Source: a virus
DNA: 28,851 bases
Virus record (IMG/VR): IMGVR_UViG_3300044617_000517
Coordinates: 1-28,851 of that record
Reading direction: 5' to 3' (one strand)
Shown here: positions 1 to 28,851 of the stretch, piece by piece
How the letters are laid out: every line of letters starts with the position of its first letter
Position numbering within the stretch: position 1 is the first letter of the stretch
The notes under the pieces: model-generated
Told to the model about the DNA's origin: nothing
Database searches by the model: none
Seen by the model: the letters and a program-made list of their open reading frames with translations, nothing else
Position numbers and translations under genes: made by a program

Positions 1-240
1 CTGGTGTTGGCTCAGGTGTAGGTTCTGGTGTTGGCTCTGGTTCTGGTGTTGGATCAGGAGTTGGCTCTGGTTCAGGAGTGGGTTCTGGTTCTGGTGTTGG
101 ATCAGGTGTAGGTTCTGGTTCAGGAGTGGGTTCTGGTTCTGGTGTTGGCTCTGGTTCTGGTTCAGGAGTGGGTTCTGGTTCTGGTGTTGGCTCTGGTTCT
201 GGTTCTGGAGTAGGTTCTGGTTCTGGAGTTGGAGTTGGTG
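1..240 (-). repeat. Low-complexity PEPT/PEPEP-coding repeat tract
   Basis: Imperfect tandem units built from GGTTCTGG- and TGTTGG-like hexamers (plus strand) run from the window start to about 240. Read on the minus strand they encode alternating Pro with Glu, Thr and occasionally Asp. The tract forms an acidic, extended linker in the partial secreted protein and continues past the edge, so its full length is unknown. Such tracts are prone to slippage and length change. Confidence 0.85.
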
Positions 241-1141
241 CTACTTCATCAACAGATGGTGCATCTGGATTGTTTGGAGCAACAGGTGTAAATGCTTGAC
301 CGTTCTGTGTTGTAGTTCCAGGCTGACTATCAACTAAGAGAACTGGTGATAATGCAGTGTCTCCGAGGTTGAATACTGCAAATCCTAAGAGATAATCACC
401 ATCAGCACCTACTTGATATGTTGAATACTGCCATCCAGTAGAACCATAAGTTCCAGTTGAATAATCACCAGTTCCTGGATTGGTAAATCCAAGCAGTGCA
501 TAGTTTTGAAGTTGATTATTAACTGTTACTGTTGGAGATGAACCTGTTCCCTGATAGACAAGTGATGTAATAGAACCATCATTGAAAGGAACATAATCAG
601 TTCCAATGTAGTTCCAAGACATTGTATAAACTGTTCCAGTCTGTAAAGTCACAGACTTTGTAATCCAAGCAGCATCAGTTGGATTTGGATTTCCTAAACC
701 AGATTGTTGCTGTTGTTGAGTGAGAAGGTCTTTAATTGCTTGATTTTCTGCTGCAGTTAATCCAAGTGCTTCTGTTGCTTGGTTAAATGTTGCTTGACCA
801 TTTGGTTGTAGTGCAGCACCAGCATCCCCATAAGGAGCAAACTCCCAAGTTGTTGGTGTTACTGCGGGTGCATGATATGGATTAGGAGAACCATCTTGTA
901 GAGTTGGACTTCCTACTGATCCGTGAGAAGGTGCATTAAAGATTACTGGATTATCGACAACACTAACACCTGTTCCCTGTCCTGTGATTGTGCTGTCTAA
1001 TGTTCCCGTTTGAGTTCCAGTATTCCATCCTGAGGTATTTCCAGACTCAAAATCTGTGCCAGAAATTGTATCTGCGAATGCCGTTGGTGCTCCCATTAAA
1101 AGAGCAGACGCTACAGCAAGCGCCCTTTTAGCGTAAGACAT
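1..1141 (-). CDS. Secreted Pro/Glu-repeat protein with beta-sandwich-like domain (3' end beyond window)
   Basis: This frame stays open from an ATG at 1141 to the window edge (380 codons), so the C-terminus is missing. Residues 1-23 look like a Sec signal peptide: basic start MSYAKR, hydrophobic core, and an AFA site before DT. Residues 24-290 are Gly/Ser/Thr/Asn-rich, begin with a DFESGN..GW motif, and include a [10 protein letters not shown] stretch resembling calcium-binding loops of carbohydrate-binding or choice-of-anchor beta-sandwich domains. From about residue 300 the protein becomes a Pro-Glu-Pro-Thr repeat. The start is supported by an AGAGGAC ribosome-binding site a few bases upstream. 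A late-type box lies 140 bases upstream. Role unknown; a secreted or virion surface adhesin is an inference. Confidence 0.75.
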
Positions 1142-1281
1142 AAAAAGTCCTCTATGACTCAGTGTGTACTAAACGAAACAAACCGAAGTGTGTTTAAAAG
1201 TAAAGTATTCACCAAGTCTCAGAGGACTCGGAGTATGTAGATTCAGACCAGTTAAGATCAAGAATCAGTTATGATTGTAAC

Positions 1282-1289
1282 TATTTATC
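1282..1289 (-). promoter_or_regulatory. Candidate late promoter GATAAATA
   Basis: The minus strand reads GATAAATA, one base from the T4 late promoter box TATAAATA, and overlaps the stop codon of the lysozyme gene. It points at the secreted-protein gene, leaving a leader of roughly 130 bases. Inferred from the match alone. Confidence 0.4.
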
Positions 1290-1956
1290 CTTTTTTCCAG
1301 GCTTCACCTTCTGCCTTTCTTCTACGAGCAAGACCTGCTTCTACATTAGATCCAGGATTGCGGTAGAGATAAAGAGCATCAGGAACTAAGTCCCACTCCT
1401 TATTCTTCAGGCGTTTAGTAATAGTATTAAAGTTATCGCCGCCGTAGAAACCAGCGCCGAGATTATAAGCAAAGCTGAGCAGAGCGCCTCTTTTTCCATC
1501 TGACATTTCATTCCAATGTGGGACTTTGCGAAGTGCAGGAAGAAATTCATTCTTGCACTGCTCGATGAGAAGTGCATCTGCTTCTGCTTGGGTGAGAGTA
1601 TCACCTAGTTTAAAATGAGAACCATCCTTCTTACGGGTAGAACCCCAACCGATTGTGATTGGAAGTCCTCCAGTAAGAGGATCTGGATATGCATTTAAAT
1701 GGCATCCTTCAAACTCTTTGATTAATTTAAGTCCCATCATAGGAACATCATCACCACCTGTTACAGGAGCTGCAGCAGCGGGTGCGGATGCTGGTGCAGC
1801 ACTAGTCTTTTTTCCTCTATAGATCTCCGCCCAATCAATATTATCTTCTAGATATTTGACTGGGAGGTTATCTTCTAACCATTGAATTGCTTTAACGTGA
1901 TTGGGGTTCTTCTCGTCATAGAACTTGAAGAAGTTGTGTAAATCGATACGTGCCAT
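1285..1956 (-). CDS. GH24-type endolysin/lysozyme with N-terminal shared module
   Basis: A 223-aa protein in three parts. Residues 1-48 are an HNFFKFYD...QWLEDNLP module shared with the next gene upstream. Residues 50-70 are an Ala/Pro-rich linker. Residues 73-223 are a T4/P21-type lysozyme domain with catalytic candidates E83 (KEFEG), D92 (YPDP) and T101 (TIGWG). It should cleave peptidoglycan between MurNAc and GlcNAc. I chose the ATG at 1956 because it follows a good TAGGAG site and makes the N-terminus match the paralogue; an upstream extension to 2013 would overlap that gene. It lies 14 bases after the C39-like gene and shares its late promoter. Whether it acts in lysis or is carried in the virion is not decided by sequence. 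Confidence 0.88.
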   Translation of the reverse strand: MARIDLHNFFKFYDEKNPNHVKAIQWLEDNLPVKYLEDNIDWAEIYRGKKTSAAPASAPAAAAPVTGGDDVPMMGLKLIKEFEGCHLNAYPDPLTGGLPITIGWGSTRKKDGSHFKLGDTLTQAEADALLIEQCKNEFLPALRKVPHWNEMSDGKRGALLSFAYNLGAGFYGGDNFNTITKRLKNKEWDLVPDALYLYRNPGSNVEAGLARRRKAEGEAWKKG

Positions 1957-1970
1957 TGTTTGTTCTCCTA

Positions 1971-2642
1971 TCAGTCGAAAATTCTTCCCCAACCATCGTT
2001 GCCACCTGGGCACCAGCGATGCTTGAGAACTGCTTTAGTGTAAATGGTCTTCTTACCATTCGTTACTGGACCAGTATAGTTATCGTTGAGAGAACCATAT
2101 GGATCATTAACATAATATCCTTTGCCATCTGGGGTCTTACCAATTACAACACACATGTGCCCACCAGTAGGTGCAGAAAGAGAACCCCTATGGAGTATGC
2201 CAATAACAACGGGCTTCCCAGCGTCCAGACTTTTATCGATATCAGCAAAAGATAGATTGTAACTAAAGTGTGACTTAATACCATAACCTGCCAGAACTTT
2301 CGTCTGTACGGCATGGTCAGTAGTATCGCCAATCGCAAATACTTTCTTGACATACTCATCGTCGCCTTTAATGCTACCTGGCTTGAGGAAAGCAAGGCAC
2401 ATAGCGCACGATGAACTATTACAAGTTCTATGTGCATCTCTGTAGTTATCTACCTGATTGAAATAAGGAACTGCAAGAACTGCTGGAGTTGGTGGTTTAG
2501 TTCTAAAAATTCCAATCCAATCGGTTTCAGAATCGTCAAGAAACTGAGCAGGAAGGTTATCCTCTAACCATTGAACTGCTGCAACATGGTTTGCATTACT
2601 ATCATCATAAAACTTAAAAAAGTTATGAAGATCTAATGTCAT
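1971..2642 (-). CDS. C39-like cysteine peptidase with N-terminal shared module
   Basis: A 223-aa protein. Residues 1-48 (LDLHNFFKFYDDSNANHV...) closely match the N-terminus of the downstream lysozyme. Residues 57-223 look like a papain-fold peptidase of the C39 family: Q63 in the FNQVDN motif, C74 in CNSSSCAM, H162 in GGHMCVVIG and D180 in YVNDPYG form a plausible oxyanion and triad set. Such domains cleave peptides and often occur in peptidoglycan peptidases or toxin exporters; here it lies next to a lysozyme, so peptide cross-links are a likely target (inference). A perfect TATAAATA late box lies 26 bases upstream of the ATG. Confidence 0.75.
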   Translation of the reverse strand: MTLDLHNFFKFYDDSNANHVAAVQWLEDNLPAQFLDDSETDWIGIFRTKPPTPAVLAVPYFNQVDNYRDAHRTCNSSSCAMCLAFLKPGSIKGDDEYVKKVFAIGDTTDHAVQTKVLAGYGIKSHFSYNLSFADIDKSLDAGKPVVIGILHRGSLSAPTGGHMCVVIGKTPDGKGYYVNDPYGSLNDNYTGPVTNGKKTIYTKAVLKHRWCPGGNDGWGRIFD

Positions 2643-2667
2643 GGATTATCTCTATAAACACTGAAGA

Positions 2668-2675
2668 TATTTATA
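2668..2675 (-). promoter_or_regulatory. Late promoter TATAAATA
   Basis: A perfect T4-type late box on the minus strand, followed by TCTTCAG and the ATG of the C39-like gene 26 bases on. It starts exactly where the preceding terminator T-tract ends, so early and late transcripts are separated at this point. Confidence 0.75.
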
Positions 2676-2700
2676 AAAAAAGCGCCTCTTTGGGCGCTTT
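2673..2700 (-). terminator. Intrinsic terminator after peroxiredoxin
   Basis: The minus strand reads AAAGCGCC, a 6-base loop, GGCGCTTT, then further T residues. The stem is 8 bp without mismatch. It lies just downstream of the peroxiredoxin stop codon. Confidence 0.88.
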
Positions 2701-2708
2701 GATTATCT

Positions 2709-3236
2709 TTAAGCAGAAATAGTTTCTCGAACTGTAGATTTTACATATTCAAGAACACCTTCTGGAGTAGTCGCTTCGTAAGGGTCGGTGTCCGCATTGT
2801 CTCGCATCCCATCCTCAACGAATAGTTTTTCGATGACTCCGTTATCCACGACCGCAGCATAACGCCAAGAGCGATCCCCGAAACCAAGGTTGGACTTATT
2901 GACAAGCATTCCCATAGAACGTGTGAAGTAAGCATTACCATCTGGAATGAGTTTGACTTTCTCAATGTTCTGGTCCTGTGCCCAGGCATTCATGACAAAC
3001 CCATCATTAACAGAAATACAATAAATTTCATCAATTCCAAGTGATTTAAATTCATCACACTTTTCTTCAAATCCAGGAAGTTGATAAGCACTACATGTAG
3101 GAGTGAATGCGCCAGGAAGAGAAAAAATTACAACTCGCTTATTATCAAACAGTTCGGAAGAAGAACGAGTTACAAATTCTCCATTTTCACGAAATACAAA
3201 ACCTACTTGAGGGATAATATATTTTTCCTTACGCAT
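2709..3236 (-). CDS. Peroxiredoxin (Prx5-like)
   Basis: A 175-aa thioredoxin-fold peroxidase that would reduce H2O2 and organic peroxides. The motif LPGAFTPTCS (residues 40-49) holds the peroxidatic C48 with the conserved Pro and Thr of the PxxxTxxC signature. The later region (AWAQDQ, IPDGNAYFTRSMGM, SWRYAAVVDNGVI) fits the Prx5/AhpC-TSA fold. I chose the ATG at 3236 because GGAGG lies 5 bases upstream; an ATG at 3248 (adding MEVK) is also possible. It is the last gene of the hli-petF cassette and ends at a terminator. The electron donor could be thioredoxin or glutaredoxin; a link to the neighbouring ferredoxin is conjecture. Confidence 0.88.
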   Translation of the reverse strand: MRKEKYIIPQVGFVFRENGEFVTRSSSELFDNKRVVIFSLPGAFTPTCSAYQLPGFEEKCDEFKSLGIDEIYCISVNDGFVMNAWAQDQNIEKVKLIPDGNAYFTRSMGMLVNKSNLGFGDRSWRYAAVVDNGVIEKLFVEDGMRDNADTDPYEATTPEGVLEYVKSTVRETISA

Positions 3237-3288
3237 TTTAACCTCCATAGATTGCCCTTTTCCTAAAATATTAAAAATATTGATCATA

Positions 3289-3408
3289 TCAGAATACGCC
3301 AGGGATAATCTGACCAGTAGCAAGATAAGAACCAACAGCAGCAACGAAACCAATCATTGCAAACCAACCATTAATACGTTCTGCCTTTTCAGTAAAAATT
3401 TTGTTCAT
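3289..3408 (-). CDS. hli: High-light-inducible protein, 39 aa
   Basis: A 39-aa protein that is little more than the Hlip core: EKAERINGWFAMIGF followed by a single membrane helix and the ending PGVF. The ExxNGWxAMIG chlorophyll-binding motif is clear. Hlips sit in the thylakoid membrane and protect photosystem assembly intermediates by dissipating excess energy; they are common in cyanophages. An AGGAGA site precedes the ATG. It lies between the 61-aa membrane protein and the peroxiredoxin, and is the second Hlip gene in this cassette. Confidence 0.93.
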   Translation of the reverse strand: MNKIFTEKAERINGWFAMIGFVAAVGSYLATGQIIPGVF

Positions 3409-3422
3409 TTGTTTTCTCCTAA

Positions 3423-3608
3423 TTAATTTACTTTAGAGTAGATAGAAGTTTCACCATAATCACGGTGAATTTTGTAACCAACAACTGCGCCCTTAGTATT
3501 CATAAGTGCAGGCATAAAGACAATTGTAAAAAATACTGCAGGTGCTCCAATAATGAGAGCAGCAACGATTACATAGTAAGTCAGCAGTTCAACTAGAGAG
3601 TGTTCCAT
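3423..3608 (-). CDS. Small single-span membrane protein (61 aa), function unknown
   Basis: A 61-aa protein starting MEHSLVELLTYYV, with one long hydrophobic segment (about residues 8-34) followed by a polar tail containing NTKGAVVGYKIHRDYGE. Its start lies 20 bases inside the 3' end of the 93-aa gene and has no obvious ribosome-binding site, which suggests translational coupling; the longer upstream extension of the frame lies within that gene and looks spurious. Position between ferredoxin and Hlip genes suggests a thylakoid or photosynthesis-related role, but I do not recognise the family. Confidence 0.7.
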   Translation of the reverse strand: MEHSLVELLTYYVIVAALIIGAPAVFFTIVFMPALMNTKGAVVGYKIHRDYGETSIYSKVN

Positions 3609-3870
3609 TGTAAGGGTGTTGTTGTTTGAGTTCAGGATTTGGTTGTGAAGGAACAACTGGGTTCCTTGATTTGTTTTTGATAACGATGAAAGCATCGTTT
3701 TGGTAGGATACTGATCCAAATGGTTTTGCCCATTTTGGATTTGCATTTGGGCTAGTGGCAGTTCCTGTTACTGCCACTCCACCAATTTCAACAGAGATTT
3801 CATCCTCACCAGTCCATTTTAATTCTTGAAGAGCAATAGAAAGTTTTCCCAACCAATCAGCACTTCTCAT
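3589..3870 (-). CDS. Hypothetical protein, 93 aa
   Basis: A 93-aa soluble protein I do not recognise. It begins MRSADWLGKLSIALQELKW and has a short strand-rich stretch (EISVEIGGVAVTGTA). A SVSYQNDAFIVIK segment follows, and the C-terminus is polar and Pro/Gln/Asn-rich. The start is chosen from an AGAGGAG site 7 bases before the ATG; it lies 29 bases after the ferredoxin stop. The gene sits inside the photosynthesis and redox operon, so a partner role to ferredoxin or to the small membrane proteins is possible, but nothing in the sequence proves it. Confidence 0.7.
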   Translation of the reverse strand: MRSADWLGKLSIALQELKWTGEDEISVEIGGVAVTGTATSPNANPKWAKPFGSVSYQNDAFIVIKNKSRNPVVPSQPNPELKQQHPYNGTLSS

Positions 3871-3899
3871 AACACGCTCCTCTGGTTCAAGGTTACCAA

Positions 3900-4193
3900 T
3901 CACAGGTTTTCTTCCTGTTCGGTCAGAATCACACAGTCGCTGGTAGGATAAGCAACGCAGGTAAGCACCCATCCATCAGCAAGTTGATCATCATCAAGAA
4001 ATGATTGTTCTTCATTATCTACGGTGCCAGAGATTAGTTTTCCTGCACAAGCGGAACAAGCACCAGCACGGCAACTAGAGGGAAGATCTACACCCGCTTC
4101 TTCAGCAGCTTCAAGAATGTATTGATCTTCAGGACATTTGATAGTAGTTTCGGATCCATCGGGAGAACGAAGAGTGACATTAAAAGTGGCCAT
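3900..4193 (-). CDS. petF: Plant-type [2Fe-2S] ferredoxin
   Basis: A 97-aa ferredoxin with the full cluster ligand set: C41, C46 and C49 in [11 protein letters not shown], and C79 in VLTCVAYP. Length and the acidic C-terminus (TEQEENL) match photosynthetic ferredoxins that accept electrons from photosystem I and pass them to FNR, bilin reductases and other enzymes. The ATG at 4193 overlaps the stop of the 28-aa peptide gene (TAATG), so translation is probably coupled. Cyanophages are known to carry petF; this copy lies between Hlip genes, supporting redirection of host photosynthetic electrons during infection. Confidence 0.94.
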
Positions 4194-4279
4194 TAATAAG
4201 TCTCGCAAATTTTTTCAACAGATGCTGCCAACAAAACGAAGAAGGCAACTGAGGTCATTGTAAAGATTATTGAAGTCAT
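4193..4279 (-). CDS. 28-aa single-span membrane peptide upstream of petF
   Basis: This short frame encodes [20 protein letters not shown] followed by VEKICETY: one hydrophobic helix and a short charged tail with a single Cys. It starts 13 bases after the Hlip stop and ends by sharing a base with the ferredoxin start (TAATG). The tight fit between two real genes and the clean membrane-helix composition argue that it is translated. It resembles in size the small subunits of photosystems and of cytochrome b6f, but I cannot assign it to any. No strong ribosome-binding site is visible. Confidence 0.65.
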
Positions 4280-4292
4280 TGTCAATCAATTG

Positions 4293-4502
4293 TCAGAAGA
4301 TTCCGAAGAAGAAGTTGCCAGTGCTAAGATAAGAAATGATCCCAGCAACAAAACCGACCATTGCCCAGCGTCCATTCATTTTCTCCGCTTTTTCTGCATA
4401 GGGTTCAATACCATAACGCTCAAGATCTTCCTTAGTCATATACATCGAAGGTTCTTTGGCAAACATATTCATCTGCCCAAACTCATTTTTCGTTACCGTC
4501 AT
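4293..4502 (-). CDS. hli: High-light-inducible protein, 69 aa
   Basis: A 69-aa Hlip with an N-terminal polar extension (MTVTKNEFGQ...MTKEDLERYGIEP) before the core AEKMNGRWAMVGFVAGIISY, which carries the ExxNGRxAMxG chlorophyll-binding motif and a single membrane helix ending FFFGIF. It is the first gene after a sigma-70 type promoter and leads the cassette containing petF and the second Hlip. Photoprotection of photosystem II during infection is the established role for the family. Confidence 0.93.
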   Translation of the reverse strand: MTVTKNEFGQMNMFAKEPSMYMTKEDLERYGIEPYAEKAEKMNGRWAMVGFVAGIISYLSTGNFFFGIF

Positions 4503-4527
4503 TATCTTTATTAAGATTTACAACAGA

Positions 4528-4556
4528 ATTATATAGGAAATCTAAAGAAAAAACAA
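4528..4556 (-). promoter_or_regulatory. Sigma-70 promoter for the hli-petF cassette
   Basis: The minus strand has TTGTTT (4551-4556), a 17-base spacer and a perfect TATAAT (4528-4533), 25 bases before the Hlip start. The -35 overlaps the T-tract side of the pstS terminator. Confidence 0.65.
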
Positions 4557-4577
4557 GGGGGGAAACCCACCCTTGTT
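4546..4577 (-). terminator. Intrinsic terminator after pstS
   Basis: Minus strand: AACAAGGG, bulged T, GGG, loop TTT, CCC, CCCTTGTT, then TTTT. An 11-bp stem with one bulge and a T-run, 37 bases after the pstS stop codon. Confidence 0.82.
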
Positions 4578-4613
4578 AGAGAATGCTGACTTTAATGAGT
4601 ATAAATGCTTACA

Positions 4614-5576
4614 TTATTGACCGATACGACCAACCGCAAGACGTGCTTTATTGAGAATACTTCCCGAAAGGGGAACATATCCAAGATCATCAGCAATCGA
4701 TTGTGCCTTAGTGCTTAGAGCATAGTTGATAGCAGCGCGGATATCATCTGCCTTTGCGCCATTACCTTTCTTATATGCAAGGATCCAAGTCAGAGTAGAA
4801 ATTGGATATGCATTTACACCAGAAGGATTGGGGTTCTCTCCAGCAAGATTAGCATCTAGAGTAATACCATTCAGAGCAGCGGAACCAGTTGCAGCAGAAG
4901 GTCCGACGAACTTACCTGCCTTATTTTGAAGAACTGCTGCTTGGAGTTTGTTAGCACGAACAAATCCAGTATTCACATAACCAATCGCACCAGTAGTGTT
5001 CTTGATGGTTCCAGCAACACCTTCGTTACCTTTTGAACCAACACCAGTAGGCCACTTAACTGCCTTACCAACGCCAGGTTTCCAACCACCAAAAGCATCC
5101 AGAGAATTAGTAAAAGCATAGGTGGTTCCAGAACCATCAGAACGATATACTACATTAATAGGACCAGCGGAACAACCAAGTGCTTTCCAATCCTTAATGC
5201 GTCCAGAGAAGACATCAACAGTCTGCTTCTGGGTCAGTTTCAGTTTGCATCCAGGCTTATTATAAGCAACAGCAATCGTTCCACCAACCATTGGAATTTG
5301 AACGACGCCACGCTTCACCTTTGCTGCTTCTGCTGGTTTGATTGGTTCATCGCTTGCTCCGAAGTCAACTGTACCCGCAATAAATTGACGAACACCAGCG
5401 CCAGAACCAACGGACTGATAATTAACCCTACTCCCAGAAGTTCGTGCATAATCTTGGAACCAGCGTTGATAAATTGGTGCAGGGAAGGTGGCACCAGCAC
5501 CATTCAGAGCAGGTCCAGCAAGAGCGGCAGCAGGAGCGGCAACCAGACCAACAGCAATAAAATTTTTGAGTTTCAT
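4614..5576 (-). CDS. pstS: Phosphate ABC transporter periplasmic binding protein
   Basis: A 320-aa PstS. A Sec signal peptide (MKLKNFIAVGLVAAPAAALA) is followed by GAGATFPAPIYQRWF, the usual start of mature PstS. SVGSGAGVRQF, DFGASDEPI, RSDGSGTTYAF and GAIGYV form the phosphate pocket segments. It captures phosphate in the periplasm for the host PstCAB transporter; no transporter subunits are nearby. PstS is a known cyanophage gene controlled by the host PhoR/PhoB system, and a Pho-box-like operator lies upstream here. It is a single-gene unit between two terminators. No clear Shine-Dalgarno is seen, as in many cyanobacterial genes. Confidence 0.95.
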   Translation of the reverse strand: MKLKNFIAVGLVAAPAAALAGPALNGAGATFPAPIYQRWFQDYARTSGSRVNYQSVGSGAGVRQFIAGTVDFGASDEPIKPAEAAKVKRGVVQIPMVGGTIAVAYNKPGCKLKLTQKQTVDVFSGRIKDWKALGCSAGPINVVYRSDGSGTTYAFTNSLDAFGGWKPGVGKAVKWPTGVGSKGNEGVAGTIKNTTGAIGYVNTGFVRANKLQAAVLQNKAGKFVGPSAATGSAALNGITLDANLAGENPNPSGVNAYPISTLTWILAYKKGNGAKADDIRAAINYALSTKAQSIADDLGYVPLSGSILNKARLAVGRIGQ

Positions 5577-5610
5577 AAAAGAGTTTAGAAGTGAATTAAC
5601 TTCGTAAGTA

Positions 5611-5661
5611 ATGATACTGGAAGGAAACCTTAAAGTCCACTAAGGTTTGGTTAAGGTTTCC
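5611..5661 (-). promoter_or_regulatory. Pho-box-like operator and promoter of pstS
   Basis: On the minus strand three 8-mers are spaced by 3 bases: CTTAACCA (5648-5655), CTTAGTGG (5637-5644) and TTAAGGTT (5626-5633). The first fits the cyanobacterial PhoB box well, the others partly. A -10-like TATCAT (5611-5616) lies 9 bases further, where PhoB-activated promoters have it. The same stretch holds a perfect 11-bp inverted repeat, GGAAACCTTAA at both ends (5623-5633 and 5651-5661). Control by host PhoB is inferred. Confidence 0.65.
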
Positions 5662-5670
5662 ATTACCTAA

Positions 5671-5699
5671 CAAAAAAACCACCCCTTTCTGGGGTGGTT
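5671..5699 (-). terminator. Intrinsic terminator after porin
   Basis: Minus strand: AACCACCCC, 5-base loop, GGGGTGGTT, then a T-run of seven. A strong 9-bp perfect stem 23 bases past the porin stop codon. Confidence 0.92.
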
Positions 5700-5722
5700 C
5701 CACTCAAGTTATGAGTGAGTTA

Positions 5723-7189
5723 TCAGAAACGGAAAGTGGTCTGGATTACACCACCCCAGTTAGAGGAGTTATCAGCAAGGCGCTGATTGTCGCTTCCATA
5801 GATGATAGCAGGAGTGATGCTGATGTTATCAGACACTTGATACTTGTAGAAAACTTCAAGCATCGTTGCTTTTTCGAGATCTTGACCAGTAGGTGCTTGA
5901 CCAACAGCAACACCAGCAGAGTTACCACCAACAAACACATCTTCCCACTGAAGAGCTGCCATCCAAGACTGACTATCGGTAGCAGAACTAGGAGTTCCAC
6001 TTACAGTATTCCAACCATAACCTGCAGAAACAGAGGGAACAATACCAGACTTAGAAGGTTGCCAGTATGCATTCAGAGCATAACCGTTAGAGGTTTGACC
6101 AGGAACCAGAGTTCCAGAAGAACCATCAAGACCGTTGTAAGTGCGAACACGAGTGCCTTCAGTGCCGTAACGATAACCAAATGCAGCACCCCAATTAGTA
6201 CCACGATAACCGATTTGTGCGAGAGTGTTTAGAGCACCAGTCTCATCAAACTCACCACGGGTGCTATCTTGACCTGCTTGTGCAACATAGTTTACACCAG
6301 CAACAAGACCTTTCTTACCATACTGGACGCCGAAACCAGCACCAGTTGCCTTGTTATAGACACCAGGAGTGCCAGCAACAGCAAAGAAATCGAGAATACC
6401 CGACTTGTATGCAGTAGGCATCCAGGCAATCTCGGTGTTACGAACCACAGCACCAGCAGTCAAAGTTGCTTTGTTATTAAAAGTAGGGAACTGATAATAC
6501 AAACGGTCGATAACTACGTTGTTACCAACTTCACTGGAGGTGTTGTCTGCTTTATCCAGTTTGAACAGAGAAGAGCTGGAACCAAAAGGATCACTGCTAA
6601 AATTAGCAGAACGCAGACGAGTCTTGAGCAGATCCTTACCAGTGAATGAAGTATCCAGGTTCAGGCGAAGATCGTAGTTGAATGCAGTGCGAGTGCTATC
6701 GCCACCTTTGGTATCATAACCAGGAACACCACCGAGAACAAAGTTTGCTTCACCACGCAGTTTGGTAGTGGTGGAGAATTGAGTTGCCTCAAGTTGCCCA
6801 ACTTGTGCTTCCAGTTTAGCAACAGAACCCTGGATAACAGTAAGTTCATTGCGGAACTCATCAGCAAGACGCTTGAGTTCATCAGTATTTTCAGTTACAC
6901 GATCCAGGCAAGCATTCAAGAGAGCAGCTGCCTCATAACGAGTCATTGCACGACCACCACCATAGGTGCCATTTGCATAACCAGCAACGCAACCATAACG
7001 CTCTACAAGGTTGCTGAGTGCCTGATATGCCCAGTCAGTAGGTTGCACATCAGAAAGTTGCGAAACGCTTGTAACTTGGTCAGAGGAATATTGATTGACT
7101 GCTGCCATATTAAGGTCTGCCGCATTCGCAGCAACAGGAGCAACCATTCCCAGAGCAACAGGTGCAAGCATCAGTTGTTTGAGTTTCAT
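5723..7189 (-). CDS. Cyanobacterial-type outer-membrane porin with SLH domain
   Basis: A 488-aa protein with the complete layout of cyanobacterial SomA/OprB-like porins. It has a signal peptide ending at VAANA (residues 1-23). The SLH domain spans about residues 45-100 (QPTDWAYQALSNLVERYGCV, then RAMTRYEAAALLNACLD) and would bind cell-wall polymer. A short coiled coil follows (about 103-140, LKRLADEFRNELTVIQ). The rest is a strand-rich barrel ending in Arg-Phe, the terminal aromatic needed for BAM-mediated insertion. It would form a channel for small solutes in the host outer membrane. The gene looks intact and has its own near-consensus promoter. A host origin is likely. What it carries cannot be told from sequence. 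Confidence 0.93.
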   Translation of the reverse strand: MKLKQLMLAPVALGMVAPVAANAADLNMAAVNQYSSDQVTSVSQLSDVQPTDWAYQALSNLVERYGCVAGYANGTYGGGRAMTRYEAAALLNACLDRVTENTDELKRLADEFRNELTVIQGSVAKLEAQVGQLEATQFSTTTKLRGEANFVLGGVPGYDTKGGDSTRTAFNYDLRLNLDTSFTGKDLLKTRLRSANFSSDPFGSSSSLFKLDKADNTSSEVGNNVVIDRLYYQFPTFNNKATLTAGAVVRNTEIAWMPTAYKSGILDFFAVAGTPGVYNKATGAGFGVQYGKKGLVAGVNYVAQAGQDSTRGEFDETGALNTLAQIGYRGTNWGAAFGYRYGTEGTRVRTYNGLDGSSGTLVPGQTSNGYALNAYWQPSKSGIVPSVSAGYGWNTVSGTPSSATDSQSWMAALQWEDVFVGGNSAGVAVGQAPTGQDLEKATMLEVFYKYQVSDNISITPAIIYGSDNQRLADNSSNWGGVIQTTFRF

Positions 7190-7215
7190 AAATTTTGTTT
7201 CTTTTATAGAATATG

Positions 7216-7241
7216 AAAAAAACCTTAAGTTTCCTCAAGGT
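7216..7241 (-). terminator. Hairpin with T-run in porin leader
   Basis: Minus strand: ACCTTGAG, GAAA tetraloop, CTTAAGGT, then seven T residues including the base of the stem. It has one G-U pair. It looks like an intrinsic terminator for the glycosyl operon, but it lies downstream of the porin promoter, with its first base near the predicted transcription start, so it may instead shape the 5' end of porin mRNA or attenuate it. Confidence 0.65.
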
Positions 7242-7247
7242 CTTAGT

Positions 7248-7277
7248 ATTATATGATCAAGTTCAATAATCTGTCAA
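7248..7277 (-). promoter_or_regulatory. Consensus sigma-70 promoter of the porin gene
   Basis: TTGACA (7272-7277), an 18-base spacer and TATAAT (7248-7253), both perfect hexamers, on the minus strand. The -10 is followed by ACTAAG, also seen after the -10 at 19794. Predicted start is near 7241. Confidence 0.85.
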
Positions 7278-7281
7278 GGTT

Positions 7282-8064
7282 TTAGGAAGAAGGTTCCGTA
7301 ATTCTACCCAAATATGGATCATAATTGGTCATATGCTCCAATGAAAGTTCAGATCCCCTTTGCTGCCAGAAATTAAGAATACCATCATGACTATTTCTAT
7401 GGAATACGTCAATATGATCTGGATGAATCGTAGATCCCAATTCAATCTTATAAAGCAATATAGGAGTTGCGTATGTTACACCAGAATTATAAATTAAATC
7501 GTCCGCAACTGGACGAGGTTTAACTCCATTATCAAGTTTATACTTATCTCCACGAACGTGGGATTTAATTAATTTTTCTGCATGGTGCCTTGTTATTACA
7601 TAACACGCTGTAGAAAAATCATTAACAAATCTATTATGAATTGGAACAACAATATCTCCAGTGCAAATAATTGCAAGTTGAATTACATCCCAAGCATAAG
7701 GAGCTCTAGAAATAAAGTCTTCCCAAGTAAAGTTCCAATACTTAGCAATATCTAAATTACAATCATCTTCCATGATAATTGCATAAGGACTATCAGAAGT
7801 TTCATACCAATGCTTAATTGCTTTTAAATGAGATGTTACACATCCAACTTCCCCAGAAGTAACCATATCAGGATACTTCCCTTTGATAATATCACTCAAA
7901 TCATCTTCTCTTCCATCATAAGCAGAGATTCTTGTGTAATCCTCAATTTGCCAATATTCAAATTGCTTTTCCATATACAACTTTCTTTCTGGTTGCCCAT
8001 CTAGATTCAAGTAGTATATTGGACCAAAATTTTTCAATTTGTATGCTGATTTATTTTTGTCCAT
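7282..8064 (-). CDS. GT25-family glycosyltransferase
   Basis: A 260-aa enzyme with the marks of GT25 (LPS-type) glycosyltransferases: YYLNLDGQPERK near residue 17, GEVGCVTSHLKAIKHW near 71 and AIIMEDD (95-101) holding the acidic nucleotide-sugar site. The family transfers galactose or glucose to lipooligosaccharide or to hydroxylysine. The ATG at 8064 lies 14 bases inside the end of the epimerase gene. It is the last gene of the sugar operon. Acceptor unknown: host LPS or a virion glycan are both possible. Confidence 0.82.
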   Translation of the reverse strand: MDKNKSAYKLKNFGPIYYLNLDGQPERKLYMEKQFEYWQIEDYTRISAYDGREDDLSDIIKGKYPDMVTSGEVGCVTSHLKAIKHWYETSDSPYAIIMEDDCNLDIAKYWNFTWEDFISRAPYAWDVIQLAIICTGDIVVPIHNRFVNDFSTACYVITRHHAEKLIKSHVRGDKYKLDNGVKPRPVADDLIYNSGVTYATPILLYKIELGSTIHPDHIDVFHRNSHDGILNFWQQRGSELSLEHMTNYDPYLGRITEPSS

Positions 8065-8947
8065 CAATCCAATCCTTTAAATTTACTTTTGGTTCCCATC
8101 CAAATACTTTTTTAATTTTAGAATTATCTGCAAGAGTAATTCTAGTTTCTCCAATTCTGGGAGAAATATTTTTTACATTATCAGAGATAAATGCAGCAAC
8201 TTCATTGATTGAATAATTCTTTCCCGTTCCTACATTATAAACTTGCCCATAATGTTGATCTTCTGTATTTGAAATTGCAGCCATAATATTGGCATTTACA
8301 ATATCATTTACGTGAGTAAAATCACGTCTTTGTTCTCCATCACCAACGATAGTTAGTGCTTCATAATTTTTCATTTGCCTTAGAAAAATTCCTACCACTG
8401 GAGCATATTGCCCCCTAAGAGGTTGGCGTTCTCCATAAACATTAAAATATCTAAAGATAATAGTTTTCAATCCATACAAATCATTATACATTTTACAAAG
8501 TTTTTCTCCATTAACCTTAGAAACAGAATATGGATTTAAACAATCATCTGGTTGAGTTTCTACATTTGGAAAAGAATTCATTCCATATGCAGAAGAAGTG
8601 GAAGAATACAAAACTTTTTTAATATTAGATTCCCTTGAACATTGCAATACAGTTGCAGTTCCAACAGAATTGATACTTACTGCTTCAATAGGATTTAAAA
8701 TTGCAGGTTGAATACGAGCTTCTGCGGCAAGATGGAATACATAATCCACTCCATCATAAAGTGGGCGTGTATTTTTATAGTCGCGGATATCATACTTATA
8801 GTTTTGTGCTTTATCATTCCAATAAAACTGATCATGAGCTTCCGAGAATTCATTGTCAATAACAATGACTTCATGACCAATATCAATCAATTTATCTACA
8901 AGATTTGATCCAATAAATCCTGCTCCTCCAGTTACCAAACTTTTCAT
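8051..8947 (-). CDS. NAD-dependent sugar-nucleotide epimerase/dehydratase (extended SDR)
   Basis: A 298-aa extended short-chain dehydrogenase. GGAGFIGS (residues 7-14) is the Rossmann glycine motif; SSTSSAYG (115-122) and Y140-SVS-K144 form the catalytic site, and FRYFNVYGERQ and GDGEQRRDFTHVNDI are typical of UDP-sugar 4-epimerases and related enzymes. It probably interconverts a UDP- or dTDP-sugar for the neighbouring transferases. The exact substrate cannot be set from sequence. The start overlaps the preceding gene by 4 bases (ATGA). Confidence 0.88.
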   Translation of the reverse strand: MKSLVTGGAGFIGSNLVDKLIDIGHEVIVIDNEFSEAHDQFYWNDKAQNYKYDIRDYKNTRPLYDGVDYVFHLAAEARIQPAILNPIEAVSINSVGTATVLQCSRESNIKKVLYSSTSSAYGMNSFPNVETQPDDCLNPYSVSKVNGEKLCKMYNDLYGLKTIIFRYFNVYGERQPLRGQYAPVVGIFLRQMKNYEALTIVGDGEQRRDFTHVNDIVNANIMAAISNTEDQHYGQVYNVGTGKNYSINEVAAFISDNVKNISPRIGETRITLADNSKIKKVFGWEPKVNLKDWIDGQK

Positions 8948-9750
8948 AGAGTATTATTCCTAATAGATTCAATCCACCAACTAACTTTAAGTTTATCCAT
9001 ATTAAAAGTTTTATCAGAAAATTCTTCAAGTTTGTTATTCAAAAACTTTTCATTTACTTCTTTAAATGATTCAACTATAACCACAGGAAGATCCGATAAA
9101 CATTTACAATAAATGTTATTCTCAACAATTGGAATTATACCATGATACATGGATTCCCACAAACGATGGGTATCGATACCATTTCCTCTTGGGCATAGAA
9201 TAAATTTATGATTATCTAATTGTACTTTATATTCTTCCAATGACAGATTTGGTTGATCAACAGAGCACCAATCATTAGTCTCAAAATAATCATAGACCCA
9301 CTTTCTATCTTTTGGATAAGTTTCAACTCTATGATTTACATAAAGAAGTTTTTCTGGATTACCTTCTCTTGTTAAATTATCAATTTTTAAAGTTATTGGA
9401 CAATAATCATTAGCAAGTCCAATTGGAATTGGAATCAAATCTGAGTGATTATAATCCGCATTTTGTGCATACCATTTAGAAATACATTTTGGTTTATTAG
9501 AGAATAATTTTTCATCTACTGCATAATCACCTTCATGTGTTATGAGTTTAATATCTTTGATTTCATCTTCATCTCCAAGAGTATCAAAGAGTAAAGGGAC
9601 TAGATCAATTTTACAAAAAAGAATGTTTTCATCATCCAATTCAAAGTTTTCATTTATATAAGTTTTATGAGTTCCATTTTCGGGAACGGTTTCAGAGAAA
9701 ACAACATCAGATTGTCTAGCAAAATTAAAACCACTCAAAAAATCATTCAT
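8944..9750 (-). CDS. Exostosin/GT47-like glycosyltransferase
   Basis: A 268-aa protein. The key segment is HKFILCPRGNGIDTHRLWES, residues 181-200, followed by MYHGIIPIVENN. The pattern of a CPRGNG-type loop, a conserved Trp-Glu and a G-x-IPIV strand is typical of the nucleotide-sugar domain of exostosin-like (GT47) enzymes and related phage and cyanobacterial transferases. The N-terminal half (residues 1-170) lacks motifs I recognise. It overlaps both neighbours by 4 bases, so it is co-translated in the sugar operon. Donor and acceptor unknown. Confidence 0.7.
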   Translation of the reverse strand: MNDFLSGFNFARQSDVVFSETVPENGTHKTYINENFELDDENILFCKIDLVPLLFDTLGDEDEIKDIKLITHEGDYAVDEKLFSNKPKCISKWYAQNADYNHSDLIPIPIGLANDYCPITLKIDNLTREGNPEKLLYVNHRVETYPKDRKWVYDYFETNDWCSVDQPNLSLEEYKVQLDNHKFILCPRGNGIDTHRLWESMYHGIIPIVENNIYCKCLSDLPVVIVESFKEVNEKFLNNKLEEFSDKTFNMDKLKVSWWIESIRNNTL

Positions 9751-10400
9751 CTTATTCTTTCTCCTGTTTTTTCTCCACTATAAAGTGGTTCGTCATTTTC
9801 ATTATATCCCTGACCAATAAAATTCATTTTATCTCTAGTTTCCATCATCCAATCTACTTCTAGAAATCCATGAATCATAGAATCTTTTTCAGCATCTTTC
9901 CATACAACATCTTTTAAGAAAATTTGATCCGAGGTATAAAAATGATACTTTGCATAATTTTCCATTGTGGAAAGAATACTATCCTCCATCTTACCTTTCA
10001 TTCCCCACATACCAGCAAGCATTGGCCAATCATAATGTGGGTAATGATCTCTGATAATAGAAAACTTTTTGTCGCTCTCTATCCACTCATTTACGCATCT
10101 AACTTCCCTTTCAGAAATTCTAGAGTCACTGTCTCTAGATAACACAATATCATCATCACTTTGAAACATAGAGTAAAATCTCCAAAATGCCCCAAATATA
10201 GATTCATCTTCAACTTGTGCCAATTCAACATTGGACAATTTCAACATATCTTCAACGTAATGTGTTGGAACTGTCCCATCAACAAAGATCCTACAAATCC
10301 AATCGGGAAATAATTCTTGTGCTATTTGAGCATTTTTAATTGCTCCAATAGAATAAGATGGATTATTTCCCCAAACGCTAATTGATATAATCTTTGCCAT
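9747..10400 (-). CDS. Putative GT-A glycosyltransferase with DxD motif
   Basis: A 217-aa protein. The strand IVLSRDSDSRISERE carries a D90-x-D92 motif, the usual metal and nucleotide-sugar site of GT-A transferases. Downstream HYDWPMLAGMWGMKG and TSDQIFLKDVVW fit the acceptor and catalytic half of small capsular-type transferases. I cannot name a CAZy family. It begins one base inside the stop of the previous gene (TAATG) and ends with a 4-base overlap to the next. Confidence 0.6.
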   Translation of the reverse strand: MAKIISISVWGNNPSYSIGAIKNAQIAQELFPDWICRIFVDGTVPTHYVEDMLKLSNVELAQVEDESIFGAFWRFYSMFQSDDDIVLSRDSDSRISEREVRCVNEWIESDKKFSIIRDHYPHYDWPMLAGMWGMKGKMEDSILSTMENYAKYHFYTSDQIFLKDVVWKDAEKDSMIHGFLEVDWMMETRDKMNFIGQGYNENDEPLYSGEKTGERIR

Positions 10401-11779
10401 TATTGAAAATACCCAGCCAGTTTTTCTCTGTCGTATTTGCTGCCTTTAATAAGGGCAAATGCGGTCTTTAATTCATCATCGAGAGTTCTCCAAACTTCCT
10501 GCATTTCCTTTCCAGCAACATCTTTATTATAATTTGTTCCTGGTGGATGATCGATAGTATGATTATAATCACGAATTACTGGACGACCATTAACAAAACA
10601 GATAGAAGAAAGAACCAGATCCCAACCCCAACCCATCTTGTTATTCGAAAAATCTACATTCCGATTAGTCATTTCCTGAATGATTTCCTTACGAATAAAC
10701 CATACAGTTTCATCGGTGCAAGCAACCATTTTTATATTTTCGTGATCTGCTTGAATTGAATCAATATCTGTATTTTCAGAAGAATACCAACTATAATCTA
10801 CATTAGGAGCATAAATTCCAGCATCGTAATAATCAAAATATGTCCTTGCATCTTCTACAAGTTTTTCCCAATTATCATAAGTGACATCACCTTGAACGTG
10901 CATCAAGATATCACCATCAAATAATTCAAGTGCTTTTCTGAATTGATCACTGAAATAGGCATCATCACCAAGATCAATCCAACCATCTCTAGTATTATTA
11001 TCATCACTATTGATTACAGTCACTTTATCAAAGATCTTAGAAAGAGAATCTTCGATTGCACAAGTCTTATCAAATTGCTTATTCCAGTTAAAAATAAAAG
11101 GTTGAATGTTCATGTAATTTAATTTAATTAAAGATTTCAGTTGATCAATTTCTTCTTTGTGTTTTGAATATGGTCTAGGGCAATGTGCATCAATATAAGA
11201 TATGTCTCTCATTGTCCAATAAACTCTATCGAGTCTATTTTTTGCCATTCCGTATTCCCATTCTCTATTATACTTTACTTTATCAAAAGAACAATTATCA
11301 ATTCTTTCAGTAATGTATAATTCATCAGTATTCCATCCTAATCCCAAAGAATTAAGACGCAAAACAAACTCTTCCCAAGTCTCATTTTCATTTTCTAATG
11401 CAATAGAAGAAAGAACTTTCCCATATGCAGAAAGATAGCACATTGGATATCTCTTACCTTCGTGTGCATCAGAAGAATATATTACAATCTGGTTATCAGA
11501 CTTTGGAAGTTTTGACCAATAATAATTTTGATCAAATGGAAGCATATCAATATCTGTAGTCAGAACTACTCTATCTGGAAATAATTTTGCTGCATACAGT
11601 CTGACAATTTGAGATTGTAAAGAAGATTCCACTCCAGGAATAAGTGGGAACTGATCCGTTCCTATCTGTGCGTAAAATGGTTCAAATCCCAAAGTTTCCC
11701 ACATTTCGGAAACTAAGGGAGAAAACTCTGAGTAATCTGGATTACTGTCGCTGGAAAATATTGCTATTGGTTTTTGCAT
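10400..11779 (-). CDS. Two-domain putative glycosyltransferase
   Basis: A 459-aa protein that seems to hold two transferase-like units. The N-terminal half has VVLTTDIDMLPF (about residues 71-82) with a D76-x-D78 pair and a LGWNTDELYI segment. The C-terminal half, from about residue 220, has LELFDGDILMHVQGDVTYDN and ends with the MGWGWDLVLS motif seen in GT2-like catalytic domains. Either domain could be catalytic or a remnant. It overlaps the GT31-like gene by 16 bases. The fusion suggests two successive transfers, which is an inference. Confidence 0.6.
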   Translation of the reverse strand: MQKPIAIFSSDSNPDYSEFSPLVSEMWETLGFEPFYAQIGTDQFPLIPGVESSLQSQIVRLYAAKLFPDRVVLTTDIDMLPFDQNYYWSKLPKSDNQIVIYSSDAHEGKRYPMCYLSAYGKVLSSIALENENETWEEFVLRLNSLGLGWNTDELYITERIDNCSFDKVKYNREWEYGMAKNRLDRVYWTMRDISYIDAHCPRPYSKHKEEIDQLKSLIKLNYMNIQPFIFNWNKQFDKTCAIEDSLSKIFDKVTVINSDDNNTRDGWIDLGDDAYFSDQFRKALELFDGDILMHVQGDVTYDNWEKLVEDARTYFDYYDAGIYAPNVDYSWYSSENTDIDSIQADHENIKMVACTDETVWFIRKEIIQEMTNRNVDFSNNKMGWGWDLVLSSICFVNGRPVIRDYNHTIDHPPGTNYNKDVAGKEMQEVWRTLDDELKTAFALIKGSKYDREKLAGYFQ

Positions 11780-12426
11780 TTTAATTCGTGGATACGATAT
11801 ATGGAATTTGCGTCTCCTTTGTTTAGGATTCTGTAATGATAATAAGACATATCCAAATCATCAGATATATCTCCTGGATCTAGATCAATTCGTTTTGCTG
11901 AAGGATCAATTTGCACTCCCAAAACTTGGGTTACAAATTTACCTATCATTACATCATCACACCAACCTGGCATTCCATAATTATACAATAACTCTTTGTT
12001 TTTAACAATTTCTGTTACTAAGTCCTTTGAAAGAAAATATCCGCTACCAGAAGCGAAATCAATTCCATTCAATTCTCCTTGACATCCACAATAAAATTTC
12101 TCTAAAGGTTTATCTTCTACAAATTCACTTAGGAGATTCAGATCAAAATATCCTGTGGAATTGCATCTAAAAATATAATCAAAATCAGATTCCAAAAATG
12201 TTTCATAGGCAGAAAGAGTTTTATAAGGGCAAATATCTAGAGACTCTCTTCTATTAACATAAAAAGAATCATTTTCATCCCAAAAAATACTTTTTCCCCC
12301 ACCATACATAAAAATTGTTTTAATATTATCTGGAGATCTAATAGCCCAAGTTTCTTTAGCAGCAGTATCTATAGGACCATAATGACCTTCTTTACAGGCA
12401 AGAACTAAATTTAAAATTCTTTTCAT
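11764..12426 (-). CDS. GT31-like (fringe/galactosyltransferase-like) protein
   Basis: A 220-aa protein that starts MKRILNLVLACKEGHYGPID, with a conserved stretch DYIFRCNSTGYFDLNLL in the place of the usual DDD strand, FASGSGYFLSKDLV and WCDDVMIGKFV. The order GSGYxLS then DDVxxG matches GT31 beta-1,3-transferases, although the first acidic motif is altered to RCNST, so activity is uncertain. It overlaps both neighbours (4 and 16 bases) in the sugar operon. Confidence 0.55.
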   Translation of the reverse strand: MKRILNLVLACKEGHYGPIDTAAKETWAIRSPDNIKTIFMYGGGKSIFWDENDSFYVNRRESLDICPYKTLSAYETFLESDFDYIFRCNSTGYFDLNLLSEFVEDKPLEKFYCGCQGELNGIDFASGSGYFLSKDLVTEIVKNKELLYNYGMPGWCDDVMIGKFVTQVLGVQIDPSAKRIDLDPGDISDDLDMSYYHYRILNKGDANSIYRIHELKCKNQ

Positions 12427-13121
12427 CTTGATAAAAACCTCTTTCTCATATACTCTAAATTGTCTGTTTGTATATCATTCCATTTCATTAATGCATCGCC
12501 ATCAATACTATCGGAAATATTAATACCTTCACACTTACAAATATATCCAATTACTCTTTCAGAAAATTGCCCATGATTAAATGTTTCTGCTTTTACGTTT
12601 TCTAATACTTTTTTATTATCTAAAAGTTTTACAAAATCATTTGAATATATTCCCATTGTTCCAAATATTCCAGAAAAATCATTAGAAAAATATCCATTAA
12701 TATCATTGGTATAATCAATTTTTTCAAAAATATCGTTCATCCATTGAATATATTCTCCTCTAATATTTGAATCTAAAGTATTCAAAGGAGAAGTAAAGTG
12801 CATGAAAACTTTAATTCTATCCAAAGAATCAATAAAATTTTGAATAGATTTTTTGAGTGATACTGAATCGTGCATTAAAACATAATACCCCTCATTAGGA
12901 TATTTTCTATGTGCATGTTTTAATGCTCCAATTAATCTATATGGATTTGATACATCTAATATTTCTACGTTATTATATTCTTCTATATCTTTATAATAAG
13001 ACTTATCTTCAGATCCAGAATCAACCAAAATAATTTTTTCTGTTGGATGAATTTCTGTTATAGATTTTATAGAGTCTAATATTGGAGAACGAGAATCGTA
13101 TTTACAAGGAATTACAAACAT
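12423..13121 (-). CDS. Hypothetical GT2-like protein
   Basis: A 232-aa protein with an N-terminal segment of GT-A type: MFVIPCKYDSRSPILDSIKS, then KIILVDSGSEDKSY and YYVLMHDSVSL. These resemble the donor-binding strands of family 2 transferases. The C-terminal half, with FSGIFGTMGIYSNDFVKL, is not familiar. The DxD pair expected for GT2 is not evident (the place has HDSV), so it could be a non-catalytic relative. Very AT-rich, like its neighbours. Confidence 0.5.
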   Translation of the reverse strand: MFVIPCKYDSRSPILDSIKSITEIHPTEKIILVDSGSEDKSYYKDIEEYNNVEILDVSNPYRLIGALKHAHRKYPNEGYYVLMHDSVSLKKSIQNFIDSLDRIKVFMHFTSPLNTLDSNIRGEYIQWMNDIFEKIDYTNDINGYFSNDFSGIFGTMGIYSNDFVKLLDNKKVLENVKAETFNHGQFSERVIGYICKCEGINISDSIDGDALMKWNDIQTDNLEYMRKRFLSR

Positions 13122-13136
13122 AAAAAATTTAATGAA

Positions 13137-13940
13137 TTAATTTTCATACCAAATAACATTCCAGTTATCTAGTTTTGGTTTTAACAACATATTTAGATAT
13201 TGATTATTACAGTCTGGACCATCACACTTTCTATGCCATTCGGTCCTTGCATATGCATGAAGATTGACTTCAACATTCTTCATCAAATTCTTAGATTGTA
13301 AATGATAAACAAAAAGAGCAACAGAATTTTCAATCAAATGAACTTCTTTTGCATTTTCAATAACTTTAATTGTATCTACAAAATTTGAAGATAATCTATG
13401 CAAATTTACAATAGAGTTGATATTGATATATTTTTTGTTTATAAGGAATGAATCATAATCGCAAATAGCAGCATAATCGGATTCGAGTTTTAATGATTCA
13501 AACAAGTTATTTTCATCATCAACCAATCGTTCAAAATAAAAATTATCAGTTCTCATTGAACGAGGAAGTCCCATATGAACATAAAACTGGGATGCGTTGT
13601 CTGGTATTTCTTGTTCGCCAATATCTATATTAAGTGCTGTTCCTATCTTCCTAAGTTTATTAAAATAACTTCCATTATAATTTCCATCGTGATAATAAAG
13701 TTCTCCAACTCTAGTATCGATGATATCAAATGATTCTTTTGTTAAACATTTATCATAATACTCTATAAACCCGATGGGAATAACATTTTTATTATCGTGA
13801 AATAAAGATTGAATAAAAAATGGACAAAGATCGGTTACTACAAATACTCTCTTATATTTTTCTAAAAGAAACCTAATCATTCCATTATTAGAAATATAAT
13901 CTCCAATAGCGTCATAACCAATAAAAAATATATCTTTCAT
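13137..13940 (-). CDS. Hypothetical protein, possible GT-B (GT9-like) fold
   Basis: A 267-aa protein starting MKDIFFIGYDAIGDYISNNG, similar in layout to the GDxL..NG start of heptosyltransferase-like GT-B enzymes. Near the C-terminus IENAKEVHLIENSVALFVYHL stands where GT9 enzymes have their donor-binding loop. This is weak evidence. The gene begins with a 4-base overlap to the GDPD-like gene and ends 15 bases before the next. No clear function. Confidence 0.5.
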   Translation of the reverse strand: MKDIFFIGYDAIGDYISNNGMIRFLLEKYKRVFVVTDLCPFFIQSLFHDNKNVIPIGFIEYYDKCLTKESFDIIDTRVGELYYHDGNYNGSYFNKLRKIGTALNIDIGEQEIPDNASQFYVHMGLPRSMRTDNFYFERLVDDENNLFESLKLESDYAAICDYDSFLINKKYININSIVNLHRLSSNFVDTIKVIENAKEVHLIENSVALFVYHLQSKNLMKNVEVNLHAYARTEWHRKCDGPDCNNQYLNMLLKPKLDNWNVIWYEN

Positions 13941-14383
13941 ACGTAAGAAGGATAATCAGTGCAAACTCCATAAGCCATATCAAAAAATGTAGTATCAGTC
14001 AATCCAATAATATCATTTTTATCAATTAAAGGTATAATTACATTTTGATCTATTTTCATTGAAATGTCATGCAACCAAATCTTTCCAGTTGAAGTATAAG
14101 TAAAAGGATCTCCTGTATGACAAAAAGAATGGTATGACCAACACTCTTTTGCTGCTTCAAGATTTTTACAGTGCAACCACAAATAGTTCCTACGCTTATC
14201 TAACCAATTATGATCAACTTTATATTGTGGTTCATCATGTCCCAACCACAACTCATCATCTATTGAACGGACATCAATTTCTACATGATATCCATTTCCA
14301 ATAGCACAATCGATGTAACTTGGACGATTTTCTTTATCGGGAACTGGTCCCCGAATATTACCACGATGAGAAATAATTATCAT
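13937..14383 (-). CDS. Short GDPD-like phosphodiesterase
   Basis: A 148-aa protein with the metal-site pattern of glycerophosphodiester phosphodiesterases: SHRGN (H6, R7), VEIDVR (E35, D37) and GHDEP (H49). True GDPDs are about 240 aa or longer, so this is a compact form covering half of the barrel. It may cleave glycerophosphodiesters or a phospho-sugar link, releasing glycerol phosphate and phosphate. It lies between a HAD phosphatase and the sugar operon, overlapping each neighbour by 4 bases. Confidence 0.72.
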   Translation of the reverse strand: MIIISHRGNIRGPVPDKENRPSYIDCAIGNGYHVEIDVRSIDDELWLGHDEPQYKVDHNWLDKRRNYLWLHCKNLEAAKECWSYHSFCHTGDPFTYTSTGKIWLHDISMKIDQNVIIPLIDKNDIIGLTDTTFFDMAYGVCTDYPSYV

Positions 14384-14691
14384 AATTCTTCAATCCTCAA
14401 TGCTTTATCTTCAATAAACAGATCATAAAAAGGTTTATCTGTTCTTAATTCATGATATTTTGCCCCCCATTCATTGAGTTGCTTTTCGGTTAATTCCCAC
14501 CAATCAATTTGTTTCCTACTACCACGAGCAGTCCAATAAACAATGGTATGACCCTCATCATAAAGTTTATTAATTTTTTCTATATTTTCTACTATTGGTT
14601 TTGCTTTTGTGTAGTCGTGAGTTATTCCAAAATCAACAGAAGTTTCCCGATGACAAATGGTTTCATCAATATCAACATAAATGACTTTCAT
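14380..14691 (-). CDS. HAD-superfamily phosphatase (capsule-biosynthesis type)
   Basis: A 103-aa HAD hydrolase with motif I VDIDETIC (nucleophile D7, D9), motif II YWTARG (T54), a K86 in the motif III position and acidic motif IV residues near FYDLFIEDKA (D90, D95). The minimal size fits the capless phosphatases found in capsule and LPS clusters. It would remove phosphate from a sugar phosphate. It is co-translated with the aldolase upstream and the GDPD-like gene downstream through 4-base overlaps. Confidence 0.78.
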   Translation of the reverse strand: MKVIYVDIDETICHRETSVDFGITHDYTKAKPIVENIEKINKLYDEGHTIVYWTARGSRKQIDWWELTEKQLNEWGAKYHELRTDKPFYDLFIEDKALRIEEL

Positions 14692-15359
14692 TGATACATA
14701 TTTCTCCGATAATTTTCATTTGGGCAAGCGTCAACATCGGCAACTTCTTTTTTTGTTAAAAACTTAACTCCACCCAAAAGTTTTGCGCCAATAAAAATAT
14801 CAGCAGATTTTTCACACATTAAAGTAGAAGCTGCACAATCTTTTTTAGATGCAGATGCTGTGATTATACCATGATTCTGTAACAGAATCAACTTAGGAAA
14901 ATATCCTTCTGTATCTACGAATTTAGAGACGTGTTTTTCAACCAATCTCAAAATTGCTTCACCAGGAGGAGCATAAGGAACTACACAAGATTTAATTCCA
15001 TTTCTAACAATTTGATCGGGGAACCAACGATTCTCTGCAAAGTCATAAAGAATGCTTGGTTCAGAGCAAAGAATTTTTGTAGTATGTGGTGGATGAGTAT
15101 GTGCAATAAAATTAATATTTGGAAAGGTTTTCATAATCCAAGCGTGAAATGAAGTCTCAATACTTGGTTTTTTATGAAGTAATTCTATTTGGGCACCATT
15201 TGTATTACATAAAGTCAGGTCCTCATCTGATAAAGTATGGAGACTTGTTCCACTTGCTTTGATTAAAAATGAGTTTTCATCAACTCTTACAGAGACATTA
15301 CCCTCACCACAGATAGTGTAATCACTTATTTCTCTTGCTAGTTCTAGTATTTCAGACAT
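14688..15359 (-). CDS. Class II aldolase/adducin-family protein
   Basis: A 223-aa protein with zinc ligands H87 and H89 in AHTHPPH and H163 in QNHGI, plus E68 as catalytic Glu; the E-to-H spacing of 19 matches L-fuculose-1-phosphate aldolase (E73, H92, H94, H155). The GEGNVSVR start (18-25) is the phosphate loop. It could split or build a sugar phosphate with dihydroxyacetone phosphate, or act as a dehydratase like methylthioribulose-1-phosphate dehydratase. In this operon a role in making an unusual sugar is likelier. Confidence 0.82.
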   Translation of the reverse strand: MSEILELAREISDYTICGEGNVSVRVDENSFLIKASGTSLHTLSDEDLTLCNTNGAQIELLHKKPSIETSFHAWIMKTFPNINFIAHTHPPHTTKILCSEPSILYDFAENRWFPDQIVRNGIKSCVVPYAPPGEAILRLVEKHVSKFVDTEGYFPKLILLQNHGIITASASKKDCAASTLMCEKSADIFIGAKLLGGVKFLTKKEVADVDACPNENYRRNMYQ

Positions 15360-16449
15360 CTTTAATAAAAGTTTCTAGGGTATTTAGATTTACTTTCCAA
15401 GGAGAGTTTAGACCACCAGAGATAGAAAGAGCACTATCGCTCTCTACACTTTCTTCTACTTTTTCTACAAACTCAGTATCATTAAAATGATGAAGTTGAG
15501 TATGTGACATTGAATATTCGAATCGTGTATTAACATCAAAGAACAAAGGACTATTAATAGAAATCACTTTTGTTTCTGGTGGTGAGAAGATTACATTGCA
15601 CATACCACCACCAATTGGTCCAGCAACATACTTAGCAGATTTAAATAGACCAATCTTTTCTTTCATTGTCATATTTTCACAAAACACTTCTTCATATCCA
15701 TAAGACTTGAAAAGTTCTGCTACTTCGTCTTCATTTACACAACGACGACGTTCAGTATAATTGGTTCCGATATTATCAAAGTTATTGTGTAACCAGGTGC
15801 GACGAGAGACATAAATCTTCTCTGGACCCTGATATTCACCTTTAATGCGGTTAATTATGTCAAATACACCAGAATGTGGCGGAGTATTTGAAAGTCCATT
15901 ATGAGTCAAGGAAGATCCTACTACAACAGTATTATAAAGAGTCTCTGGATTTAAGAATATAATATCCTTTTTGCAAATACCTAGAAGTTCTAAACATTCC
16001 CATACAAATGGATAAAGGTCATCTTTTCCTTCTGGAGGACTTACAAGAAGTTTTAGGTCTGGATGTATTTGCTTTTCATTAAAGTATGAATACAAATATG
16101 GCAACGTATCATATATGAAGTGATAATAATTTGCCATATTATACACAAAGTAAAATACGGGAATGGAACAGAAATTCTTAAATTGAAAAGGAAGTTCTAC
16201 TTCATATTCCATTGCATCTTCATACACAGTCCCCCTACCCAAAGACATAAACATTTCTTTTGTAGGGAGAATCAATCTTTGCGTCTGGTGCGAATAGATT
16301 AATGGTTGAGGGTAATGTTTGGAAAGACCAATAAATTGGCAAGTAAAGAAATAAGCAACTTCTATGTCTCTACCATTTTCATCTTTTGGTGCAATTAATC
16401 TTGTTTTTCCAGAATTCCAATATTCAATTGGTAAAATAGTCTTGTTCAT
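15352..16449 (-). CDS. GT61-family glycosyltransferase
   Basis: A 365-aa protein with the GT61 signature in its second half: KIYVSRRTW, RRRCVNEDEVAELFKSYGYE, FCENMTMKEKIGLFKSAKYV and AGPIGGGMCNVIFSP. The family holds xylosyl-, arabinosyl- and O-GlcNAc-type transferases. I use the ATG at 16449; the frame also allows a TTG at 16470. It overlaps the nucleotidyltransferase gene by 26 bases and the aldolase by 8, so it is part of the co-translated sugar operon. Acceptor not known. Confidence 0.82.
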   Translation of the reverse strand: MNKTILPIEYWNSGKTRLIAPKDENGRDIEVAYFFTCQFIGLSKHYPQPLIYSHQTQRLILPTKEMFMSLGRGTVYEDAMEYEVELPFQFKNFCSIPVFYFVYNMANYYHFIYDTLPYLYSYFNEKQIHPDLKLLVSPPEGKDDLYPFVWECLELLGICKKDIIFLNPETLYNTVVVGSSLTHNGLSNTPPHSGVFDIINRIKGEYQGPEKIYVSRRTWLHNNFDNIGTNYTERRRCVNEDEVAELFKSYGYEEVFCENMTMKEKIGLFKSAKYVAGPIGGGMCNVIFSPPETKVISINSPLFFDVNTRFEYSMSHTQLHHFNDTEFVEKVEESVESDSALSISGGLNSPWKVNLNTLETFIKDV

Positions 16450-17986
16450 ATGAATAGGGATGCCAATCAACTTTATTAAAAAATTTCTGCCAATATTCGT
16501 AAGTCTTTAAATCATTAGGTGTTCCCCAACAAATATATTCATCTACAGTAAAATTCTTTACTTTATATCCAATTTCAATAGCAGAATTAATAAGATTATC
16601 TACATAATATTCACCATTCGTTGTAATATTTTTAGAGTAAAGATGTTTTAATGGTTCAATAAATTTTTCTTTGTTTTTGAAAAACATTGTACCAACAATT
16701 GCATTTCCTTTTAATGGATCATCTCCATTAAATTCTTTGACATTTACTTTTGTAATATTATTATCATCATCAATATCTAACCAAGAATACATATTTGGAT
16801 TATATTTACTGGCATAATTTTTGGTATAACTCCAAACTATAATATCATTAGATTCATCATTTACCAAATCAACAAATTCATATGGATCGTAAAATACACC
16901 ATTATCGCAAGCGGAAATTAAAACTGATAGTTTAGGATCTACATTTTCTAAAATCTTTTCACAAGTGCAAGCTTGGCCTTGAAGTATTTCATCAATCCAG
17001 ACTATTTCTCCATTTAAATCAATAAACTCTTGATGATCTTTTAAGCATCCGTATATAACTTTATCTGTTCTCGGCAGGCATTTTACTGCTTGATCTACCA
17101 TTCTCTTTCCATTAATAGGAATAAATGGTTTTGGCAAATCATATCCTTCAGACTTAAATCTACTCCCAGCACCAGCCATAGGAAGTATGGTAACAGAATC
17201 AAGTAAAACAGCACTTGGTATTTGGAATAATGCTTTAATATTATATGAAGACCATTTTCTGTAGAAATCCAAATCTGAAGGAGTTCCCCATTGCAGCATA
17301 TGAGGAACTTCAAAAACAAAAGATTTTAATCCATCTTTATTAAGTAAATTATAAATTAAACTCACATAATATTCACCGTTAATATTAACATCTTCATCAA
17401 TTAATTGCTTAAAGTATTTTTTTACGTAGGATCCCTTTTTAAAGTAATACGTTCCCGTAGATGCAAATTCAGACATTTTATTGTCTGTGAATGGTTGCTT
17501 TTCCCTAATTTCTAATATTTTATTATTATCTTCTACCTTACAAAATGCATAATTATCGCTACCGAGCATATGGGGGTGGAATCCTGTGTAGCAAACTACT
17601 GCTCCATCACACTGAGTTTCATTTACAAAGTTCTCAAATTCATCATAATTCCAATACATTGAAAAATCGCAATAATTTATTATTACTTGCTCATCGTCTT
17701 CGATCATATCAAAAATGTTTGATACTGTATAGACTGGACCCAACTTGTGTGATGGTATGCTCAGGATAATTTTATTTTCAACTAGATCATTCAAAACTTC
17801 TTGAATATCTGTAGTTTTAGAATGAATATCATTTACTATAAAAATAAATTCAGAGTCTTTTGGAAACAGATCTACAATATGCTCTATTACAGTTTTCCCA
17901 TCCACTTCAATTAAGTATTTGGGTTCAGTATATCCAGCAGCAGAAAATCTGCTGCTCATACCAGACATTGGAATTATAATTTTCAT
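16424..17986 (-). CDS. Fused tandem sugar-nucleotidyltransferase (two NTP_transferase domains)
   Basis: A 520-aa protein made of two similar nucleotidyltransferase units. Unit one (about 1-260) starts IIPMSGMSSRFSAAGYTEPK, and unit two (about 265-520) starts ILPMAGAGSRFKSEGYDLPK. Both carry the G-x-x-SRF nucleotide loop and the following P-K, a mid-domain acidic site (INYCDFSM; LISACDNG), a GEYYV motif and a closing QWGTP or CWGTP segment. It would join NTP to sugar-1-phosphates, giving activated sugars for the nearby transferases. Single-domain enzymes are about 240-300 aa, so this is an internal duplication or fusion. An AATAAATA late-like box lies just upstream. Confidence 0.82.
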   Translation of the reverse strand: MKIIIPMSGMSSRFSAAGYTEPKYLIEVDGKTVIEHIVDLFPKDSEFIFIVNDIHSKTTDIQEVLNDLVENKIILSIPSHKLGPVYTVSNIFDMIEDDEQVIINYCDFSMYWNYDEFENFVNETQCDGAVVCYTGFHPHMLGSDNYAFCKVEDNNKILEIREKQPFTDNKMSEFASTGTYYFKKGSYVKKYFKQLIDEDVNINGEYYVSLIYNLLNKDGLKSFVFEVPHMLQWGTPSDLDFYRKWSSYNIKALFQIPSAVLLDSVTILPMAGAGSRFKSEGYDLPKPFIPINGKRMVDQAVKCLPRTDKVIYGCLKDHQEFIDLNGEIVWIDEILQGQACTCEKILENVDPKLSVLISACDNGVFYDPYEFVDLVNDESNDIIVWSYTKNYASKYNPNMYSWLDIDDDNNITKVNVKEFNGDDPLKGNAIVGTMFFKNKEKFIEPLKHLYSKNITTNGEYYVDNLINSAIEIGYKVKNFTVDEYICWGTPNDLKTYEYWQKFFNKVDWHPYSYEQDYFTN

Positions 17987-18007
17987 ATATTCTTTAGTAT
18001 TGAATTA

Positions 18008-18015
18008 TATTTATT
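18008..18015 (-). promoter_or_regulatory. Candidate late promoter AATAAATA
   Basis: The minus strand reads AATAAATA followed by TAATTC, ending 22 bases before the nucleotidyltransferase ATG and overlapping the epimerase stop codon. One mismatch to TATAAATA. AT-rich surroundings make chance matches likely. Confidence 0.35.
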
Positions 18016-19054
18016 TTTTTAATTGGGAGTTGATCCAATTATACGTTTTTTCAATACCTTCTTCTAACGTCATGCTATAATCCCATCCCAGTTCTTTACG
18101 AATCAAATCATTGTTGGAGTTACGACCACGAACACCCAAAGGTCCATCGATATGGTTTGTTTGAATAGTTTTTCCAGCAACTTTCGCAGCAGTAGATACA
18201 AGTTGATTGATAGTTACCATTTCTTCCGAACCAATATTAACTGGTCCAATAAAGTTACTATCCATCATTCTACGAGTTGCTTCAATACATTCATCAATAT
18301 AAAGGAATGAACGAGTTTGCTTACCATCTCCCCACACATCAATTACTCCTTCAATTCCTTCAATTTCTGCAACTTTACGACAAATTGCCGCTGGTGCTTT
18401 CTCTCTTCCACCTTCCCAGGTTCCTTCGGGACCGAAAATATTGTGGTAACGAGCAACCCTAACTGGAATACCATAATTGCGATGATAGGCAAAATACAGT
18501 CTCTCTGAAAAAAGTTTTTCCCATCCATATTCACTATCAGGATTTGCAGGATACGCAGACTCTTCACGACAATCAGGATTGTCAGGATCAAGTTGATTAT
18601 GCTCAGGATACATGCAAGCAGAACCAGAATAGAATATCTTGGTTACATTCTTACCAAGAAAATCATTAAACTTTCTTACCGACTCAAGAACATTCAAATT
18701 AATCGAAACTGAGTTATGCATGATGTCTGCATCATTCTCACCAGTGAAAACAAAACCTGCTCCACCCATATCAGCGGCAAACTGATAAATCTCATCAAAT
18801 GCTTGAAGATATCGTGAGGGAACAAAATTATAAAAGTTTCCTCTATCACCTTTGTATTGAATGACTCGTTCTACAAAGGTCACATCTCGCAGATCTCCAA
18901 TAACAAATTCATTTGCTTCTGTATCAGAGTATTCTGGATATTTAAGATCTACGCCACGAACCCAATATCCCTCTTCTCGCAGTCTTTTTACCATGTGACT
19001 TCCAATGAAACCACCAGCACCCAGAACAAGTGCTTTCTTTACATATTGTCCCAT
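18011..19054 (-). CDS. GDP-mannose 3,5-epimerase
   Basis: A 347-aa extended SDR that matches plant-type GME closely. Motifs are GAGGFIGSH (12-20), FAADMGGAGFVFT, SGSACMYPE, EYGWEKLFSERL, GTWEGGREKAP, GDGKQTRSF and GVRGRNSNND. The catalytic residues fall at S145, C147, Y176, K180 and K219, each two positions from Arabidopsis GME S143, C145, Y174, K178 and K217. It should convert GDP-D-mannose to GDP-L-galactose or GDP-L-gulose. I chose the ATG at 19054; the frame extends further but the upstream part is leader and terminator. It has its own sigma-70 promoter and heads the sugar operon. Confidence 0.92.
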   Translation of the reverse strand: MGQYVKKALVLGAGGFIGSHMVKRLREEGYWVRGVDLKYPEYSDTEANEFVIGDLRDVTFVERVIQYKGDRGNFYNFVPSRYLQAFDEIYQFAADMGGAGFVFTGENDADIMHNSVSINLNVLESVRKFNDFLGKNVTKIFYSGSACMYPEHNQLDPDNPDCREESAYPANPDSEYGWEKLFSERLYFAYHRNYGIPVRVARYHNIFGPEGTWEGGREKAPAAICRKVAEIEGIEGVIDVWGDGKQTRSFLYIDECIEATRRMMDSNFIGPVNIGSEEMVTINQLVSTAAKVAGKTIQTNHIDGPLGVRGRNSNNDLIRKELGWDYSMTLEEGIEKTYNWINSQLKK

Positions 19055-19079
19055 AAACAACAAAAATCCTTTAGTATGT

Positions 19080-19108
19080 ATTATACAAAAAAAGATGGGT
19101 TTATGCAA
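19080..19108 (-). promoter_or_regulatory. Sigma-70 promoter of the GME-led sugar operon
   Basis: TTGCAT (19103-19108), 17-base spacer, TATAAT (19080-19085) on the minus strand, about 25 bases before the GME start. The -35 lies partly in the loop of the terminator at 19087-19116. Confidence 0.75.
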
Positions 19109-19116
19109 CCCATCTT
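19087..19116 (-). terminator. Intrinsic terminator overlapping the GME promoter
   Basis: Minus strand: AAGATGGGTT, loop GCATA, AACCCATCTT, then five further T residues. A perfect 10-bp stem. It ends transcripts from the upstream small genes. Confidence 0.9.
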
Positions 19117-19119
19117 ACG

Positions 19120-19233
19120 TTATTCAGGCTCGCCACCAATTCTTTGTCTGGAAATTGGAAACCAGGCGGGAGAGAGTCCCATCCGCACCACTTGCTTTTT
19201 TATGGAGAAAGCAAGAAACCAAATGAGGGTCAA
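19120..19233 (-). other. Spacer with stacked inverted repeats and a possible 37-aa frame
   Basis: The minus strand has a TTG-started frame (LTLIWFLAFS...RIGGEPE) with GGTGGTGGAG just upstream, ending at the terminator. The same stretch holds several small hairpins: CTTGCTTT with AAAGCAAG around 19186-19215, GGGA-GAGAG-TCCC, and CTGG with CCAG. I cannot decide between a small membrane peptide and a structured RNA. Confidence 0.3.
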
Positions 19234-19252
19234 TTGACTCCACCACCTAATT

Positions 19253-19480
19253 TTACGAAACTAGGAAAAGTTGGGCTAATTTTGCTAATTCATTCACAGA
19301 GAAGAATACGCATAAAACTAAAACATCATAGAGTCTTAGTTTAATTGCAAATGGTATAGTTAAAGTGCCACCAATAAACTTTACCACTAACCCATATTTA
19401 AAGTCTCCCCACAACATGATTTGGTAACCAAGAATGAGAAGAACATTACCAATGTACCTTAAGACACTAGACTTTGACAT
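19253..19480 (-). CDS. Small membrane protein, 75 aa
   Basis: A 75-aa protein with two likely membrane helices (about 7-25, YIGNVLLILGYQIML, and 50-70, DVLVLCVFFSVNELAKLA) and a charged start, MSKSSVLR. The central GGTLTIPFAIKLRLYD segment is also mildly hydrophobic. I do not recognise the family. A GGGAG lies about 10 bases before the ATG. It sits alone between the 71-aa gene and the GME promoter, so it likely belongs to an early transcript. Confidence 0.65.
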   Translation of the reverse strand: MSKSSVLRYIGNVLLILGYQIMLWGDFKYGLVVKFIGGTLTIPFAIKLRLYDVLVLCVFFSVNELAKLAQLFLVS

Positions 19481-19555
19481 AAAGGGGTTTGCTCCCGACC
19501 AGGGCAGAGTTTATAGTCTACTCCGAGACTATTTAATAATATAAAAAGTTTTACT

Positions 19556-19771
19556 TTATGCTACTTCAACTGATTCAAGATCAGCAAGAACATATTCCAT
19601 GAGCATCTCATAATCATCAAGAGGATCACCAGAAAATACTACACCTTCGTTTTCGTAGAAGCGGCGAACCTTTTTATAAAGTTTCGGATTCTTTACATCA
19701 AGGTAGAAATCACCATTTGCTGCACCACGGAGGGTTTGAACGTCTTTCTTGAATTTTGTAGTAAGAGTCAT
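19556..19771 (-). CDS. Small soluble protein, 71 aa
   Basis: A 71-aa, charged, soluble protein starting MTLTTKFKKDVQTLRGAANG and ending in an acidic helix (DDYEMLMEYVLADLESVEVA). The middle KNPKLYKKVRRFYENEGVVF is basic. I do not recognise it beyond seeing that it looks like the small hypothetical genes of cyanomyoviruses. The ATG at 19771 is preferred over the 5' extension because a near-consensus promoter lies within the extension. The gene is probably early. Confidence 0.7.
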   Translation of the reverse strand: MTLTTKFKKDVQTLRGAANGDFYLDVKNPKLYKKVRRFYENEGVVFSGDPLDDYEMLMEYVLADLESVEVA

Positions 19772-19793
19772 TGTTTTTAATGTTGACCTTAGT

Positions 19794-19822
19794 ATTATAT
19801 TGGAATAAAAGATGATAGTCAA
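19794..19822 (-). promoter_or_regulatory. Sigma-70 promoter of the 71-aa gene
   Basis: TTGACT (19817-19822), 17-base spacer, TATAAT (19794-19799) on the minus strand, followed by ACTAAGG as in the porin promoter. Leader of about 17 bases. Confidence 0.82.
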
Positions 19823-19846
19823 GTAGGACGCTTTAATAAGTGTCCA

Positions 19847-19920
19847 TGCTCCTTGCGTGGATCGAACACGCCTCAGGCGAATTATGAGTTCGCTGCATTC
19901 ACCAGATTGCTAAAGGAGCA
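19847..19920 (-). tRNA. tRNA-Met (CAT)
   Basis: 74 nt. Acceptor TGCTCCT pairs with AGGAGCA, anticodon arm GCGAA-CTCATAA-TTCGC gives CAT, and the T arm is GCGTG-TTCGATC-CACGC. Elongator Met is preferred. A lysidine-modified Ile2 is possible but less needed, because a UAU tRNA-Ile lies 2 bases upstream. Confidence 0.9.
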
Positions 19921-19922
19921 AT

Positions 19923-19993
19923 AGGGATACTGGGAGTTGAACCCAGACTAACCCGTTATAAGCAGGCCGCTCTAACCATTAAGCTATACCCCC
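19923..19993 (-). tRNA. tRNA-Ile (TAT)
   Basis: 71 nt. Acceptor GGGGGTA pairs with TATCCCT using two G-U pairs, the anticodon loop CTTATAA gives TAT (reads AUA), and the T arm is CTGGG-TTCAACT-CCCAG. It is co-transcribed with tRNA-Met. Confidence 0.86.
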
Positions 19994-20006
19994 GTGATCC
20001 AGGTTT

Positions 20007-20035
20007 AATTTAGCGAACCTGGAACGCTTTGTCAA
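20007..20035 (-). promoter_or_regulatory. Sigma-70 promoter of the Ile-Met tRNA pair
   Basis: TTGACA (20030-20035), 17-base spacer, TAAATT (20007-20012). The -35 overlaps the antitoxin stop codon; a 7-bp inverted repeat (AACCTGG type) spans the spacer. Confidence 0.6.
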
Positions 20036-20262
20036 GATGCTTCTTCGTGGTCTGTGTATATTCGTATCACATCTTCATCCACATTAGAATCGTTCAATAT
20101 TTCTATTACTTCTTTATATGGAACCATAATTGCATTTCCGTGCTCGCTAGTTATAATTAATGACTCTCCGTTTTCTACTCTATTCATTAGATTATCAAAA
20201 TTTGCTTGAAATTCTTCTACTGTAAATTTTTGGAGATCCGAAAGTTCTGAATTCATTTTCAT
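20032..20262 (-). CDS. Phd/YefM-type antitoxin-like protein
   Basis: A 76-aa protein. The core FTVEEFQANFDNLMNRVENG, then ESLIITSEHGNAIMVPYKEV, follows the Phd/YefM fold: a helix with regularly spaced hydrophobics, an NGE turn, a strand, a G turn and a second strand ending in the VP.KE helix. Such proteins bind operator DNA and neutralise a toxin (Doc or YoeB type) through their C-terminus, which here is acidic (DEDVIRIYTDHEEAS). No toxin gene is nearby, so it may block a host toxin or regulate transcription. The start may be at 20262 or 6 bases later. Confidence 0.8.
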   Translation of the reverse strand: MKMNSELSDLQKFTVEEFQANFDNLMNRVENGESLIITSEHGNAIMVPYKEVIEILNDSNVDEDVIRIYTDHEEAS

Positions 20263-20281
20263 AAAGTAAAGTTTTATGAGT

Positions 20282-20354
20282 CGGGGTGACAGGATTCGAA
20301 CCTGCGACCTATTGCTCCCAAAGCAACCGCGCTACCAAGCTGCGCTACACCCCG
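20282..20354 (-). tRNA. tRNA-Pro (TGG)
   Basis: 73 nt. Acceptor CGGGGTG pairs with CACCCCG, loop TTTGGGA gives TGG, and the T arm is GCAGG-TTCGAAT-CCTGT. The preceding 37-aa frame ends at the base next to the tRNA 5' end. Confidence 0.93.
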
Positions 20355-20468
20355 TTACTTGTTTCTGTGTATGATCATAATACCAGCAAAGGGAACGATT
20401 GTCAAGCCACACCCACAAAGAAATAAGAAAAACTGATTTGCGGCAAGTGTCTCTACTAGATGAAACAT
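20355..20468 (-). CDS. 37-aa membrane peptide
   Basis: A short frame encoding MFHLVETLAANQFFLFLCGC followed by GLTIVPFAGIMIIHRNK: one long hydrophobic helix with two Cys and a basic tail. GGGGA lies 7 bases before the ATG and a consensus promoter lies upstream. The stop codon abuts tRNA-Pro. A second promoter for that tRNA lies inside this frame, which could mean the frame is partly coincidental, but the ribosome site and composition favour translation. No recognised family. Confidence 0.6.
   Translation of the reverse strand: MFHLVETLAANQFFLFLCGCGLTIVPFAGIMIIHRNK
20377..20405 (-). promoter_or_regulatory. Sigma-70 promoter of tRNA-Pro
   Basis: TTGACA (20400-20405), 17-base spacer, TATTAT (20377-20382), inside the 37-aa frame. 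The -35 sits in GCTTGACAATC, the same context as before tRNA-Gly and tRNA-Arg. Confidence 0.8.
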
Positions 20469-20492
20469 TTTCGTTCCCCAGCCGATAAAAAT

Positions 20493-20521
20493 ATCATATC
20501 ATTATGTATGATAGTTGTCAA
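20493..20521 (-). promoter_or_regulatory. Sigma-70 promoter of the 37-aa gene
   Basis: TTGACA (20516-20521), 17-base spacer, TATGAT (20493-20498), 24 bases before the ATG of the 37-aa peptide gene. Confidence 0.8.
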
Positions 20522-20523
20522 TA

Positions 20524-20643
20524 CTAGTGTGCTGTCCCATTCCCGTGATAATCATCAGAATCATAATAACCTCCACGAGTCCCAAAATACAATGTCGTTA
20601 ATACAAAAGGAATTGCAATAAACAAAAGTGCTTTACCTAACAT
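20524..20643 (-). CDS. 39-aa membrane peptide downstream of gnd
   Basis: The ATG at 20643 lies within the last codons of gnd (11-base overlap). The frame encodes MLGKALLFIAIPFVLTTLYF, a membrane helix, then a polar tail rich in Gly, Tyr and Asp (GTRGGYYDSDDYHGNGTAH). It closes the pentose-phosphate operon. Translational coupling to gnd is likely. Family not recognised; the size and helix recall small subunits of photosynthetic or respiratory complexes. Confidence 0.65.
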   Translation of the reverse strand: MLGKALLFIAIPFVLTTLYFGTRGGYYDSDDYHGNGTAH

Positions 20644-21667
20644 GATGACCCCCAAACATATAACGCATACCATTTAGAACCTTGGACGCGAAAGCGCCAA
20701 GACTGCGTGAATTAAATCTTTCATAGAGCGCAGTGGTGATGACAGGAGCGGGAACCCCCAGATCCACAGCGGCAGTAACCGTCCAGCGACCCTCACCGCT
20801 GTCGGATACACCTCCAGAGAACTGTTTAAGGTCTGGATCGCGGCGTAACACATCAGCAGTAAGATCGAGTAACCAGCTACCAACAACGCTACCGCGACGC
20901 CATAACTCAGCCACCTCAGCAACGTCAATATCATAGCAGTAACTCTCTGGATCCGCCATAGGGGCAACCTCTGCGTCTCCTTCTTTAACATACTGGGCAC
21001 CTGCATTAGCGTTCTTAATAATATTAAATCCTTCGGCATACGCTTGCATAATACCATACTCAATACCGTTATGCACCATCTTTACAAAGTGCCCTGCACC
21101 TGGACCACCACAGTGCAACCAACCATACTCAGCAGAAGTTACATCCGAGTCAAAGTCAGTTCTCGGGGCACTTGAGATGCCTGGGGCGAGTGAATTAAAA
21201 ATCCTTGCACAAGTGGCGACCGCAGTATCTCCGCCGCCAACCATAAGACAGTATCCACGATCCAAACCATAAACACCGCCGCTAGTGCCACAATCAATAT
21301 ATTGGATACCCATCTTTGCAAGACGTTCTGCTCTCTTCCGACTGTCTTTAAAATTGCTATTGCCATGATCAATAATAATATCTCCTTCACTACAATATCG
21401 TAGTAACTCATTGATTGTCTCCTCTACTGTTTCTGCAGGAACAACCATTTGAAATATTCCTGGTTGATATTTTCCTTGTTTATTTTGTTTTACTACTTTA
21501 ACAAGATTTTCAATATCAGTTGTAATTCCGTCCACATATCCCATTTCAAATGCTTCGTTTGCTTTTTCATAATTTCTACGATATCCCCAAACTTCAATTC
21601 CTGCCTTCATCATACGACGAGACATACCTTCACCCATTCGTCCCAATCCAATTAATCCTACTTTCAT
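20633..21667 (-). CDS. gnd: 6-phosphogluconate dehydrogenase (short, decarboxylating)
   Basis: A 344-aa enzyme. The N-terminal Rossmann motif GLIGLGRMGEGMSRRM binds the nucleotide, IIDHGNS is the conserved substrate turn, CGTSGGVYGLDRGYCLMVGG is the family signature, and GPGAGHFVKMVHNGIEYG holds the catalytic Lys and the HN pair. The length fits the short class rather than the 470-aa class. It oxidises 6-phosphogluconate to ribulose 5-phosphate, CO2 and NAD(P)H. It lies 9 bases after zwf, has an AGGAG site, and is a known cyanophage gene. Confidence 0.94.
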   Translation of the reverse strand: MKVGLIGLGRMGEGMSRRMMKAGIEVWGYRRNYEKANEAFEMGYVDGITTDIENLVKVVKQNKQGKYQPGIFQMVVPAETVEETINELLRYCSEGDIIIDHGNSNFKDSRKRAERLAKMGIQYIDCGTSGGVYGLDRGYCLMVGGGDTAVATCARIFNSLAPGISSAPRTDFDSDVTSAEYGWLHCGGPGAGHFVKMVHNGIEYGIMQAYAEGFNIIKNANAGAQYVKEGDAEVAPMADPESYCYDIDVAEVAELWRRGSVVGSWLLDLTADVLRRDPDLKQFSGGVSDSGEGRWTVTAAVDLGVPAPVITTALYERFNSRSLGAFASKVLNGMRYMFGGHHVR

Positions 21668-21676
21668 TTTTTACTC

Positions 21677-23008
21677 CTATTTTAATTTGAGTGGATAGTC
21701 CCACTTTGTAATAAGTTCTGTTTTAGTTAGTGGTCCCCAAACACCTTCATTATAAAGATATGGTAATGTCATAATGCGACAAGAATCTCCTGTGCATAAA
21801 AGATCATCAACGATTCTCCAAGACTCCAACACTTCATCCGCATGAACAAAGTGTGATTGATCTTCGTTGATTGCATCATAAAAGAGTTTCACATAACCAT
21901 CAATTGCTTTTTCTACAGGATAATGATACTGAAGAATTGCGGGTTCTACCATATCATTTAGTCCAGGAGATTTAATGTCAATACGCATATCCAGATGTGG
22001 GTCTGGTTGGAGTCTCATTACGATTCGGTCATTGCACTCGTGACCATCAAAGAGTTGTTGTGGAGGTGCTTTAAATTTAATCACAACTTCAACACAACCA
22101 ACTGGCATCTTTTTACCTGTCATAAAGTAGAAAGGAACACCCTTCCATCTCCAGTTATCTACATACAAATCACCCGCAACAAAAGTTGGAGTCTGTGAAT
22201 CTGGATTTACTCCGTCTTCACCTTTGTACCCATCATATTGACCAAGAACTACATTATCACCCAACCTTGTTGCAGCAAGAACCTTAACCTTCTCTCTGCG
22301 AATTTCTTTAGCATCATTCCTACAAGGAGGTTCCATTGCAATCAATGCAAGCACCTGAAGCATATGATTCTGAAGCATATCTCTTACGGCACCAGCAGTA
22401 TCATAATATTGGGCACGACCTTCACAACCGATTGTTTCAGTTGCAAAGATCTGAACTTCTTCTACGAAATTCCTGTTCCAAAGTGGCTCCAATAATATAT
22501 TGCTAAAGCGGGTGGCAAGGATATTATTAACAGTATCTTTACCGAGATAATGGTCAATGCGATATACTTGTTTCTCGCGTAGATATCCAGCCACCACAGA
22601 TTGTAGATAATTAGCAGATTGAAGATCGGTGCCAAAAGGTTTTTCAATAATGACTCTTGATTTTTCTGCGTCATCTAACTTACCTGCTTCTTTTAGGTTT
22701 GTAATAGCGTCAGCATATCTTTCTGGTGGAACAGAAAGAAAATAAGTTGTATCTTCAGATGAATCTAGTAACTTAAGAGATTCGGAATCACTCAAATCGC
22801 AAGGAACATATTCAAGTCTCTTAATAAACTCTTGAGAATAACTTCCCAATACTTCCACCCAACTCTCTTTAGAGTGATTGGTTCTGGAAGCACCAATAAT
22901 CTTCAATCCCTTTGGTAAAAGATTTTTCTTATGAAGAGTATAAAGTGCTGGTATGAGTTTTCTGCGGCACAAGTCTCCCGTTGCACCAAAGATTACAATA
23001 TTTTTCAC
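21677..23008 (-). CDS. zwf: Glucose-6-phosphate dehydrogenase
   Basis: A 443-aa enzyme. GATGDLCRRKLIPALYTL (8-25) is the nucleotide-binding start, VIIEKPFGTDLQSA the middle motif and YRIDHYLGKDTVNNILATRF the substrate site with the catalytic His. It converts glucose 6-phosphate to 6-phosphogluconolactone and yields NADPH. Bacterial forms are usually near 480-510 aa, so this one is trimmed. The start codon is GTG, overlapping the talC stop as GTGA. Together with talC and gnd it forms the phage pentose-phosphate module. Confidence 0.95.
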   Translation of the reverse strand: MKNIVIFGATGDLCRRKLIPALYTLHKKNLLPKGLKIIGASRTNHSKESWVEVLGSYSQEFIKRLEYVPCDLSDSESLKLLDSSEDTTYFLSVPPERYADAITNLKEAGKLDDAEKSRVIIEKPFGTDLQSANYLQSVVAGYLREKQVYRIDHYLGKDTVNNILATRFSNILLEPLWNRNFVEEVQIFATETIGCEGRAQYYDTAGAVRDMLQNHMLQVLALIAMEPPCRNDAKEIRREKVKVLAATRLGDNVVLGQYDGYKGEDGVNPDSQTPTFVAGDLYVDNWRWKGVPFYFMTGKKMPVGCVEVVIKFKAPPQQLFDGHECNDRIVMRLQPDPHLDMRIDIKSPGLNDMVEPAILQYHYPVEKAIDGYVKLFYDAINEDQSHFVHADEVLESWRIVDDLLCTGDSCRIMTLPYLYNEGVWGPLTKTELITKWDYPLKLK

Positions 23009-23670
23009 TTTTTATTTACAGAATTCAACACTTCTTCCCAGTCTTTTTGGAAGAGTTCTAGACCTTTATCAGTCATAATGTTCTTATACATTCCCCAAAA
23101 TAAAATTGGTGGAATAGTAACTACATCTGCACCATTAAGAGCAGATTGTTCTACCTGTCTTACATCACGAATAGATGCTGCTAGAATTTCTGTTCGAGAA
23201 AACGAATTATCAAATGCTTTACGAATATTTTTAATTAACTCAATCCCATCAATTGAATTATCCATCCAACGACCCACAAATGGTGAAACAAATGTTGCTC
23301 CTGCTTTGGATGCAAGTATTGCTTGAGCAACTGAAAATACCAAAGTTACGTTTGTCTTAATTCCTTGATTGGAAAGAAAGTTGCAAGCTTTAAGTCCTTC
23401 TACTGTACATGGGACTTTAATTGTGACTCCAGGTGCAATTGAGTAATATTTTTCCGCTTGCGAAAGCATTTCTTCAGAAGTATCTGCAACAACTTCTGCA
23501 GAAATACTTTGTAATCTTGGAAAACTTGTTACAATTTCGTGAATAACTTCTTGCAATTGTTTTCCGCTTTTGAGAATTAAAGTAGGATTTGTAGTAACCC
23601 CATCTAATAGTCCTGTTTCATATACAGGTTTAATTAAAGAAACATCAGCAGTATCTAAAAAAATCTTCAT
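23005..23670 (-). CDS. talC: Transaldolase (TalC/FSA type)
   Basis: A 221-aa enzyme beginning MKIFLDTADVSLIKPVYETG, with GVTTNPTL, the Schiff-base lysine K85 in VTIKVPCT, and ASKAGATFVSPFVGRWMD. The size and K85 match the short TalC/fructose-6-phosphate aldolase group. It transfers a dihydroxyacetone unit between sugar phosphates. Phage TalC is well known in cyanomyoviruses, where it is thought to support the pentose-phosphate pathway against the Calvin cycle. AGGAG lies 7 bases before the ATG. CP12, the usual partner, was not found in this window. Confidence 0.95.
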   Translation of the reverse strand: MKIFLDTADVSLIKPVYETGLLDGVTTNPTLILKSGKQLQEVIHEIVTSFPRLQSISAEVVADTSEEMLSQAEKYYSIAPGVTIKVPCTVEGLKACNFLSNQGIKTNVTLVFSVAQAILASKAGATFVSPFVGRWMDNSIDGIELIKNIRKAFDNSFSRTEILAASIRDVRQVEQSALNGADVVTIPPILFWGMYKNIMTDKGLELFQKDWEEVLNSVNKK

Positions 23671-23680
23671 AAATTAACTC

Positions 23681-23770
23681 CTATTGTGGATATGCGTGAT
23701 TTAATCCCCAAATCACAAAAATTCCAATGACTCCAAAAATAGTCATCGTTGTATATATGAGCTTAGTCAT
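23681..23770 (-). CDS. 29-aa membrane peptide upstream of talC
   Basis: A short frame encoding MTKLIYTTMTIFGVIGIFVI and then WGLNHAYPQ: one membrane helix with few charges. It starts 8 bases inside the end of the previous gene and ends 10 bases before talC, whose ribosome-binding site follows the stop. Tight packing and helix composition argue that it is real. Not recognised. Confidence 0.65.
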   Translation of the reverse strand: MTKLIYTTMTIFGVIGIFVIWGLNHAYPQ

Positions 23771-24053
23771 CTTCCTCATCCTCGTAAGTAGATGGTTCAT
23801 CAAAAAGTTCTTCCATCTTTTGTTGAAGAATTCTTTCTTGCAATTGTTGTAAATCTTCTTCTGTAAATCTAATCACCAGTAAAGGATCTCCTGCCTTAAC
23901 GTCGTTTAATTCTGGGTGTTTTACTTTTGGATTTTTTGAATACCCATGATGAGCATTCATGATCATCCATCCCTGCACAAACATTGATATAGAAATAACT
24001 AAAAGAACAAACCAAGGAACTAAAAAAATTAGTTCAGAGTGATTTTGAGCCAT
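23763..24053 (-). CDS. Single-pass membrane protein, 96 aa
   Basis: A 96-aa protein. Residues 9-32 (FLVPWFVLLVISISMFVQGW) form a membrane helix, followed by a polar domain with KVKHPELNDVKAGDPLLVIRF and a coiled, very acidic C-terminus (DLQQLQERILQQKMEELFDE, ending EDEEDD). It starts 25 bases inside the end of the preceding gene. I do not recognise a function; the acidic tail may bind a basic partner. Part of the small-membrane-gene run that leads into talC. Confidence 0.75.
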   Translation of the reverse strand: MAQNHSELIFLVPWFVLLVISISMFVQGWMIMNAHHGYSKNPKVKHPELNDVKAGDPLLVIRFTEEDLQQLQERILQQKMEELFDEPSTYEDEEDD

Positions 24054-24229
24054 GGAAGTAATGGTGGAATAACACCTACCAGTCGGAGGAGTCCCTCAGC
24101 AAATAAAGCAAGAACCACCCAACCGATGCACATACTAATGATAGAAGCATTACGGTTGTGTCGTCGTATTGCAGCATCGATCATCTCCTGAACTTCAGAA
24201 CGACTTACCAATTCATCTTGTGGTTCCAT
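24029..24229 (-). CDS. Small membrane protein, 66 aa
   Basis: A 66-aa protein with a polar start (MEPQDELVSRSEVQEMIDAA, basic RRHNRN) and a long hydrophobic half (about 30-60, IISMCIGWVVLALFAEGLLR then LVGVIPPLLPWL). Its ATG shares a base with the stop of the 49-aa gene (TGATG), so translation is coupled. Family unknown. Confidence 0.72.
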   Translation of the reverse strand: MEPQDELVSRSEVQEMIDAAIRRHNRNASIISMCIGWVVLALFAEGLLRLVGVIPPLLPWLKITLN

Positions 24230-24378
24230 CACTTCTCATCTCCAAGAAACTTTGCAAGAGGATCTCTCTTGGTTTTAACAATTTCAACTGCTCTCTTATA
24301 GAACATATTGTCAGTATTACCAGAAGATTCAAAAGTTGCCTTGATCTTCACCCAGTTGTCATAGGTGTGCTGGTCCAT
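24229..24378 (-). CDS. Small soluble protein, 49 aa
   Basis: A 49-aa protein, MDQHTYDNWVKIKATFESSG followed by a basic helix ending RDPLAKFLGDEK. It is the first gene after a sigma-70-like promoter and is coupled to the next gene by TGATG. The start ATG has no strong ribosome-binding site. It resembles short conserved cyanophage proteins in layout, but I cannot name a function. Confidence 0.72.
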   Translation of the reverse strand: MDQHTYDNWVKIKATFESSGNTDNMFYKRAVEIVKTKRDPLAKFLGDEK

Positions 24379-24402
24379 AATAGTGACCCATATTACTACT
24401 AT

Positions 24403-24430
24403 ATAATAGTTTCGAATACTTCAAAGTCAA
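24403..24430 (-). promoter_or_regulatory. Sigma-70-like promoter of the talC operon
   Basis: TTGACT (24425-24430), 16-base spacer, TATTAT (24403-24408), 24 bases before the 49-aa gene. It would drive the chain 49-aa, 66-aa, 96-aa, 29-aa, talC, zwf, gnd. Confidence 0.55.
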
Positions 24431-24492
24431 TAATTTGTGTTCATTCTGTAACACTCATTAAGTAATTATTAAATTTGTAATATATCTTAAAC

Positions 24493-24576
24493 GGAAAGAG
24501 TGGGATTCGAACCCACGGAAGCTTTCACTTCGGCAGTTTTCAAGACTGCTACCTTAAACCACTCGGTCACCTTTCC
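24493..24576 (-). tRNA. tRNA-Ser (TGA)
   Basis: 84 nt with a long variable arm. Acceptor GGAAAGG, anticodon arm GCAGT-CTTGAAA-ACTGC gives TGA, T arm GTGGG-TTCGAAT-CCCAC. Confidence 0.94.
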
Positions 24577-24609
24577 TTATGTGGAACTTATTTTGTTTAA
24601 GTTCTGTTT

Positions 24610-24638
24610 ATTATATAAAAAATTAGAACCTTTGTCAA
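24610..24638 (-). promoter_or_regulatory. Consensus sigma-70 promoter of tRNA-Ser(TGA)
   Basis: TTGACA (24633-24638), 17-base spacer, TATAAT (24610-24615): a perfect match in both hexamers and spacing, just past the zinc-ribbon gene stop codon. Confidence 0.9.
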
Positions 24639-24641
24639 GTT

Positions 24642-24899
24642 TTAGCGAACTTCAAAATCTAATTTTTTAATTTTACGTTGGCGTCTTGCTTCTTGCCAAG
24701 CGATATCCTCATTCGTAAGAACACCTTTTTTTGATTTATTATTTAAAGAATTGAGCATAATAATTTTAGACAAATCAACAGCAGAGATTACTCCTCCGCG
24801 AATTGTTGTCATATTTGAACATCCACATGTTACAGTTTTTACTGGATGTCCCTCTATTTCTCTGTTGCAAACTTTACAACGAACATTTAAATTTTCCAT
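24642..24899 (-). CDS. Zinc-ribbon-like protein, 85 aa
   Basis: An 85-aa protein with a four-Cys cluster: C8 and C11 in VRCKVCNREI, C25 and C27 in TVTCGCSNM. This CxxC-CxC arrangement suggests a structural zinc site. The rest is helical and basic at the end (EARRQRKIKKLDFEVR). It may bind nucleic acid or a polymerase subunit, but there is no direct proof. It lies 28 bases after the Gly/Asp-tailed peptide gene. Confidence 0.72.
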   Translation of the reverse strand: MENLNVRCKVCNREIEGHPVKTVTCGCSNMTTIRGGVISAVDLSKIIMLNSLNNKSKKGVLTNEDIAWQEARRQRKIKKLDFEVR

Positions 24900-24926
24900 T
24901 ATCCCATAATGTTTTAGTTGTTTTAT

Positions 24927-25091
24927 TTAGTCTCCATTTCCCCCATCTCCACCATCCCCACCAGCACTTGAAGAGGAACGTTTTGCCATTGCTCTACCAG
25001 CACCAACATTAGTAACTCTATTGTTATTATAAACTTTATGTGGTTTTGCCATTTTATAGGCAATTTGTTTGAATTGATTAAATGTTTTCAT
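24927..25091 (-). CDS. Small basic protein with Gly/Asp-rich tail, 54 aa
   Basis: A 54-aa protein: MKTFNQFKQIAYKMAKPHKV, then a basic middle with AMAKRSSSS, then a GGDGGDGGNGD tail. The ATG overlaps the Dps-like stop as ATGA, so the two are co-translated. The MKTFxQF opening recurs, in my recollection, at the start of several small T4-like cyanophage proteins. Function unknown. Confidence 0.7.
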   Translation of the reverse strand: MKTFNQFKQIAYKMAKPHKVYNNNRVTNVGAGRAMAKRSSSSAGGDGGDGGNGD

Positions 25092-25522
25092 TGAAGATGT
25101 GATCTTAACTGCCAGATAAACTTACCGTGCGATTCCATCAAATCTTGAACCAAATTAGCAGTAGCATATGACTTCTGATCTTCTGCTTCATCAGAAATTT
25201 CCTTTAATAAATCACAAAACTTTTCATTATTTTCAAGAAGTTCTGAAAGCATATTATTTGCTGTAGTAGAACTTGATGCCTCTTTGATTTGCGTAACCTC
25301 AAGCATTCTCGAAAGAGAACTAAGAGGTTTTACATTTAAGTATCTCATGTGCTCTGAGAGACGATCAATCTCTTCAAACATTGTTTCATATTGACCACCA
25401 AAGAGTTGATGAAGTTGAGTAAAATCACTCCCTACAACATTCCAATGAAATGCCCAAGTTTTATGAAATAAAACAAAAAGCGATGACTGAGCATCACTTA
25501 AAAGTTTAAACAGATTTTCCAT
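25088..25522 (-). CDS. Dps/ferritin-like protein
   Basis: A 144-aa four-helix protein. The Dps ferroxidase pattern is complete: H26 in FHWNVVG, H38 in TQLHQLF, D53 and E57 in EEIDRLSEHM. Their spacing (12, 15, 4) equals that of Listeria Dps H31, H43, D58, E62. Dps oligomers store iron, remove peroxide and may coat DNA. I chose the ATG at 25522, since the longer frame runs through tRNA-Val. A CATAAATA late-like box lies 17 bases upstream. Next to a photosynthesis-active infection it could limit Fenton damage (inference). Confidence 0.88.
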   Translation of the reverse strand: MENLFKLLSDAQSSLFVLFHKTWAFHWNVVGSDFTQLHQLFGGQYETMFEEIDRLSEHMRYLNVKPLSSLSRMLEVTQIKEASSSTTANNMLSELLENNEKFCDLLKEISDEAEDQKSYATANLVQDLMESHGKFIWQLRSHLQ

Positions 25523-25538
25523 TATACTCTTTTTCAAG

Positions 25539-25546
25539 TATTTATG
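25539..25546 (-). promoter_or_regulatory. Candidate late promoter CATAAATA
   Basis: One mismatch to the T4 late box, 17 bases before the Dps start, between that gene and tRNA-Val. Confidence 0.5.
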
Positions 25547-25551
25547 TAAGT

Positions 25552-25622
25552 GGGCAATATCGGATTCGAACCAATGACTTACTGCTTGTAAGGCAGCCAC
25601 TCTACCGCTGAGTTAATCGCCC
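25552..25622 (-). tRNA. tRNA-Val (TAC)
   Basis: 71 nt. Acceptor GGGCGAT pairs with ATTGCCC, anticodon arm GCTGC-CTTACAA-GCAGT gives TAC, T arm ATTGG-TTCGAAT-CCGAT. No TTGACA-type promoter is seen directly upstream; it probably follows the oxygenase transcript. Confidence 0.92.
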
Positions 25623-25636
25623 AAAAAAAAAAAAAA
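25623..25636 (-). repeat. T14 homopolymer between oxygenase stop and tRNA-Val
   Basis: Fourteen T residues on the minus strand fill the whole gap between the stop codon (25637) and the tRNA 5' end (25622). No hairpin precedes it, so it is not a usual terminator. Confidence 0.9.
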
Positions 25637-26245
25637 TTAATTTATTAAAAATTGAGTAATGCAGAATCTTCCAAGTTTTTTATTTAAATCTTCATCATTC
25701 ATAGTTATTTTATCTACTGAGTGAAGTATATTAGATGGAAATATTATGCACTTATTATTTTCAACTTCTATATCTATTTTACGACCTTTATGTATTAAAG
25801 ACAAATTTCCACCATGAAACTTTTTTGGTGACTTAAAAAACCAAGTTAAACAAGTAGATATAGCATTGTCTTGATGTGGTTCATAGTAGTCTCCATTTTC
25901 ATAATATGAAATTAAAGTAGTATCTCTTTCACATCTAAATGTGTTAAAAAACCAAGAATCTGAAGTTGGAAATATTTCATCATAGTAATCAAAAATTTTT
26001 CTATTTACAGAAAGAATATTAGATAATTTTCTTTCTGTGTAAGTAGAATCCAAAAATAAAGAATTATTTCTTTTTAATATTTTATCATCAGAATTTCTTG
26101 CAGGAGCAGATTCATTTAAATCTAAAAATTTGTGTGAGTAACACAGAAAATTCAATTCCTCCCAGATAAGATTTAATTCATAATCATCATATAAATTTTT
26201 TATTACTATAAAAGGAAAAGAATCGTTAAAATGTGCTATATCCAT
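25637..26245 (-). CDS. 2OG-Fe(II) dioxygenase
   Basis: A 202-aa enzyme with the double-stranded beta-helix iron site H124-x-D126 in YEPHQDNAIS and H175 in SNILHSVDKI, and the 2-oxoglutarate-binding R193 in GRFCITQF. GGNLSL and CIIFPS are usual around the core. Such enzymes hydroxylate proteins (prolyl hydroxylase type) or nucleic acids, using O2 and 2-oxoglutarate. T4-like cyanophages carry several such genes of unknown target. The ATG at 26245 has no ribosome-binding site; a GTG at 26284 lies in a hairpin and is less likely. Confidence 0.87.
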   Translation of the reverse strand: MDIAHFNDSFPFIVIKNLYDDYELNLIWEELNFLCYSHKFLDLNESAPARNSDDKILKRNNSLFLDSTYTERKLSNILSVNRKIFDYYDEIFPTSDSWFFNTFRCERDTTLISYYENGDYYEPHQDNAISTCLTWFFKSPKKFHGGNLSLIHKGRKIDIEVENNKCIIFPSNILHSVDKITMNDEDLNKKLGRFCITQFLIN

Positions 26246-26265
26246 TATAAATTTTAATGTAGAAA

Positions 26266-26285
26266 GGTGATTAGTGCCAATCACC
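26266..26285 (-). other. Perfect hairpin in oxygenase leader
   Basis: GGTGATT, loop GGCACT, AATCACC on the minus strand (7-bp stem), then CTTTCT. Too few T residues for a sure terminator; may end the tRNA-Asn read-through or shape the oxygenase leader. Confidence 0.5.
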
Positions 26286-26467
26286 TACAGAAGACACTTT
26301 CTGCGATTTTCACCGTATTAGAGGACGGTGATAAGAGAAAACACCAAACCTTATTCTTCCTGTTTTCAGGAACGCACCAAATGGGTTGGGAGACTCTAGA
26401 GATTTTACCTCCGAAGTTTGTCCAGCATTTTCAATTTGAAAGAATCGGACATTTCCAATCCTTTCAA
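26286..26467 (-). ncRNA. Multi-hairpin untranslated segment after tRNA-Asn (candidate stable RNA)
   Basis: About 180 bases with no convincing gene. On the minus strand it holds TGTCC...GGACA enclosing TTTCA-AAT-TGAAA, then CCTG-AAAA-CAGG and CACCGT with ACGGTG, followed by the 7-bp hairpin at 26266. T4 has stable RNAs C and D of unknown role in its tRNA cluster, so an analogous RNA is plausible. The fold is read by eye only. Confidence 0.35.
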
Positions 26468-26539
26468 CTCCACAACCTGGATTCGAACCAGGGACCAAGT
26501 GATTAACAGTCACCGACTCTACCGCTGAGCTATTGTGGA
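26468..26539 (-). tRNA. tRNA-Asn (GTT)
   Basis: 72 nt. Acceptor TCCACAA pairs with TTGTGGA, anticodon arm GGTGA-CTGTTAA-TCACT gives GTT, T arm CCTGG-TTCGAAT-CCAGG. Confidence 0.94.
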
Positions 26540-26559
26540 ATAAGAACCCGAAGATTCAG

Positions 26560-26631
26560 AGCGGGGTATCGGAATCGAACCGACGACATCTAACTTGGAA
26601 GGATAGCGTTCTACCGCTGAACTAACCCCGC
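26560..26631 (-). tRNA. tRNA-Gly (TCC)
   Basis: 72 nt. Acceptor GCGGGGT pairs with ACCCCGC, loop CTTCCAA gives TCC, T arm GTCGG-TTCGATT-CCGAT. The anticodon stem has one T-T mismatch. Co-transcribed with tRNA-Asn, 20 bases apart. Confidence 0.9.
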
Positions 26632-26641
26632 ATATGAGACA

Positions 26642-26670
26642 ATCATAAACTATTTTAGTTTGATTGTCAA
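26642..26670 (-). promoter_or_regulatory. Sigma-70 promoter of the Gly-Asn tRNA pair
   Basis: TTGACA (26665-26670), 17-base spacer, TATGAT (26642-26647). The -35 starts 2 bases past the 3' end of tRNA-Arg. Confidence 0.85.
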
Positions 26671-26671
26671 G

Positions 26672-26745
26672 CGTTCCGAGAGGGACTTGAACCCCCGACC
26701 AACTGCTTAGAAGGCAGATGCTCTATCCAACTGAGCTATCGGAAC
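26672..26745 (-). tRNA. tRNA-Arg (TCT)
   Basis: 74 nt. Acceptor GTTCCGA pairs with TCGGAAC, anticodon arm TCTGC-CTTCTAA-GCAGT gives TCT (reads AGA), T arm CGGGG-TTCAAGT-CCCTC. Confidence 0.93.
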
Positions 26746-26753
26746 ATTGGACA

Positions 26754-26782
26754 ATCATACTATATCTAGTCAGGATTGTCAA
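26754..26782 (-). promoter_or_regulatory. Sigma-70 promoter of tRNA-Arg
   Basis: TTGACA (26777-26782), 17-base spacer, TATGAT (26754-26759), with the same CGCTTGACAATC and TATGATTGTC context as the Gly-Asn promoter. Confidence 0.85.
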
Positions 26783-26783
26783 G

Positions 26784-26870
26784 CGGAGAGAAAGGGATTT
26801 GAACCCTTGGTGAGGTTACCCCCACACAGACTTTCCAGGTCTGCACCTTAAACCACTCGGTCATCTCTCC
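26784..26870 (-). tRNA. tRNA-Ser (GGA)
   Basis: 87 nt with long variable arm. Acceptor GGAGAGA, anticodon arm CAGAC-CTGGAAA-GTCTG gives GGA, T arm AAGGG-TTCAAAT-CCCTT. It follows tRNA-Tyr after 3 bases. Confidence 0.94.
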
Positions 26871-26873
26871 AGG

Positions 26874-26955
26874 TGGGCAGGGAGGGATTTGAACCCCCGT
26901 AGGCAGAGCCAGCGGATTTACAGTCCGCCTCCATTAACCACTCGGACACCTACCC
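26874..26955 (-). tRNA. tRNA-Tyr (GTA)
   Basis: 82 nt with long variable arm. Acceptor GGGTAGG pairs with CCTGCCC, anticodon arm GCGGA-CTGTAAA-TCCGC gives GTA, T arm GGGGG-TTCAAAT-CCCTC. It starts 3 bases after the candidate structured RNA. Confidence 0.93.
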
Positions 26956-26958
26956 ATG

Positions 26959-27042
26959 ATGGACACTGACCTGATGGTTACTCTTTCTGCGGAGGGAGGC
27001 GTCAGTTGTTTATATCCGAGCAAGCACCTTGCTGGAGTCCAT
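26959..27042 (-). ncRNA. Candidate three-way-junction RNA upstream of tRNA-Tyr
   Basis: 84 nt with three perfect 6-bp helices: P1 ATGGAC (27037-27042) with GTCCAT (26959-26964); P2 AGCAAG-GTG-CTTGCT (27019-27033); P3 ACTGAC (27001-27006) with GTCAGT (26965-26970). P1 and P3 abut on one strand. The promoter at 27049-27077 would start transcription at about 27042, the first base of P1. No frame of note covers it. It may be a stable RNA like T4 RNA C or D, or a structured tRNA leader cut off by RNase P. Confidence 0.55.
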
Positions 27043-27048
27043 ATGATA

Positions 27049-27077
27049 ATAATATCACTGTTTGGGGCAGTCGTCAA
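27049..27077 (-). promoter_or_regulatory. Sigma-70 promoter of the structured RNA-Tyr-Ser unit
   Basis: TTGACG (27072-27077), 17-base spacer, TATTAT (27049-27054), overlapping the end of the 134-aa gene. Confidence 0.78.
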
Positions 27078-27459
27078 CCCAGGGAGCACACAATCTCATT
27101 TCACCTCCAAGAACTGATTGGGCATAAGATCCATCTGGTGGTTTCTCTGAGTATCGTGGTGAAGGTATGCTAACCTTTCCATCGTCTCCTGTCAAGCGTT
27201 CATACTCTGCGATTGCTGCATCAACGTCTCTTGTAACTCTTCTTTCTACTTTGTTAGGATCTTGAATAAAAATCTCGTTAAGAATAGTTTGCGGGAAATA
27301 TTTTCTTTGAACTTCATCCAATAAGTCCCATAATCCATTTTCTGATACTCCAGTGCATTGTGAGAGTGCTGCAATAAGAGTCGATAATACAATACTTAGT
27401 ATTATAAGTTGTTTTTTATCTGGTTTCTTTTTACCAAATTGAAAATTAAAATGAGGCAT
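27055..27459 (-). CDS. Membrane-anchored protein, 134 aa
   Basis: A 134-aa protein with a basic start (MPHFNFQFGKKKPDKK), one membrane helix (about 17-35, QLIILSIVLSTLIAALSQC) and an outer domain containing ENGLWDLLDEVQRKYFPQ, VTRDVDAAIAEYERLTG and a Cys pair near the end (LCAPWVDDCPKQ). Not recognised. I use the ATG at 27459, since a late-type box overlaps the alternative ATG at 27486. Only the tail lysozyme gene, 13 bases beyond that box, lies upstream, so a virion, lysis or envelope role is possible. Confidence 0.7.
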   Translation of the reverse strand: MPHFNFQFGKKKPDKKQLIILSIVLSTLIAALSQCTGVSENGLWDLLDEVQRKYFPQTILNEIFIQDPNKVERRVTRDVDAAIAEYERLTGDDGKVSIPSPRYSEKPPDGSYAQSVLGGEMRLCAPWVDDCPKQ

Positions 27460-27485
27460 AAGGGGAGGTCTGCAGCACTCCCCCA

Positions 27486-27493
27486 TATTTATT
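27486..27493 (-). promoter_or_regulatory. Candidate late promoter AATAAATA with leader hairpin
   Basis: AATAAATA on the minus strand, 26 bases before the ATG at 27459. The leader that follows contains the inverted repeat GGGGAG...CTCCCC just before the start codon. Confidence 0.5.
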
Positions 27494-27499
27494 CAGTTG

Positions 27500-28150
27500 T
27501 CAAACTTCTACCGTGATCAGTCGGTTAGCATATTCATGTGCATAAGATGTACGGGCACCATGAATGCCCCAACCAATCCAACTATACGCATAGTTCATGT
27601 AACGGTCGATAGACTTACCAGGAGTTTTCATTCGGTCTTCGATTCGTTTCCATTGAACTTCATTCGTAAGATAACGAAGTTGCGTTGGAAGTGTTGATGG
27701 AGAACCACCAAACTTCTTAGCGAAATCACCCAATCCATAATAACGATCGGCAGATGTCCATTGGATCAGACCATAACCACGTCCGCAGTTATGATAACTG
27801 GTCCTACTACCACCTTCACAAATATTAGGCACGAACATAGATTCCTGCTTAATATTGCCCAGGATAGTAGCAAGGGCGTTTCTGTCTTTAATTCCTTGCT
27901 CTTGGAAATAATCCACAGCAAGTTGTTCATATTCTGAACACCCTTTACAAATTAGCCTTTTCTCTTTTGTCTTTGGAATTGCAACCTCGCGGATTGCTGT
28001 CGTCTCTGGTTCAAACTCTTTAATAATAGAATAAGGTTTCTCTACTGGTGGAGGAGGACCTTGCAGTTTATAACTAGAGAATGGCAGTGTTGCCGTTGTG
28101 GTTGTAACCATCGCTACAAGAGGAACGGCTACAGTAAAGTAGTTAAGCAT
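27500..28150 (-). CDS. Phage tail-type lysozyme (Phage_lysozyme2-like) with N-terminal anchor
   Basis: A 216-aa protein. Residues 1-25 (MLNYFTVAVPLVAMVTTTTA) are hydrophobic and serve as signal peptide or anchor. A Pro-rich stretch (LQGPPPPVEKP) follows, then from about residue 70 a goose-type lysozyme-like domain: LATILGNIKQESMF with the catalytic Glu, GYGLIQWTSADRY and YAYSWIGWGIHGARTSYAHEY. This matches phage tail lysozymes (phi29 gp13 type), which open peptidoglycan at entry. I use the ATG at 28150; the longer frame starts with TTG. It ends 6 bases before the late box of the next gene. Confidence 0.85.
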   Translation of the reverse strand: MLNYFTVAVPLVAMVTTTTATLPFSSYKLQGPPPPVEKPYSIIKEFEPETTAIREVAIPKTKEKRLICKGCSEYEQLAVDYFQEQGIKDRNALATILGNIKQESMFVPNICEGGSRTSYHNCGRGYGLIQWTSADRYYGLGDFAKKFGGSPSTLPTQLRYLTNEVQWKRIEDRMKTPGKSIDRYMNYAYSWIGWGIHGARTSYAHEYANRLITVEV

Positions 28151-28248
28151 TAAAATTAATTGAACTCTACATCCGTATAGAAAGGGGGTACACCCTCTTT
28201 TCAAAGGGCACTTTCCACGGCTCTAAATGTCACTCAAGGACTAATAAC

Positions 28249-28273
28249 GAAAAACCCACCATTTGGGTGGGTT
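28249..28273 (-). terminator. Intrinsic terminator after the 73-aa gene
   Basis: Minus strand: AACCCACC, loop CAAAT, GGTGGGTT, then further T residues. A perfect 8-bp stem, 43 bases past the stop codon. The remaining gap to the tail lysozyme start holds no clear feature. Confidence 0.88.
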
Positions 28274-28316
28274 CTAACATAATATGCTAATATTTAGAAT
28301 TTGTCAATTGGTTGGA

Positions 28317-28538
28317 TTACCGAACATCAATTTCTTGATCACCAAATCCCTCTTCTCTTTCAAGACAAAGATAATCCAATTCATTATCTCCCTCAGGAAG
28401 ATTAATCCATTCGTCAAATTCTTCTGCAATTGCAACAGCATTCAATTGTTGTTCAATATTTCCAGTGTCCGCAAGATGATGAATTCTATCAATAGACCAA
28501 TCTCGAATTTGAACTACGGGTTCAATCGTGGTTTCCAT
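28317..28538 (-). CDS. Small acidic protein, 73 aa
   Basis: A 73-aa, acidic protein: METTIEPVVQIRDWSIDRIH, then LNAVAIAEEFDEWINLPEGD, then NELDYLCLEREEGFGDQEID. I chose the ATG at 28538, since the longer frame from 28754 lies over the endonuclease-like gene. It overlaps that gene by 17 bases. Charge pattern could fit a nucleic-acid mimic or a partner protein, but no family is recognised. Confidence 0.65.
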   Translation of the reverse strand: METTIEPVVQIRDWSIDRIHHLADTGNIEQQLNAVAIAEEFDEWINLPEGDNELDYLCLEREEGFGDQEIDVR

Positions 28539-28851
28539 AATAATCTTTTCGGAAGTATCTGTTGAGAATGTTGCTATTGTAGAAGGCTGGTTCTCCGTTG
28601 TCAAGGGATTCGATGAGGACATTATGGGTGAAGAGTCGTCTGGTCTCCTCAAAATTTGTTTTGCCCTTTGTTTTATGTAATGATAAGATAGTTCGACTAA
28701 AATTTTGTCTACCAAATTTGATAATGTCTTCTTTAAGTTCTGGACAAGACCCATAATAGTTTTTCCAATCGGATTCGGATTTTACTTTTCGTTTTTTACC
28801 TTTTGGTGTTCTAAACGACCAAAGATACTTCCTACCAATATATTTTTTCCA
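28522..28851 (-). CDS. Partial gene with phage endonuclease-like C-terminal module (5' end beyond window)
   Basis: The frame is open from the right edge and ends with TGA at 28522; 109 residues are seen. The pattern W(K)NYYGSCPELKEDIIKFG, then FSRTILSLHKTKGKTNFEET and PAFYNSNILNRYFRKDYYG, matches a module I recall at the C-terminal side of GIY-YIG or Seg-like phage endonucleases, which bind DNA. The catalytic part would lie to the right. The call is moderate to low; the reading frame itself is well supported. Confidence 0.6.
   Translation of the reverse strand, partial: WKKYIGRKYLWSFRTPKGKKRKVKSESDWKNYYGSCPELKEDIIKFGRQNFSRTILSLHKTKGKTNFEETRRLFTHNVLIESLDNGEPAFYNSNILNRYFRKDYYGNHD

Follow-up and report, generated by a model that had tools for sequence, protein, structure and literature searches.

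Porins carried by phages are already a known kind: the Lc porin of PA-2 (Lc/NmpC type) is a precedent, and lambdoid phages have been proposed to use their own porins to displace or mask those of their hosts. Cyanophages are known to carry phosphate auxiliary genes that serve the periplasm, namely pstS and sometimes phoA. The closest described host proteins are the SomA/SomB/OprB-type porins of Cyanobium and Synechococcus, and the phage gene described here shares with them the SLH domain, the helix, the OprB barrel and the C-terminal Phe, with up to 58-59% identity, which for the closest true host porins extends over the full length. Also alike by description is the Prochlorococcus OprB-domain porin PhoE (PMM0709), which is tied to phosphate limitation and strongly induced under P starvation (PMC5451487, PMC3349580); PhoE, however, is a host gene, whereas the phage porin has no Pho box of its own. 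In Prochlorococcus, an organism that differs from the present hosts, Yfr1 acts on porin mRNAs (PMC6778093). A cyanophage pstS is controlled by the host PhoBR system, and the same paper warns that Pho boxes predicted in phages cannot be relied on unless binding is assayed (PMC10976474). A literature search on phage-encoded porins in cyanophages returned nothing specific and no paper discussing the present gene, and the main text of the paper on cyanophage S-SRM01 (PMC8557907) does not mention the porin of that isolate.

A predicted SLH/OprB porin in T4-like cyanophages

The window, by which we mean the whole stretch of 28,851 nucleotides analysed here (IMG/VR record IMGVR_UViG_3300044617_000517), is a T4-like cyanophage contig. 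It also encodes peroxiredoxin, ferredoxin, hli, PstS, endolysin, sugar-modification genes, gnd, zwf, talC-like and tRNA genes, part of these names having been assigned by reading the sequence. The features of the porin locus are listed in the Table. The initial annotation had described the gene as an intact SLH-domain porin, and this description holds: the reading frame is unbroken, the SLH match and the OprB match (Pfam, 2.5e-10 at residues 103-472) both exceed the curated cut-offs, a signal peptide and the C-terminal Phe (VIQTTFRF) can be read in the sequence, and the barrel is modelled. The predicted Sec-type signal, MKLKQLMLAPVALGMVAPVAANA followed by AD, comprises by eye an n-region KLK, a hydrophobic core and ANA-AD, and it is also kept in the relatives. 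The AlphaFold model shows a helix at residues 84-136 and 16 beta strands at residues 141-487, with pLDDT values of mostly 85-97 in the barrel; the SLH part is modelled poorly (pLDDT about 30-60) and the SLH call stands on sequence. The best solved structural match of the model is OprB (4gey; Z 25.4, 314 residues, rmsd 3.3), followed by general porins, OprP/OprO and OmpM at Z 21-23. The best PDB sequence match is Veillonella OmpM (8bym/8bys; 2e-14, structural Z about 21), an SLH porin that ties the outer membrane to the wall and has the same order of SLH domain, coiled coil and barrel, but which is a house-keeping protein of another bacterial phylum, and general porins score as well. Thus the window protein combines the SLH and OprB domains, the 16-strand fold and the nested tree position (see below) of cyanobacterial Som-type porins, and as judged from sequence and model the gene is a host-type cyanobacterial SLH/OprB porin, ordinary in its predicted fold and unusual in its owner.

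Table. Features of the porin-pstS locus in the window.
Feature	Position	Strand	Details
Porin CDS	5723..7189	minus	488 aa (5726-7189 plus stop), ATG start, no internal stop
Predicted signal peptide	7118..7189	minus	about residues 1-24, assigned by eye
SLH domain	6926..7054	minus	residues 46-88, Pfam PF00395, 1.5e-6
Long helix / coiled coil	6782..6940	minus	residues 84-136, AlphaFold model
16-stranded barrel	5726..6769	minus	residues 141-488, C-terminal Phe
Leader stem-loop	7219..7244	minus	AAGACCTTGAGGAAACTTAAGGTTTT with T run; lies 3' of the promoter and 5' of the ATG; resembles a terminator
Sigma70-type porin promoter	7248..7277	minus	TTGACA-18-TATAAT, 12/12 consensus matches
Intrinsic terminator between porin and pstS	5675..5701	minus	11 pairs, 6 GC, T run
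Pho-box-like region 5' of pstS	5628..5656	minus	three 11-bp steps (CCTTAACCAAA CCTTAGTGGAC TTTAAGG)
pstS	4614..5576	minus	320 aa, periplasmic phosphate-binding protein; Pfam PBP_like_2, 2.7e-40

Relatives of this porin occur, among phage genes, on at least 306 IMG/VR contigs, of which the best 80 were retained for locus analysis. Two settings recur: GT25 - porin - (pstS) - hli - ferredoxin - peroxiredoxin, to which the window belongs, and endolysin-side gene/tRNAs - porin - (pstS) - dps. Each of the phage contigs of 150-284 kb has a single copy, and the isolate S-SRM01 encodes a protein annotated as "porin" (QPX48248.1) with 70% identity over 100% of the length and a promoter plus stem-loop leader of the same kind. 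These relatives uphold the view that the gene is phage-encoded and rule out host contamination or misassembly. The freshwater origin of the group stands on S-SRM01 and the host genomes. The phage clade is uniform in length (487-492 aa, versus a host median of 545), and its SLH domain is almost invariant. The S-PM2 'putative S-layer protein' and the S-CREM1 'iron uptake porin' share the SLH and helix start (39-49% over 23-27%), but we rejected them as the same gene because they are about 280-293 aa long and the full OprB barrel is not aligned.

Elsewhere in these genomes, a wcaG RNA (RF01761, 98.7 bits) was found in the window at 19122-19223 (minus), immediately 5' of a sugar-epimerase-like gene (18011-19108), and also in S-SRM01, and an abiF RNA (RF03085) lies near the tRNA cluster in S-SRM01 and a related contig (L081 11165-11201, L067 4868-4904). 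Two adjacent cell-wall genes for a phage lysozyme and a C39-like peptidase (window 1285-2642, minus) correspond to portions of a single, longer PHROG family (phrog_3617) and thus resemble an endolysin that has been split.

Origin of the phage porin

A genome scan for host relatives yielded 79 loci. In the resulting tree the phage porins form one clade (support 98/92) with the L085 porin as its sister (100/99), and together they are nested (100/100) within a freshwater Cyanobium/Synechococcus porin subfamily, which agrees with the SomA/B-type host donor proposed earlier. L085 comes from a contig binned as an uncultured Microbacteriaceae MAG, carries ribonucleotide reductase, sigma-factor and hli-like genes, and is probably a viral contig placed in the wrong bin. 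The host sister in the best tree is L086_0 of Synechococcus 8F6 (96/87; L086 5992-7557), whose neighbours are ZnuA, CobW, iron-type ABC transporter and ferritin-like genes. However, constraining the phage porins to join a pstS-linked host clade gave a tree that was not rejected (p 0.59) and that in fact obtained a better score than the best tree. Sequence comparison therefore gives a firm donor subfamily, while the tree leaves two candidates for the exact sister, the host group linked to pstS and the one linked to metal-type genes.

Linkage of the porin to pstS

The gene that follows the window porin is pstS, whose product matches PHROG 5385 (phosphate transporter subunit; 2.6e-127). Counting the window, pstS lies within 1.4 kb downstream of the porin in 21 of 81 phage porin loci. 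The reverse scan for phage pstS gave 80 loci, 75 of them evaluable, and this porin lies just upstream in 73, the other two having just 0.5-1.1 kb of upstream sequence. Thus, in this set, pstS seldom occurs without the porin, whereas the porin occurs without pstS. Indeed, no pstS match was found in the whole 240.8 kb record of S-SRM01, where the porin, unlike that of the window, does not adjoin pstS, or in a porin-bearing phage contig of 153 kb; since such porin-only phages exist, phosphate cannot be the sole use. The same order is found in hosts: in the neighbouring host porin clade pstS is directly 3' in 10 of the 13 loci with enough downstream sequence, compared to 0/54 other host porin loci (Fisher p 3e-10, computed with 2 unlinked loci where the correct count is 3, with no change of substance). 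A CHAD-domain gene of the polyphosphate-binding type adjoins the host porin-pstS pair at L090 4893-5855 and L092 4857-5840. In a quick tree, the PstS proteins of these porin phages form a clade separate from marine cyanophage PstS, which joins a marine WH7803 protein.

The three-step 11-bp Pho-box-like repeat (consensus from PMC1906773) is kept in most phage pstS leaders and is weaker in a few. By eye, no Pho box was seen in the porin's own leader, the Pho-box-like repeat standing solely before pstS. The CTTGAG/CTTAAG repeat of the porin leader was rejected as a Pho box: it lies 3' of the -10 element and its spacing differs among relatives, so that it reads as a hairpin. The net charge calculated over the whole barrel (about -2.5) gave no signal of anion selectivity, and charge was dropped as a phosphate signature. 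Of the roles put forward in the initial annotation, altered nutrient uptake is the one favoured by the pstS link in phages and hosts, and the context suggests uptake of nutrients, most likely phosphate.

Promoter, loss of the Yfr1 target and leader hairpins

The consensus promoter noted initially is exact in the window. Phage porin promoters score 9-12 of 12 in 52 of 59 unique leaders, with shuffled sequences mostly at 8-9, so that only scores of at least 10 (42/59) stand out. Host porins have a different start. A complement of at least 8 nt to the Yfr1 loop is present at the start of 107 of 125 host porins, mostly 11-14 nt before the ATG, whereas none of the 83 phage porin leaders contains even 7 nt or more. 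Predicted Yfr1 duplexes have a median energy of -17.3 kcal/mol in hosts and -2.9 in phages (window, -8.9), and fall below -12 kcal/mol in 114/125 host leaders versus 0/83 phage leaders. Yfr1 itself was found in 4/4 host genomes checked; a phage-encoded copy was rejected, none being present in 8 phage records. In host loci the motif GTGTGAGGA, which overlaps a Shine-Dalgarno-like GAGG, was counted 94 times at porin starts and 35 times elsewhere, against about 7 expected by chance, and is thus strongly, though not exclusively, associated with porins. The 35 copies away from porin starts (L086-L163; about 5 times chance) could be other Yfr1 targets or ribosome-binding sites. From these comparisons we infer that the phage porin mRNA would escape Yfr1 repression; the site may have been lost simply as a consequence of exchanging the promoter.

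In place of the host arrangement, phage porin leaders combine the sigma70-type promoter with a stem-loop shortly 3' of the -10 element, of which several sequence classes can be distinguished. The window hairpin, which the initial annotation had omitted, belongs to class C; it is followed by a T run and resembles a terminator too, and relatives show by eye compensating changes of CCTT/AAGG to TCTT/AAGA. Class B (L081 11927-11975; L001, L004, L046, L072 and others) combines a stem of 10 bp with an invariant-type 11-nt loop, CKCAAYUAYUY; one misfit segment (L243) and two near-duplicates were left out of the set. Its stem is 85% paired compared to 22-43% in slid controls, a percentage favoured by construction because the segments were defined around the loop and the register was picked from the same sequences. 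Stronger evidence is that both partners vary in 7 of 10 pairs, with 39 such cells versus 13.8 in shuffles, although kinship alone can exceed shuffles without structure. A class B covariance model gave 29 matches in 0.84 Mb of viral loci, only before phage porins, most of these having served to build the model; it had no match in six host genomes, and the hairpin is absent from Rfam at gathering thresholds. Another leader type, seen in L221, L234, L259 and L273, shares a loop like CCTCAACTACTCG in different surroundings; it has additional hairpins and carries AGAGGTACTT 5' of the ATG.

Discussion

The reading that we favour, and consider reasonably probable, is that the phage porin is a working outer-membrane nutrient porin, most likely for phosphate, which is host-derived and freed from Yfr1 repression; expression, channel activity, phosphate preference and the gain to the phage are what we infer here. 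A T4-like phage of Cyanobium/Synechococcus-like hosts would have captured the porin from a host subfamily that commonly stands directly 5' of pstS. The host leader with its Yfr1 target would have been lost from the phage mRNA and a stem-loop leader put in its place, and during infection a strong sigma70-type promoter of the phage itself would drive transcription of the gene. As the phage mRNA has no Yfr1 target, we propose that the host's standard porin shut-off could not act on it. The protein would then be exported, tied to the cell wall via its SLH domain, and would give phosphate and other small nutrients access to the periplasm; there PstS, made under phosphate shortage, would capture the phosphate for phage DNA synthesis. 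A wider version holds that freshwater T4-like cyanophages possess a porin-plus-PstS phosphate route uncoupled from Yfr1 via porin-specific structured leaders, and that class B is an undescribed cis-regulatory RNA replacing Yfr1 with phage control; this version is tentative and, as a whole, doubtful.

Several observations sit less well with a phosphate porin. One is the terminator that separates the porin from pstS. The others would also suit a general-purpose or iron/metal-type nutrient porin, with which the phage would maintain outer-membrane permeability for many solutes as the host ceases to make porins, pstS being a convenient and not a defining partner. In the best tree the nearest host gene has Zn/Fe-type uptake genes around it, the barrel has no charge signature, the promoter looks constitutive and not Pho-controlled, and phage porins without pstS are common. 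Against this stand the near-absolute reverse link from phage pstS to the porin and the fact that the host subfamily is itself pstS-linked, and we regard such a general or metal porin as unlikely. The initial annotation had also raised receptor replacement or superinfection control, with the phage protein taking the place of, or masking, a host porin on which later phages depend. A strongly promoted, phage-encoded surface protein could act in this way, but no positive evidence emerged: outer loops diverge 1.67 times as much as strands in the phages, compared to 1.62 and 1.58 times in two host groups, the outer loops have fixed lengths without gaps in the aligned set, and they are not more variable than the periplasmic turns. 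Receptor diversification was thus rejected, loop variation showing no excess, and there is no sign of a surface arms race. Superinfection control would moreover leave the pstS link unexplained, and the phage, being T4-like, is probably lytic and would gain less from late exclusion; we consider this role very improbable. The least probable reading is that of a cargo or virion-associated outer-membrane protein, or of a hitch-hiking gene with no role in infection. It could account for the different places of the porin in different phages, but the phage porins are under purifying selection (median dN/dS 0.157 over 2141 pairs), have strong conserved promoters and conserved porin-specific leader structures, and are spread across hundreds of contigs.

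The annotation of the S-SRM01 porin predates the present analysis. To our knowledge, it is new that in these phages the pairing of pstS with the porin is near-obligate, that hosts show a matching gene order, that the phage leaders lack the Yfr1 target, and that a leader hairpin is specific to the phage porins. The leader comparison offers a case, open to direct testing, of a phage that sheds a host small-RNA target on capturing a host gene, and it also yields a porin-specific RNA element absent from Rfam. The hundreds of contigs with the porin indicate that the gene is common in uncultured relatives. An outer-membrane step would complete the phosphate route up to the host inner-membrane transporter, and these viruses would keep nutrients entering the dying cell.

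What the first reader, a model, noticed from the sequence alone, without database searches (positions are those of the whole stretch)
26959..27077. Promoter-linked three-way-junction RNA in the tRNA cluster
Eighteen perfect base pairs in three helices form a compact 84-nt RNA whose first base coincides with the predicted start of a TTGACG-17-TATTAT promoter. It ends 3 bases before tRNA-Tyr. It may be a phage stable RNA comparable with T4 RNAs C and D, or a 5' leader controlling tRNA maturation.
Basis: partly seen in the sequence, partly recalled or inferred. Interest (0 to 1): 0.8.

Follow-up and report, generated by a model that had tools for sequence, protein, structure and literature searches.

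The report
New small RNA in cyanophage tRNA arrays
An 84-base folded RNA that sits between a promoter and a tRNA gene in this cyanobacterial virus belongs to a previously undescribed RNA family that three unrelated kinds of cyanophage carry, usually slotted into their tRNA gene arrays as if it were one more tRNA, so it is probably a stand-alone viral small RNA with an unknown cellular target.

Summary
The 84-nt element (minus strand, 27042 to 26959) is there, and its structure is conserved by evolution, although its single-sequence folding energy is unremarkable (z -1.4). Partly independent DNA patterns retrieved nearly the same closed family from IMG/VR: about 58 contigs, 36 distinct sequences aligned. 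14 of 22 base pairs show changes on both sides (79 compensatory cells against 23 in shuffles). One pair needs correcting: the outer P3 pair skips a bulged A. The family is absent from Rfam 15 and was not found in 50,697 GenBank phage records. It occurs once per record in T4-like cyanomyoviruses and in relatives of S-CBS4 and S-EIVl. In 15 of 42 contexts it lies between two tRNAs with 0-5-nt junctions. Elsewhere it precedes the first tRNA, follows the last, or sits in the 5' UTR of hli or a phosphoesterase gene. S-PM2 shows the precise empty site. The promoter link is therefore only one of several contexts, and a tRNA-Tyr leader role is not the family's function. Most likely it is an autonomous stable RNA released by tRNA maturation, analogous but not homologous to T4 RNAs C and D. 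Its target is unknown.

The parts
26959..27042 (-). Family-A RNA (84 nt), three-way junction with extra helix P3b
   Evidence: model hits E about 1e-26 to 1e-33 in other phages
27037..27042 (-). P1 5' arm AUGGAC, pairs with 26964-26959 GUCCAU
   Evidence: double-sided changes at three of the four P1 pairs counted; innermost pair not kept family-wide
27015..27036 (-). P2 hairpin UCC-AGCAAG-GUG-CUUGCU-C-GGA; loop GUG nearly invariant
   Evidence: 8 of 9 pairs with double-sided changes
27008..27014 (-). J2/3 junction strand UAUAAAC (UAAA core invariant)
27001..27007 (-). P3 5' arm: A27007 pairs with U26965, A27006 bulged, CUGAC pairs with 26970-26966 GUCAG
26995..27000 (-). Invariant 5' side of P3 internal loop GCCUCC (contains anti-Shine-Dalgarno-like CCUCC)
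   Evidence: 100% conserved; the same set of loci is fetched by a pattern that does not contain it
26981..26994 (-). P3b hairpin CUC-CGCAGAAA-GAG
   Evidence: middle pair U-A in 20, G-C in 16 sequences
26971..26980 (-). Conserved 3' side of P3 internal loop UAACCAUCAG
27072..27077 (-). -35 box TTGACG, inside the 3' end of the upstream ORF
   Evidence: -35 and -10 tend to be kept together or lost together in homologous loci
27049..27054 (-). -10 box TATTAT with TG extension (TGATATTAT)
27055..27486 (-). 143-aa ORF of unknown function (PHROG 3316) upstream of the tRNA operon
26872..26955 (-). tRNA-Tyr(GUA), first tRNA after the element
26467..26870 (-). Rest of the operon: tRNA-Ser(GGA), Arg(UCU), Gly(UCC), Asn(GUU)

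Best explanation
The element is a stand-alone structured small RNA gene of cyanophages, a family not described before as far as could be tested. It is carried as a cassette, most often inside tRNA arrays, where it takes the place of one tRNA. In the window it is the first product of the tRNA operon. The primary transcript is predicted to begin at or within a base or two of P1. RNase P cutting at tRNA-Tyr (26955/26956) would release a roughly 87-nt RNA whose ends are closed by P1. Where it lies between tRNAs, maturation of the upstream tRNA 3' end and the downstream tRNA 5' end would release it as an RNA of about 85-89 nt. The fold holds out an invariant core (GCCUCC opposite UA-CCA--AGG, the GAAA of P3b, the GUG loop of P2). 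Because unrelated phages that share only the host type carry the same core, it most likely binds a host molecule (protein, ribosomal or other RNA, or metabolite). Where the same module was placed at the start of an mRNA (hli, phosphoesterase) it may act in cis. Shown: fold, covariation, distribution, contexts, empty site, promoter conservation. Inferred: excision, stability, host partner, trans action.
For: 14 of 22 pairs covary, above all shuffles and all slid controls. Near-flush placement between tRNAs in 15 of 42 distinct contexts; in arrays read in detail the other tRNA-tRNA gaps are mostly 0-4 nt as well. Always on the tRNA strand: no opposite-strand tRNA within 40 nt. Precise empty site: S-PM2 has 2 nt (TT) between tRNA-Ser(GGA) and tRNA-Met, where L214 and L217 have 85-86 nt running from P1 arm to P1 arm. 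One model hit per record in every record that has it. Neighbouring tRNAs differ (Tyr, Ser, Met, Gln, Leu, Pro, Ile), so the RNA does not serve one tRNA. Host-linked spread: T4-like phages with gp23, a relative of Synechococcus siphovirus S-CBS4 (terminase 57% over 98%) and a relative of Synechococcus phage S-EIVl (primase 54% over 99%). Core conserved even when not fixed by the search pattern.
Against: No RNA has been seen: there are no transcript data. In four loci the RNA overlaps the phosphoesterase start codon, which suggests a cis role there. In the hli loci it sits in a 5' UTR. No target was found. Nothing shows that the excised RNA is more stable than ordinary leader fragments.
Confidence: 0.6

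Rival explanations
1. Cis-acting RNA module of riboswitch or protein-binding type: the conserved core binds a ligand and controls the transcript in which it lies (stability, translation or processing).
For: Invariant internal loops inside freely covarying helices are typical of aptamers. It is placed in 5' UTRs of hli and of phosphoesterase genes; in the latter the AUG is paired in P1 and the only Shine-Dalgarno-like AGG is in P3. wcaG and manA RNAs of cyanophages are leaders of this sort (PMC2864571).
Against: No common expression platform: hli has its own SD about 25 nt downstream of P1, tRNA contexts have no start codon, and the element also stands after the last tRNA of an array. It sits next to many unrelated genes.
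Confidence: 0.22
2. Self-cleaving ribozyme or other processing signal that frees tRNA ends, as theta ribozymes do in gut phages.
For: Abuts tRNA ends as tRNA-associated theta ribozymes do (PMC10879173); conserved unpaired core.
Against: No match to any Rfam ribozyme at E up to 10. Theta ribozymes lie 3' of tRNAs, whereas this RNA also lies 5' of the first tRNA and far from any tRNA. Sequence just outside P1 is not conserved, as a cleavage site would need. S-PM2 has the same array without it.
Confidence: 0.08
3. A 5' leader that specifically controls maturation or expression of the tRNA-Tyr operon.
For: In the window and its closest relatives it lies exactly between promoter and tRNA-Tyr.
Against: Most homologues are elsewhere; in L084 the next gene is tRNA-Ser, in L083 it lies between Ser and Met, in L221 after the last tRNA, in L234 there is no tRNA. 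Many relatives have the same promoter and a tRNA directly after it.
Confidence: 0.06
4. A DNA-level site (recombination or homing target) or a degenerate tRNA without RNA function.
For: Cassette-like gain and loss in tRNA arrays; T4's array contains the homing endonuclease gene segB.
Against: Compensatory changes in all four helices need selection on the RNA. Fold and sequence are not tRNA-like: three-way junction, no T or anticodon arm, and no ARAGORN or Rfam tRNA hit.
Confidence: 0.04

Closest known systems
T4 stable RNAs C and D (rnaC, rnaD; species 1 and 2 RNA)
   Same: Small non-tRNA RNAs encoded within a T4-like phage tRNA cluster, spaced a few nucleotides from tRNAs; function unknown (PMC9697503).
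   Different: 139 and 119 nt against 84; no covariance-model match in the T4 tRNA region; T4 RNAs lie at the 3' end of one array, whereas family A occurs in many positions and also in non-T4-like phages.
wcaG, manA, PhotoRC-II and glnA RNAs of cyanophages
   Same: Conserved structured RNAs of cyanophages in possible 5' UTRs, including high-light-induced and photosynthesis genes (PMC2864571, PMC9602691).
   Different: Different sequence and structure; no Rfam match at the element at E up to 10. wcaG itself is elsewhere in this window. None of these was described as a unit of tRNA arrays in the passages read.
Theta (HDV-like) ribozymes of gut phages
   Same: Small structured RNA abutting phage tRNA genes (PMC10879173).
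   Different: Not an HDV-like fold; either side of tRNAs; cyanophages rather than gut phages; no evidence of cleavage.
CfrI antisense RNA of S-PM2
   Same: Cyanophage non-coding RNA.
   Different: CfrI is antisense to psbA (PMC9602691); family A lies between genes in the contexts read and is on the tRNA strand.

Membership tests
T4 stable RNA C/D-type phage RNA (as a functional kind) | Encoded in a phage tRNA cluster, same strand, spaced by a few nt so that tRNA maturation would release it | tested here: met
   15 of 42 contexts between tRNAs, gaps 0-5 nt; no opposite-strand tRNA nearby
T4 stable RNA C/D-type phage RNA (as a functional kind) | Sequence or structure homology to rnaC or rnaD | tested here: not met
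   Model R2 finds nothing in the T4 tRNA region at E up to 10
T4 stable RNA C/D-type phage RNA (as a functional kind) | Discrete, stable RNA accumulating during infection | not testable with these tools
   needs RNA-seq or northern blot
Rfam families (wcaG, manA, PhotoRC-I/II, glnA, ribozymes, tRNA) | Match to a curated covariance model | tested here: not met
   cmscan at E up to 10 of window 25550-27490, L249 (hli type) and L232 (phosphoesterase type): no credible match at the element
Riboswitch / cis-regulatory leader | Consistent position in 5' UTRs of a coherent gene set with a recurrent expression platform | tested here: not met
   contexts include array interiors and array ends; start codon occluded only in the phosphoesterase type
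Riboswitch / cis-regulatory leader | Ligand binding | not testable with these tools
   needs in-line probing
tRNA-associated theta ribozyme | HDV-like nested pseudoknot with cleavage site within 5 nt of a tRNA 3' end | tested here: not met
   three-way junction supported by covariation, no HDV-like Rfam match, many copies not 3' of a tRNA
Structured RNA conserved by selection | Compensatory base-pair changes beyond controls | tested here: met

The most novel reading that the evidence does not exclude
A trans-acting viral RNA that moves between unrelated cyanophages as a tRNA-array cassette and binds a conserved host component, possibly the translation machinery or mRNA ribosome-binding sites through its invariant CCUCC loop; in some phages the same module has been captured as an mRNA leader that controls a metabolic gene.
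Probability: 0.2. Interest if true: 0.85.

Novelty: new variant of a known kind. Interest (0 to 1): 0.68.

Why it matters
The function of T4 RNAs C and D is still listed as unknown, and so is the reason phage tRNA arrays carry non-tRNA RNAs. This family gives a compact RNA with a covariation-supported secondary structure, an invariant core, natural presence and absence in closely related arrays (S-PM2 empty site), and spread across three phage lineages whose relatives infect Synechococcus. That makes the question testable: express it, delete it, pull down its partner. Two further RNA cassettes seen beside tRNAs suggest that cyanophage tRNA operons are general carriers of small structured RNAs that annotation by Rfam and tRNA finders misses.

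Tried and rejected
Single-sequence folding energy as evidence: not significant for the window (z -1.44) or for four divergent members (z -0.7 to +0.4), though those members fold into essentially the same junction. Presence in bacterial genomes: 4 pattern hits in GTDB contigs do not match the model and are chance; that pattern is specific to the tRNA type, so the hli and phosphoesterase types were not tested in hosts. Presence in isolated phages: no blastn match (in one search only the coding part matched) and no credible model match in 19 phage records; a 14.6-bit hit in S-CBS4 was judged chance. Coding potential: an in-frame N-terminal extension through the RNA of the phosphoesterase type is closed by a TGA stop in the tRNA type. 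L247 matched a pattern but not the model (E 0.83). A pseudoknot between the P2 loop (GGUG) and CGCC of the P3 loop is possible, but only one one-sided change (L250) bears on it. Literature searches found no description of this RNA in the open-access papers held; two further searches failed on term format.

Full report
What is there. The window is a fragment of a cyanophage genome (28,851-base virus record). Its homologues are Kyanoviridae such as S-SRM01 and DSL-LC02/03, it carries ten tRNAs on the minus strand, and it has a wcaG RNA elsewhere. It is preceded by TTGACG-17-TATTAT (27077-27049), whose boxes lie inside or at the end of a 143-aa ORF (27055-27486; PHROG 3316, unknown function). It is followed after three bases by tRNA-Tyr (26955-26872). 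All 18 stated pairs exist. Taken alone the fold is weak evidence: z -1.44, 16 of 200 shuffles as good.

How the family was found. The ORF was used to fetch 80 related loci, and the sequence after the ORF was read in each. The element was present in the near relatives of the window, in L006-L014 and in L032, and absent in many others. Four DNA patterns of different parts were then scanned against IMG/VR: the P3 loop (18 stretches), P2 only, J2/3 plus the P3 5' side, and the P3 internal loop (58 including one chance hit). A fifth pattern, from the 3' half alone, returned 56 stretches, all of them already known. The family is therefore closed at this sensitivity, and the invariance of GCCUCCC is not imposed by the search, because that last pattern does not contain it.

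Structure. An alignment of 36 distinct members supports four helices. 97.0% of cells pair, 14 of 22 pairs have changes on both sides, and there are 79 such cells against 23 in shuffles; the covariation score is 0.308 against 0.121 in shuffles and at most 0.057 in slid controls. RNAalifold predicts the same helices from the alignment, and two of the most divergent members (L251, L229) fold into the junction on their own. The strongest single signal is the outer P3 pair: G-C 21, A-U 10, U-A 4, G-U 1. P3b (26994-26992 with 26983-26981) is U-A in 20 and G-C in 16 members at its middle pair. P2 covaries at 8 of 9 pairs. By inspection of A2, the innermost P1 pair of the tRNA type is replaced in the other types by an extra P2 pair (A-U or G-C), a one-step shift of the junction.

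Conservation. The flanks are free (57% mean identity) while the 5' side of the P3 internal loop (GCCUCC) is invariant, the P2 loop is 99% and the P3b loop 94% conserved. Helices that covary around invariant unpaired blocks point to a binding core.

Contexts. Of 42 distinct contexts, 15 lie between two tRNAs, 9 directly before a tRNA, 6 directly after a tRNA, and 12 have no tRNA within 25 nt. Two of these 12 are cut by the contig end and two have a tRNA 41-45 nt downstream; the rest are 5' of a phosphoesterase gene (L232, L234, L236, L239; PHROG 547) or of a 40-aa protein with the HLIP motif (L245-L252 group; weak Pfam match to chlorophyll a/b binding proteins, E 7e-4, below cut-off). Between tRNAs the outer arms of P1 abut the tRNA ends, and most other gaps in the same arrays are 0-4 nt. 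S-PM2 gives the empty site: Ser(GGA)-TT-Met, with the same flanking tRNA sequence as in L214 and L217, where 85-86 nt stand in the same place. No tRNA on the opposite strand lies within 40 nt. Each record holds one copy.

Promoter. In homologous loci the box pair TTGAC..TATAAT at the ORF end is conserved in front of either the RNA or a tRNA. Where the tRNA follows the ORF directly without a -10, the -35 is usually altered too (L004 ttaatg, L015 ttttag, L038 cccaga, L036 taaacg). This supports a real promoter whose use does not depend on the element. The coincidence of transcription start and RNA 5' end is thus explained by the RNA taking the first tRNA slot of the operon.

Phage lineages. Four large contigs with the RNA encode gp23 of T4-like phages. 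L236 carries a terminase 57% identical to that of Synechococcus siphovirus S-CBS4. L229 carries a primase 54% identical to that of Synechococcus phage S-EIVl. Unrelated phages with the same type of host share the RNA; a host-side partner is the simplest reason, but this is inference.

Function. If the flanking tRNAs of an array are matured, the intervening RNA must be released as a unit of about 85-89 nt; that step follows from general tRNA processing and was not shown here. The range of neighbours argues against service to one tRNA or one gene, and the lack of a shared expression platform argues against a classical riboswitch. In the phosphoesterase type, however, the start codon is paired in P1 and the only SD-like AGG is in P3, so a cis effect is likely there. 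The invariant CCUCC resembles the 16S anti-Shine-Dalgarno sequence; an action on ribosome-binding sites is a speculation worth testing.

Relation to known systems. T4 encodes rnaC (139 nt) and rnaD (119 nt) next to tRNA-Arg at one end of its array. A 2022 transcriptome study still calls them RNAs of unknown function (PMC9697503). Family A works like them in gene arrangement but is not homologous. Known cyanophage RNAs (wcaG, manA, PhotoRC-II, glnA, CfrI) were named in PMC2864571, PMC9602691 and PMC9964418; none matches here. Theta ribozymes abut phage tRNAs at their 3' ends (PMC10879173), but their fold and placement differ.

Limits. No expression data; IMG/VR contigs without named isolates; host types inferred from relatives; cyanobacterial genomes not searched with the full model; several P3 core pairs do not vary and so are not tested by covariation.

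Noticed in passing
L056, L060, L063, L099-L153: Cassette C, about 66 nt: hairpin GTTGAGAGATCAAC plus a likely H-type pseudoknot (CACTCC / GTAGGTTC / GGAGTG / GAACCTAC). 32 of 35 distinct copies have a predicted tRNA-Arg(UCU) start within about 1 nt downstream, and many have a TATAAT-like box just upstream. Also in S-SKS1, SynMITS9220M01 and S-SCSM2R (in the last two, 9 nt before tRNA-Pro) and more weakly in ACG-2014f. Not in Rfam.
   Followed up: partly
L021, L023, L030, L033, L079, L104-L107, L154-L200: Cassette B: core TAAAAGGAGCATGGG(C/A)ACC - variable hairpin - GGAGATACCGCACCTGCC. 35 distinct copies: 16 before, 4 between and 3 after tRNAs, 12 with no tRNA nearby (at least one of these, L180, looks like chance). 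Not in Rfam.
   Followed up: partly
L066 and L072, after the ORF end: A further insert (D), AGGCAGCGGGGGTCCAAACTCCG...GGGAGGTCCC, of about 75 nt in the same promoter-proximal slot, with possible stems.
   Followed up: no
window 26268-26466, minus strand: 199 nt after tRNA-Asn with a strong predicted fold (z -3.44, no shuffle as good), 87% identical to unannotated DNA of phage S-SRM01. Possibly another stable RNA.
   Followed up: partly
window 26754-26782 and 26642-26670, minus strand: tRNA spacers in which a TTGACA-17-TATGAT promoter is embedded in an inverted repeat (GACAATC...GATTGTC); similar spacers with TTGACA-17-TATAAT occur in relatives such as L034. A spacer may serve both as promoter and as hairpin after the upstream tRNA.
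   Followed up: no
window 19122-19223, minus strand: wcaG RNA (RF01761, 98.7 bits) directly upstream of an NAD-dependent epimerase / GDP-mannose dehydratase-like ORF at 18011-19108.
   Followed up: partly
L004, L015, L024, L028, L036, L038, L040: Loss of the -10 box before the first tRNA tends to go with change of the -35 box inside the ORF codons, as if the promoter were gained and lost as a unit.
   Followed up: partly
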